This document shows, piece after piece, positions 1 to 64,000 of a stretch of 64,000 nt of DNA. The stretch's first letter is position 1, and each line of letters begins with the position of its first letter. The translations under genes and the position numbers were made by a program. The notes under the pieces are model-generated. The model made no database searches and had not been told where the DNA came from. It saw only the letters and a list, made by a program, of their open reading frames with translations. The DNA comes from Branchiostoma floridae (lineage: Eukaryota > Chordata > Leptocardii > Amphioxiformes > Branchiostomatidae), in assembly GCF_000003815.2 (NCBI RefSeq), contig NC_049994.1, forward strand, positions 6,733,923-6,797,922, in the 5' to 3' direction.

Positions 1-243
1 ACCCTATGGTGACTTAGAAATCGTATCAAAGCTTTGACTCCCTTAGCCGGCTATCTCCCTTTGGCCGGCTATACTCCTTTGCCAGCTTTGATACTATTTC
101 TAAGGCACCGTATGGTCTGCTTGGAGACTACTCGCTTCTTGGTAATCGTGAAAATGAAGTACTGTTTGGGTTTAGCTATGGTCGGTTTGTTTAGGATATA
201 TCATTGTTTATCTGTTGTTATTAACACTATATCAAACTTGAAG

Positions 244-305
244 CATTTAGCCCCATTGGGGCATGAACATGCAATAAACATCATTGTCATTGTCATTGTT
301 AAAAC
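244..305 (+). repeat. 3' end of a non-LTR retrotransposon (CR1/L2-like tail)
   Basis: A short segment reads TTAGCCCC, then GGGGCATGAACATGC and an AATAAA-like end, followed by a short direct repeat of CATTGT. A GGGCATGAA...GCAATAAA end followed by a simple repeat is the usual 3' terminus of CR1/L2-type LINEs and their SINE partners. No reverse-transcriptase coding is visible upstream, so it would be a strongly 5'-truncated copy. The rest of 1-580 shows nothing I can name. Confidence 0.4.
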
Positions 306-582
306 GCATCAAGAATTTAAACTTGTCAGTGCTAGTCATGTGTCTAAAGTGAAGGAATCTACTTTCTATGTAACTAAACAGAGTCTTTCTATCATTGACA
401 TACATACGTAGCACAATCATCAATGAAGTGCACTTCATCTTCTACCTTGTTTGAGGTACAAAATTGACAAACTATTTGTTCTAGAGGAGTGCGGCTGTGT
501 CTTCCCGATTCAATTCGTAGTTTGTGATAACTGATTCTTAATTTAGCAATGGCAGTTCTGTGCCTCATGTTTGTGATTTTCA

Positions 583-710
583 GATACTATCTGTCATGCG
601 ATGCTATTGGTTGAGAGATATGGGTGACGTCATCACACCCACTCTATAAAGCACAGCGGAGGAATAGATCACTGCAGTCTACAGGTTCTCCGTCTGCCGT
701 TGAAGCCTAA
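583..710 (+). promoter_or_regulatory. TATA/CRE/CCAAT promoter module, copy 1 (LTR-like)
   Basis: An inverted CCAAT box (ATTGG, 606-610), a perfect CRE (TGACGTCA, 625-632) and a TATA box (TATAAA, 645-650) stand in order at normal pol II spacing. Transcription would start near 675. The same ~127 bp occurs at 6650-6777 in the same orientation with few differences. Two direct copies 6 kb apart suggest LTR-type ends, but the outer boundaries of a true LTR are not clear. It could also be a duplicated cellular promoter. Confidence 0.55.
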
Positions 711-1098
711 GCGACAGAACCAGGCTGTCGCTTCCTCCCCACCAAAAGGCCATCTTGTGAACTGTGACAATGGCGAAGAAGTCGTCCATCCCGTTTTAAG
801 GTTTGGTAGTTCGCCCGTGCGCGGTTCTGGTGGTATGAGATTATGTAGAATGTTGTGGTGGGCGTGTAGCGCCGTCGTGTTTTACGTTTGTGGCATGTTC
901 TTGCCTGACAGATTGGCTGTCCGTTCTTCATGTGCGTCGAAGGAGCGACCAAGAGGTTGGACTTTTGTTCTGTACTTCTTCCCTTTTCACTCGCTACGTT
1001 ATTTTCCAGGTTCGGTGAAGGAAAGGAGACGACCAAGCTATATGTGAGAGTTTAATCCTGTGTTAACTTTTGCTTTGTCTCCGTGAGGTGAGTTAATC

Positions 1099-2850
1099 TT
1101 GACACCTGGTCACGCACGTGGGAATTCGGAGTCATCAAAACGCCAGACAGGCTGCCTCGTTTCCTCTTTTCTTTCCCCTTTGTTTCGACTTAGGACAAGG
1201 GAGTGTTTGTGCGTTGCATGTACCCGCATTTTATTTTCTCGTTGAGTTGGCTTTTTGCTATGTGTTTCTTTGTTCGTTTAGTCGATAGACTTTGCAGGTC
1301 CAGGGAGGGACGTCGTTAGAGCTTGAACGGATTAGTCCCCACACGTGCACGGCAGCTAGCTGTGTAGTTAGTGCTTTGTTCTCAGGTATGCAGATGAAGG
1401 AATTCCTTGCTGTTGCGTGTGTGTAATTGTGTTTTGTATTGGGGCTGCTTTATTGCTGGTTGATGTATGTGCCTGTGTTGGGTGTTTGAAGCCTCTCTCT
1501 CATGTTATCGTGAAATTCGCTCACCTTTGAGGTCAGGCTGTGTGATTCTGGCGTGTGAGAATGTGTTGCCTCGTGCAGTTACGAGCATGGCGCATCAAGG
1601 TTAAAGTACTAATGTGTCGCTGTTTGGTTATCTCTTTAATTTTCGTAGGCTTGAATCTGCCAGAGATGGATAGCGAAGGGGTCCCCCAGATATCGGCGCC
1701 CTCCACCTCCTTAGGGTCTCGCCGCAGGGCTTACTCTACCGTGGTCTTGGCGTTCACCTCGGCAGCCCCATCAGCTACGTCCCCAGCACTTTCATCCGCG
1801 GTGGCCGCGGTTGGGTTGGTATAAACTGGTATACGGGAATTTTATCGTTGTTTGTGGTTGTATTGGAGGAGCGTTATTACTGTGTTGGTGCATTTGTTTG
1901 TGGTTGTATTGGAGGAGCATTATTACTGTGTTGGTGCATTTGTTAGTGGGTGGAATTGACGTTTCTTTCTCCCGATTAACAGTTTAGAACTTTCCTGACG
2001 TGTCAGTCTGACAGCCTTGTATGTGTACAGCAGACGTGACAGAGCCAGTTCCATTTTTGTCCTTCTTGAAGAAGAAAACCCAGCGTTGTAGACAAGTTGT
2101 GCCTATTTTCCCTTCCCTGTATGACCCCACTTCGTCCCATTGTTCGCAGGTATGTACCACCGGCAGCGAGGCGGAGCACGTGCACATGAATTCTTTCAGG
2201 TGTGAGCCAGTGAAACACTTACGTGTCACGCGGGTCTCCTTTGTGCGGTGTGAGGCTATTCTGTCACATTTCCTTTCCAGAATTAGCTGTCGTTGGGGTG
2301 TTCCAGGGCGACTTCCAGGATGATGGAACAAATGTGTATGACAACCTGACGAGAACCTAATTACTTTCCGCAGCTAGGTCAGTGTGATTAGCAGCGGACG
2401 ACGTGGAGTCGATCAGTTTCGACCGTGTCGCACGTGGTTTCAGACACATCAATACCTCCCCGTAGTACTGTTGTGTGGTTTGTTTCGAGTTGCTTTCATG
2501 TCGGGAGAAATATTTGTGCCGTGTTGGTGTTCATAGCTCTATGATGTGCTTGGGGAACTGACAGTTTCTGTTTTGTTTTGTTTTCTCCCGGTTAGGAATT
2601 GACTCCTTTCACCAAGTGTTTCAGCCTGATAGCCCTTTACAGCGGCTGGTTTTACAGGGCTAGTTTTGCGGTTCTTCATCCTAGCAGAGGAAGTATTACC
2701 ACCTGTTTGAGATGAATTAAATCTGTTTTCCCATCCCTGTTTTGTCCCCTGTGATTTCAATGTTTGCAGGTATGTGGCACCTGGTCGCGGCGTGGGATTT
2801 GGCGCCAACTTGCCCCGACGTGGACTCCAAAAGGGGTTGATGAAAGCTCC
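1099..2850 (+). repeat. Degenerate ~600 bp tandem duplications
   Basis: Blocks around 1095-1135, 2145-2185 and 2765-2805 each contain a CAGGTATGT- or CACCTGGTC-like start followed by a CACGTG/GCGTGGGA-type segment. The sequence before the second and third blocks also aligns loosely (1975-2150 with 2585-2768, including the shared 'CTGACAGCC/CTGATAGCC' and 'CCCTTCCCTG/CCCATCCCTG' stretches). Positions 1495-1545 recur at 3248-3298. A 50-bp direct duplication lies at 1850-1945. The region looks like old, reshuffled repeat or retroelement leader sequence and not a gene. Confidence 0.4.
1649..1824 (+). other. Possible exon with a short open frame, unknown product
   Basis: A pyrimidine tract ending TTTCGTAG precedes a G+C-rich stretch. 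It opens with ATG at 1666 and codes for Ser/Ala-rich sequence up to a stop at 1822-1824. It lies 1 kb downstream of promoter module copy 1 in the same direction, so it could be an early exon of that transcript. No family is recognised. Base composition differs from the AT-rich surroundings, but this alone does not prove coding. Confidence 0.2.
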
Positions 2851-3402
2851 TTGATGCCTAGGAATCAGTTTGCGTGTATTACTCCGGTTTGTTCTGTGTC
2901 CGGGTGCCTCTCATTTGAAGCTCTGCATTTTAGTTTTTAGCTTTGCCATAGACCAGGATCCGCCGTGTTGCACGTGGTGTGTAGAGACACTCTGCTACTC
3001 CTGTTGTTGCTGTTTAATTGAGGTGTTCTAGACAGTGACAATCCCCGAGCCGCTACAAGAGGCATTCCTCACACGTGAGTCACAGTCGACGTGGTCACGG
3101 TGGCGCGGTTGGCCACCCATGGCGACGGTTTGTAGTGGTATCTTTTTTTTTTTTTTTCTAGGCGTGTACCCTATATGTCGTCTTCAGTAATTCTCGTTCG
3201 TTGTGTGGTTGGAAGCGAAAGGTGAGTTTGTGTGGCTGGCGCCTGTTTCTCTCATGTTATCGTGGAATTCGCCCACCTTTGAGGTCCAGGCTGTGTGGTC
3301 GAGCGTGGTTTGTGAATAACACTCCGGGTCCTGTCTACCTTAACCGTGTGTTGGATGATTGATAATCGGTCAGCTGTTTATCGATGTGTTTCAATTTTTT
3401 AG

Positions 3403-3781
3403 ACTGGAGTGGACTACACGCTGACAACGACAGTACAACAGACGAGCCGTCAGGCGCAGCCAGGCCCCGGGCTTCAGTACCCCCGCCACGTAAGGAGTCA
3501 GACGCAGATCACCTCCGGCTTCGGTGGACGCCCGGGCCCCTTGGACAGCTTCAGTAGCGGTCCTCGGTACGGCAGCCTGCCCGAACACGAGTCGGAGTGG
3601 GAGGGATGTCCGGCCCTCAGGCGCTACCACACCCCAGATGGCAGCTCCTCCCCGGCAGAGAGTCAGACTCCGGCGCGCGCTGCGTCGGTCCTGGTGGTTC
3701 CAGACACAACCAGTTTAGCTGTACGTGCGCACCATGCTTCAGGACCAGGCTCAGCTTTTCAGGCTAGGGGCGTGGAGCTGG
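3403..3781 (+). other. Possible internal exon, Ser/Pro/Gly-rich, unknown product
   Basis: The segment starts after an acceptor-like TTTCAATTTTTTAG and ends at a donor-like GGTATGT. It is open throughout in one frame, giving about 125 residues rich in Ser, Pro, Gly and Arg (MDYTLTTTVQQTSRQ at the start). G+C content is high relative to its flanks. It could be spliced to the candidate exon at 1649-1824. I do not recognise the product. A gag-like origin is possible given the LTR-like setting, but no zinc knuckle or protease motif is visible. Confidence 0.25.
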
Positions 3782-3894
3782 GTATGTGTCTGGAGTGAGA
3801 TTGGACGTATTTTTAAGATATGTTTTGTAACTTGTTTGTTGTCTCCAGGTTGGCGGAGCGGAGGTATCCGGTGTGTGTGCACTGTTGTTTAACA

Positions 3895-5370
3895 CCAGGT
3901 TCCATTCCCGGTCCGACTTCGGGTCGCGGGGTGAAGCTGCATTCCTGTGCGAGACCAAGCAAGATTCCCGGTTCGACCTCGGGTCGCGGGGTGAAGCTGC
4001 ATTCCTGTGCGAGACCAAGCAAGATTCCCGGTTCGACCTCGGGTCGCGGGGTGAAGCTGCATTCCTGTGCGAGACCAAGTAAGATTCCCGGTTCGACCTC
4101 AGGTCGCAGGGTGAAGCTGCATTCCTGTGTGAGACCAAGCAAGATTCCCGGTTCGACCTCGGGTCGCGGGGTGAAGCTGCATTCCTGTGTGAGACCAAGC
4201 AAGATTCCCGGTTCGACCTCGGGTCGCGGGGTGAAGCTGCATTCCTGTGTGAGCTCAAGTAAGATTCCCGGTTCGACCTCGGGTCGCGGGGTGAAGCTGT
4301 ATTCCTGTGTGAGACCAAGCAAGATTCCCGGTTCGACCTCGGGTCGCGGGGTGAAGCTGCATTCCTGTGTGAGACCAAGCAAGATTCCCGGTTCGACCTC
4401 GGGTCGCGGGGTGAAGCTGCATTCCTGTGTGAGACCAAGTAAGATTCCCGGTTCGATCTCGGGTCGCGGGGTGAAGCTGCATTCCTGTGTGAGACCAAGC
4501 AAGATTCCCGGTTCGACCTCGGGTCGCGGGGTGAAGCTGCATTCCTGTGTGAGACCAAGTAAGATTCCCGGTTCGACCTCGGGTCGCGGGGTGAAGCGGC
4601 ATTCCGGTGTGAGACCAAGTAAGATTCCCGGTTCGACCTCGGGTCGCGGGGTGAAGCTGCATTCCTGTGGGAGACCAAGCAAGATTCCCGGTTCGACCTC
4701 GGGTCGCGGGGTGAAGCTGCATTCCTGTGTGAGACCAAGTAAGATTCCCGGCCGACCTCGGGTCGCGGGGCGAAGCTGCATTCCTGTGTGAGACCAAGTA
4801 AGATTCCCGGCCGACCTAGGGTCTCGGAGTGAAGCTGTAGTCCTTTGCGAGCCTAAGTAAGATTCCAGGCCGACCTTAGGTCGCGGGGCGAAGTTACCTT
4901 CAAGTATGGGACTTGGCAAGATTCCCGGTCTGACCTCGAGTGGCGGGGCGAAGTTACCTTCCGGTGTGAAATGGTGTAAGGTTCCCGGTCCGACCTCTTG
5001 TACATGGTCGCAGGGTGAAGTTACTTTCGGGTGCCAGACCAGGTAAGATTCCAGGTCAGACCTCGGGTCGTGGGGAGAGATTAGATTCCAGTGCGAGACC
5101 AGGTTAAATTCTCGGACTTCGGGTCGCGGGATGATGATGCTTTCTGGTCTCGGTCCAGGTATAGTTCCCGGTTCGGCCTCGGCGTTGAGTCACATGCAGT
5201 GCAAGGTGCAATTCCCGGTTCGACCTCGGGTCGTGGGGTAAGTTACACGCCGGTTCTAAATCAAGTACAGTTCCTGCGGGCCCGGCCTGACTTCAGGTCG
5301 AGGAGTGAAGTTGTCTTCAAGACTGGCTCAGTCCTTGGTTCGACATTAGATCGCGGGGTGAACAACGCAG
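3895..5370 (+). repeat. 60-bp minisatellite, about 24 units
   Basis: Units begin AAGATTCCCGGTTCGACCTC and end GAGACCAAG. From 3901 to about 4740 they are 60 bp long and almost identical. From about 4741 rightward, units vary in length (55-67 bp) and diverge progressively. Because 60 is divisible by 3, all frames of both strands stay open for long stretches, giving artefactual ORFs of more than 300 codons. Each unit carries GGTTCGACCTC, close to a tRNA B-box. Confidence 0.95.
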
Positions 5371-5374
5371 GTGT

Positions 5375-6590
5375 GTTTACATGGTAGTTCGAGTGATTTA
5401 GCATCTTGTCCCCTCCGTGGTGGGAACGGAGGTTTTAGTATGTTGTCCCGGGATTCGAAACGGGTAAGAAATATAGGGATCGCCAGAAACGACCGTCATT
5501 TTCAACGATTTAACGATTTGTTTTTGTTCGGTGGAAAGGGCAAATGGTTTGCCCGGAAATTTTCATACGAATTCGGTACCTTGTGTGCTATAATGAATGT
5601 GGAGTCGACTGAATACTGTCCGGTAATTGGAGTTTAAGTCTTAGTGTGCTTCACATTGTGAAGCGGGATGTGGACTTAACTAATTAGTTACCCGGAAATT
5701 TTGATATAAATCCGGTGCCCGTGTGTAACCTAGGAAGCGAAGGGTTTTGGCCGCGTAATTGGTATATTAACGGAGTCGTGGCATTGGCGAAAATCATTTG
5801 TACAACGGGTGTAATTTGGCCACATAATTTGCAATGTGGATTGACTAGCATAGACATTGCGAGCTTGTCAATTGCTAGTAGTAAGCGAGTAGCTAATTCA
5901 TTTTAGGGGAGGTAGTCATGCACTCTGGCAAAAAGGTCATCCCCGAGCCAAAGTAACCGGGGTGCTGACGTGCCTCCTGTCCTCCAAGTTGTGTTTCTAG
6001 CTATAAGGGGTGCTTTTTGTACATGGTATGGAATATTGCATTGGGAGTTGGAGGAGTGTAGAAGCTGACTCTACCCACAGTTAGTGACATCTCCCTGCTG
6101 ACACCCATTCAGTAAATTTGGAGGGGAGGTGCGTCAGCACCACAGGAACCACTCCAGATCCAGGCAGAGTTTTTAGCAAGGCAAGAGTCTGTGGTAGCGT
6201 CACAATTTACAAGGGGTGTGCCTTGTGGCTTAACTTAGTTTTATTTGGGGCAATAGCCGGTGGTATTTGGTCCGCCAATTACATGACCATGAAATGTAGC
6301 CTGAAAAACAGGGTAGGCACTCAAGATTTATTTTGTTTGGTGGAAAGGGCAAAAGGTGTTATGTGGTTTTGGAAAGGAAGAGAATTTTGTATGAGGGAGG
6401 GGAAGTGAGTATATAAATGAGAGTGGGCTGGTGGCAAATCTAAGGTGAGGATTGACAAGAATATAGAGAAGGATAGGGCTTAACAGCCAATGAGAGATGG
6501 AATTGAGAAGTGGGAGGCGAGACTAAAGAGGAGGATAGGGGTATGTATTTAGAGAAGATCAGGGCGTAATGCCCAAGTAGAGCAATGGCG
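5375..6590. other. Non-coding stretch with dispersed duplications
   Basis: No gene is visible. Segments recur within it: a 'CCCGGAAATTTT...CGGT' block near 5550 and 5690, and a 'GGTGGAAAGGGCAAA' block at 5530 and 6339. Together with the promoter module at both ends, this supports the idea that about 583-6915 is one composite repeat unit. Confidence 0.4.
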
Positions 6591-6595
6591 GAAGA

Positions 6596-6915
6596 CGGCG
6601 ATTTCCGCATCACTCATATAGGAGAACCTGTAGCTACGCATGATAAATAGGAAACTATTTGTCATGCGATGCTATTGGTTGAGAGATATGGGTGACGTCA
6701 TCACACCCACTCTATAAAGCACAGCGGAGGAATAGATCACGGCAGTCTACAAGTTCTCCGTACGCCTTTGGAGCCTAACCTAAGGCCATTTTGGTGGGGT
6801 ACAAGCGCCCGTTCTGGGGCGGGCGCCATAGCCGGCTGGAAGCCTTAGGCTCCAGACGGCGATTTCCGCATCACTCATATCGGAGAACCTGTAGCTACGC
6901 ATGATAAATAGGAAA
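6596..6915 (+). repeat. Promoter module copy 2 with ~260 bp tandem duplication
   Basis: Positions 6650-6777 repeat the inverted CCAAT (6674-6678), CRE (6693-6700) and TATA (6713-6718) module found at 583-710. It is flanked by a direct duplication: the segment from GACGGCGATTTCCGC to AATAGGAAACT at 6595-6651 recurs at 6855-6914, one substitution apart. Transcription from this copy would run toward the LINE remnants at 7.2 kb and does not obviously serve a gene. Confidence 0.6.
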
Positions 6916-7195
6916 CTGTTCTTCACTATAAGTGGATTTGAGTGGTCTGTACGTTCGGAGGTTATGTCATTGTTACAGACTTCTAGAGTTTGTTTCGATC
7001 TATACGCTTAAATAGATTTGAGTACATGTGTGTTTTCTCTTCCATGTTTCAGATTTGTCAGGGTAACAACATTAGTACTAAGTGAGATACAGACTAGATA
7101 AAGATTGTATGAGGTAACACGATATAGACTATCTAGACTGTTTTCAAGTCAATACACAAAATGTCCCGAACTGTCCAAATTCTCAGATAAGCGCC

Positions 7196-8015
7196 ACTAA
7201 ACTAGTCTCGGACATGGGTTGGGATACACTCAAAAATAGAGGAACAGCCAACAGACTTACCATCCTCCAGAAATCTAGACAAAATCTCCTAGCCCTACCG
7301 GTGGATTACTACATGCAGCCGAACCCAAGGCAATCTAGACATAATCATCCAAACTCATACAAACCCATTAAGACTAATAAAGACTGTCACAAACATTCAT
7401 ATTTCCCAAGAACCACTATCGATTGGAATACCCTGCCATACTCAACCACCCTTCAAGCTAATCCCGTTAAGTTTAAGTAAGAGGTGTTGCAACACCTGAG
7501 GAACGGTCAATAAACAGCAGCACTACACCCTGGATGGTTTGCCCCAACAAAAAAGGGGTGTTATTCAGTACATGAACAAGAACAAGAATAAGAATGGTAC
7601 CTCCCTACCTATCACACATGTTCCGCCTGTCTTGAAAGTGAGAACGCGTATTGCATTGATGCTCTTCACAAGTTGGGACCCCCGCCTATTATACATACCC
7701 CAGAGTAATGTGCAGTCCTTCAAAGGTAGTATACAACACCATGAACCAACACTTTGGAATAACCTTACCGTAGAACTGAGGCGTTCCAGTTCATTAAAGG
7801 AATTCAAACGCGGACTGATCTCGATCAAGGACTGATTTTAAACACGAATCTTACCCATTGATAGGAATTGGACATGTAATTATGCATTGTTGTTCCATTT
7901 TTGTAACTATGCTGTTTGTTGGATTGTGTGTTTGTGAAGTTTGTGTACCCAGGGTTTCCTGAAGAAAAAAAACAGGGCATTAGCCCTGAGAGTAATACCT
8001 GGTTAAATAAAATAA
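7196..8015 (+). mobile_element. CR1-like LINE, 3' ends of the reverse-transcriptase ORF
   Basis: Two adjoining open segments encode C-terminal ends of non-LTR reverse transcriptases. At 7214-7480 the pattern is MGWDTLKNRG, then 'ILQKS...LALPVDYY', then 'HSYFPRTTIDWNTLPYS'. At 7587-7835 it is 'IQHHEPTLWNNLTVELRR...FKRGL'. Both end with the conserved W-N-x-L motif of the thumb/C-terminal region. A 3' tail with CCTGGTTAAATAAA and an (AAATG)n-like run follows at 7998-8035. Upstream RT domains are absent, so these are two 5'-truncated, nested or adjacent insertions. They are not functional. Confidence 0.75.
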
Positions 8016-8044
8016 ATGAAAATGAAATGAAAAATGAGACTTAC

Positions 8045-8244
8045 ATTGTTGACTGGAGCTGCCAATCCTGGAGGTGCCAGATGGTGCTGGAGATGAGTAT
8101 ACATCAGCCGAGGAGATGGAGTCTCTCGCAGCTCGATGTAGCGGGCTTGTTTCCCTGGAGGCCAAAACTCTGGTCCTAGTGGTGTTGAGTTTTCTTTCTT
8201 TCCACCAAGAATGTTATGGACAACTTCAAACATCCAGTTGGTAC
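8045..8244 (-). pseudogene. Isolated exon of a cytosolic sulfotransferase (SULT family)
   Basis: Read on the minus strand, this 200-nt stretch is open from an acceptor-like CATCAAG to a donor AAT|GTAAGT. It encodes a G split over the junction plus TNWMFEVVHN, then 'PPGKQARYIELRETPSPRLM', then 'THLQHHLAPPGL'. The start matches the 5'-phosphosulfate loop of sulfotransferases (PKSGTTW in SULT1). The second part matches the 'SPRLIKTHLP...LP' segment. Phases (1 nt carried in, 0 out) fit a coding exon. No partner exons are visible: downstream is LINE sequence, and upstream lies a 455-nt gap. It is either part of a gene whose other exons are in the gap or outside the window, or a stranded pseudo-exon. 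Confidence 0.6.
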
Positions 8245-8753
8245 CTTGATGAAAATGCGTCAGTTTGAATGAATTTGATACACAGGCTAAACACAGTTAG
8301 CCCATGGCTACTTCCCCTCAGCCAATGAGGAGCCCCCATTTTCTGTTGATATATCCACATAGTATGGTGCTACGAAAAAAAGTGTGCTGCTATTTCATGC
8401 AAATGAGGAAAAAACTGTGGTGATATCAAGAAAACTGTGGTGATATCAGCCTGAAAAGTGTGGGTGCTATACGCATGTGACCCGTTCTGACCAATCCTCG
8501 CTTACCTTTGAGACCTTCTTCTGGGACCAGAATAGTGTCATGTGATAACTGACCAATCCTATGCTTGACTTCTAATTGCCCAGAGGAATATGAGCAGACT
8601 TTCTGTCTGTCCAGGCATCTTGCCCAGGAAGGTCTTGACAAGATTAATGACCGTGTGTTGTTACAGCCTGACACTCTGTCACAGCTTTTCAAGCAATAAC
8701 AAGAAAGATTGTGGACTTTTAGGACAAAATAAAGTAACATTTTGTAAAGCTGA

Positions 8754-9208
8754 NNNNNNNNNNNNNNNNNNNNNNNNNNNNNNNNNNNNNNNNNNNNNNN
8801 NNNNNNNNNNNNNNNNNNNNNNNNNNNNNNNNNNNNNNNNNNNNNNNNNNNNNNNNNNNNNNNNNNNNNNNNNNNNNNNNNNNNNNNNNNNNNNNNNNNN
8901 NNNNNNNNNNNNNNNNNNNNNNNNNNNNNNNNNNNNNNNNNNNNNNNNNNNNNNNNNNNNNNNNNNNNNNNNNNNNNNNNNNNNNNNNNNNNNNNNNNNN
9001 NNNNNNNNNNNNNNNNNNNNNNNNNNNNNNNNNNNNNNNNNNNNNNNNNNNNNNNNNNNNNNNNNNNNNNNNNNNNNNNNNNNNNNNNNNNNNNNNNNNN
9101 NNNNNNNNNNNNNNNNNNNNNNNNNNNNNNNNNNNNNNNNNNNNNNNNNNNNNNNNNNNNNNNNNNNNNNNNNNNNNNNNNNNNNNNNNNNNNNNNNNNN
9201 NNNNNNNN
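8754..9208. other. Assembly gap (455 N)
   Basis: A run of N; any upstream sulfotransferase exons could lie here. The island at 9209-9413 before the next gap (9414-9513) and the following 9514-10150 show no gene. Only a short TTTGAC simple repeat stands out, at about 9800-9827. Confidence 0.95.
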
Positions 9209-10150
9209 GAAAATTCCATATTAAAGAGGTGTTATGTTTGGACAGCCCCACCCCATGCATGGATAGACGTACCTGTGGGATACAAAAAAGTATTGATAGG
9301 GAACAGCTCATTTTTATGGGGTGGGGTAAAAAATTAGTGAAATAGGCAGTACTTACATACAAACTTTTAAGGTTACGTTTCTTGTGTATATAACAGTTCC
9401 CTTACACGTAAGTNNNNNNNNNNNNNNNNNNNNNNNNNNNNNNNNNNNNNNNNNNNNNNNNNNNNNNNNNNNNNNNNNNNNNNNNNNNNNNNNNNNNNNN
9501 NNNNNNNNNNNNNATAGAGCACGCCCTTGTTTGTCCCGAATGCTTTTGAACCTACTCTTAACCACTACTAACCATACTTAATTCAAGCCAGCTCCTTTCC
9601 GAATGCTTCCTGATCCATTGTGAACTCTTTCACGAATGGAAATGTACATAAAAAGGATATCGTAATCTCCAAAATGTTAAAGGTTCTTGATAGTAACAAG
9701 TAAAGGCACTAATTACGTACTGTGTTTACTGATTAACTCACCTATATGTTGCGAGGACAATGTACTAACGGGTCATGCTAAAATCTGTATTTACTTGACT
9801 TTGACTTTGACTTTGGACCCTTACCTATGTGCCTAGTGATTAATGACTAGTCACACCGCAGTGATCAAAACATTTTTAAATTTGTGTAAAAGCAAAGCGA
9901 TCCACAGTACTAAGTTTTCTGCTTTCCTGTGTAACATTTGGATGTTGCTAATATAGCTTTTATGTTATTAGCTTACAAACAAACAAGCGCATACTAGCTT
10001 ATTCTAAGTCAGAAACCAAGCCTGTCCGTGAGCAGTGTTTATGCTGTGACATATGTTTTATTTAAATAAATGCTTTCACAAATTACTTCTTGTCAAGTTG
10101 CAGTAGGTTTAAAGATGTATTTCTAAAGATTCAGAGTAATGATCAGTACA

Positions 10151-10583
10151 AGGGGTGGGTACCGGTACAGAAAATTCAGGTCCAGGTCCGGTTCAGGTCC
10201 AAAGGATCAGGTCCAGGTCCGGACCTGAACCTGGACCTGATTCAGTATGACTCATACCAATGGTCCATTTCACTACAAAGAAATCTGTTTGGTGGAGTAT
10301 TAGACTTACCCTGGCGTTTTAAAATCCTACAACGCTAACTGCACCTGTACGATTGACTGTAAAACTTGGTAGAAATTACTATAAACTCTACTCTACTTCA
10401 CTCGTGTTGCTTTCTTTCACCTGCAAGCGCTAAAACGTGTGAATGCCTGATGAAATAATCTGTCAATTTTCTAATCGGTCTAACATCCAGTCCACCTAAT
10501 TTTTTTCAGGTCCGGTTTTTCTGGACAGGTCCAATAAGAAAAACCGGTTTTGTACCGGTACGCTGTACCGATACCCAGCCCTA
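10151..10583. mobile_element. MITE, GGGGTGGGTACCGGTAC family, copy 1
   Basis: Begins AGGGGTGGGTACCGGTACAG and ends with the inverted counterpart TGTACCGATACCCAGCCCT. Just inside lie short alternating GGTCCAGGTCC / GGACCTGGACC palindromes. Two relatives are at 11545-11940 and 36936-37374. They share the ends and an internal 'CCATTTCACTACAAAG.AATCTGTTTGGTGGAGTA' segment. It is a non-autonomous DNA element with no coding capacity. Confidence 0.75.
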
Positions 10584-11051
10584 ATCAGTACAGTACAGAT
10601 ATTCCAGATCTAGATAGAACAGAGATAGTTGGTCAAGTGCTACACTAAACTCGATGTCTATCTCGATACCTGGAATCCAATGGGCGCCAACTGACATATC
10701 AATCATCAATCTCTTACAGTGTCCAACTAAAGCTCAATTTGGATGAACAATCAGCAACTCTAACTAACCAAACAGTATGGGTACTCCCACTACCCAATGA
10801 CGGCTAACCAAACTCACAACATGGTATTTATGTTCGACCCCAGTCCCCAATAGTAGTTCGGGTATAAAGTAGTGCGTCAGAGCACTAGGCAAGGGCCGTA
10901 GTTATTCTTCCGTGCACAACAGAGAGGTGGGAACTGTGGTGAATACATCATTATTGTTGAAGTTTGTCCAATGGTTGCTCGCATTATAGTATATTGTGTG
11001 CGCCCGCGCAAAAAAACCATTGCTACAAATCGTCATAAAGTGAGGTTTATA

Positions 11052-11215
11052 TACTCTCCAAGCAGAGGTTGGACTTAGGCTGTTTTTGGACGTTATTTTC
11101 GTTCTTATTGGGCTTTCTATTTAGTACTCTTTCTTGATGTCTCGCACCCTATTAAAACGACTAAAAAACGTCAAAAACAAACAACAGCCTGAGCCTAACC
11201 TCTACTTGGAGAGTA
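11052..11215. mobile_element. Hairpin MITE just upstream of klhl18
   Basis: TACTCTCCAAGCAGAGGTT at the left and AACCTCTACTTGGAGAGTA at the right are near-perfect inverted repeats. Pairing continues inward (GGCTGTTTTTGGACGTT against AACGTCAAAAACAAACAACAGCC). It ends about 90 bp before the klhl18 start codon, so it probably lies in or beside that promoter or 5' UTR. Confidence 0.7.
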
Positions 11216-11306
11216 ATGTTTGTGTATCAATCAATCAAAGACGAACAACCACCTGTTACTCTCCCAGCATGCACCGCGCAACTAAGTGACCTCGAGGTCA
11301 TCCAAC

Positions 11307-14300
11307 ATGGCGGACCTTGCGGACGACGCCGTCCTTTTCCAGGCTTCTGACTTCGCTTCTCAGGGTTATTCTCTGATGCAGGACATCAGGCGACAGGGCA
11401 AGCTGTGTGACGTAACCTTGAAGGTCTGTTGATGTGCTTGGAACGAGGTTAATGCGTGTATCTATTGAATAGTAAGCGCCTCTAGCTGGGAGGGGCCGGG
11501 TGAGGTACCGGTACGTTTGTTGTTTGCAGTCAAACTTGAGAAATAAGGGTGGGTACCGGTACAGAGAATTCAGGTTCAGGTCCGGTCCAGATCCTGGATC
11601 TAATTGTTTGTGATAAAATGTGAATGGGGGAAACTTAAAACAATGGTCCATTTCGCTACAAAGGAATCTGTTTGGTGGAGTATTGGTCTATAGCTTGATG
11701 TAAACAATACTAACTGCCTCTGTAACTAAGACCAGGTTTGACTGTAGAAACCTGGTAAAAATGACTTTCAGCGCTGCTTCGCTCTTGTTATTTCCTTGGG
11801 CGCGCCGGGAAGCCCCAAAATATGTGTGCATCTATCTGCCGCCGGTATAATCTGTTCGTTTTCTAGTTTTCAGGTCTGTTTTTTTCCAGAATGGCCCACT
11901 ACTAAAAAAAAAAAAAGTCTTGTACCAGTACCCACCCCTAATTCACACACTGCTAATCTACAAGCTGATAATTCGATGAAATTGAAAAATCATAATTGTT
12001 TTTGATAGGTCGACTTCTGTAATAATACACAGTTTTGTCCTTGTTACAACTTATATAATATTTCCTCTATTTTCAAAATTATTAGTTTTTACCACCGATC
12101 TAGCAAAATATGTCGCCCCTGACACTGTTGGCATGTAGTATGTAGTGTTAGTAAATACACTGATCCTTAAGAAAACAACAACACGGTGCATATGAGATGC
12201 TGTACAAGGGACTTTGGCCTGTACATAGATGTACTTATCTTTTTGAGATAAGGCCTGCAAAATCAGTAGAAATGTACAAAATTCATAGCAAATGCAGCAC
12301 CTTCAAGCTACCGGTACATATTATAAAGTGAGCAATTAAAACAGCCAAAATTCTAGCTCTGGACCCTTGCCTGCTTAAAATAGCTAATCAACACTTTCTG
12401 CAGTGAAGGAAATGAAATATTGTAACAGTGGGGTTCAAGGACAGCTAAACTGACCATGCCAAATGGCTTTAAGCTTTTTGGCGTAACTGTTTAGCATCTG
12501 GGGTTGTGATCTGGCAGTCCAGATTTAGCGTGGGTTCAAATCCTGGGTGTCAGGATTTGTTTCTTTCTGTTTCTACTCTTTCTAATATTGGTTCCCATGC
12601 CGACAGTGTGAGATACAGGCTAGAGATGTGCCACACAGGGATATTGAACTCGGAGATCTGAGGACGAATCTTGGAAAGAAAAGGGGGAGTAGTGTAACAG
12701 TTGGGTTCAATTACTGCTAAACTGACCATGCCAAATGGCTTTAGCCTTTTGGCATATGGGTTTAGCGTCTGAGTTTGTGATTTGATGGCCTGAATGTGGC
12801 GCAGGTTCGAATCCTGAGTCAGGATATTGCTTGTCTGTTACTAGCATAAAATATTATGTACCTTTCATTTCCTCTCTAAAATGATGGCATTTGTATTTGC
12901 GTTCAGGTTGGTGACCACAAGTTTACGGCACATCGTATCGTCCTGGCCGCCACCATACCGTACTTCCACGCCATGTTCACACACGACATGGTGGAGTGTA
13001 AACAAGACGAGATCAGCATTCAAGGAATCGAACCCAGGTGAGGTCACACCATTTTCACACACTTGAAGGTAATGTAAAATGAAATACATGTTTACGATAA
13101 TTTTATGGGGATGGGTGATTTAAGTCATCACTGCGACTGAGTTACGGAAAAAATACCCGTTGAGTCCTTCTTCACATTTCAGACTGGCATGAAACACTTG
13201 GTCTTAGCCTCAAACTAAAGGTTCCCTTGGCCAGGAAGAGTGTCAGGGCTAAGTCTTTTAGTGTCAGGGTAGTAAATGTCAATTTATATACAACTCCTTA
13301 AAAAAACGAAACAATATTATACTGTCCTGAAGCAGTACATAACGCCAGCCTGATTGTTAATACTATTATCATTTGTGAAATAGATTAGTTTCTTAGATTT
13401 TTAGATACTAGCAAGTCATGTAGTTAAACTGTTCTGTATGTATTGTATGTACAAGTTGCCATACATTGTATCCTTTACAGTTGCCATGCAAATTTAGTTT
13501 TTCTTCTTCTTTATGCCCTGTATTAACTTATTAAGTAATCAATTCCTTTCTCACAGTGCCCTGGAAGCAATGGTCAACTATGCGTACTGCGGCCAGGTGC
13601 AGATGGACGTCACCAATGTCCAGTCTCTCCTGGTGGCTGCAAGCTTCCTCCAGCTGCATCCTGTCAAGGAGGCCTGCTGCAGTTTCCTGGAGGACAGGTA
13701 GGGGGCACTTGTGCCTGCGATAAGATAGTAGCCTAGTGCATTTAAAATAGTCTAAGAGGTCTGATAGTTCAGTTGCAGTGTTTTGGGCCCTATTTTCCTT
13801 TTTCTAAGGGCTAACAATAGTATGTACCGTAAATGCATTTTAAGTTCGCGGAGATTTAATTTTGCGTAAGCGGGACTTTTCGTGGTGGATTTAAGTTCGC
13901 GGTAGCACCATGCACTGTAATCTCTTACTGCCTTAAAAACATGTTCACAGTAGTTTTAAGTGTGCGGCCGCCTTGAAAATTTGAACCGCGAAAGTTTCTG
14001 CATTTACAGTATATGACTGCCCAATTGGAAAAAAATCCCGGAATTCCAAAGGAAGAGGTTGATGGATCATCATAATATTTGGAATGTATATAGCTTTGGA
14101 GATACCGTATATAATTTGATACTAATCATGGAAATCAGGGGCTAATTTGCATAATCAAACTTAAGACATATGTTAAGTTTGTTTTGGTATTGTGAAGGTA
14201 TATGTTATTATTCCATCATGTTTCTTAACGTTGTCTCCCCCCCAAATATCTTTGTTACATTGAATGTTTCTACCTTTTTATTACTGTATATTGGTTGTTC

Positions 14301-17300
14301 CTATATGTTTCATGGCCTTGTTCAGATTTTAAGATGCTTGTATGAAAAATGCCCCTGCACTTCCAGAGCAAGCCGCTAGGGGGCCCAAACCTACATCACT
14401 TCTTCCTTACATCACAAGCTATCTGCCACAAACATATCAAGACCATAGCATATCCAAGTCAGAAGACACGAAAAATTCTGCTGCAATTACCAAGGCTACA
14501 CACCAGGGAGCCCAAAATTGACCCTGACCTTTGTACTAGTACTTACATATCAAATATCATTACAATGCATCCAGACGTTCTAATGTCATGCTGACCACAA
14601 ATATCCAAGGACACAACAAGTCAACAGTAACAGGTCAAGGGTCAGATCCATGATGGCCGCATCCTTGGATCCTGCTGCACATGGGATGTGTATCCATCTT
14701 AATCTTCTGTGTGGAGGGTCTCTTGTAGGCCAATTTTAGTGTTATTGGATGTAGATGACAGGGTTTAATGTGTCCTTATGTTCATTTTTTGTTTTGTTTA
14801 CTTAGTTAGACCGCATGACAAGCCAATATCCAACAGCCTTTCTGCCCCCCTCCCACTCTTGTTTATATATATTTTTATTGACTTTTTCTTCAATTACTTT
14901 GGCCCATCAACATTTCTATAACCCACTTTAGCAGTTTTCCGTCCCTCTTCGATAAGGAACAGGATCTGGCAGCCCTCGACCCCTCCCCCTACTCAGGGTT
15001 ACCGAGTTGGCCAGACAGGGGTCATCAGCTGAAGTGGAAGCAGCCTGTCTAAGGGATGAGCTCCCCGACACAAAGCTCCTACCTGACCTGGGGTAGCTTC
15101 ATTGCGGCAGCTGGCGATAAACTGACAGACTGGTGTGATGGATGATGTGATACCGATAGCCCAGTTAGTGCGGTTACAGGTTGGCGTCAGGAAGGATATC
15201 CGGCCGTAAAAAACCCTATCCAAACTGAAATGGAAAGTTCTTCATACAGATAAAGGCACAGGCAGTGCCGGTAGCAGTCACCGACGAGCAGCCGGTATTG
15301 TTGCGGGCCTCGCTGACTTGCGGGTGCGGAAGGCAGGGTCCGGCCATCGAGGCAAACCATGGTGTTGAAGCCCAGAGCTGGACTCACTGGACGGACGGGC
15401 AGCATGGAAGCACAGTGTGAAGACTATCCGACTGCTGCCTACCCCTGTGACAGGGATCCCAGCAGCAGTATAATCAAAAATGGATACGACGACGACGACG
15501 ACGACAAACAAACAGACACAGCAAAAGCTATACCATTTATCATGGAACTTCTTGGAAGTAAATAAAGAAGACTACAAATCAGGTATCTAGCCTGCCTGAA
15601 ATTTCTTTCCGTCAGCCAATTCCCATTGTCGCAAAAACTGTGTAAAGTCACTATTCCAGGAGTAAGAAACACTGAACTGAGGCCTTGAAAAACGGGTTTT
15701 TAATGAGATTATCGTATGCAAAAGGGCGCTGACACACTTTGTCAACAATAATAACAATAGCAAAACAAACAGTGTTTGGCTTTTACGGTCATGGATGGTG
15801 TCCCCAAGCCGCCTGTAGCTTCCGCCAAGGATTTTTGTCCGTCAAGGTTGACGGATTGGTTTGAAAATTTTTCCGTCACATGCAGCAAATTCCGTCAATT
15901 GACAGAAAAACGGACGCTGGCTATAGAGCCCTGTTACAAATACTAACTATTGTGTATGTTTTTCTACAGGTTGCATCCTAACAACTGTCTGGGTGTGAAG
16001 AGATTCTCAGAGACGTACATGTGTCACAATCTTGCCGAGGCATCCAACAGGTATATCCAGCACAACTTCATCGAGGTGTACAAGTCTGAGGAGTTCCTGT
16101 CTCTACAGAAGGCTGAAGTACTGCAGCTGCTCTCCAGGGATGAACTCAATGTGAAACACGAGGAAGAGGTTTGTGAAATGTTTCAATACGAGCGATTCGA
16201 TGAAGTCATGGTGATGCAGTGGTAGGCAAAAAGCAGGTGTTTGCCAAACGATTGATTTACATATTAACCGGTAATTGGATCTGCTAATTTAAATGTCAAT
16301 TTTTAATCCAATCTACTGTCGTCCTGGTAGGAACCTACCGCCGAATACCCCGGATATAAACAACAACAGCGATCGCTCGTATTAACAGGATTCCAAGTTA
16401 TATTTCATTTAATTAACCTGAATGTTTATTTGCAACTTCTTGTCCGTAATAGATAATTGCAACATGCAACATACAGAATAAATGGTAAACATACAAAAAG
16501 TAAAAGACTTTGGTATAGATAACAATAGTGATATGTAGAAACAAGAGGCTATTCTAGTGATGATATGTACAGCTAAGAGCTACAATCTACGCATTTGGGG
16601 TTTGACTTCTTTTCCGGAAGCAGTGGAAGACAAAGTATCCCACTTTTTCTATAATGAGTATGTTATGTAACATTAACAAGGTTATAGTTCTGTTTTCGTC
16701 AGTAAACGTTTGGAAATTAATTGCTTCATTTATGGATGATTTTAACATACCTTAAATGGCTGTAGAAAATTATAGGCCTTCTCATTGCTATGTGGTTATC
16801 GTTTCCTTAGCAACGGTTGCTATGGAAATTAGCTAGGCACTTTCAAGGATCAGAAAATGAGAACTCTCCTGCCGATTGTGACTTTCACTCAGTTTGATGT
16901 TATTGTCACAAGTATTACTCAAGTCATGCTGCTTTATTTTTTATTTGTGGACAGTAGGAAGCAGGCTGAAATCTTGACCACAAACACATACAATTTACAA
17001 AAATGAACAATCATATAATCAAGTAGAATAGATACATTGAAAACAGATAAAGCTACCAAAGATGTAGAACTTGTGCATGATAAGCTAAGAAATTAAGAGC
17101 TAAACAGTGGCACAGCTGGAAGCAAATCTTAAATGTCATGTACATACACAGTGCTTCTGAAAGCTTAGTGACCTGTAACTTGGGTGAACATTAAGTGTAG
17201 TGATACTTTCCAAAACAACTACGTTACAACTATAAATAGAAAAGCTGTTTATTTCCACAGGTGTATGAAGCGGCTATCCAGTGGATCCGCCATGATGAGG

Positions 17301-20300
17301 AGAGGAGAAAAGAAGACCTGGTGGATCTCATGTCCAAGGTTCGCCTGCCTCTGCTCAAGCCACAGTTCATCATCGAGAGAGTCATGACAGAGGAACTGGT
17401 ACGCAGCTCACACCAGTGCAGGTGGGATGGTGTATACTTATTAGTTAATTAAAACAGTTCTCCTTTAACCATCACAAAACCCACACATAATAGAAAAGGT
17501 GGGATCTTTCGTCTTCCACTGTCTTCAAAAAAGGAGTCGAACCCAATAACCCAGGATCTAGAGTTAGCTTTTACTAGTTTTAGACTAGAGTAGACACTTG
17601 TGACATTGTATTTTACACTGTTTGAATCTTGTATGTTACCTGCAATTAGCCCACGGGCAAGAATTTGCAATAAAACTTGTTAATAGGTACAGAGATGTAG
17701 TGAAAGGTCATTTGTAAGTTGTAGTATATGGTGCAAACATAATATTGAAGATTTCCATCTGACAACAGATACGGAAGTGATTGACATTGTTGTAACAAGG
17801 AGCTACTAGCATAGTGTTGGCTGTATCTCTTTCTTGATTGACTAAATGTGGGTTCTGTGACAAATGTCAGACTTAGTCTTGAATCCAGCATGTTCCTGCA
17901 TGGTTTAAGCAATAAGTTTTTATACTTCATTCACCAAATTTTCAGATAGGAGATAGGGGCAAATTTTCAGATAGGGACAAATGGTTAAAGGGATGCTTAT
18001 ATTAAGCATACTGTAATAGCAGAAAATACTGTAAATGCAGAAATGTTCGCGGTGGATTAATGTTCGCGGTTTTCGCGGCGGTCGCTTCACCGCAAATTTA
18101 AAACCACCGCAAACATTTTTCCATAACAGTAAGAGACTACAGTGCATGGTGCCACTGCGAAATTAAAACCACTGTGAAAAGGCCATTTTCCCCCTACCGC
18201 AAAATTAAATCCCCGCGAACTTGAATGCATTTACAGTAGTTTTGTGTTCACGGTTTTTGAGGTAGCCCATTCACCGCCAATTTAAAACAACCACAAACGT
18301 TTTTCCATTATCGTGGTATGAGTCTATGCTACCGCAAACGTAAAACCACCATGAATACTCCATTTTCCTGCTACAGCAAAAGTAAATCCCCGCAAACTGG
18401 AATGCATTTACAGTACTGTAATTCACTTTGTCTTCTTGGTACCCTTTAACCTTCATGGTCTGAGGATATTTGACTTTTTCTCAGAACTAAATGTTCGCTG
18501 TGGCAGCAGGTTCACGTAAAAAAAATGTGGAGAATTATTTGTTGTCGGTAATGATAAGTTCATGTTACAGTTGTCACAAGGAAAACCGTAAGCATAAAAG
18601 TCAAAGTCAAAGTTCCTTCCCACGCCTGATGGCGCATAGGGAGGTGCCCATCTCTGTTTCAGTAGCCCTGGGCCACACAAAACAATCACTACAGCAGGGG
18701 GCTAGTCCACCGGTAGTGGTGTGTGCTCAACTTCCATGCTCTTTCCCAAATGCTGAGTGCTAAGCAGAGAAAGCAGCATGTACCAGTTTTTAAAGTCTTT
18801 GGTATGACTCGGCCGGGGATCGAACTCACGACCTACCGAATGCAAGGCAAACACTCTACTACTCACTTGGCCATTGCACCGAGCATAAAAGTACACAAAA
18901 AATCAGGAATTATATTAAAGCATCTTTTTTCACCTATTTTGTTCAGGGATCTTGTGGATGAAGCCAAGGACTACTACCTCATGCCCCAGCGCAGGTCCCA
19001 GCTCAGTAGTCGACTCCGTCCCCGCTGTTGTACTGACATTCCAGGTCGGATCTACGCTGTGGGGGGACTGACACAAGCAGGTGACAGCTGTCAATCACTC
19101 ACCGGCTGTAATTAGTTTAAGTAATAAGTGTGCTCAATCCAGTTTAGCCCAGGCTTTTAGCTACAATTTTATCCTATGGGGTCCAAAGTTTTTGAAGTGC
19201 AGCAAGGGCTCGGCGGGGTTAAGTATTAAGCAGTATTAAGAGTTTTCAAGAATTTTAAGTTCAAATGGTGCATTCTAAGGTATCCTGAGGGGCAAAATTA
19301 CTCAGTCAAATAACCCAGTGGCATCCCTGGCCAATCAGAATTTCATGCTTGTCAGAGGATCTACTCCCAGCGTCAGGGCATCTAGTGCGTCCGATTTCTT
19401 GTTATTTTAAGAACAGCGCATCCAAATGACGGCATGACGCATGTCTTGGTAAAAGCCTGGTATCAAAAGATATCTGAGCAGCTCATCATCATAGCCCTTG
19501 AAGGCTTAATGAGGTATATTCAGACTGTATTCTGAAATTTGAAGTCTGTCGTCTCTCTTATCCTCCCAATTGTGCCACTGTCTTGTACTGCAGGAGAATC
19601 CTTGAGCACAGTGGAGGTGTTTGACCCAATCCTGCAACAGTGGGACCTGGCTCCACCAATGGCATCACTCCGTAGCAGAGTGGGCGTCGCCGTGCTCGCG
19701 GGAAAGTTGTACGCTATCGGTGGATACGATGGCGAAGTGCGTCTCAGTACCGTGGAGGAATTTGATGCAGAAACAGGAAAGTGGAGTTTAACAACAGGAA
19801 TGAACAGCAAGAGGAGGTATGGGACATTTTATAGTATACAATGGTTATGAAAGTTTTTATTTTCAATGTCTATCCCTCTCCTTCGACCACCTTTTACCTC
19901 CACAACTGAAATCAGGTACCCATTTTCCACAAGGGCGGGGTGAGGGAACTTTCCCAACAACACAACGTATAACTAAGAATTGCAGGGTTGAATCTGTGAC
20001 CTCCCAATGTCTTAAAGCCTTAAGTCACATTTCCAAAGCTGGGCCAGGCCAGGCAGCTTTCGGAAGCAAAAAGAATGATATAAAAGACATCAAAATACAC
20101 AAAATGGCAAAATATGATTCATGAGAATGATCTGTGTATATTTCTAGGTATACAGTTTTCGTTTCTTAAAACTTTGGAAATGCGACCTAAGCCTTACCTG
20201 TAGTCACTGGACCATTTTGATGCCATACAGGGCAGCCTCTCATATTCAAGGCAACCTGTAGCTTTAAATGTCCTGTTCCAACAGAATATACAATTATTGT

Positions 20301-23300
20301 AGTTGTGCCAGAAAGTTATGAATTTCAAGGTTTTCTTTCAAACATATATTTTTACTATTTTCTTCCAACAGTGACTGTTTTAAAGGTAGAGTGTGTACCT
20401 CCCAATTTTCGATGTCTGACATCTTGGTCACAGACAATGGCTTAGTCTCGATCTCACGAGAGAACACGAGAATAGACAAGGCTTGCGTAGATCATCTGCC
20501 CCCTCCCGCCGCCTCCCCCCATGACATCGAGACTAGGCCATTCTCCGTGACCAAGATGTGCTGTCAGACCTTAAAAAAAAATACATTCTCTGCCTTTAAA
20601 ACAGTCACTGTTGGAAAAAAATTGCTAGTGACTTTACACATATGTGACTGATGAACCTCTTCAACGAAACATATATTTGACTATTTTGTTCCCACAGTGC
20701 TTTAGGAGCAGCGACTCTAGTAGGAAAACTCTACGTCTGTGGAGGGTACGATGGGATATCGTCTCTAAGTAGCGTGGAGTGTTACGATCCCGATACCAGA
20801 AAGTAAGTTTACTTCTTTCAATAGTAAGATTTTAACAACAGGTAAAACTTTGCAGTGTATGCCAGAGTGTGTCATTATAATGTTAATGACCCGGCCTGAG
20901 GTGCATATGGTACTGTAAATGCATTTAAGTTCGCGGATATTTAATTTTGCAGTACTGGGAAAATGAACTTTTCGCGGTGGTTTTAAGTTTGCGGTATAGT
21001 GCCATGCACTGCAGTGTCTTGTTATCGAAAAATGTGCGTCCAGGTGTTTTTAAATTTGCAGTGATGCAGCCTCCGCAAAAACCGCGAACATTAAACCACC
21101 GCGAAAGTTTCTGCATTTACAGTATATTTACAAGCATAGTTAGTTGCTATAACAACCAAATAAACCACTGAGCAAAGTGTACGGTAACATTACAAATAGT
21201 GATCCAACGGAAACCTTGTAAAACATGGTCATTATGGAGTAATAATGGCAGGTGTTCATTGTAAAATGGGGTCTTTTCATTGAGCAATATCATTCACAGT
21301 CAGAATCAGTCCTCATCCTTTCAAAGTAGAAAGAGGGAGATACAAGAGATTACCAGTGTGTGAAAGAATTTGCAAATACTATACATTGAAAGCAGTGGAA
21401 GACAAAACACTTTTTATTTCCAAGTGTTCATTCAACCAAACTGAAAGAATCACTTTGTTTAGAGAAGCCAAAAAGACATATCCCAACTTCCCACACTCGC
21501 AGACAAACAGAAAGCCACTTTTCTCTTGAAATTGCAGAACCCACAAATTGTAGAAAAGTTGGGGCTTTTCGTCTCCCTCTGATCCAAGAAAGATGTCAAA
21601 CCCAAACCTGTTTAGAAATAGCCAACACTAGTATTAGAGTAGAATATTGTTTATAACTGTTCATTGTCACTTGTATATCTACTATGTCTATACTATGCAC
21701 TTGCAATTAGCCCTCGGGCATGAACTTCTTCATCATTTGGCTATAATAAAGTTTTATATTGAATAAAATGTAGATTATTGAATGGTATTGTTGACTCCCT
21801 GCAGATGGAACCTGGTAACCCAGATGATCAGATCTCGCAGTGCAGCGGGAATCGCTGCGTTCGAGGGTCAACTGTATGCTCTCGGGGGTCACGATGGGCT
21901 CCAGATATTTCACTCTGTAAGTATGATGGCTGTGTGAGAAATTATTGTCTCATTCAGAAGCTTTTTCACTCCATTGAAAGTAATACAAAATATATATATT
22001 ATGTTACATGGGCGCATTCATAATGACGCTACAGAAAACCTCTCCATATTATTCATTCTTTCTTGAGCACATTTTCTTTAGATCATGAGAAAAAAAATTA
22101 CCAATTACCAATAAACATACACTCTTTGTTTATAGCAATAACAAACTACACTTTGTCACTCCAAGCATTAGGCACTTTCTTGCTGTTCGTGTGCACCACT
22201 CAGAACCTAGGACTGTGTACCAAAGACATTGCGCGATGTTGCCAAACATTACCTGCTAATTTCTTCAGTTACGAACAAACTTTACCCAATCTAACCGCTG
22301 GCTTAAAGAGAATATCTCACCGCTAAAATTACGTGTCCATGCAGTCGTTCAGTTTTTGGCTTGGAACTCTTTTAGGGTGCCCACTTGGAGTAGTACATGA
22401 ATGATACCTTACTATATATATCTACATTTTAAAGTTGTTGAATAATATTTCAGTGCACAACAGTGCAAAGAGGGAAAAAGACTTCTAGTATTTGTTTTGA
22501 TTGAAAGTATAATTCTTTATACACCCTCTGGTGTATGGAGCAGTTTCCATCTCTATTCTATAGCCCTTGGGCCACACTGTTGTGCAAGCACTACAGTACA
22601 GAGTTTGTCTACTTGAGAATACTATTTGTATAGAGCAAGAATGTTTTCAGCATAGCTTTTTTGGTTTAGTATAAATTTAAAAATTCTGTACAAAATGCAA
22701 TGTGCTTACCAACAAGCTTTTGATCAGTCCTTTTGAAGTTGAAATGACCCAAAGCCTAATATATTATGTGACCTGACCAGTGTCAAAGGTGCCCCAAAAG
22801 TTGGTATCAACCGTCGTCTCTGATTAGGAATGTTTGATGGGCTCTAGATAAAAATAATAAATGTAGATGACACTTAACGGAAATAACTTGAATAATTTTT
22901 TTACTATGCCAATTACTACATCATCTGAATCTGATGAATGGATTTTTATAAATATTTGTTTTTTGTTTTGTGCCCAGGTTGAGGTGTATAACCCCCACAC
23001 GTACCGGTGGAGTCTGATATCACCGATGCTGACCAAGCGCTGCAGACTTGGTGTAGCGGGACTGGACGGGAAACTGTATGCTTGCGGGGGATACGATGGC
23101 TCAGGTATGCAGATTTAACATGTTTATCTGGAGCCAAGAATAACATTTTGGACTTAACATGTAGGACTGCACTCTAATGTGTGAAAAGTGTAATATTCGT
23201 AGTTAACAACAATTATATACATGTGTATGTCTTAGGGTCTTTACTTGAGTCAAATATTTTAAAGAACTAGATGTTAATTTATTTTACTATGTCACCTTAT

Positions 23301-24151
23301 AAACATTTTTAAGATGTTAACTACCTTTATAAGTCATGATTTTTTACCCACCACAATTCAGCCATTTGTGCTGCAAGAGTTAATCCATTAAACCAAGGAG
23401 CTTTTATCAACTAATGAAAGCTCCATGATTAAACCTGGTGTGTTATGCCGAAGGGCGGTTATACCGGCTATATCTGATACAGATACAGTAACCATCCTCT
23501 CTGTCTTTCCCTCTTACCTAGCTATTAGGTTAATTAAACTTTATTGGAGTGACACATTTAAAAAAAAATTTTGGCCAGCAATTTTTTTTCAAGCATGCAA
23601 ATTGTTTTTTGAGGGAAAGTACTGTAAATGCAGAAATGTTCGCGGTGAATTAATGTTTGCTGTTTTCGCGGTGACCACTTGACCGCGAACTTAAAACCAC
23701 CGCGAACATTATTCTATCATGGTATTAGACTGCATTCTATGGTGTTACGGCAAAAATAAAACCACCACAAAAAGTCCTTTTTCCCGCTACCGCGAAATTA
23801 AATCCCCGCAAACTTAAATACATTTACAGTATCAATGCTTTTGAGAAATGGGAATGAACCAATTTTCCTGACCAATGTTTCTCTGTAGGTTTTCTGGACT
23901 CTGTTGAAATGTACGACCCAGCCACAAACCTGTGGACGTTTGTCGCACCGATGAACAACCGGCGCAGTCGAGTGGCCGTGGTCTCAACCTGCGGCCGCCT
24001 TTACGCCATCGGGGGATACGATGGGAAAACGAACTTAAACACGGTTGAGGTGTACACTCCTGAGACAAATACGTGGACTTATGTGGCGCCAATGTGTGCT
24101 CATGAGGGAGGGGTGGGGGTGGGGGTCATACCTTGGCTCACAACATCATGA
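11307..24151 (+). CDS. KLHL18: Kelch-like protein 18 (KLHL18), complete, 11 coding exons
   Basis: Exons: 11307-11423, 12907-13037, 13557-13697, 15970-16168, 17261-17421, 18947-19080, 19594-19816, 20698-20802, 21805-21916, 22978-23104, 23889-24151. They join in frame at GT-AG sites into 570 residues (human KLHL18 has 574). Residues ~20-135 are a BTB domain ('[13 protein letters not shown]', '[16 protein letters not shown]'), ~140-250 a BACK domain ('[11 protein letters not shown]'), and ~285-565 six kelch repeats, each with a GG-Y/H-DG turn (e.g. YAIGGYDG). The first exon matches KLHL18 specifically. In vertebrates KLHL18 is a CUL3 ubiquitin-ligase adaptor, reported to act on Aurora A and, in photoreceptors, on UNC119; that role here is inferred. 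The ATG follows CAAC (CAACATGG, good context). The first donor (AAG|GTCTGT) is weak. The C-terminus ends 'IPWLTTS', slightly different from vertebrates. Confidence 0.95.
11545..11940. mobile_element. MITE, GGGGTGGGTACCGGTAC family, copy 2 (klhl18 intron 1)
   Basis: Starts AAGGGTGGGTACCGGTACAG and ends TGTACCAGTACCCACCCCTA. The internal order is the same as in the copy at 10151-10583. It sits in klhl18 intron 1, beginning 122 bp after exon 1. Confidence 0.75.
12421..12850 (+). mobile_element. TRIM-like miniature LTR element (klhl18 intron 1)
   Basis: Two direct repeats of ~155 bp start TGTAACAGT at 12421 and 12693. Both include 'CTAAACTGACCATGCCAAAT' and a tRNA B-box-like GGTTCRAATCCTG. The second copy is immediately preceded by the purine run AAAGAAAAGGGGGAGTAG (12675-12692), as expected of a polypurine tract before a 3' LTR. 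After the first copy comes TGGTTCCCATGCCG, in the position and form of a tRNA primer-binding site. The internal region is only ~100 bp and non-coding. That is the layout of a terminal-repeat retrotransposon in miniature. Target duplication is unclear. Confidence 0.6.
13825..14011. mobile_element. MITE, TACTGTAAATGCA family (klhl18 intron 3)
   Basis: Ends are TACCGTAAATGCA and TGCATTTACAGTA. The interior has repeated TTCGCGGT / ACCGCGAA motifs in inverted orientation. It is one of five copies in klhl18 introns. Confidence 0.8.
14345..14620. repeat. Dispersed repeat fragment ('CCGCTAGGGGGCC' family)
   Basis: The stretch 'AAAATGCCCCTGCACTTCC...CCGCTAGGGGGCCCAAAC' followed by 'ATCAAGACCATAGCATATCC' resembles internal parts of the element at 40550-41642 (near 40960-41040 and 41400). 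It is a fragment without visible ends. The flanking 14620-14980 shows nothing I can name. Confidence 0.5.
14985..15512 (+). mobile_element. Possible RTE-type LINE 3' end (klhl18 intron 3)
   Basis: Contains GGCGTCAGGAAGGATATCCG followed by GCCGTAAAAA (15182-15211), a motif I know from the 3' ends of RTE-like and related retroelements. A (GAC)n simple repeat at 15485-15507 would be its tail. No RT coding is present. Confidence 0.4.
17455..17690. repeat. Dispersed repeat ending GCAATTAGCCC..GGGCA (klhl18 intron 5)
   Basis: 'GGGATCTTTCGTCTTCCACTGTCTTC...GGAGTCGAACCC' followed ~160 bp later by 'TGCAATTAGCCCACGGGCA' and 'GCAATAAAAC'. The same order recurs at 21385-21755, and the end alone at about 34980-35118. 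The terminal GGGCAxGAAxTTGCAATAAA resembles CR1/L2 3' tails, so it is probably a LINE or SINE end. Confidence 0.5.
18027..18415. mobile_element. Two adjoining MITEs, TACTGTAAATGCA family (klhl18 intron 5)
   Basis: The first, 18027-18238, has both ends (TACTGTAAATGCA and TGCATTTACAGTA). The second runs from about 18236 to 18415 and shares its 5' end with the first one's 3' TACAGTA. Both carry the CCGCAAANTTAAAACCACC internal motif. Either a tandem insertion or a partial duplication occurred. Confidence 0.8.
18601..18881 (-). mobile_element. tRNA-derived SINE with target-site duplication (klhl18 intron 5)
   Basis: On the minus strand the element begins at ~18883 with a tRNA-like head: A-box-like TGGCCAAGTGAG and B-box GAGTTCGATCCC (about 18807-18818 on the plus strand). 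It ends in a (TTTGAC)n tail at 18601-18613. The 10-bp AGCATAAAAG occurs on both sides (18591-18600 and 18882-18891), a perfect target-site duplication. A related fragment without the head lies at about 22530-22600. Confidence 0.8.
19880..20020 (-). mobile_element. SINE fragment related to the one at 43.0-43.2 kb (klhl18 intron 7)
   Basis: Contains 'TCAGGTACCCATTTT', 'GGGGTGAGGGAACTTTCCCAA' and a degraded B-box on the complementary strand. The order matches the SINE at 43030-43216. Widely spread invertebrate SINEs with a conserved central domain (Nin-DC type) look like this; that assignment is from memory. Confidence 0.5.
20363..20616. mobile_element. Hairpin element in klhl18 intron 7
   Basis: TTCCAACAGTGACTGTTTTA at the left and TAAAACAGTCACTGTTGGAA at the right are perfect inverted repeats. 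Pairing resumes further in (GACATCTTGGTCACAG..CTTAGTCTCGAT against ATCGAGACTAGG..GTGACCAAGAT). It ends ~80 bp before exon 8. Confidence 0.75.
20911..21124. mobile_element. MITE, TACTGTAAATGCA family (klhl18 intron 8)
   Basis: Intact inverted ends TACTGTAAATGCA and TGCATTTACAGTA with TTCGCGGT motifs inside. Same family as 13825-14011, 18027-18415 and 23620-23831. Confidence 0.85.
21385..21765. repeat. Dispersed repeat ending GCAATTAGCCCTCGGGCATGAA (klhl18 intron 8)
   Basis: Shares with 17455-17690 the 'CTTTTCGTCT.CC' and 'GTCAAACCCAA' segments and the terminal GCAATTAGCCCTCGGGCATG followed by ATAATAAAG. It ends shortly before exon 9. Confidence 0.5.
23620..23831. mobile_element. MITE, TACTGTAAATGCA family (klhl18 intron 10)
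   Basis: Begins TACTGTAAATGCAG, ends CATTTACAGTA, with alternating CCGCGAA/TTCGCGG motifs. It ends 57 bp before the last coding exon. Confidence 0.85.
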
Positions 24152-25050
24152 CCGAACCTTGCCTCATCTGACAGTGCATCAGGGTTGTAGCCAGCACCCG
24201 TCTTACTGTCCTTTGATGGCATATTGCAGCTGGGGATGGAAAAAAAATTGCACATTTTGTCCTCTGTGACATAAAGAAGTTGATATGTGAAGATATAACA
24301 AAATGTCTCCCTTGTGCAATTTTTCACCATTGAAAACAGATGCCATTGAATAGCTTAGTCTACCAGCAAACTTTACACCTCAAAATGCAGGAAATAGTAT
24401 TTCAAAAGGTCTCGATTCAGTAATCAAATCAACATGGCCTAAGCTATTGAAAGCTGCATTGATATTGTGTTATTTCTAGACAGAAAATGATGGAGCCACA
24501 GAGGACAAGAGATATGAAATTGGTGTAGCATGACACAAGTATTATTGTGACTATCATAACTTTTGTGTATATATGGCTTTTGGAGAATCATAATTATATG
24601 TACATTTTTTCCTCTGTGCAATTATACCTGTCCATATCTTTTAAGGACCAAAGTTTTTGAATGACTGGTGGGAAAGAGTTATCATATTAACAGACTTTTG
24701 GATCACTACATTGGTTTTCTCGGCCCTACTTTTTTTGTGCCATCAATCATTGTAATAGACACATGCCAACTTTCTTGACCAAGTTGCAACATATTTCTTT
24801 GATTAGATATGCAAATTATGAATGTCAAATTTATAAAATGGACATAAAATCTGTCCATGATTCGCAACAAGATTTCAGTAAATTTATCAAAAATCTTATT
24901 AAAAGTTAGTAATCGGTAGCTCTCCACTCTATATCGTTATGAAGAATGGAGTGATTGTATATATCGTACGTTACATTACGTGGACGTAGTCTGTATAGAC
25001 AGTAGTACATTTTGTGAAATGTGTGGAATAAAAAGTGATTTTTAATGATG
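24152..25050 (+). other. KLHL18: klhl18 3' UTR with poly(A) signal and a repeat insertion
   Basis: Follows the TGA at 24149-24151. An AATAAA hexamer lies at 25027-25032, so cleavage is expected near 25050. Positions ~24180-24420 are a dispersed repeat found again at ~55655-55930 ('GCAGCTGGGGA.TGGAAAAA', 'TTGATATGTGAAGATAT', 'TTTCAAAAGGTCTCGATTCA'). The mature mRNA probably carries part of a transposon-derived sequence. Confidence 0.6.
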
Positions 25051-25089
25051 CCAAGAAAACTCTGGGATCCTTTCTCATTCTATAGCTAC

Positions 25090-27535
25090 GAGGGGTGATC
25101 TGTAAGTTCTCGGCCTCATCCAGAAATAATAAGCGCAAATCAAATTATGAGGCACAACTTCGTAGTATTAAGCCTTTTATCAATATCCTCAAAATTTTAA
25201 ATCATTGCAGTCAATACATTCCAGGCAACGTCTTTTTGAAAAAAAAATCAGTTGGTAAGTAACGAGAAAAACGTGTGAACAGTGATCAAACGTGTACCCA
25301 TGCTGTAAATTCTTTGTAAAAGAAGAGATTGCGATTTAGGATAATTGTCGATTATCCTATGACAGATTTTCTTTTAATTTTTATTTATTCAACATCAAAG
25401 TACAAAACGAGACAGAGAGGTAATGTACTCTAGCAGTACGCTAATATTCACATCACCTTTAAAAAAAGGATAACTGACAAGAACAAATAAATGACAATAT
25501 CAAAACAAACAGTTCACAGCTATTTACATATAAGTCATGTTACAAGGTAATTGCAAAACGTTTGGTATGTACAATATATGACCGGGTTATCTGTAAGATA
25601 CTGCAGTTTGTAGAATGTGACAGGAAGGGTGAACCCCTTAATAGGTAATGGATACGGGCTGATTCGGATTAACTATTGAAGTCAAGAGTATTGCATAGCA
25701 GGTTCTGTAGATTGCCGAAAAAATTAATTCTGTATTGTTGATATGTATGACAGATTTCGATCAGACTGCAGTCAGAATCTGTCTTAGGACAATCGGTGAA
25801 TAAGTACAGATTACAATCGGGATCTGTCCTAGGACAAACTTTGATTCAAACTCAAATGATGCTGATATAAAGGAAACAGACTGTGATTGGGATCTGTCCT
25901 AGGAAAACTCCGATTCTAGTAGGACAATCTCCAATTCTACTAGGAGAAATTATGATTACTAGTAGATCAAAATACATTGTATATGAACAATGAGACAATA
26001 CGCGGACTAACTTTTTGCATACGTGCCCGAGCGCAAGTCTTACGACCTACCCAGCACAGAATGCCTTTCCACAATACCTGTAATGTTTTACAAAAGATGC
26101 ACCACAACATTCATATTGGTTGATGGCTTGGAAGATTATCACAGCCCCGGGTGGGATTTCACCCCCTAAAAATGGCTGTCGCCTGAGAAAAAAACGACGA
26201 ATCCAAATAGTAGCCAAGAATTTTAGTTCACAGAGTGATAGTTAGGCAGGTGAAACCAGCTACCCAGGCCCTCTGACTGATCACGTCAGATCGCTACTGC
26301 CACTGATCTTGGAGGCACACAACATGGTACAAATTACATCCCGCAACGTAAAATAGCTACGTAATTAAACTATACAGATGACCGAACGGTCAGATACTAG
26401 TAATTTGTCAATAACACAAAAGACTGACCCTGGAAGCCGGTCTTCCGTGTAACCTGATGTCATCGTAGAGTCCATTTTCTTTGATACAATCGCCCAGTTG
26501 CAATAATCGTACAATAGAAGCCGTTTAATTGGACCCCCCATTTGCCCCAGTATATTTTGAGCAATTGTCCAGATGGTGCGGCAAAGCGAAGTGATTCAGC
26601 TGGACCGCACCACTACGGGACTTTGGGATTCTAAAAGTGTACAGTTGTTCGTTGTGCCATTAACTGTCTTCTGCTGTATATGGTCGGCCACAACATCCAC
26701 GGATAGCATACCTAACACCCTGTATGTTTGTACACGATAAGGCCGGGTAGATTTGATTATATATATGACATCCTCTGGGAAACCCAAAACTGATGCGAGC
26801 GTGCAAACAAAAAAGAAGTATGACAAGAAAAGGTGTCTTAGTTATGAAATGTAAGTGGTATGGAAGGTTGCACAAATGACTCAGCACACATAGTATGATT
26901 ATTCATTTTTTTCTTCCTTTCACATCGACTTCTGTCACTTTACTGTTGTTTAAGTCTACAGCATAAAAAATGCTCAGATATTGTGTCTTTGTACGATTTA
27001 CAACATTGATTTTAAAGACCAAAATTGATGCGCGTGCGGATATCATTTATATAATCAAACAAACATGTATGTGGCCTTGAGTTTATATGCAGGTGACCAA
27101 GGGGTCATTCACCTTTAAATTAGGCAAAATCCCTGATATTACGGTCATTGACCTCTCGGTCAGTTCGGTATACATCTACTGCACCCACTAATTACCACAT
27201 TCCTAAACAACAGCTTCAGTGGCTCAGAAGGAATACAATTACGTGTATTGAATTTGTGAGCTGGTAAACAACAGAGTAGAGTAAGATCAGGTCTGTATAG
27301 AACGTATCTGTTGTTTGACAACTTAAATCGGATTTAATTCAAGAACGAATTTCAGGTCGCCGGTAACGCTCCATACAGTAGACAAATGAAAACAACATGA
27401 AATTTGTAATTAGGCAATACAAATGTAAGAGAAACAGGTATAAGATATAGATAAAAGAAATACACAGGTAGATAGAGAGGGACAGAACTGACATACTAGT
27501 TCTCGCGCTCCATGTAGGTTACATCTGCCAGTAAA
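25090..27535. other. Intergenic region, no gene seen
   Basis: AT-rich with no supported exon. Imperfect repeats of a ~70-bp unit containing 'GGGATCTGTCCTAGGA' lie at about 25740-25960. Confidence 0.6.
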
Positions 27536-27538
27536 GCT

Positions 27539-27839
27539 AAGGGCACAACCCGCCGTACGTGCAATTTGTCCGTACGTTTTTTGGGGAGGCCACGTCCGAC
27601 ACATATTTCTGAAAACGTTCAGGCTGCACAGGGCAGGCGCGTCGCTCGTACTGGTACGTACGGGGGGCGAGTCCGCAGCCCGATGGCACACAGAGTTTTG
27701 CCTGAACGTAAAGTTAATCTGTCGTATTCCCTATGAGTTTGTACGGAGGCGGTACTTATCACTTACGGATCCCTAAAGATTGCCCACGTTTTGGCACGTA
27801 GACAGCACGTATTTGCACGTACGGCGAGTTGTGCCCTTT
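27539..27839. mobile_element. MITE, AAGGGCACAAC family, copy 1 (upstream of the P450 gene)
   Basis: Left end AAGGGCACAACCCGCCGTACG and right end CGTACGGCGAGTTGTGCCCTT are inverted repeats of ~24 bp. The internal 'CACGTTTTGGCAC.TAGACAGCACGTATTTGCACGTACG' is shared with 31926-32337. No coding. Confidence 0.8.
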
Positions 27840-28472
27840 GAATAACTTAACATGGTAGCAGAATAACGTCACAAGGAGATGTTATAGAATGCTATCATCT
27901 ACCATTGATAGAAAACCTAATTATAAATATATCTTGATTTTTGATATTACTGTATCTGGAATCGATTGTACCAACAGATAGAAACCAATGATTTTACTCT
28001 GTTTCATAGTGTTGTTTGTTTTTCCAATGACAGCTGTAGTTGTCTTCGTGACCGTGGGGTCATTCACCCTGGATGACACAAGGGTTCAGCGTCCGCAATG
28101 TCAAATAGTCTTTTTGGCCTTCACAATAGGGGCATACCACACATTGAAACTGGTGAGGGATTTGTTATGTTTTAGAGTTGGCTGGTTATTTTATCATAAA
28201 GCGTGCTACATTTGTATACGTATGCATGTACGACACTAGAATAGCAACAGATACTTATTTTCCTAGAAAAAATTTGACTTTGCATTGAGATTTGAATAAT
28301 ATATTTGGGAATTATCAGATATCACCCCTATCAAGGCGCTTTGGTACGTCCCAATGGAATATATTGGGGTGTCCCAGCCAGTAGAGGGCAGAGGCGAACA
28401 GTTCTTTTGTGAACGTTTCTGCAGCGTTTTCTTTAACAATTTCTGTAACGATACGCAGTTAAGAGTACAAAG

Positions 28473-31400
28473 ATGAGTATTTTGCTGGAAATCGTGACGA
28501 CTGCTCGTCATTATGCCAGCATACCGACGTTTCTGGCGGCTACATGTGTGTGTCTGCTGACATATCTGTATCTCCAGCGGCCCAGAAACCTCCCGCCCGG
28601 ACCCAAGGGTTGGCCGCTTCTCGGGAACATCCCCTTGTTAGCCAAGGTGAGCTTAGGTACTTCTTGAATTGGCAAAAAAATGGGATAGCGGGGGTGTTAT
28701 TCCTTTATCATACTAAAGAGAGATTTAAGAAGTACCTATTGTCCAAAAAAATGGGATAGCGGGGGTGTTATCCCTTTAATATACTAAAAAGAGTCAAGAA
28801 CTACCTATTGGCAAAAAAAAAAAATGGGATAGCGGGGGTGTTATCCCATTATTATACTAAAGATGTTCAATGAACACTGGTATAAAATGGATTTAAGGTT
28901 TGCACCCTATGTTAGCACAACGCTTTGTAGTTAGCACATGTTTCCAAAATATTTTTTCAGGGCTAAAAATGGGATAAATAAACTGTACTGCTTATTGTTA
29001 TCTACCCGGCGTGGAAACACGTGGACTGTGCAGGCCTGGGAACCACCGCACAGCCGACTGTGCAGAAAAATACGCAGGATTTTTACCGTGCGCACACTCC
29101 GGACCCGGAAAACCATTCAAACTGCCTGCCCGCGCCAGGTTTAACGGACGTGTACCTGCCCTAGCCTCCTTCACCGGCCTCTCTTTGGGGCCTTGTTGTT
29201 GGGGGTTTCGTGATTTTTAACCGGGAACACGCCGGGAAAGGAAAATATACCGGGAAGCTTGTACTGGGGGCCAATACAAGCTTAGCCAGTACATGTACAC
29301 GCTTCCCGGTATATTTTCCTTTCCCAGGGCGTGTCCCCGGTTAAAAATCGCGAAGCGGCACCAACGCACCCTCTACCCCCAATAACTTACTCCAAAGCCT
29401 CCAGAGAGACCGGTGAAGGAGGCTATACCTGCCTGGGAAGTACCGGAAATCTGGGTTTTCGTGCGCTGAAGATTGTGGTCGAGTTGAATACATTCGTGGG
29501 ATTTCTTCATGTACATGTATTCGATCTTGGGCTGCATATTAGTGATCATTGGTTGAACAGTTAAAGAGTCCATCTGAGATGAGTTTACAGATATTTATAC
29601 AAGATGAATTGAACTTTTTATATATTTGAATATTTTTTTCCACATTTTATTCCTCTCAGTCCGCCTTTCTTCCCGCTACTTTCACGGAGCTGTCCAAACA
29701 GTATGGTGACGTCATGACCATATGGACGGGCCAGGGTCCTGCCATCGTCCTCTCTGGGTACGAGACTATCCGGAACGCCCTGGTCAAGAGAGCTGAAGAT
29801 TTCTCCAGTCGCAAACTACCGCCAACAATGGCAGATATACGTGGAGATGAAACGACAAAAAATGCAGCTAAAGGTAACGAAACGTCTCTTATGGTAAATT
29901 CGTTATGCATACCTTATCCATTTCTTCTGATCAGCATGGCCGATGTTTTGGTCGAAATTCTGTGAGTGCATGAACGTTACAATCTTCACCATATTGACAC
30001 CTCTTCATTGCTGAAAATATTTTCCGCATGACACATCACGGTCTGCCGTAGTTGGTCAGTTGTCCCAAGAAAATCGCGAACTCGTTGAAACGCCCCCCCC
30101 CCCCCAAATAATAAAGCCAGCCCCGTTCCGCAGACTGCAACGGAGTCTAGTGCCTCAGCAGTTTTGTCTTTCTTGTCAGTTTTGACACAATATCAAGTTA
30201 ACACTAATGCACAAAAACATGTCCAACAAAAGCACTCTATATTTCCAGGTGTCCTGCATGCTGCCTATGGACCGCACTGGAAACACCAGCGCAAATTCGC
30301 CCTGATGACTCTCCGGGACTTCGGCTTCGGCAAGCGGAGTTTGGAGGGAAAAGTCAACGAAGAAGGCAACGCGCTTGTCCAGGAAATTCTATCGCATAAC
30401 GGACAACCATTCGATCTAAAAATCATGATGCAAAACGCTGTCAGTAACATTATTTGTTCGATTGTCTTTGGGGGCAGATTTGAATACGGCGACCCTGAAT
30501 TCCGACGACTGATTCACCTGTTGAACGCGGTAGTTGAAACAAAGCCTTCTTTCATGGACAGGCTTGGAAACATACTCCCCGTGTTTCGGTACCTCCGTTT
30601 TAGAGGAAACTCTATACAAGAAAAAGGGACAAAAATGTTAGTGACTCTCCAAGAGTTCTGCCGTGAACAGATAGAGAAGCACAGGCAGACCTTTGACCCA
30701 AACGACATCCGGGACTTTATAGACGCCTTTCTCCTAGAGCAGCAGCGGGCTCCGGAGGAAAAAGCTCGGGAGAACTTCACCGACAAGGAGCTGCAAGAGG
30801 TGCGTTAAGATGGAGGATTGATGGATGAATGGGTAGACGAATCAATAGACAAGGAAGGATTTGATGAGTGAATGAGTGAATTGACGAATAAAAGATTTGC
30901 AGATGAAACTGACTAATATGTTTTCCCCCAGGTGCTGATAGACTTGTTCTTGGCCGGTACTGAGACCACCGCCACCACCACTCGCTGGGCCCTGCTGTAC
31001 ATGATGCTCAACCCAGACATCCAGGAAAAGGCAAGTTCCCGGCAACTTTTAGTAAGATAATAGACAACGCCTTTTTCAGCTTTAATGCGGTAGTTTGAAT
31101 GTAAGGACAGTAGCAGGCTGTCACAAGGAAACCTTTTTTTTTTTGGTAATCCTAAGAAAGGAAATGTTGATCCTCCTTAGTTATGCAGAGTAAAAGTACG
31201 GACAATAACGTGTTTAAACCTTCCTCACCGACTAGTTTCACCCATCAACATGGCGGAAGCAAGATTACGTAATAATCACGTGACGTCAAACACCCAATAA
31301 CGGCAAGCATGTGTCCACACAGGTTCATCAGGAGATAGACTCGGTGCTAGGGCAGAGCGCGCCGTCCTACGCACAACGGAACCAGCTGCCCTACACAGCA

Positions 31401-33170
31401 GCGACCCTAGCGGAAGTCCAGCGAATTAAAGCCATCGTGCCGCTCAGTGTTCCACACGCAGCGTCCAGGGACACCACCCTGAATGGCTACAACATCCCCC
31501 AGGAAGCTACGATTTTTGTAAGAAAAATTTTGGTTTTGATTTTTTCCTCTATATATATCCATAGACTGATCCGTACACCGGCACAATCTGTATTCGTCTT
31601 TTATCTATCCATATCTATCTCCATCTGTATTTTGTCTCTCAACCATTCATTCAATCAATCACTTATTTTTTCAACCATGTAGTCATCGTTTAACCATTCT
31701 TCCATGCATGTGTTCCAGATCAACCTGTGGTCCGTGCACATGGACCCTCAGCTGTTCCCGGATCCGAACACCTTCCAACCCGAACGTTTCCTGGATCAGG
31801 ACGGAAACTTCGTCAAACACGAGGCGGTCATCCCGTTTGGTATCGGTGAGTCAATGTAGGAGCTTGTAGCTATCCACCAATACACTGAGCAAATACAATA
31901 TACATTCATGATGATGGGTATAGCTAAGGGCACAACCCGCCGTACGTTTTTTTGTGAGGCGACGTCCACCACGTATTTCTAAAAGCGTTCGAGGGGTGGG
32001 GGGTGGTTGGAGGAAGGGGGGGGGGGGGGGGGGNNNNNNNNNNNNNNNNNNNNNNNNNNNNNNNNNNNNNNNNNNNNNNNNNNNNNNNNNNNNNNNNNNN
32101 NNNNNNNNNNNNNNNNNNNNNNNNNNNNNNNNNNNNNNNNNNNNNNNNNNNNNCGGGGGGGGGGGGATGTACTTGTACGAGTTCGCAGCCCGACGGCCTA
32201 CAACGTTTTGACTCAAAAATCCATCGGACTACCTACGAGTTCGTACGGAGGCAGTACTTACCACTTATCCGAAAAGAATGCTCACGTTTTGGCACTTAGA
32301 CAGCACGTATTTGCACGTACGTGCGGCGAGTGGCGCCATTACCTTATATTGTAGTAACAACGCATGCATTGCTTTCCGCCTAGGCCTGTTTGTAGAAAAG
32401 ACACAAACAGAAAGAAACATATTGAGAAGCAGGTATATAGCCTCTTTAGATATTGGCTTGCCTATTTTCGGCTCATTATTTTCCGTTTTCTAATAGGTAT
32501 TAAAACCTTGAAAAGTTTAACCCTAAATCCAACATAATTTGATGCAAGGATGCAACCCTTCTGATATACACCTTTCTCACGCGGCTGCCATAAATTATAA
32601 TAGTGATAAAAATCATTTCTGAATCAGCACCCATTTAATGACAAACATAATAACTCGTGTTATGTACCGAAAGTTGTAGCAACCTAGAGTAGCGTAAACT
32701 GAGTCCTTTAAGAGATGCAAAATAAAAACATAATAATGCACATATATGACCAACATGAAGAAGTTTCATCGGTCGGTTTTCTATTTGCCATGCTATCATT
32801 GGTTGAAGTGCTTATTATGATGGACAGTCTTTTGTTTGCCACATTGGCCTCGGTTTCGATCTATCATGGCCGTCCCGTGAGGTAGGTATATAGGTCCGGT
32901 CGACGGGTCGGGGACACTGTCCAGATGGGATGGAGGCATTGCAATGCATATTTATCATATGCTTGTTAACATTTTTTATCTCCAGGCCACCGGGTATGTC
33001 TTGGTGAACAGCTAGCCAAGATGGAGCTCTTCATGCTGTTCGTCTCCCTGATGCAGCGTTTCACGTTCCACCTGCCAGAGGGCGCACCTGAGCCGTCCAT
33101 GGTGGGAACGTATGGCAGGACTATCAATGTGCCTGTTCCGTTTGAATTGTGTGCAGTTGCACGTGGTTAA
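28473..33170 (+). CDS. CYP2U1-like cytochrome P450, complete, 7 coding exons
   Basis: Exons: 28473-28646, 29660-29873, 30249-30799, 30932-31030, 31323-31517, 31719-31845, 32986-33170; 514 residues in frame. An N-terminal membrane anchor (~17-35) is followed by the PPGP hinge (41-44). Then come the C-helix W-x3-R (W140, R144), the I-helix oxygen-activation motif AGTETT (321-326), ExxR (E377-R380), PERF (432-435) and the heme loop PFGIGHRVCLG with ligand Cys458. 'GEQLAKMELF..FVSLMQ' after the cysteine closely resembles CYP2U1. It should be an ER-membrane mono-oxygenase. Vertebrate CYP2U1 hydroxylates fatty acids, but the substrate here is not predictable because CYP2-clan genes have multiplied in amphioxus. 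The intron after exon 4 uses a GC donor (AAAAG|GCAAGT). Confidence 0.93.
28661..28865 (+). repeat. Short tandem array in P450 intron 1
   Basis: Three ~75-bp units with the shared core AATGGGATAGCGGGGGTGTT, followed by ATTATACTAAA-type ends, beginning about 20 bp after the exon 1 donor. Confidence 0.85.
29150..29440. mobile_element. Foldback element in P450 intron 1
   Basis: Two ~115-bp arms are inverted. CCTCCTTCACCGGCCTCTCT at the left pairs with AGAGAGACCGGTGAAGGAGG at the right. GGAAAGGAAAATATACCGGG pairs with CCCGGTATATTTTCCTTTCC. A ~40-bp loop around 29270-29300 separates them. The whole could fold into a long hairpin in the pre-mRNA. Confidence 0.85.
31926..32337. mobile_element. MITE, AAGGGCACAAC family, copy 2 (P450 intron 6, contains a gap)
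   Basis: Begins AAGGGCACAACCCGCCGTACG and ends GTGCGGCGAGTGGCGCC, matching the copy at 27539-27839. A G-homopolymer and 120 N (32034-32153) interrupt it, probably a sequencing failure in the G run. Confidence 0.75.
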
Positions 33171-33655
33171 CTTGAACAGAAATTTTGATGAAATACAAGC
33201 AGGATTATAATATATAATAAGCTCTTTTTGGGTTCAAAGTTTGATTAGGAAACCTTGTGAATGTGCAGTCTGTTTTCAAGATCATAACTTGGTTAAGTGA
33301 TGGGATCAAAGAAACAGAAACACAAATTTGATATTTCACCATCTGTAATGCTACACTGTATAAACGTATATTGCTTCTTATGTAATACCGATACTAATGA
33401 TTAGCTTACTCCATTTTCATATTATATCAAAGGATTATGTTAGCCCTTATTGTTATGTTAACTAATATACTAAGATTTACTCTATACCTCCATTTTGTAC
33501 TTGTGTACTTGTAATGTGCAATGCCATTCATTGTACCGTGTACAATTGTCCTGCAATTAAGTTGTAACGAGTTTATATGCACCGATACCCAGTAAAAATG
33601 TATTGGTAGATATCTGTAATGGTGTGATAAATAAAAAGTTATAAAAGTATCTATG
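33171..33655 (+). other. 3' UTR of the P450 gene
   Basis: AT-rich sequence after the TAA at 33168-33170. The AATAAA at 33629-33634 is the likely poly(A) signal. No repeat recognised. Confidence 0.6.
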
Positions 33656-33659
33656 TATT

Positions 33660-35815
33660 TGAATCCAAATGTGTTATTTATTAGTCCTTATAACGTTACA
33701 GAAGTCAGAATACATACATGAATTCTGGGTAATATGCCAAAGGGTATATATAGGCCCCGAAATTGTAAAGAATTCATGTGTGGACCTTTGTTTTGGTTTG
33801 CATAACATTGTCAAGATGGGTTTTATTTTCACTTTTGGGGCCTTGCTCTTTGACATATTTCCTAGAAGTCCTGTCACCGCACATACTTTTTGACCTCTGT
33901 GAAATGGCTTTTTATTTGGGCAGAGGTATGCAGTCTTGGAACTATACGTGTTGGCAGTAGCCACTAAAAAGATTTGGATAATCAGGATATTCACCTTTGA
34001 CCTAGATCCATTTTAACTCTGACCTCTGATACGACGGCGAGGGAAACTGCAAAACAAAGGCCCGTTTCACGCGCGAGGAGAATAAAGAGCATCTTAGAAA
34101 GCAGGTAAGACTAAATAATAAGCATCCAATTTTTTTGATATGAGGTTTTAATGTTTGAGGTATCTCTTTGGAAGAGAAAAACACAGCCAGACGACCAGCA
34201 ATAGGTAAAATTGATTTCAGAGTATTACTATTAGTGGGAAATGAGGGGGGAGGGGGGCGAAGCAAAACATGATTTCATCACCGCCAACTATATGTGCTTC
34301 ATGCATCTAGTAAAGTGGCGTCTTTGAAAACCTGTAAAGGTAACGTTAACGTTATTAGAATAGTAGATTGATTGTAAGAATTAAAGATACTAAGAAAAAT
34401 CACAAATGTGAAAAGAGAAATACAGGCTTTTCATTGACGTCATAATGATATTACATTGTAATTTGAATCCCTCGGCGACCACGTCGGCAGGTAATAGGAT
34501 CAAGCAGTACAGTAATCCAACATGGCTCAGATGACGTCAACCGAAAAGCTTGCATAGGCTAACTAATCAAGTTGGTTGTAGCCCTAGATTAAGGACGCTA
34601 CAAAAAATGTATATTACACATAGCATCCTCAGGGGCTACTCTTGGGGTAATTTTTGCCGGTCTGGCCGGAGTCTTGAACTCCCTACTAGTACCTTCCTTC
34701 CGCACTTACCTGCCTTCCCAGACGAAAAACAAACAAACTCCAGAAGCCCCGAGGTAATCCACAGGAGGGCCTGAAACAACAATTTCTATTACAAAAACCA
34801 CCAGGTCGCCATTTTGTTAAAGTTATTGTTGTTTTCTGTTGCGCCTGACCCCGACGTGACCCTCAGCTGCTCATTTGTCCACTGCGGTTTCTTCAGCTTG
34901 AGTTCATAGTTTCAATGATACTGGCCCAGAATAAAAATTGGATCTGCTCTACGTGTAGCCCTAGGACGCTAATGTAATATTCAAAGAAGAAGTCAAACCC
35001 GACAATAGTATTCATAGTATCATGTAGTTGATTAGACACTAGTTTTATGTACTTACCTCTCTTAGTTCTTGAGATTGTGTATGCAATTAGCCCTCGGGCA
35101 TGATTTTGCAAATAAAACATTTATTAATCTAGGGCTAAGTTGGTAGGTGTGTGTGTGTGTGGTGTGTGAAGGAGTGGAGCTGTTTGAAAAACAAAATGAT
35201 GAAGTTAACATCAATCTTCTAATTGGGTTAACCCCAAATAACCCCACAAGGGGCAACGTAGGGGGAGTTGAGGTCCCGGGTTAGGGTGGGCAGGCCACCT
35301 GCCTGGCACAGAAGCACTCAACGATGGGAGCACTTACTAGTACAACCGTGCCAGGCAGTGCGTTCCACTCAGGAAAATCCACTCAATCGAAGTTATGATA
35401 GAAGTAAGTAGAAATAGTTTTTAATAGGTATCATGTTCTCTGTGTTTTATTCTTTATCTTCATTTAGGTGCCCTCAAATAACTGAATCAGGGGTATAGGT
35501 ACTAGGTAGTAGGTACAGATAGTAGGAGGGGCAGCTCAGGACTTTGTAGAGCAGGCCTTATTAGTTGTTTACATTGTTTGGAGATTTCCTTTTTTGAGCA
35601 GAATTCATTCTGTAAATATACAAAGATATCAGAACAATAAATTTAATAGCACTCGCCCACAATGTTGATGATGAGCTAACAAAGTTGTGAATTTGAGAAA
35701 GTTAACACTTCCTTCCATCAAAAAACATTTGTTTAGGAAGACCCCAATGTAGTACAAACTATGAATTTTCAGTATCTGGATTGATGGCTAAATAAGAATT
35801 ATTTCTTAATTTTCT
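33660..35815. other. Intergenic region with repeat fragments
   Basis: No exon is supported. Positions 34960-35120 carry the tail of the family seen at 17455 and 21385 ('AAGAAGTCAAACCC...GCAATTAGCCCTCGGGCATG'), followed by a short (GT)n run at 35148-35170. A pyrimidine tract and AG (35811-35820) stand just before the zinc-finger ORF, so an upstream exon of that gene may lie in this interval. Confidence 0.5.
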
Positions 35816-35828
35816 CATTAGGCTGGGC

Positions 35829-36904
35829 ATGACAATGGCAGGACAAGGGTCTCCCACCGGAGTAGAGCAGAACTGCAATGGTGGGTCTCCCACCAGGGTT
35901 CTCCAGGTTGACAGCAAAAAAAGCAATGCTGAAGACCAGGCAGCACAAGATGTCAGCTTGAAAAACGCTGGTGAGGAACCATATATGTGTGCGATTTGTG
36001 GATTCAGGACAACAGAACAGTCTGACCTATTCCGACATATAAGATCCCATACAAGTGAGGAACCCTACCAGTGTGACCAGAGTGACTCTTCAGAAGCACA
36101 GAAGCCCAACCTTGACTACCATATATCAGCAAAACCTGGAGATGAGCATAAAGCAAACCATAGTGGTGAGAAACAACCCTACAGAGCAGATCAAAAGTCT
36201 CACCTATCTGAGCATATGAGAATACATACAGGAGGAAAACCCTTCAAGTGTGACCAGTGTGACTATTCTGCAACACGGAAGTCCCGCCTTGACCACCATG
36301 TGTCAACAAAACACAGAAATGAGGATGAAACAAACCCTTGTGCTAAGAAACCTTACATGATGTGTGGGGAGTGTAGGTACAAAACAACTCTTATGTCTGA
36401 CCTGTATCAGCATATGAAAACCCATAAAGGTGATCTTAAGAGACCCTACATGTGTGGGGAGTGTGGATGCAGGTTTGCACACAGGGGTGGCTTATCTGTA
36501 CATATGAGAAAACATACAGGAGAAAAACCCTACAAGTGTGACCTGTGCGACTATTCTACAGTTGTAAAATCCTGCTTTGAGGACCATAAAGCAAACCATA
36601 CCGGTGAGAAACCNNNNNNNNNNNNNNNNNNNNNNNNNNNNNNNNNNNNNNNNNNNNNNNNNNNNNNNNNNNNNNNNNNNNNNNNNNNNNNNNNNNNNNN
36701 NNNNNNNNNNNNNATCATATGAAAATCCATACAGGTAGAAAACCCTTCAAGTGTGACCAGTGTGACTATTCAACTGCTTGGAGCACTGCCTTTAAGCACC
36801 ATAAAGCAAAACACAGTGGTGAGAAACCCTACATGTGTGAAGTGTGTGGGTACCGATCAACTAGGAAGTGGGACTTGACTCGACATATGACAAAACATAC
36901 TTAA
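35829..36904 (+). CDS. C2H2 zinc-finger protein (exon interrupted by an assembly gap)
   Basis: One large open exon with TGEKPY-type linkers. Well-formed C2H2 fingers start at 'YMCAICGFR', 'FKCDQCDYSATRK', 'YMMCGECRYK', 'YMCGECGCRF' and 'YKCDLCDYSTVVK', and after the gap at 'FKCDQCDYSTAWS' and 'YMCEVCGYRS'. Two more are degraded: one ('YQCDQSDSSE') has Ser for its second cysteine, and the next ('PYRADQKSHLSEHMRIH') has lost the cysteine half. The gap (36614-36713) removes one or more fingers, and its size is nominal, so the frames on the two sides cannot be joined. ATG at 35829 follows an acceptor-like TTTCTCATTAG, so this may be the last of several exons. It is probably a nuclear DNA-binding protein. 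Orthology cannot be decided because such genes are numerous. Confidence 0.8.
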
Positions 36905-36935
36905 CCACCATATGGCAGCAAAAGATAGTGGTTGG

Positions 36936-37374
36936 TAGGGGTTTGTAATGGTACAATACAGAAAATTTAGGTCCAGTTATGATCCAGGTCCAGTTTCGGA
37001 CCTGAACCTGAACCTAATTATCTGTGAAAACGTTTGAATGGGCAGTATTCAAAACAATGGTCCATTTCACTGCAATACAGTACAAAGGGATCTGTTTCAT
37101 GAAGTATCTGACAATTTGTAACTTACATTTTAAAATCCTATCTCCATGTTTACAACACTAATAACTTAGACCAAGTTTGACTGTGGCAGCCTTTAACTCT
37201 CCTCTACTTTGCTCTTGTTATTATCTTGGGCTGGTAAGCCCCAAAACACATGAACGCCTGCAGGTACAATCTGTTCACTTTCTAATTGGTCCAAAATCTG
37301 GTCCAAAATCTATTCTTGTTCAGGTTTGTTTTGTCCAGACTGGTACAACAAGAAAAGACGGTTACCCACCCCTA
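36936..37374. mobile_element. MITE, GGGGTGGGTACC family, copy 3 (degraded)
   Basis: Begins TAGGGGTTTGTAATGGTAC and ends GGTTACCCACCCCTA. The interior 'GGACCTGAACCTGAACCTAATT' core and 'CCATTTCACTGCAATACAG' match copies at 10151 and 11545. It starts 32 bp after the zinc-finger stop codon. Confidence 0.7.
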
Positions 37375-37957
37375 TAGTGATGAGTTTAGGTATGTAGCAG
37401 CTCAAAAGACTGACTCAAGCCACATGAAGTGAATTTCATCTATAACATCCTCTGCAGATACTGAATCCAATTTGCACAGGCAAAAAATAAAACTAAAGAT
37501 AACAAGTTCTGCCAGAAACAAGGCAAGACTATATATATATAAACCTTGTAACAAGAAGTGTAGAGATAAAATATGACATTGATACTAACAGGTATTTTAT
37601 TCCTGTATTCAATAAAATTTGTAATATATAGTACAATGTAATACAATACAATGTGACATAATATTTCAGACTCTCAAGAAAAAGTTGCTTGAAAGCCACC
37701 CTTAAAGATATGTCTGTACAATCTGAATTGAAGACTACAGTTCACTCTACAGAAGCAATTGAAAGGAAAGACTAAGAAAAATCTTAGCTTAAGCTTCTCT
37801 TTTTACATTCCTCTGTCATTTAGTAGAACTCTCATGCTGCAGAGAGATAGTTAAAAGTTAGACATTACTGACTAATAATGTAGTTGGTAAACCTGTAGTA
37901 ACAAACTTGATAGCATGCTTGATTAAATGATGGATGGTTTACGAAACATAGTAAACA

Positions 37958-38222
37958 TAGGTCCATATACGGGACTGTTCTTCAGTGTTAATGTTAACAT
38001 AGACCATTACAGGACTGTTATTAAGTGATGATGTAATCATAGGTACATACAGAACTGTTATCCGGCGTTGATGTTCTCTCATAGGTCCATACAGGACTAA
38101 TATCCAGTATAAATGTTATCATTGGCTAATACAGGACTGTTATCTAGTGTCAATGTTATCATAGGTCCATACAGGACTCTTGTTTAGTGTCAATGTTATC
38201 ATAGGTCCATACAGCACTATTG
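37958..38222 (+). repeat. ~39-bp tandem array at the outer left-arm boundary
   Basis: About seven units of the form ATAGGTCCATACAGGACTNT followed by TATCCAGTGTCAATGTTATC-like sequence. The last 39 bases of the window (63962-64000) are one unit of the same array in the opposite orientation. The array therefore belongs to both arms of the inverted duplication. Confidence 0.85.
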
Positions 38223-38534
38223 TAGCAATGTGTTCTTGAATGAAATTAAAAAAAGAAAACAGTCTGTATTTGTAATGTTTCTCATTTTGCTAAACTAGTC
38301 CAAAAGTGAAGGGGAGGTGAATGATTTTGCACACAACTGCGTGAAACGAAGAAAATGACGTTAAGTAGATGGGGATGTATTCTCATTTTATTTTTATATT
38401 GATTTTGAATTCAATCGACACTACAGTGACTTACAAGTAATGATATTTCTAATGCAAATATGTCTGACGATACGTATCTTTGAAAACTCTGGCGTTTTAC
38501 TATTATTATTGGAAAACTTTAGCATTCACCTTAA

Positions 38535-39419
38535 CCCTATCCAGACTGGGCTTTTTTGGCATTCCCTTGACTGGGGTGGGTGGGGGTGGCTCACCCCCCC
38601 CCCCCTTCGTATGTTCAAAACGGCTTACTGTACGATCACCAAATTTGCAGGAGGTAATATGCTCGTCAGGTTTTATCATCATTATGACGCAATATTACGT
38701 AATCATGACGTCATTAAGCGATTTTTTTGCTAAAACGGGGAATTCCCATAATACCTAAATATTTCACACAAAAAGGTACCAATTAAGGTTTCTTATCAAT
38801 ATCTAAGTTGACTTCTGTTGTCAAATGCCGACGTAAAGACGTCAAAACGACGTCATAGAATTACGTCATATATAGTTTAGCTATCCGCCATCTTTGATTA
38901 TCAACCTTAAATGTCTTAAGATACCTTTTTTTAACATATAACGCTAAACCCTTATGAAACTGGATTAAAAACGTTCACAAATGTTTTCTGTAAGACAATA
39001 CCATGTAGTGACGAAATCCGAGTGAAAATAAGCTGGTCATAATTTTTCATCATGATATTGTCGTCCATCTTGGACTTTGACCAGTTACGTCATCTCATTA
39101 GCATAATTCATGAATATTCAATTAAAAAAGTTAAACTTGGTTGTGTTAGATGTTAAAGATATAGGAAAAGAAGTTAAGTTTAGCAAGAAAATCTTAATAT
39201 CCCATTGTTTAAACCAGATTTGTGTAAAATTTGCCTTTCAGAAACCCGTTGCCATGGCAACACGAAAAAGTATGAACTTACTTTTTTGGTTTGAAATTGT
39301 TGCCAACAATATTCTAGGAAAAGTCACCAAGTTTGGTTGTTCTAGCACAAGCCGTTTGGAAGGTATACGACGTCAAAGTTGCCGCAGGCACTTTTTGCCC
39401 CCCCCCCTCCAGTCTGGGA
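38535..39419. mobile_element. piggyBac-type non-autonomous element A (3' end damaged)
   Basis: TTAA (38531-38534) precedes the terminus CCCTATCCAGACTGGGC. The far end retains the inverted CAGTCTGGGA but lacks the expected final TAGGG and TTAA. The interior shares with elements C, D and E a 'TTGCCATGGCAACACGAAAAA' block and a 'GACGTCAT...ATTAGCATAA' block. The opposite arm has the uninterrupted target with TTAA at 63469-63472. Confidence 0.8.
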
Positions 39420-39511
39420 AGTTGTGAACAAATTTACACATACAAATATTTTGTGTTAATTCCCTACATCTAACAGAAGCATCAAAGCATTGTTTTCTTT
39501 GAACAGCCATC

Positions 39512-39645
39512 GTGGTTATTGACCCTGGAGTTCCGCAGGGTATAGTGTTAGGCCCTCTGCTTTTTCTACTTTGCAATTATAACTTCTCCAACTCAGTAGA
39601 TCCACACGTTGAACACTTTGCTATCTTTATGTCTGGGTTGACATA
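39512..39645 (+). pseudogene. Non-LTR reverse-transcriptase fragment (domain 5 region)
   Basis: Encodes 'DPGVPQGIVLGPLLFLL' followed by a degraded 'NFSNSVD', the conserved GVPQGS-LGPLLF segment of LINE reverse transcriptases. Nothing else of the ORF is intact. The same fragment in reverse orientation lies at 63225-63335, so it was present before the arms were duplicated. Confidence 0.75.
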
Positions 39646-39934
39646 TTTTCTGATAGTGGTAGATGATTATTATCATTTTAAATCAGCATTACGTTACGTC
39701 ACAAACAAAAGGTTATTAAAAATAAAGCAACCAGCTTGGACCTGCCATCTTGGGCCTACAATCTTGATGAACTTGCCTACATTATGAATTGTACATTACA
39801 AAAGTTTTATTGATTTACATACTATGTTATTGATGGAAGTTTATATCTTGTATAATCAATGTCGTCAAACAAGAAAAGAATGCGACTAACGAAGATCCAT
39901 CGACACATAAACGAAAAAAATGCACTTAAAACCT

Positions 39935-40195
39935 TTATGTACAATATTAATATGCAATTTTAATCCGGATTCCTGACATCATTCTGTTATGTTTCTACGT
40001 TATATTAAGTTAAAAGGTGAAACTGGTTTTGCAAATCTGGTTTTGTACAAACTTTATGTTTATATTTCTTTGGTTTTATAAAACTTAACGTATAATCATG
40101 TTATTGAAATTAATTTGGTTTTGTTAAACGTATTGGAGTTTTCCCCCAAGGGGGCTTTGAAAAACGCCATCAGACGATATGATTTCACCCTGGTT
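39935..40195 (+). mobile_element. CR1-like LINE 3' tail, left arm only
   Basis: Ends with ATTTCACCCTGGTTAAATAAAG, the same 3' terminus as the LINE at 7998-8015. The matching place in the right arm (about 62955-62975) lacks this ~260 bp, which marks it as a post-duplication, 5'-truncated insertion. Confidence 0.6.
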
Positions 40196-40549
40196 AAATA
40201 AAGAATAAACAACCAAAAATTCAATTAACATTAAATCAAGGATTATGAAACAATAAGTTAATGATACTAGTTTTCTTCTTAAGGACTAAGCCTAATATTC
40301 TTCCTAAATCTTTTAAGGAGAACGTCGACGTGGATAAAATTACTAGTATTGTGCTTTACGCTAGGGCAAGATATCCGGTCTTGATGATACAATTTTAACC
40401 TTATCTTATAATTTGTTGTAGAAAAGAGAAAATAGATGCCACAGATAATTTAGTGTTGTGTAGCAATATCAGAAAAGGAAATAGTGGCAAGATTTTCATT
40501 TTCAAGCGTGAAAATAAACTTTATTTATAACTAGAGTTCGGCGATCTCA

Positions 40550-41550
40550 TACCTCCATGAAACATTTTGAGCTTTTGTAAATTTTATGCAAATGACTTAT
40601 CATTTACATAATTTATCCTCGGCGATGTTCATTAATGACTAACGTACACATGTCACAAGTGTAAACTTTCCATCATTAGCTATTTCTATATATATTATGC
40701 AAATCAGTTCCACATTTGCATATTTGGTATCTGCTCATGTTTCACCTATCATGACTTACATGTGCTACATTTACTGAAGTTCAGCTATTGAAAACACTGG
40801 AATTGTACAATTTCCCCATTAATTATGCAAATTAAGTCCTCATATGCATAAAATGTATATCATTATGAGCATCTTTGCCTAATCTACCTGCATGCAAAAA
40901 ATGATAGCAATCCATCATTCCTTTCCATAGCTATCCTCTTTGGAGTGTCTTGACAAAAACGCCCCTGCAGTTTCAAAATTAATTGTCATGACGTTAAAAG
41001 CTATCTACCACCTAAATATCAAAACCATATCATGTCCGGTATAAGATATTAGGCATCCTTCCATCCTTCCATCTTTTCGGTACAGGAAATACATAGAAAA
41101 AAAATGATATGATAGAATAAGCTCATTAATCATGCAAATGTAATCTAGTTTTGCATAATTAGTATTCATCTTGTATAAAATTGTCTAAGGTACCTACATA
41201 CTAAAAATCATGAAAATCCATTGTTTCCTTCTTGGGTTATCCACTTCAGAAGCTTTTGACAAAAATGCCCTTGCTATCCTTAACCTAGACGCTAGGGGCC
41301 ATACTTATGTCACTTATTCATGAGCATAAGAGCTATCTAACACCCAAAAATTGGGATCATATCTTGTTCAGAACACGAGATAGCAAAACCGGAAGTTGCG
41401 TTACAGTACCAAGGATAGCCGCTAGGGGGCCTAAAATCTAATCACTTCCAGCTTTCATCGCACCCCACCAACACATCAAGTATGAAACTCATCCATCCAG
41501 CCGTTCTTGAGTTATCTTGTTGACAGACAGACAGACACACACACACACAC

Positions 41551-41603
<53 letters not shown>

Positions 41604-41642
41604 CTTGTGAAAATATAACTTCCATGACATTTCATGGAGGTA
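40550..41642. mobile_element. DNA element with TACCTCCATGAAA inverted ends, left arm only
   Basis: Left end TACCTCCATGAAAC and right end TTTCATGGAGGTA. The interior is AT-rich with repeated ATTATGCAAAT stretches and 'CCGCTAGGGGGCC' blocks. Near the right end lies a (CA)n microsatellite (41533-41600) preceded by 'GACAGACAGACAG'. A truncated relative lies at 43505-44035. The right arm near 62640 lacks it. No coding. Confidence 0.7.
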
Positions 41643-41944
41643 ATAATCCGAATTATAGAAAATATAAGCCATAAACTGTAACACAATGAATAATAATGTT
41701 GAAGAATTATGCGACGTAAGTCAATACGAAAGCGCTTTCAAGATAAAGAAATATTGGAACACTCTGTCATAAATTTTCGGGATCCAGGGGAGTAAAGTAT
41801 TTAATCGAAAACATAATCAAAGCAAAATGGACTTACAGGGAAATATGGTCAATTAGGGAAACAGTAATAAACTATGGACATGTATTCCTTGTCAGTCGTT
41901 TAAAGAAAAAAATTAACGAGTTCTCCATTTTCTTCACTTACGTC

Positions 41945-43226
41945 CTTTATACTTTGCATTATTTTTTTTGCTTTTTACAAACAGATGAGGACAATGTGGC
42001 ACTGCACTCAAATTTTTGAAATTTATATCAACCCTCAAGCACCCGACCTTTTTTTTGCGACTAAAATGACCGAGTGGGGTCCAAACGGACCCCAAAATGT
42101 TTTTCATAAAATCTTAATTCCAATTCTTATCGGTGATCATTGTACATACATTGCTTCGTCAATGTAAGAGAAATATTTTGAGATGTTAAGGTGTTGCTAA
42201 TTCCAGCTCATCATCATAATTTATGCAAAAGGTCAGAAGGGTCACTTTTGCACGAAAGCTATTCTGACCAGAGGGTGGAATTTTGAGGCCCTCAGCAACT
42301 TTTATGGCTTTTAACTCACTAACGGCTAAAGCTAAAGCTACGAAACTTGGTAATTTCTCACAAAATATTGTTAGCAAGAGTTTAAAGTCAATAAAATAAG
42401 TTTATCATTTTCTGGGGTCGCCATGGCAACATAATTATAACAGGCATATTTTTGCCAAAATTTGCCAATTTCGATTTAAACAAGATTCACTTGGTAAACT
42501 ACACTTGTTTTAATACAACAATTAAATTCTATGAAATTCACTGTAATTTTCGTAATTTAAAATTCATGATTTATGCTAATTTCATGATGTCATTGGTCAA
42601 AATCCAATATGGCCGCCCTTATAAACTAAATGACGTCATAATGTCATCATATTATATGGTGATGACACAGAAGTTTTTGTGAGGATACAGTTTTACATGT
42701 TTATCAATCTCTAAAAGTTTGGTGGTCATACGGTAAGTAGTTCAGGAGTTAGGTTCAAAAGTTTTTTTTTTAAATGTGCACGTGGACCCCAAACGGACTG
42801 AACACAGACTTTCTTTATAGTTTCCACAGTAATGTACCAATCTTCGTAAAAACTTAGGAGAAGGTATAACAGATGTTGACTGACAAAGTCACGGAAGGAA
42901 TTTTTCTTTAGATCATAAATGTTCAAATGGCACTTCAAAGTTTACGCCTGGGGTCCAAATGGACCCCACACGTGTGTTTGAGGGTTAACAGTGCCACATA
43001 CAAGGTATAGACAGAAAGTAAAGGTAGTCTTTTATCTCCCTGACCGAAGTCAGGTACCCATTTTGACACCTAGGTAAAGTGAGGAAGGTCGTGTAAAGTG
43101 CCTTTCCCAAGGGCACAACGTCGAGGGCACGGCGAGCTAGATCGAACTCAGGACCTATAGATTCCGTGCCGAACGCTCATAATACCAGCTACGCCACGTC
43201 TGACGCCACGATTCTTCTTTGTACTT
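41945..43226 (-). mobile_element. SINE insertion (with nested element) in the last exon of the minus receptor gene
   Basis: Minus strand: head at ~43216 with A-box-like TGGCGTAGCTGG and B-box GAGTTCGATC, then the 'GTTGTGCCCTTGGGAAAGGC...GGGTACCTGACTTCGGTC' body to ~43000. A TTAA element (42032-42984) follows, then the A-rich tail at ~41956-41990. Imperfect target duplications CTTTGTACTT (43217-43226) and CTTTATACTT (41945-41954) bracket it. The right arm reads straight through this place (62310-62330). Confidence 0.8.
42032..42984. mobile_element. piggyBac-type non-autonomous element B (nested in the SINE)
   Basis: Terminus CCCTCAAGCACCC preceded by TCAA (a one-base change from TTAA). The other end is TGTGTTTGAGGG followed by TTAA (42985-42988). 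Each subterminal region carries GGGGTCCAAANGGACCCC, near-palindromic. The interior has 'GCCATGGCAACATAA'. No transposase ORF. Confidence 0.8.
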
Positions 43227-46200
43227 CTTGTAGTCGTGACAGCCGCGGCAGCTACAGTGGTGGGACGTTCCACCGCACCAGTTTCCAGGGGAGCAGCATG
43301 GGGTTTCACCGTCAGGGGCACATTCAGCAGGGTTACCGTCTTCTGCAGGGTAACCCTTACCACATCTCAAGTCGTCTCGCCACTTATTCTTAAGACCTAT
43401 TGGTGTTAAGATTTGTATTAATCGATATTTACACAACAATTATCCCGTACATTAAGTAGGTGTATGATTATAAGTTCGTTATGATGCGGTTACATTTATG
43501 ATTGCAGTAAACCTTTTTTATGCAAATAGGCGTTTACATAAATTTTGAAAGTGATTTGCATCATTAATGAGCTTACACATGTCACAAGTAATTAAATTTC
43601 ATTATTCATCACTTTGATACATATTATGCCCTTTCTTGCAATTTTTTGCATTAATTATGCAAAGCATTACCTCATTTGCATGTTTGGCATCTGTTTATGT
43701 TTCACCAGTCATTATTTTTATCTTTTGTACATTTATTGAAGTCCACTTACGAAAAGCAATGCAAAAGTTCCTTATTTCTTATAAAAAATGAATCTGCATA
43801 ACATGTACGTATATCATTGCATACATCTTTGTCTAATCTACTTGCATGCCTTTAAAAATGAAAATCAGTCGTTCCTTACGTCACTTATCCTCTTTTTAGT
43901 GTTTTACAACATGCCCTTGCAGTTTCAAAATTAGATGTTAGGGGGCTCAAACAAGCCAAAGTTTTAGAGAAAGGATATGATAGAGTATTCTCATTAATTA
44001 TGCAACTGGCCTCCTATTTTGCATAACTTCAAACGATTATAGGGTTTACGACACAGATAGGTCAAAAGATTCTGTATGTACCTTTCCTCTGGTAGTAATT
44101 TCGATGTGGCCAACTGTCCCACTCAGAACCAGGATGTGCCGCCGTGTCTTTGGCACTTCTGAGGAGATAACACCGTGCACTACCGCCCTCTGGCGATCCC
44201 GCGGGGCGATGGTTGAAGGACAGACATGGCGGGCTGACGCCGTCGTACCTGCCATAACCTTTCAGACAACGGCGGGCACACTCGTCGGCGTCTATGTCGT
44301 TGTATGCTCTTATGAGGCCAGAAGAATCGCCGAAGAAACGACCCTTTTGCTTGGTGAAGAGGTTCTCGTACGATACAGTCGCTTAAAGGGAAACATTTGT
44401 AGCATTAGACAGGCAATAGTTGCGAGCGAATACATGAAATTTCACCCAACCCAAAAATGTGAATTTTAGACAAAATGCTCGGAACAAAAATGGACTCTGT
44501 TGGTAGCGCTTCCTGTTGAAATGGATCACGTCCAATGTGGAACTTTGTGGAAATTCACCTATGCACGACAATAGACCCTTCCACATGTAAAATGAACACG
44601 TCCAAAATTATTTACGCTCACAAAAGGGAATATTGAATTGTCAACCCAGTCCAAAATCAAATCAAGGAGAATTATCCATTTTGTGCAAAAATTGACACAC
44701 AGTGTAAAATAGTAAGATAAACTAGTCCAGATATGCTTTTACTCCGAACATGACCCTTTGTATAATCAACCAAGTCCATAATTGAATTGTATAAAATGTC
44801 CCAAGTACTTGATTGAATGTACTCTTGCAGTTTACATATTTGTGGATGTAAAATGGCAAAAAGCGCTTAAAGTGGTTCATCTAGTGGGGTAAATTAAGTC
44901 CGGGAATATGCATATCATTGGTCATCTGCTTTCAAGAATCAAGGAACAACAGCCGAAAATTTACAGTTTACGTCTACAAATGAATAGTTACTGTAGTTAT
45001 TCGGTTATACATATGTTAGAGGACAATTTTTGGGGGTAAAACAAGCGGCCAAAATGTTACATAAAACAATTGGTGTAATGTATGCCAAAAATATTATCGA
45101 AATCTTAGGCCATATCGTTTTAATTTTTGTTGATGTTTGAATTTGTAATTAAAAATACAAAGCAGGAGGGGTAAACTGCACAGATGGTAAAGCCAAAGGT
45201 GGAGATAAGGGCTTTCATATACTGGGAAATAAAACGAAGACACTACATGTATACTCCAGCTACACGTGTTATCATTTTCACAGCCCATTGAGTCTCGCAT
45301 GCAGGTTAATGTAAAATGGACCGTTCCAAAAACACTTATTTAAATGTAGACTGTTGCATAAATGCGCAATGTCCAAAATTGAATCTAAAAAAAATGTAGC
45401 CCATGTAGAAATGAAGTTTCCAATTTCCATACCTATGTAAAATAGGTCCCGAAGTAAAAAAGATACACTTTTGTATAATTACCCAGGTCACAAACTATAC
45501 TCCATGTGAAATAATTGAGTCTTTTCGAGACCTTACATTTCGGTTAAATAATACCCTGAAATCCAAAAATAACTCTACATTCTACGTTAGTGTCAGGCTT
45601 TGTGGTATGACCCACGCCTCGCCATATCAGACTTGGTTTGATTATGAATTAAGTGGAAAGTGTTATATTTCTCCTCGTCTTTTAGACAGAAATTATGCCA
45701 CACTACATTCTTATTTGATGGAAACTGATGGACAAGAGGACCCAAACTATACTACATTTGCAACATCGTAGACGACTGTTAATCAAATTTACATTTCATA
45801 GTTGGGTGGCCAAGAGTGTAGGCAGTATTAACATAAACAGTAGAGTTACCATGAAAATAGGTAGCAGGGTTACCGGCAATGTAGGCGGTGTCCACTGCAG
45901 GGTGACCATCGGTGTAGGTAGTGTCCACTGCAGGGTGACCATTGGTGTAGGTAGTGTCCACTGCAGGGTGACCATCGGTGTAGGTTATGTCCACTACAGG
46001 GTGGCCATTGGTATAGGCAGCGTCCATATCGTGGTAACCAGGAGTGAATGTTGTGTCCAAATCAAGGTGACCGGCAATGTAGGTAGTGTCCACTGCAGGA
46101 TGACCATCAGTGTAGGCAGTGTCCACTACAGGCTGACCATTGGTGTAGGCACCGTCCACACCATGGTGCACAGGGATGTACCTGTAGGTTGTGTCCAAAG

Positions 46201-48718
46201 CAAACTGCCCAGGGGTAGTTACAGCATCATCCGTCTGCCCCATCTGCAGAAAAGAACGTTTGTTTTAGTACATACAAGTAACAGAACTGGTGACTAATTT
46301 GAATAAGGACGATACTTTCCATCATGTTAAATGATATACAACGAACTATGCCTTCCTAAAGGGGCAGCAACATATTTTGCAATGGACAAAAACATAAGGG
46401 TAGGCTATAGCTCTGAACGGATTTTACCTTATGAACGGCCCGAATCCCGTTGTAGTAATACCAGGTTCCGAATACGGCCGATGCCGTCAGCAAAGCCGTT
46501 ATCATCACAGCAATACCTACACTGGCCACAGTAAACCCTGAACATACATAAGAAAGCAACGTTATTGTTTTTTTTTTGTGAAACTGACCCAAGCGCTCAT
46601 ATTAGGTCACATGTATTACAAAGAATCATCGGGAGGCGTATGATTTAGAAACCATCTTTAATAGAGCACCTTCGTTGATCCTTTGTGTTTATGGGTGCGA
46701 GTTTAAGACCAGCAGCTATTCCAAAGAACACTCGACGTGTGTAATGGAATTCAACGGGTCTTAAGTCAAGCCTATTGAATCTTTTACGGAAACATTAAGT
46801 AAAGTAAAACATTTTCTAAACAACCAAGTACATAATATCGTAATAGGATGTTAAAAAGCTTAAGGCTGCCCTTAAAATGGTCTATAACGCACGCAAACAT
46901 ATAGGATCTCCATATATAGGACCTGCAGTGGAACATAAAAAAACGGAGGAAAAGAAATAATATAGCTTAACTCTATTCAGACCGGGCTTTTCTGGTCATC
47001 CCTGGACGGTGGTGGTGGGGGGGGGGTATGAGGTCCTCCACTTCTAAGTCCTCTAACTCTTGAACGACGTGCCGTAGGGCCACCAAATTTTCAGGACATA
47101 ATATCGACATAATATCTGACGAGTATTTGATGTTTGACGTTACGTTGACGTAAGATTATATTTGACTATATTGATTATATTGGCCGGACCCATGAAAAAA
47201 GGGTATTCTCAGAAAACTTCAAGTTATACTACAAAAATATAACAACAAGTGCAGATGACAGATTAATAATGTTTATTACGACTTGTATTGCCAAAATGAC
47301 GTCATGCACATCTAAGATACGAGTTACGTTCCGCTATATTATATCCACCACCTTGAATTTTTAAAACTACCTTTTTTGCAACAAATTATCACAAAGGGCA
47401 ATGGAAATGGACTAAATTCATTCATTTAGATGGTTTTTGATGAAAAAATACCAGGTAGTTACAAATTCTAAGGGATGATTAGCTTGTTATTCTTGATCTG
47501 GCCATACGGTCCGCCATCTTGGATTTTGGGCTGATGACGTCATCAAATTAGCATAATGTACGCATGTATAATTATGAAAGATATTCTAAATAATATAAGA
47601 TTTTATTTATGTAACAAAATAGCAGTAATATAGCAAATAAATGTGAAAAATACGTTGTTGGAACCAAAAATAGTGATTTTTGGCAAAACTGCCTGTCAGC
47701 AAACGGTTGCCATGGCAACACGAAAAAAAGGAAAATTTGTCAAACTTCATAAAATTGTTGCCAACAATTTTTAGGAAAACTCACCAAATTTGGTGGCTTT
47801 AGCGTAAGGCGTTCTGGCGTTATAGGACATCGAAGTTGGCGCAGGCCTCAAAAGCCCCCCCCCCCCCCCCCGGTCTGTATAGGGTTAAAGGAAATGAAAG
47901 AATTAGAATAATCAAAATATATAAATTTATCATTTCAAATTGCTGTTGTAGGTAGGTACTGATGAACAACCAAAACAAATTATTTCAATTACATTTCATG
48001 AAACTATATCTGTACCTAAGGAAAACAACTTACGGCAACGTGCTTGTTGCGGAATGTTTGGAACATACATCGGATTCCTGTTCAGGGCGTCTGTTAAGGT
48101 ATTCGGATCTGCATTTGGGATATGCATGTTTGTAGGTATGTCGGTGTTACCATCTACAGGATCCATTTGGTCAGCAACCTGTTCAGTGGAGTTGCATCCT
48201 GATATGTGCGATGAGTCTTGGACTTCATATGCGACGGCATAAGGTTCAGCATTATCAGGTGTGGTGTAGACTGGTTCCGGAATTGCAGCCGCAATGTCGT
48301 TTTGGCAAATTATGCCTTTGCCATAATCATCGTTGTACGTTGTTGTAACAACTGTTGTTTCATATGGGTTGGTGCAGGAATGACAACCACTTGTCTTTGA
48401 TGTGTATCCAGAATCTGGTTGATTCACGGCTTTTGTGAGACACTTCTGTTTTCTGATAGTGTACAAGGGATTCGGGTATTTGCGACTTTGTCGGGAGGTT
48501 GCATTGATGCTTAATGTTGGAGTCACCATGTCATTCTGACACATGTTTTCATCAGTACCTGCATTAAAAGCGACATCATCTGAGGCAATTTTCATTCTAT
48601 CGATTGCATCTGCTGTTGTGTCAGGCGTATGTTTGTCATCATCGTGTTCTTTGCACCCGTTCAGTATGGAGGGATGTTTGTCCTTGTCTAATTTCCCGGA
48701 GACTTCGTGTGCGTGCAT
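43155..48718 (-). CDS. Type II membrane protein with repeat stalk, PAN/apple and hevein-like domains (minus paralogue)
   Basis: Coding exons, 5' to 3' on the minus strand: 48718-48034 (exon begins 48752), 46537-46428, 46243-45850, 44381-44082, 43396-43155; phases join into 576 residues. Order: cytoplasmic tail ~1-228 with NPLY and NPMY motifs and 'EPYAVAYEVQD'; transmembrane segment ('VGIAVMITALLTASAVFGTW'); ~11 stalk repeats of 11 residues (consensus GHPAVDTTYTD); a PAN/apple domain ('DADECARRCLKG'...'ARCYLLRS'); and a cysteine-rich domain with CCSPGNWCGGTSHHC, hevein-like. RxxR before the membrane segment suggests N-in orientation. It is probably a surface glycan- or protein-binding receptor, inferred from domains only. 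Compared with the plus paralogue, ~90 N-terminal residues are missing and the last 20 residues come from a SINE. The start is uncertain. Confidence 0.75.
43505..44035. repeat. Truncated relative of the 40550-41642 element (intron of the minus gene)
   Basis: Shares 'ATTAATGA..', 'ACACATGTCACAAGT', 'TTTGCATNTTTGGNATCTG' and 'AATCTACNTGCATGC' in the same order with 40600-40890. No terminal repeats. It is absent from the matching intron of the plus gene. Confidence 0.65.
44470..45540. repeat. Degenerate ~40-60 bp array in the intron before the PAN exon
   Basis: Many blurred repeats of 'TGTAAAATGnnnnCGTCCAAAATTG' and 'TTTGTATAATCAACCAAGTCC' fill this interval. The corresponding intron of the plus gene (60608-60963) is only 356 bp and has a few units, so the array grew in this arm or shrank in the other. 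The same motif recurs in the palindrome centre at 54410-54570. Confidence 0.6.
46971..47884. mobile_element. piggyBac-type non-autonomous element C (intron of the minus gene)
   Basis: TTAA at 46967-46970 and 47885-47888 flank termini CTCTATTCAGACCGGGC and CCGGTCTGTATAGGG. The interior contains 'GATGACGTCATCAAATTAGC' and 'GTTGCCATGGCAACACG' blocks shared with A, D and E. It lies in the intron between the cytoplasmic-tail exon and the transmembrane exon. The plus paralogue's intron lacks it. Confidence 0.9.
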
Positions 48719-48778
48719 CTTTTGTACAGCGTCAGTTAGATCATTTCCCGGCCTGTAGATACAAGTTTTAGAAAAGTA

Positions 48779-48780
<2 letters not shown>

Positions 48781-48832
<52 letters not shown>

Positions 48833-48835
48833 CTA

Positions 48836-48883
<48 letters not shown>

Positions 48884-48891
48884 ACTCCCCC

Positions 48892-48930
<39 letters not shown>
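48781..48930. repeat. (TA)n and (TC)n microsatellites
   Basis: (TA)n from about 48778 to 48829 followed by (TC)n to about 48922, just upstream of the first coding exon of the minus gene. Confidence 0.95.
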
Positions 48931-48935
<5 letters not shown>

Positions 48936-49678
48936 CACCCCCAAGAGTGTTATTGACTTCGCCCAGCTCTAAATCTCCTAGATCTGTTATCCCCTTTAGG
49001 GGACCAAACAGCTAGCGAGTTTTTGGAGTAGCCTTCCAAACCTCCTTACCTGTGTGGATGGGCGATAGAATCTCACCACCACTCCCCACACCTACCTATT
49101 TGAGATCTATTTCTTTGTACAAACGCGTCTTCAAACTGCCGCCATTTTGTGCATCCGCGGTATGTGGTGGATTTCGTTCCCAGAGTTTTAAAATCTTCTA
49201 CTCACAAATCATAAAATAACTGGAAAACGGCACCTATGTTCGTATTTTTGGACCAATTGGAACCCTGAAAAAAGCGAGTAGTATATGGGATATTAATGAC
49301 CTGGGTTTTGTAAAAATTGGAGCCTTCTGATCGGTCCACGTCTCCTTGCCATATGATGATAATGTATATTTCCCGGTAACATAACTAGAGAGAATTATTA
49401 GGTGTAGAATAAGAGATTTCTCAGAAAGGCTCCTGATGGGATCGTTAAGAGGTGTTGACATAATTGGTAGACATCTGCTTTGTATCTGCCCTTACCCAGC
49501 TGAAAGTCAAGATATATAATCAGAGATGTATTAGAACAAGCGGGCGGTAGGAGTAGACAAGAAATGTTCCAGTCTGAATAAAGAACTTTACATCTGCTAC
49601 AACAACTCTGCGCGTGTTTTCACGTCAAGACGTACCTCTCCACACATATACAGCAGCCATAAAGATATAAGTACTTAC

Positions 49679-49741
49679 GACAAGGCGTCTGTGTGGGAGG
49701 ATCGTGGTAGGAGTCTTCTTCGCCTTCAGAATTAGTCTCGG
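49679..49741 (-). pseudogene. Relic of a 63-nt leader exon in the minus gene
   Basis: Homologous to the 63-nt exon at 58148-58210 and with the same donor (GTC|GTAAGT). The base pair before it reads GG where the plus copy has the AG acceptor (TTTTGCAG). The 3' splice site therefore appears lost. The stretch is still open in the frame 'AETNSEGEEDSYHDPPTQTP', but this frame does not join the next exon. Confidence 0.55.
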
Positions 49742-50540
49742 CCGCCACAAAATACAGTTCTTGGTCCAGGAGTCGACCACTGCAGCCATGTAAAGATTTT
49801 AGCAAATGAAGTGGTCAACAAAATTATCATTAACTCAAATAAAAGTTGTCATGTGAAGATATTTCACAATGCCTTCTTTTCAGTGAACTACACACTTTTT
49901 ATCAACAGACTGATAACATTTCAGGTTTGCTAATATTTATGCATATTAACGCCATACGTTTTCCCAGACATCTAAGCACTGAGAAATATATGTCTACAGT
50001 TCTTAAATTGTTTTGACACAAAATTATAACCTTTGATATCATCTAAATGCGTAAAAAATAAAATAGATAAGATAGTTTTGATTAACTGACATCAAGTCTA
50101 GCTCCTTTTCAACGTTAATCTTCCAAGGACCATGTGACAACAAGTTACATGTATGTACAAAATAGCAGGTCAGAGGTCAAAAGTCGAAATCGTCAAGTTG
50201 CTTCAAGAATCGATGACTTAACATATTGTACATCAATAAACATTGCTATTAGGCTACAATATCTACAACATCTTGAAGGTAATACTAAGTCCATTTGAAG
50301 TATTAGAACAACAGAAAGAGATTGAATACACCGACCAAGAGGTCCCACCCATTATTCTATCATGGTTCTATTTTGAGCATCTCCATAAAGACAATAGAGT
50401 CCATTAAAATTAAGGGTTGCCATTTCTATAATTTCAGAATGGTTTTTAATTCTTTTCAATTAGCTGTGTAGGAGATTTGATATTTTGGAAATATTTTGAA
50501 ATGCTATTTAAAGTTTCTAAACATTTTCCTGTTTTTTTAA

Positions 50541-51512
50541 CCCTCAAACCACCGTATGGGGTCAAAACTGACCCCAGGCGTATATCGATGTGTGCCATCA
50601 TGGCATTTCTGGTCGGAAACAAATTTCCTCCAAAGAGTTTGTTTGTATATATGTCCTATAACTTTTCATACGTTTTTAACGAGATTGGCTCATTATTGAT
50701 TAAGTTATCTTAGAAAGTTTATGTATGGTCCAGTGGGGTCAAAACTGACCCCAGCATTTTTTTAAACAAACTTTTGCGACCCACACCTGAACTACTTATC
50801 GTAGGATCACGAAATTTTTAGAGAATGATGTGCATGTGAGCCAAAATTATTGTAACAGCTTTTGTACCAATATCATGTTATATGACGACATTATGACGTC
50901 ATTTAGGTAATCTCGGTCGCCATCTTGGATTTTGCCTGATGACGTCATTGAATTAGCATAAATTATGAATATTGGGTTATGAAATTTACGTTGAATTTCA
51001 TAAGATGTGATAAACAACTGATATCTGCTAAGAAAACCTTAAAACTTAAATGTTTAATGCAAAATTAGAAAACTTAATAATAATAATAATTAGCAATAAA
51101 TATGTCTGTCAGAATTTCGTTGCCATGGCAACATGAAAAATGATGAACTTACTTTTTTCACTGAAATTTTTTGCTTTTACTATTTTCTCAAAAGTTACCA
51201 AGTTTGGTGGCTTTAGCATGAGCCATTCATGCGCTATACGGGTTCGAATTGGCATTCAAAACTTCTTTTCCAGTTTGATTAGCCATTGGTGCAAAATGTG
51301 GTCCTTATGACTTTTGCAGAAATTATGATAATGACCCAGAACATTTCTCACCTAATCATATCAGACTGTTCCACATAGATTAATGAACCTAAACATATAA
51401 ACAAATCGCAAATAGAGTCACACAAAAAAATGTATTTGTACAAAATGTTTTGGGATCAGTTTTGACTCCATAAGGTAATCTACGTCACAAAAAAGCAACG
51501 GTGGTTTGAGGG
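50541..51512. mobile_element. piggyBac-type non-autonomous element D
   Basis: TTAA at 50537-50540 and 51513-51516. Ends CCCTCAAACCACCG and CGGTGGTTTGAGGG are a perfect 14-bp inverted pair. 'GGGGTCAAAACTGACCCC' occurs twice inside the left end. The interior has 'TTGCCATGGCAACATG' and 'GATGACGTCATTGAATTAGC'. No transposase. It lies in the long 5' intron of the minus gene. Confidence 0.92.
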
Positions 51513-51519
51513 TTAAAGC

Positions 51520-53210
51520 CTTTGAAATAATCACGATGTGAAACATAATATTTCTTTTAGTTTGTAAATAATGTTAACAGCATTTTACCACGTTCTACCA
51601 TTTTTTTGTAACATTTTGTATGTCTGTCGATCAGTACGATGGCCTGGAGGAAGCAATTCACACATATTTGCTGGATGTGTGCAAGGTTCAAGGTGCATGT
51701 ATCAATGGCCCACCACAAAGGACCCACTAGTGCCCCACAAAGAAATCTAGAAACCGAAGCAGACAAAAGGGGCTTACTTTTATTGGGGCAATCATTATAT
51801 TTGTAACTTTTCTCGAAGTGAATGAATCCCGCAGATGTTTGAAAATTATCATAGATAAAGAGATTTCGTGCAATATATTTCAAAAAGCTTCCAAAGCATT
51901 CAAAGTGAATGTAATAGATTCAAATTTCTACTGGGTTTCTACTGCGTTGCTTGTATGCATAACAGCTCCATGCATTTCGGGGAAAAAAGGTGGAAAAGAA
52001 AAGGGGCTTTAGCGGGAAATGATCTTGAAGCACAAACAAACTGCCCCCACCCCAAGTACACAGTCCCCAATCCGTGTGTGATATTAATACATAGACACAC
52101 ATACAAGGAGAATAATGCAACAAATAAGGAATAGTCCTTTCCTTTGCCCGTTTTGAAAGGGTTTTCGGGCCAAAGAAAAAAAGGGCTGAAAGGGTTTTCG
52201 GACAAAAAAGAATTGCAAAATATATCGCTCGATACAACTAAAACAACATAGTTGTGGCGGTTATTTCAGTTCGCTTTGTAACGGGGATTTGAGCAACAGT
52301 ACAGGAGGGTAGATATGATTCCATATGGTGTTTGACAGGATAAATCAATTTCAAATCACCTTTTATAGACCTTTATGAAATTATCTTCGTAATTTTGGCT
52401 TCTATAGAGTTGACTTATACATTCATATATACTCTATGGCATATATACTCTATGGTATTTCACGGATTATGACTATCACAAGTTTTGTCATGGATGTATT
52501 ATCTATATTCTAATAATAATCTTAAATTAGCAAATGTGATGATGAAGATTATCGTTGATTATCGAATATTGTCCTTGCCGGACACCGTAAGACTGTTTAT
52601 TCGATTTTGCAGCATTGCAACCTTCCGCATTCTCCCAATGACGGTTCAGTTAGTTTGGAATTCATAAAATGATGATTGTACCTTTAGGTCTCATTGATGT
52701 ATTACTCCGAGTGATACTGCATGAAAGAGATCCAAGCCAAGAAAAATAAGAGGCTGCACGGATGCGTGTCTTTAGCGGTGATTCCCTTCTAACTAGCCGA
52801 ACTGATCTCAAACGTTAGATTGGTGAAAGCTTGTTTGTAATTGACGAACTTATCAGGTAAAATTTTGCAGCCACGCGCTAGGTCAGAGGTACACAGTACT
52901 GGGCTCTGAGTGGTGCAGTTGTACACGAATAAAGTGATTTTTATGGGGATTGACTAATCGTTGTTTGTAATTGTAAAAAAAAGGACCAGTGTCTATTTGA
53001 CGTTGGAATTTTTTCCCCACGATATAGGGTCGACATAGAATGAAAAATCTGCTAAAATTTCACGTAGCTTCATTATGAACCCTGTAAACTACGAGTTATA
53101 ACATTACAGTCTATGAGAAGAAGAAACTCATCTATGAGACCTTTAGTAATGACAGAGTCATGCAGATTTTAGATGTTCATTACAAAGTTGTGTTGTCATT
53201 TGAAAGTCTT
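51520..53210. other. 5' intron of the minus gene, no exon seen
   Basis: AT-rich. A duplicated 'GAAAGGGTTTTCGGG' lies at ~52155-52200 and a (TA)n microsatellite at 53213-53272. No coding exon or named repeat is recognised. Confidence 0.5.
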
Positions 53211-53212
53211 AG

Positions 53213-53277
<65 letters not shown>

Positions 53278-53444
53278 TAATTCAGGGTTCCCTTACAATC
53301 ATTAGTGTTAGCGTTGTTCTAAAATTGGCCAATCTATATCAGATAATCCAAAACACTTGTTCATGTAATAATCAACATTAAGATTTCACTACGTAGTTAA
53401 TCAGTATGATAAGATTAAGATTTAGATAAACAAAATATACTTAC

Positions 53445-53610
53445 TGATTTTTGGTGTCTCACAGCCACTGTCGCTCTATCAGGACTCAAACATCAACGAC
53501 ACGACTGCGATATTTGTTTCTGGGTAGATGATGATCTTCGTTCGCGAAGCAAAGCCGAGAGAGACTGAGATCAAACCTGGCGTTAGTTGACTGAAATGAA
53601 TCATTCAAGA
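53445..53610 (-). other. Putative 5' untranslated exon of the minus receptor gene
   Basis: Inverted copy of 55390-55524. Both end at a strong donor GTAAGTAT (here 53444-53437) and share 'ATCATCATCTACCCAGAAACA'. The 5' limit is not visible. No ATG opens a frame into downstream coding sequence. Confidence 0.5.
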
Positions 53611-54370
53611 CAAACCATCTCGCGGGTGCCTAAATTCGTATGTAGATGCAAAATATTGTTATCGCTTGTTGTACGGAGTTTGTTAAATAAAATGCTTGTA
53701 AACGTAATCAATATTATTACCCACTTGTCATTTTCGTTATAAACAATCTATGTATGGTGTATACATGCCCTCTCTATTTTAAAAAAAGTTACAAATATTT
53801 GAACTTGCCCAAGCGTTTTTTTATTAACAACAGACAGATGAAGACCTGAATAGTTAATAGAACACATCGTTGCGTAAGGTAAAGTCTACATTTGTTTCTT
53901 GCGATTGTGATTTTTAAAAATTTGTCAAATTTTTGACTTTTTTTCAAATGTTTTCACCTGAATGTATATTGGTTTGCTAGCCATTATCTTAACTCGTCAG
54001 TTGGCCTTAGGTAAATACAGATTCGTGCAATACCTTTCCGAAGCCCAATCATAGTCTGCTTGAACAAAAAAAGAGCAATTGTAAAACGTCATCGACTTCT
54101 TGCATAGAACAAAGACAGCCTTACGTCAAGTTTAGACTTATCACAGGATTTCTTTTGATATTCATGTGTGTTTGGCTAGCAGAAGAAGATGGGGGGGGGG
54201 GGGGGTCTTTACCTGTACAGTAGAAAATGATATTGAAACAAAATGCCATGGCAGCATGAGAACGTAGAAAAATGACTTACTGACTAATGAGTAGTGAGTT
54301 CAGTAGTGATTACGTAAGTTCACTGTTTGTTCGGTGACATTGGCTTGGTCAAATGTTTAGAGAAATGCCA

Positions 54371-54639
54371 CACCCACACCCACGCTGTGCAAGAACAAAG
54401 TCTTCTAGTGCACCCAATGTAAAATAGTAACATTGTCCAGTCCAAAAACACTTCGACTCAAAATACGGGCTTTAGTATAACCAAACCTGTGCAAAATTGA
54501 ATTTTTATATAACCAACTTTGTCCAAAATTGGGAAGATTACACATTTTGGATAGAAAATGACCCACGACGTCCATAACATGTTTTACTTGTGCTACAACC
54601 AGGCGGACGGTACACTTGAAGACATTATTACTCAACTAG
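54371..54639. other. Centre of the inverted duplication / bidirectional intergenic core
   Basis: About 270 bp between the innermost paired sequences (GAGTTCAGTAGTGATTACGT at 54296-54315 against ACGTTATCACTACTGAACTC on the other side at about 54668-54687). It contains units of the 'TGTAAAATAG..TCCAAAA' motif seen at 44.5-45.5 kb. The two leader exons point away from it. No TATA box is evident. Confidence 0.5.
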
Positions 54640-55389
54640 CCTCTGTCACCGTTCAACCCGTGAACTTACGTTATCACTACTGAACTCGCCTATATCAAAG
54701 AGCAATCTGTACTCATTATTGGAATGAGACACTTTTCTACTTTCTCATGCTGCCATGTTTTTTAATATCATTTTCTACTATACAGATAAAGACCCGCCCA
54801 TCTTCTTCTGCTAGCCAAACACATATGAATATAAGATGCACTCTTGTGATATGCCTGAACTTAACGTAAGGCTGCCTTTGTTTTATGCAAGAGTTTGATG
54901 ACGTTTTGCAATTTCTTTTACGAGCACTTTAAGGTTAGGCTTGGAAAAGGTATTGCACAAATCTGTATCTATTCAAGGCCAAATAACAAGATAAGATAAT
55001 GGCCATTAAACCAATATACATTTAGGTGGAAACAGTTAAAAAGACGATTTAAAGCGAGGTATACAATCACAATGGCAAGAAAGAAACTTACTACTAGACT
55101 TTACGTCACGTAACGCAGTGTTCTATGAACTATTCAGGTCTTCATATGTCTGTTGTTGATTAAAAAAAACGCTTGGGCAAGTTCAAATATTTCAAACATT
55201 TTGAAATAAAAGAGAACATACATAGATTGTTTATAGTGAAGATGAAATGTGTGATAATTACGTTTACAAGCATTCTATTCAGTAAACTCCGGATAACATT
55301 CGATAACAATTTTTACATCTACACACTATATTAGGCACCCACAAGATGGTTCGTCTTGAGTCTTGAATATTTAATTTCAGTCAACTGAC

Positions 55390-55524
55390 TCCAAGTTCAG
55401 TCTCAGTCGGCTTTGCTTCGCGAACGAAGATCATCATCTACCCAGAAACAAATATCGCAGTCGTGTTGTTGATTTTTGGATCCTGATAGAGCGACAGGGG
55501 CTGTGAGACAACACAGATAGTCCA
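55390..55524 (+). other. Putative 5' untranslated exon of the plus receptor gene
   Basis: Mirror of 53445-53610, ending at donor GTAAGTAT (55525-). The only ATG nearby (about 55346) reaches a stop after six codons. Start and promoter are not defined. Confidence 0.5.
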
Positions 55525-55654
55525 GTAAGTATATCGAATGGCTTTTTGCTTATCAAAATTTACATTATATTCTACTGGTAAACTATGTAGTAGAATCCTA
55601 ATGTTGTTTTTGGATTATCTTATTGGAGGGAACCAATAGCTATGACTGTTAAAT

Positions 55655-55930
55655 GCAGGGTTGTAGCAAGCAGCTGTCCTTCAGTCCTTGGGAGGAATTT
55701 TGCAGCTGGGGACTGAAAAAGTTTTCCCCATTCCGTCCCCTAGGACAGACAAAAATTGATATGTAAAGATATGAAAAAACTGAAACCCATGTGTTCTCCA
55801 CCCAAACAGATGCGATTGTCTACAAGCACAATTTTCACCTCAAAGTGCATGAAATAGTGTTTCAGAGGGTCTTGATTTAAACGTTTCCTGGGACCCAGAC
55901 CCCTAGAAATGACGCGCAACGTCACGCCAT
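55655..55930. repeat. Dispersed repeat shared with the klhl18 3' UTR
   Basis: Matches 24180-24420 in order: 'GGTTGTAGCNAGCA', 'TTTTGCAGCTGGGGACTG', 'TTGATATGTAAAGATATGA', 'CACCTCAAAGTGCATGAAATAGTGTTTCA', 'GGTCTTGATT'. No ends determined. Confidence 0.65.
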
Positions 55931-56793
55931 GCCTTTGGTGCTCGATATGATTCCCAATCAAAATCAAGGGGACTGAAAATGATTTCAGGCTGGCAGAGAG
56001 TCTTGATTCAAAAAAATTCTGGGACCCAGACCTACTAGAAATGAGTCGAATGACAACACAAATTTGTAATAAACATCTAAAATCCGTAAAATCCGCATGA
56101 CTCTATGATTACTAAAGATGCAATCATCATTGTGCGAAATCCAAACTAACTGAACCGTCATTGGGGAAAATGAGGAAGGTTGCCATGCTGCAATATTTGA
56201 ATCCCCAGTCTTAGGCTACCCGGTAAAGTTACAATCTATCTGCCAAACTAATACTAGAAAGGCCGACATTTGGTTAGGAGCAAATACAGCATATTTCAGC
56301 TATACCTTTTCCCATGTAACATTTAACCGTCTCAAATAACCCCTGCTCGAAAATGGAACATTTAGGGGCACACCCCAGTTTTTCGCCCCAGCTGAAACGT
56401 ATAGTTAAGATATTTTCAACGACGCCGTATTTCCAAACAAAATTTCCCCCGGGAACTACACCTATACAGTATACATGAAGTAAAAATGTACCATATGGTC
56501 TAACATTTTTTCTAAATTTTTCTACATTTTCTACATTAAGTCCCAAGAAAAGCTAAACCAAAGTCAGTCTGTAACATGAACGACCTAGAGCCTGTAGTCA
56601 ATCCATTCTGTCTAAGTGTTGTTTTTATGGCGGTGTTCCAAAAAGAACCATCATCATGAGAATGAAATAATGGGAAGGACTTCTGGATAGGCGTATTCAG
56701 TCTCTTTCTGGCTTTATGGAATAAGTATATACTTTCGAAATGTTGTATATGTTTTAACCTAATAATAATGTTTATTGACGTACAATCTGTTAA

Positions 56794-57617
56794 CCCTATT
56801 CAAACCGTACCGGGCTTTCTTGGTCATCCATGGACCGGGGGTGCTTTTGAGGCCCTCTAATTTTAAGTCATATAAATCTTACACGATGTGTTGTATGGCT
56901 ATCAAATTTTTAGAAAATGATATATTAATAAAACATTTGACAATTAAAGGAAGTTTGACGCTACGTTAACGTAATATGACGTAATTATGACGTCATCAAT
57001 TCGATAATATTGGTTGGACACATGAAAAAGGGTATTCTCAGAAAACTTGAAGTAATTCTACAAAAATATAATAGCAAGTGCAGATAACAGAATGATAATG
57101 TTTGTTGCGACTTGTGTTTCCAATAGCAACATCAATGACGTCAAAATGACGTCATACACATCTGAGATACCAGTAGGGCTCCGCCATATCATATCCACCA
57201 CCTTGAATTTTCAAAATTGCTTCTTTCAACAAATAATCACAAAAGGCAATGGAAATAGACCAAAAAAATTCATTTAGATGGCTTTAGAAAGAAATACCGG
57301 GTAGTTACAAATTCTAAGGTACAATGAGCTAGTTATTCTTGATCTGTCCATACGGTCTGCCATCTTGTTTTTTGGGCTGATGACGTCATCAAATTAGCAT
57401 TATTCATGCATATCTACTTATGAAAGAAAATAGCAGTATTATAGCAAATAAAAGTGTTAGAACCGAAATTAGCGATTTTTGCCAAAAAAATGGAAAATTT
57501 GCCAAACTTCGTGAAAATGTTGTCAACAATATTTTAGGAAAACTCACTAAATTTGGTGTCTCTAGCATAAGCCGTTCTGGCATTATACGACATCAAAGTT
57601 GTCAGGTTTGAATAGGA
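56794..57617. mobile_element. piggyBac-type non-autonomous element E (right arm only)
   Basis: TTAA at 56790-56793 and 57618-57621. Ends CCCTATTCAAACCG and 'GGTTTGAATAGGA'. The interior aligns with element C ('ACGTAATATGACGTAATTATG', 'GATGACGTCATCAAATTAGC'). The left arm shows the intact empty site with TTAA at 50218-50221 and matching flanks on both sides. Confidence 0.92.
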
Positions 57618-58147
57618 TTAAATGATTGATTTTCAAAGTAATTTGACGATATTTACATTACAGTTGAGCTCTGACCTGCGACTTTGTACATATATAATTT
57701 TTTGCCATATGAGCCCTGGAGATTAGCGTTGAAAAGGAGCTAAACTTTATGTCAATGAATCAATACTTTTTTTTATTTATATCGTGTTTTACACTTTTTG
57801 ATTATCTCAAATGTTGTGATTTTGTGAGGAAACAAACTAAAACCTTAGATGCAGTTCTCTCAGTGCGTACTTGTCATGGACACTCGTATGACGCTAACAC
57901 GGCATAAATATTCTCAAACCTGAAATGTTATCTGTCTGCGCTGCATATACAAAAAATAATTGTGTAGCACTAGTTCTATGAAATCAAAGTGTTGGGAAAT
58001 CTATCTTGTACAAAACAACTTTAATTTTATCTGGTTAAAATTGTTAATGATATTTTTTTTTGTCAGATAGGCACTTCATTTTCTGAAATCTCTAAGTGAG
58101 CGATTGACTCCTATATATCCAGAACCAAGTATTGTATTGTTTTGCAG

Positions 58148-58210
58148 CTGAGACTAATTCTGAAGGCAAAGAAGAGTCCTGCCACGATCCTCCCACGCAC
58201 ACGTCGTGTC
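58148..58210 (+). other. Short leader exon of the plus receptor gene
   Basis: 63 nt between a good acceptor (GTATTGTTTTGCAG) and donor (GTC|GTAAGT). It is open in the frame 'ETNSEGKEESCHDPPTHTSC' that joins the next exon, but splicing from 55524 puts a TAG just upstream in that frame. It is probably untranslated, with translation starting at 58374. Confidence 0.5.
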
Positions 58211-58373
58211 GTAAGTACTTCTTCTGTCTTCACGGCTGTTGTATATGTGTGGGACAGAAAATAGAGGTATGTCAGCAAAAAAAGTGAGAACACATATACA
58301 TATATAAATACAGAACATTTGTTGATGGTGAGGATAAATCTTACTTACTCCAACCACAGGGCGAGGAATAAGC

Positions 58374-61300
58374 ATGGCTGAAGACACCCCCAACGGTGTT
58401 CTAAGGGTCCACATACAGTATGTCTGGGAAGACTGTTTGACGCCAATACGTTCAGATGCCCAAATAAAGACAGATTTGAAGCAATATGCTGTTTCAAACC
58501 CGCTACCGAATCCGATGTCCGAAATAGGTAATAGCCCAAGTGCAAATGAACCTGTCCAAGATAGCACTACCAAAGCTGGAATCCGATTTCCCCCAAATAC
58601 ATATAAGAACATCACTAACTCCTGGAACTTAGACAAGGACAAACATCCCTCCATACCTAACGGGTGCAATGAACACGATGATGACAACCATACGCCTGAA
58701 ATAACCGGAGATGCAATTGATAAGATCAAAATTGCCTCAGCTGATGTCAATTTCAATGCAGTTACTGATGAAAACATGTCCCAGAATGACATGGTGACTC
58801 CAAAATTAAGCACCAATGCAACCTCACAACAAGGTCTCAAGTACCCGAATCCCCTGTACACTATCACAAATCAGAAGTGTCCGACAAAAGCCGTGCATCA
58901 GCCAAATTCTGCATACATAGCAAACATAAGTGGCTGTCATTCCTGTACCGACCCATATACAGCAAGAGTTGTAACTACAACGTACAACGATGATTATGGC
59001 AAAGACATACATTCCCAAAACAACATTGTGGCTGAATTTCCAGAACCAGTCTACACCACACCTGATAATGCCGATTTGGAACCTTATCCCGTCGCATATG
59101 AAGTCCAAGACTCATCGCACATATCAGGATGTAACTCCACTGAGCAGGTTGCTGACCAAGTGGATCTTGTAGATGAAAACACCGACATACCTACAATCAG
59201 ACATATCCCAAATACAGATCCGAATACCTTAACAGACACCCTGAACAGGAATCCGATGTATGTGCCAAACATACCACAACAAGCACGTTGCCGTAAGTTG
59301 TTTTCCTTAGGTTCATATTTAGTTTCATGAAATGTTATCAAAATAATTTCATATGTATTGATAACATTTGTTTTGGTGGTTGACCAAGACCTACCCACAG
59401 CAGTAATTAAAACTAATAAACGCTATGTATTTCGTCAATTAGATTTTTTCCTTTCCTTTTAGCAGCATTTTACCGTTTTACTGGAAGTACTATCGATATT
59501 CCGTATGTATGTAAACATATTATGTAATTTCATTGCATTATAAACCATTTGAATGTCAGCATTTTTAACACCTTAATACGATATCATGCATTCCTTACTT
59601 GGTTGTCAATAAACTTTTTACTTTATGTTTCGGTAAGAGATTTTGACCTAAGTTGAAGTCCATTATACAACTGTTCTTCGGAATAGCTGCTGGTCTCAAA
59701 GTCGTACCCATAAACACAAAGAATCGACAAAGGTGCTCCATGGAAGATGGGTTCGGAATTCTCTGTCTCCTAATGATTCGTTTTACCACATGTGACCTGA
59801 TATGAGTGCTTGGTTCATTTTCACCAAAACCTTAACGTTGCTTTCTTATTACATGTCCATTCAGGGTGCACTGTAGCCAGGGTAGGCATTGCTGTGATGA
59901 TAACTGCCTTGATGACATCGGCCTTTTTCGGAACCTGGCTCTACTTCAACGGAAATTGGACCGTTCATAAGGTAAAGTTCGTTCCCAGCTGTAACCTTAA
60001 CGTAACTATGTCTTTGTCACATACAAAATATGTTGCTGGGCCTTGCTGGGCTGGGATAGGGAAGGATTGAGGAGGAGAGTCATGTCCATCCGTTCAACCA
60101 GCACCCGGGATGATGATGATGGGCCTTCAGGGATGCATCGTTCATTGTATACCATTTAACATGATAGACAACATCGTCTGTATTCAAAGTAGTCACCAGT
60201 TTTTTTTACCTGTATGTACTAAAACAAACTTTCCTATCTGCAGATGATGCAGGCTGATGCTGCTGTAACTACCCCTGGGCAGTCTGCTTTGGACACTGCA
60301 CACATCCATAGTCAGCCTGCCTTGGACACTGCCTACATTGCCGGCCACCCTGATGTGCACACAACATACACTCCTGGTCAGCAAGATGTGGACGTTACCT
60401 ATATCGATGGTCACCCCGCAGTGGGCACTGCCTACACCGATGGTCCACCTGCAGTGGACACTACCTACACTGATGGTCACGCTGCAGTGGACACTACCTA
60501 CATCCCTGGCCACCCTGCAGTGGACACTACCTACACTGATGGTCACCCTACTCCTGACACCACCTACATTGCCGGTCACCCAGCTGTGGACAATACCTAC
60601 CTCCACGGTAAAAGTTTATGATTGATTAATACTACTTGTCCATTTTTGCACAAAGTGGGTAATTTTCTTAAATTTGATTTTGGACTTCAAAATTTCATTT
60701 TTTGAGCATTGATAATTTTGAACGTGTTCATTTTACATGCGCAAGGGTCTATTGTCGTGCAAAGGTGAATTTCCACAAAGCTCAATTTTGGACCTGATCT
60801 GTTTCAACAGGAAGTACTAACAGAGTACATTTTTGTTCGGGGCCCGGGGTTGGCATTTTGTCTAAAATTCACATTTGGAACCGTCTATTTTTGGGTTGGG
60901 TGAAATTTCATGTATTCAATCGCAAATATTGCCTGTCTAATGCTACAAATGTTTCTCTTTAAGTGACAGCATCGTACGTGAACCTCTTCACCAAGGAAAA
61001 TGGTCGTTTCTTCGGTGATCATCCTGACCACATAGTGTCATACAGCGACATAGACGCAGACGAGTGTGCCCGCCGCTGTCTGCAAGGCTTCGGCAGTTAT
61101 GACGGCGTTAGCCGGGTATGTTCGTCCTTCAACCATCGCCCCGCGGGATCGCCAGAGGGTGGTAGTGCACGGTGTTGGCTCCGCAGTAGTGCCAAAGACA
61201 TAGCGGGATCTCCTGGTCCTGAGTGGGACAGTTGGCCACATCGAAATTACTACCAGAGGAAAGGTAAATACGTATTATTTTTATCTATCTGTGTCGCCAA

Positions 61301-62354
61301 GACAATTATCATTTTTTTGGCATTTCGCGACTTGCAGCCACAAAATGCCTTGTGGTCAGAAGATTTGCTGTTGTGATGTTGGAATTTTGAAATGAACGGA
61401 ACTATTCAATACATGTCATACATGTGTACATTTAAGCAATTCTTGGCAAAACGTCAGCTTTTTAAAGCACTTGTTTGACCACCTGCTAATTGTTAATCTT
61501 TATATTTCACCCGTACTTGCTGTTAAAAATTTATTCACGGGCATAGGGTAACCTTAAATCTAAGGGAAAAGGATTTTAAAAGTGTTTTTGTTACAAAAAA
61601 AAACTTTTTCGTAACCTCTGGCGCATTTCGCATGAAAATCTGTGTGTTTGGGGTAGGCATTACAAGTAAAAACAACACGGAGTATTTCATCACTCTCTAG
61701 GTCCTGGCCCTCCTGCGGGTTCACACGTGCGTACATGTATATACTCAAGTCCGTATGAGGTTCGAAGTAAAGTCGTAGCCATTACTAGGCGCCAGAGGTC
61801 GCTGGACATATAATCAATTTAGAAATTGGACAAACATAGCCAGATATCACACCGCAGGAGCAAGCTGGCAATTTCTGCTATTTTCCTTAGCCATCCATGG
61901 AGCCAGGTAGAGGCTAAGAATTTTATACGGAAATCATACGGACTTGAATGTATACGCACATGTGAACCTGGCTTTAAGCTTAGACCTTTGTACGATCATG
62001 TCCGCTTCTCCTCAGGTGGTACCTCGGGTGATACAGAATCTGACGTTTATATTCAAAATCTACCAAACATCGCATTTCAGGCATCATGTTGGCGTGCGAA
62101 GCTCTTCGTAAATATTGATTAAACAAACCTTAACACCAACAGGTCTTAAGAAGAAGTATCGAGACGACTTGCGATGCGGCTGGGGATACCCTGCAGAAGA
62201 CGGTAACACTGCTGAATGTGACCCTGACGGGAAAGCTCCATGCTGCTCCCTTGCAAAGTGGTGCGGTGGCTCTATCAACCACTGTAACTGCCCCGGCTGT
62301 ATCGACTTCAAGAAGTATAAAGGACGAACCGTGAATATATGGAGAATTCGTTAA
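58374..62354 (+). CDS. Type II membrane protein with repeat stalk, PAN/apple and hevein-like domains (plus paralogue)
   Basis: Coding exons: 58374-59292 (exon begins 58360), 59865-59971, 60244-60607, 60964-61263, 62143-62354; 633 residues in frame. Order: cytoplasmic tail 1-~306 with NPLY, NPMY, PVYTTP and 'EPYPVAYEVQD'; transmembrane segment ~313-334; stalk 343-463 of ten 11-residue repeats; PAN/apple domain 464-563 ('DADECARRCLQG'...'ARCWLRSS'); and a C-terminal domain 564-633 with eight cysteines, including CCSLAKWCGGSINHC, hevein-like. Charges (R307, R312 on the tail side) suggest N-in. PAN domains bind protein or carbohydrate and hevein folds bind chitin, so a surface receptor is plausible but inferred. 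ATG at 58374 has a G at +4 and follows a good acceptor. This copy keeps the likely ancestral C-terminus ('KYKGR'). Confidence 0.82.
61610..62095. mobile_element. Inverted-repeat element in the last intron of the plus gene
   Basis: GTTCACACGTGCGTACATG..CAAGTCCGTATGA (about 61719-61757) pairs with TCATACGGACTTGAATGTAT and ACGCACATGTGAAC (61937-61970). Weaker pairing extends outward. It is probably an old MITE. The matching intron of the minus gene does not show it. Confidence 0.5.
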
Positions 62355-63224
62355 GCTGTTTCTTCAAACGACTAACAAGGCATCCATGTCCATAGTTTAT
62401 TACAGCGCCCCTAATTGGCCATTTTTCCTGTAAGTCCTTTTTGTTTTGATTATGTTTTTGATCATATAATTCACCCCTCTGGATCCCTAAAACTTGAGAG
62501 GGTGCCTCAAAATGTCCTTATGTTGAAAGGGCTTTCGTATTGACTTTGGTAGCATTCTGCAACATTATTAACCATTTTGTTACAGTTTATGGCATCTATT
62601 TTCTATTTCAGCTTTTTAACTGATTTTGAGTTTGAAAAACTCATACCTCTGATTCCTATCAATGAAGTTTATCTTTTTGTCTCTTAAAATGGATCTCTTG
62701 CCACTAGTTCGTTTTCTGACATTGTTACACAACATCATTTTATCAGTGGGCTCTATTTACGTTCTTCTACTGCAGATTATAAGGCAATGTGCTTAACTCA
62801 AAATTTTATTATCCAGACCGGATGTCTTGCAGCATCGTAAAGCAAGTCGATCGATTTTATCCACGTCCTTCTTACAACAATACGGAGAAGGGTTAGACTT
62901 AGCCCTTAAGAAGAAAACTAGGATCCTTAATTTGATGTTTCAATTGTATTTGTTTTTCTATTTATGTTGATTAATCTTCGTTAGTCGTATTCTTTTCTTG
63001 TTTGACGACATTGATGATATAAACTTGCATCATTAACATAGTATGTAAATCAATGAAACTTGTATAATTCATAATGTAAGAAAGTTCATCAAAATAGGTT
63101 GGTCAAAAATGGTGGATCCAAGCGGGTAGCTTTATTGTGAATAAATTTCTGTGACGTAACGTTAATGTCGTTTTAAAATGATGATAATTATCTTCAACTA
63201 TAAGAAAATATGTCAACCCAGACA

Positions 63225-63335
63225 TAAATCTAGCAAAGATCTACGGAGTTGGAGAAGTTATTATTATACAGTAGAAAGAGCAGAGGGTCTAACAATCTAC
63301 CCTGCGGAACTCCAGGGGTGATGATCATGACGGCT
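63225..63335 (-). pseudogene. Non-LTR reverse-transcriptase fragment, right arm copy
   Basis: Minus-strand reading 'TPGVPQGRLLDPLLFLLY..NFSNSVD' is the counterpart of 39512-39645. Confidence 0.7.
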
Positions 63336-63780
63336 GCTTACAGAAAACAAATTTTATGTTTAAAAACACGTGGAGTAATGAGATCTATCCGTTCTACTTT
63401 AATACTTCTGTTAGAGGTAAGGAATTAACACAAAATTTGTATTTTTAATTTTCTTCACAACTTTGAAGTTAATTGTAGGAGTGTTCAAATAACAACAGTA
63501 AAACGCCAGAGTTTGCAAAGACACGTATTGTTAGACATATTTGTATCAATACATTTCAGTCTCTTTGTAGTGTCGTTTAAATTTAACATCACTATAGTAA
63601 GTACAGGGGAATGCATTCCCACCTCGTGATTATCTTTGTTCCGTACAGTTTTAATTAAATTCGTACAGTTGTAATTAATGTTAATTCGTACAGTTGTAAT
63701 TAATGGGAATATTACATGTACAGACTGTTTTCGTATTTAATTTCATTCTTTATTGAAGAACACCAGTGCTACAATAGTGC

Positions 63781-63961
63781 NNNNNNNNNNNNNNNNNNNN
63801 NNNNNNNNNNNNNNNNNNNNNNNNNNNNNNNNNNNNNNNNNNNNNNNNNNNNNNNNNNNNNNNNNNNNNNNNNNNNNNNNNNNNNNNNNNNNNNNNNNNN
63901 NNNNNNNNNNNNNNNNNNNNNNNNNNNNNNNNNNNNNNNNNNNNNNNNNNNNNNNNNNNNN
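63781..63961. other. Assembly gap (181 N), probably inside the 39-bp array
   Basis: The base before the gap aligns to 38214 in the left arm, where the 39-bp array ends. The sequence after the gap is one array unit in reverse orientation. The gap is therefore best explained by an unassembled tandem array. Confidence 0.7.
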
Positions 63962-64000
63962 GATAACATTTACACTGGACAGCAATCCTGCATGTACCTA

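Follow-up and report, generated by a model that had tools for sequence, protein, structure and literature searches.

The window, that is, the whole stretch of 64,000 nucleotides that was analysed (C16:6733923-6797922), contains two gene copies arranged head to head in inverted arms, the left copy on the minus strand and the right copy on the plus strand. All genome searches were done within one assembly of 513 Mb and 431 contigs. Each copy was modelled by hand with five exons and four GT-AG introns, coding for 579 residues in the left copy and 636 residues in the right copy (stop excluded). The modelled copies start with an N-terminal region, which is followed by a hydrophobic segment and by 11-residue repeats; then come a cysteine-containing exon and a cysteine-rich last exon.

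In the left copy (minus strand throughout) exon 1 was modelled at 48016-48718 and exon 2, with the hydrophobic, probably transmembrane segment (the topology being a prediction), at 46437-46537. Exon 3 with the 11-residue repeats lies at 45850-46243 and the cysteine-containing exon 4 at 44082-44381. The repeats are 33-bp tandem units (e.g. HPAVDTTYTDG), found at 45850-46243 and at 60244-60607, and their make-up differs between the arms. Exon 4 may resemble PAN domains, a likeness for which Pfam gave no support. Exon 5, the last coding exon, was delimited by translation and by its AG acceptor; it lies at 43155-43396 and contains the cysteine-rich domain, the residues KYK, a new tail and a TAG stop codon. 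The corresponding exon of the right copy (62143-62354, plus strand; translation and hand model) ends in KYKGRTVNIWRIR and a stop codon. The last-exon domain had genome matches at 150 scored places, from 222 candidates. Pfam searches with the last-exon proteins and with the whole left protein gave nothing but Chitin_bind_1 in the last exon, below the threshold.

Left exon 1 does not contain the first part of exon 1 of the right copy. Homology to the right arm begins at left position 48701, adjoining AT and CT microsatellites; the sequence upstream is replaced, and the start of exon 1 in the left model is a modelling choice. The N-terminus of the left copy may therefore have been rewritten too, and the stretches to compare are 48701-49640 on the left and 58252-58619 on the right.

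Translation of the left last exon gave ...HDYKKYK followed by EESWRQTWRSWYYERSARNL and a TAG at 43155-43157 (minus strand). An earlier reading made from the sequence only had placed this stop codon inside a tRNA-type SINE, and the translation agreed with this. The same reading had derived 20 residues from the SINE head. The predicted tail after KYK is indeed 20 residues long and consists of EES, then WRQTWRSWYYERSARNL, then the TAG; the SINE, however, starts at 43209, so that only the last base of the S codon and the 17 whole codons at 43158-43208 for WRQTWRSWYYERSARNL come from the element. The present length of the tail was not simply delivered by the SINE either: the family consensus in this frame stops earlier, at CTGGTAG, and this TAG is skipped in the window copy by a 4-nt insertion, TTAT, at 43179-43182 (minus strand), which was present in 0 of 29 other copies. 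The element is in frame with the host exon and the stop lies within the element, as in other transposable element-derived C-termini. The SINE has thus replaced the predicted C-terminus of the minus-strand paralogue. Read in one of its frames, the SINE consensus has no stop for about 70 codons from the 5' end; a copy inserted in that phase would extend a protein considerably.

The left copy does carry an insertion in its last coding exon. As had been read from the letters, the exon is split after KYK, reads on into the SINE and has an uninterrupted counterpart in the right arm. The flanks of the left insertion had their matches on the right arm at 62108-62333 and 62313-62621; that arm is thus unbroken at the site, and the two flanks overlap on it from 62313. 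An alignment to the right arm had been proposed as a check in the sequence-only reading. Two paralogues elsewhere on C16, L004 and L006, are also without the insert. Near-identical 10-bp duplications had been described on either side of the insert, and these were found as a 5' copy, AAGTACAAAG, at 43217-43226 and a 3' copy, AAGTATAAAG, at 41945-41954 (both minus strand), identical at 9 of 10 positions. As bare letters this repeat was within chance, since 1981 of 5000 shuffled 5' flanks reached its score; it is taken as a target-site duplication because both flanks overlap on the SINE-free right arm. A stretch of 7 nt (43210-43216, minus strand) between the duplication and the SINE is filler, or else it belongs to a longer duplication that has decayed. 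Five to nine nucleotides between duplication and element were also present in other SINE copies (L021, L022, L030, L034, L033 and L035).

The SINE (41955-43209, minus strand) lies in sense to the gene and is split into a body at 43209-42985 and 42027-41962, followed by an A-rich 3' end to 41955. It starts with GTGGCGTC and is 291 nt long without the element nested in it. Its extent was determined by alignment with 29 other copies, which were fetched from 40 scored matches among 2366 first-look candidates. In all 29 copies the match started no more than 6 nt from the 5' end of the consensus, and 28 reached position 268 or beyond in the 275-nt consensus, the remaining copy (L015) ending at 218. 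The family thus behaves as expected of a SINE, with numerous short copies scattered through the genome that share one 5' end and finish in an A-rich stretch. Exact target duplications of 9-14 bases flanked 13 of the 29 other copies, not all of them independent, as two pairs have common flanks; at the other 16 copies the duplications were imperfect, short, weak or missing.

The window copy differed from the consensus of 30 rows at 20 of 266 sites (K2P 0.080), and the other copies had K2P distances of 0.023-0.064, with L015 at 0.174; this consensus may lean towards the window copy, as the copies were picked by their likeness to it. No tRNA genes were found by ARAGORN in the window or in 27 of the 29 other SINE loci (all but L015 and L022), and no tRNA match up to an E value of 1 was found in Rfam for a 1.4-kb stretch of the window and four SINE loci. 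The label tRNA-type is thus putative and goes back to an apparent likeness of the internal promoter boxes. A single sub-threshold Rfam match in the insert was taken as chance. Copies L021 and L022, on different contigs, have printed flanks in common on both sides, and the flanks of L033 and L035, both on one contig, are almost the same; either the segments are duplicated or they were assembled twice. The flank of another SINE locus contains a long hairpin (L031, 1180-1360), which matched several miRNA models below their gathering scores.

The insert is not wholly SINE, as had been supposed. Its 1.25 kb consist of the 291-nt SINE and a 953-nt element at 42032-42984, which had been counted as SINE and which rules out a single SINE of that length. 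This nested element has the ends CCCTCAA...TTGAGGG and was delimited by family matches and by the ends of 19 fetched copies. One copy of its TTAA target, at 42985-42988, is also SINE consensus sequence in the alignment; the second copy, at 42028-42031, now reads TTGA on the minus strand. Including the window copy, 41 matches to this family were listed, of which 40 had a length of about 840 nt or more. Each of the 19 fetched copies had TTAA at one end or more and 10 of them had it at both, and the TTAA/TTGA pair of the window copy agrees with such a target duplication. The inverted terminal repeats of the window copy, CCCTCAA and TTGAGGG, are accompanied by a subterminal palindrome, found near both ends in the form TGGGGTCC...GGACCCCA. 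Open frames in the consensus of these 19 copies were at most 95 codons long. By its TTAA target and its inverted ends the element would fit a non-autonomous, TTAA-target DNA transposon (a piggyBac-like MITE). The LanceletTn series of amphioxus MITEs reportedly also consists of short non-coding DNA elements with inverted ends. The nested element is like them in this description; with its TTAA targets and CCCTCAA ends it could be a member of the series or of another. The window copy differed from the consensus of the 19 fetched copies by 7.4% (5.0-7.6% for the 19 copies themselves), as against 8.0% for the SINE, which is in keeping with the nesting.

The SINE tail would remain untranslated if the message were spliced at a cryptic site or ended at an earlier poly(A) site. 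Inserts in 3' regions commonly gain regulatory use, and an ATTAAA is present in the insert at 42514, within the nested element, with others beyond the insert. The ATTAAA of the insert, however, comes after the TAG, the exon stays open from KYK into the element, and the domain ahead of KYK is intact, so that processing of this kind seems quite improbable.

The sequence-only reading had taken KYKGRK and a stop codon as the original end of the protein and the right arm as its uninterrupted state. Each claim was right in part. The letters for this end are present beyond the insertion, and the right arm is SINE-free; neither arm, however, carries the ancestral tail. In L006 and L004 the frame continues from the domain into YRYKGLTVKKREHSLKCFFKRLSNSPCP and YRFKGLNVKKREHSLKCLFKRLSNSPCP, respectively, each followed by a stop codon. 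This tail of about 27 residues is basic and ends in FKRLSNSPCP. The two tails were identical at 77 of 83 bases without gaps, and in the next 120 bases 94 of 112 were identical with 16 gap columns.

A search with domain and tail of L006 as an 80-residue query, in which 150 places out of 225 candidates were scored, matched L006 and L004 over the full length of the query, at 100% and 81% identity. Five other places reached query residue 78-80 at 44-62% identity (C13:5043503, C14:18044393, C6:23099009, C6:3596076 and C7:24771247), the match at C6:3596076 containing a stop. Two of these tails were examined (L064 and L065), and in L065 a PCP follows a basic stretch. A distant form of the tail may thus occur outside C16.

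Remnants of the same tail were aligned in both arms. On the left, the displaced 3' coding end lies beyond the present stop at 41872-41954 (minus strand), with the remnant VKKMENSLIFFFKRLTRNTCP and its stop out of frame and GRK-TGA in the frame of KYK. On the right, the SINE-free target and the remnant YMENSLSCFFKRLTRHPCP with its stop, likewise out of frame, lie at 62313-62395 (plus strand). In 5000 shuffles none reached the score of either remnant peptide. In the alignment the left remnant is without a base after GTAA and the right remnant without a base after GTGAA. The tail was apparently put out of frame in the arms by two separate 1-bp deletions, although the stretch is so short that a shared deletion is possible. 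On this alignment KYKGRK-TGA is a frameshifted reading of the tail remnant. KYKGRK-stop and the right-arm end were both rejected as the ancestral end in view of the in-frame tails of L004 and L006 and the out-of-frame remnants in the arms.

It is a different question whether the left protein ended in KYKGRK just before the SINE arrived. GRK-TGA follows the 3' duplication copy in frame, and the 1-bp deletion on the left may be older than the SINE. Such an end would require the deletion to come before the insertion and would be derived anyhow; two SINE-free paralogues continue into the common tail, which persists in another frame in the left arm. We therefore regard it as unlikely that KYKGRK was the end immediately before the insertion. 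The 5' duplication copy was set aside as proof that the left deletion came after the SINE, as filler of 5-9 nt is present in other copies. The deletion may have come before or after the SINE insertion, as the 7 nt before the SINE may be either filler or the decayed part of a longer duplication.

A further paralogue, L003 (C16:2796912-2797102 with flanks; the same locus as L075), has a stop after CYG, followed by sequence unlike that of the other four. This downstream sequence holds repeats of the form TTTAGAACAC, and the tail is lost here for a third time.

The left gene is probably still coding after the insertion. This is suggested by its five open exons with GT-AG introns and by the four exons that were compared between the arms (exon 3 with the repeats and the tail being left out), in which no frameshift was found. 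The codon alignment of these four exons comprised 416 codons with two gaps, both of whole codons, while in four non-coding blocks (1054 aligned sites) gaps opened 29 times, in 24 cases with a length not divisible by three. At the nucleotide level, exon 4 contained one pair of 1-bp gaps that cancel each other, and the last exon another. The values of dN (0.124) and dS (0.212) gave a dN/dS of 0.59, which is mild constraint only. Changes unique to one copy in the last exon had amino-acid to silent ratios of 5:1 in the left copy, 6:3 in the right copy, 5:4 in L006 and 2:1 in L004.

The ratio of 5:1 could also be expected of a left paralogue that is a pseudogene or dying, in which the SINE hit an unneeded gene and no protein with the new tail is made. 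Two mobile elements within a coding exon would fit this, as would the missing first residues of exon 1 next to the microsatellites. The open exons, the four GT-AG introns and the contrast between 416 codons without a frameshift and the gap-rich non-coding blocks argue for a gene that was kept intact. When neutral substitution was simulated on the left frame of 1677 nt (2000 runs), only 1.05% of the runs remained without a stop at 8% divergence, the approximate age of the insertion, although at 4% the value was an unremarkable 11.55%. Decay of the left gene thus appears rather unlikely, and a coding gene with a SINE-derived tail is preferred.

The best explanation overall, to which we assign a probability of about 0.8, is that a SINE, later joined by a nested TTAA element, supplied the predicted tail of the left copy and left the former tail untranslated. 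After the arms of the inverted duplication had separated, a SINE of an abundant family would have entered the last coding exon of the left copy in sense orientation, duplicating about 10 bp of the target. Ribosomes passing KYK would then have read the short spacer and the SINE head, 20 residues in all, and stopped at the TAG of the SINE, so that the former C-terminal tail would have become 3' untranslated sequence. The 953-nt TTAA element entered the SINE later and would have lengthened the untranslated part only. The right copy lost the same tail through an apparent 1-bp change of its own. The distance of the SINE from its consensus (0.080) is less than half of the dS between the arms (0.212), as expected if the SINE came after the split; this dating presupposes similar neutral rates and a consensus from copies picked by likeness to the window copy. 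It is an established rule that a message with its stop codon in the last exon escapes nonsense-mediated decay. The left message should escape it as well, because its stop lies in the last exon. Of this account, the insertion, the nesting, the reading frame, the SINE-free paralogues, the homology of the tails and the frame kept in the exons compared are seen in the sequence; the sequence of events (nesting excepted), translation of the tail, escape from decay and a slight effect on function are inferred.

Among 30 fetched paralogue loci (the best-scoring ones, both arms included) readable tails were obtained from 29, L075 having failed the motif; they were 5 to 68 residues long with a median of 21. 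In this sample of 29 the tail is the loosest part of the family. With tails of such different lengths the rewriting of the C-terminus was probably near-neutral. The losses may also be read jointly, as those of a receptor-like family whose tail is a tolerated hot zone, the ancestral tail being lost separately in the left copy (SINE), in the right copy (frameshift) and in L003 (other sequence), and the SINE tail being kept and lengthened under selection; as a whole this seems very unlikely.

C-termini and stop codons derived from transposable elements are known as a general class in host proteins, with examples from Alu and other SINEs. The left copy resembles them in that an element within the coding sequence provides the last residues and the stop and leaves the old end untranslated. 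Many known cases are spliced exonizations, whereas here the element lies directly in the last exon without splicing. A further difference is the second element nested in the first. The event is an ordinary member of this well-documented class; what sets it apart is that a second element is nested in the first and that both arms have lost one and the same tail, apparently each in its own way. The literature matches listed included no paper on this locus.

A close parallel, in what is probably the same kind of animal, concerns another gene family, the amphioxus opsins, in which the last exon and the C-terminus are variable as well. According to PMC5802833, the last exons of these genes show pronounced changes in size, and the C-terminus is their most variable part; one opsin last exon ends in palindromic repeats. 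The elements named there include DNA transposons (LanceletTn-2 among the names given), a satellite and repeats, and the term SINE does not occur in the main text (PMC5802833).

The functional weight of the new C-terminus is probably small because the tails of the family vary so much, and the general phenomenon is known. The left copy is nevertheless a clean worked case, in which a mobile element gives the predicted end of a protein, SINE-free paralogues are at hand and the displaced tail is recognisable. The nested later insertion supplies a relative order. The locus also carries a warning that the nearest paralogue may not show the ancestral state, both copies being without the same tail. Elsewhere in the window, at 36036-36802, there are repeats resembling C2H2 zinc-finger coding units.
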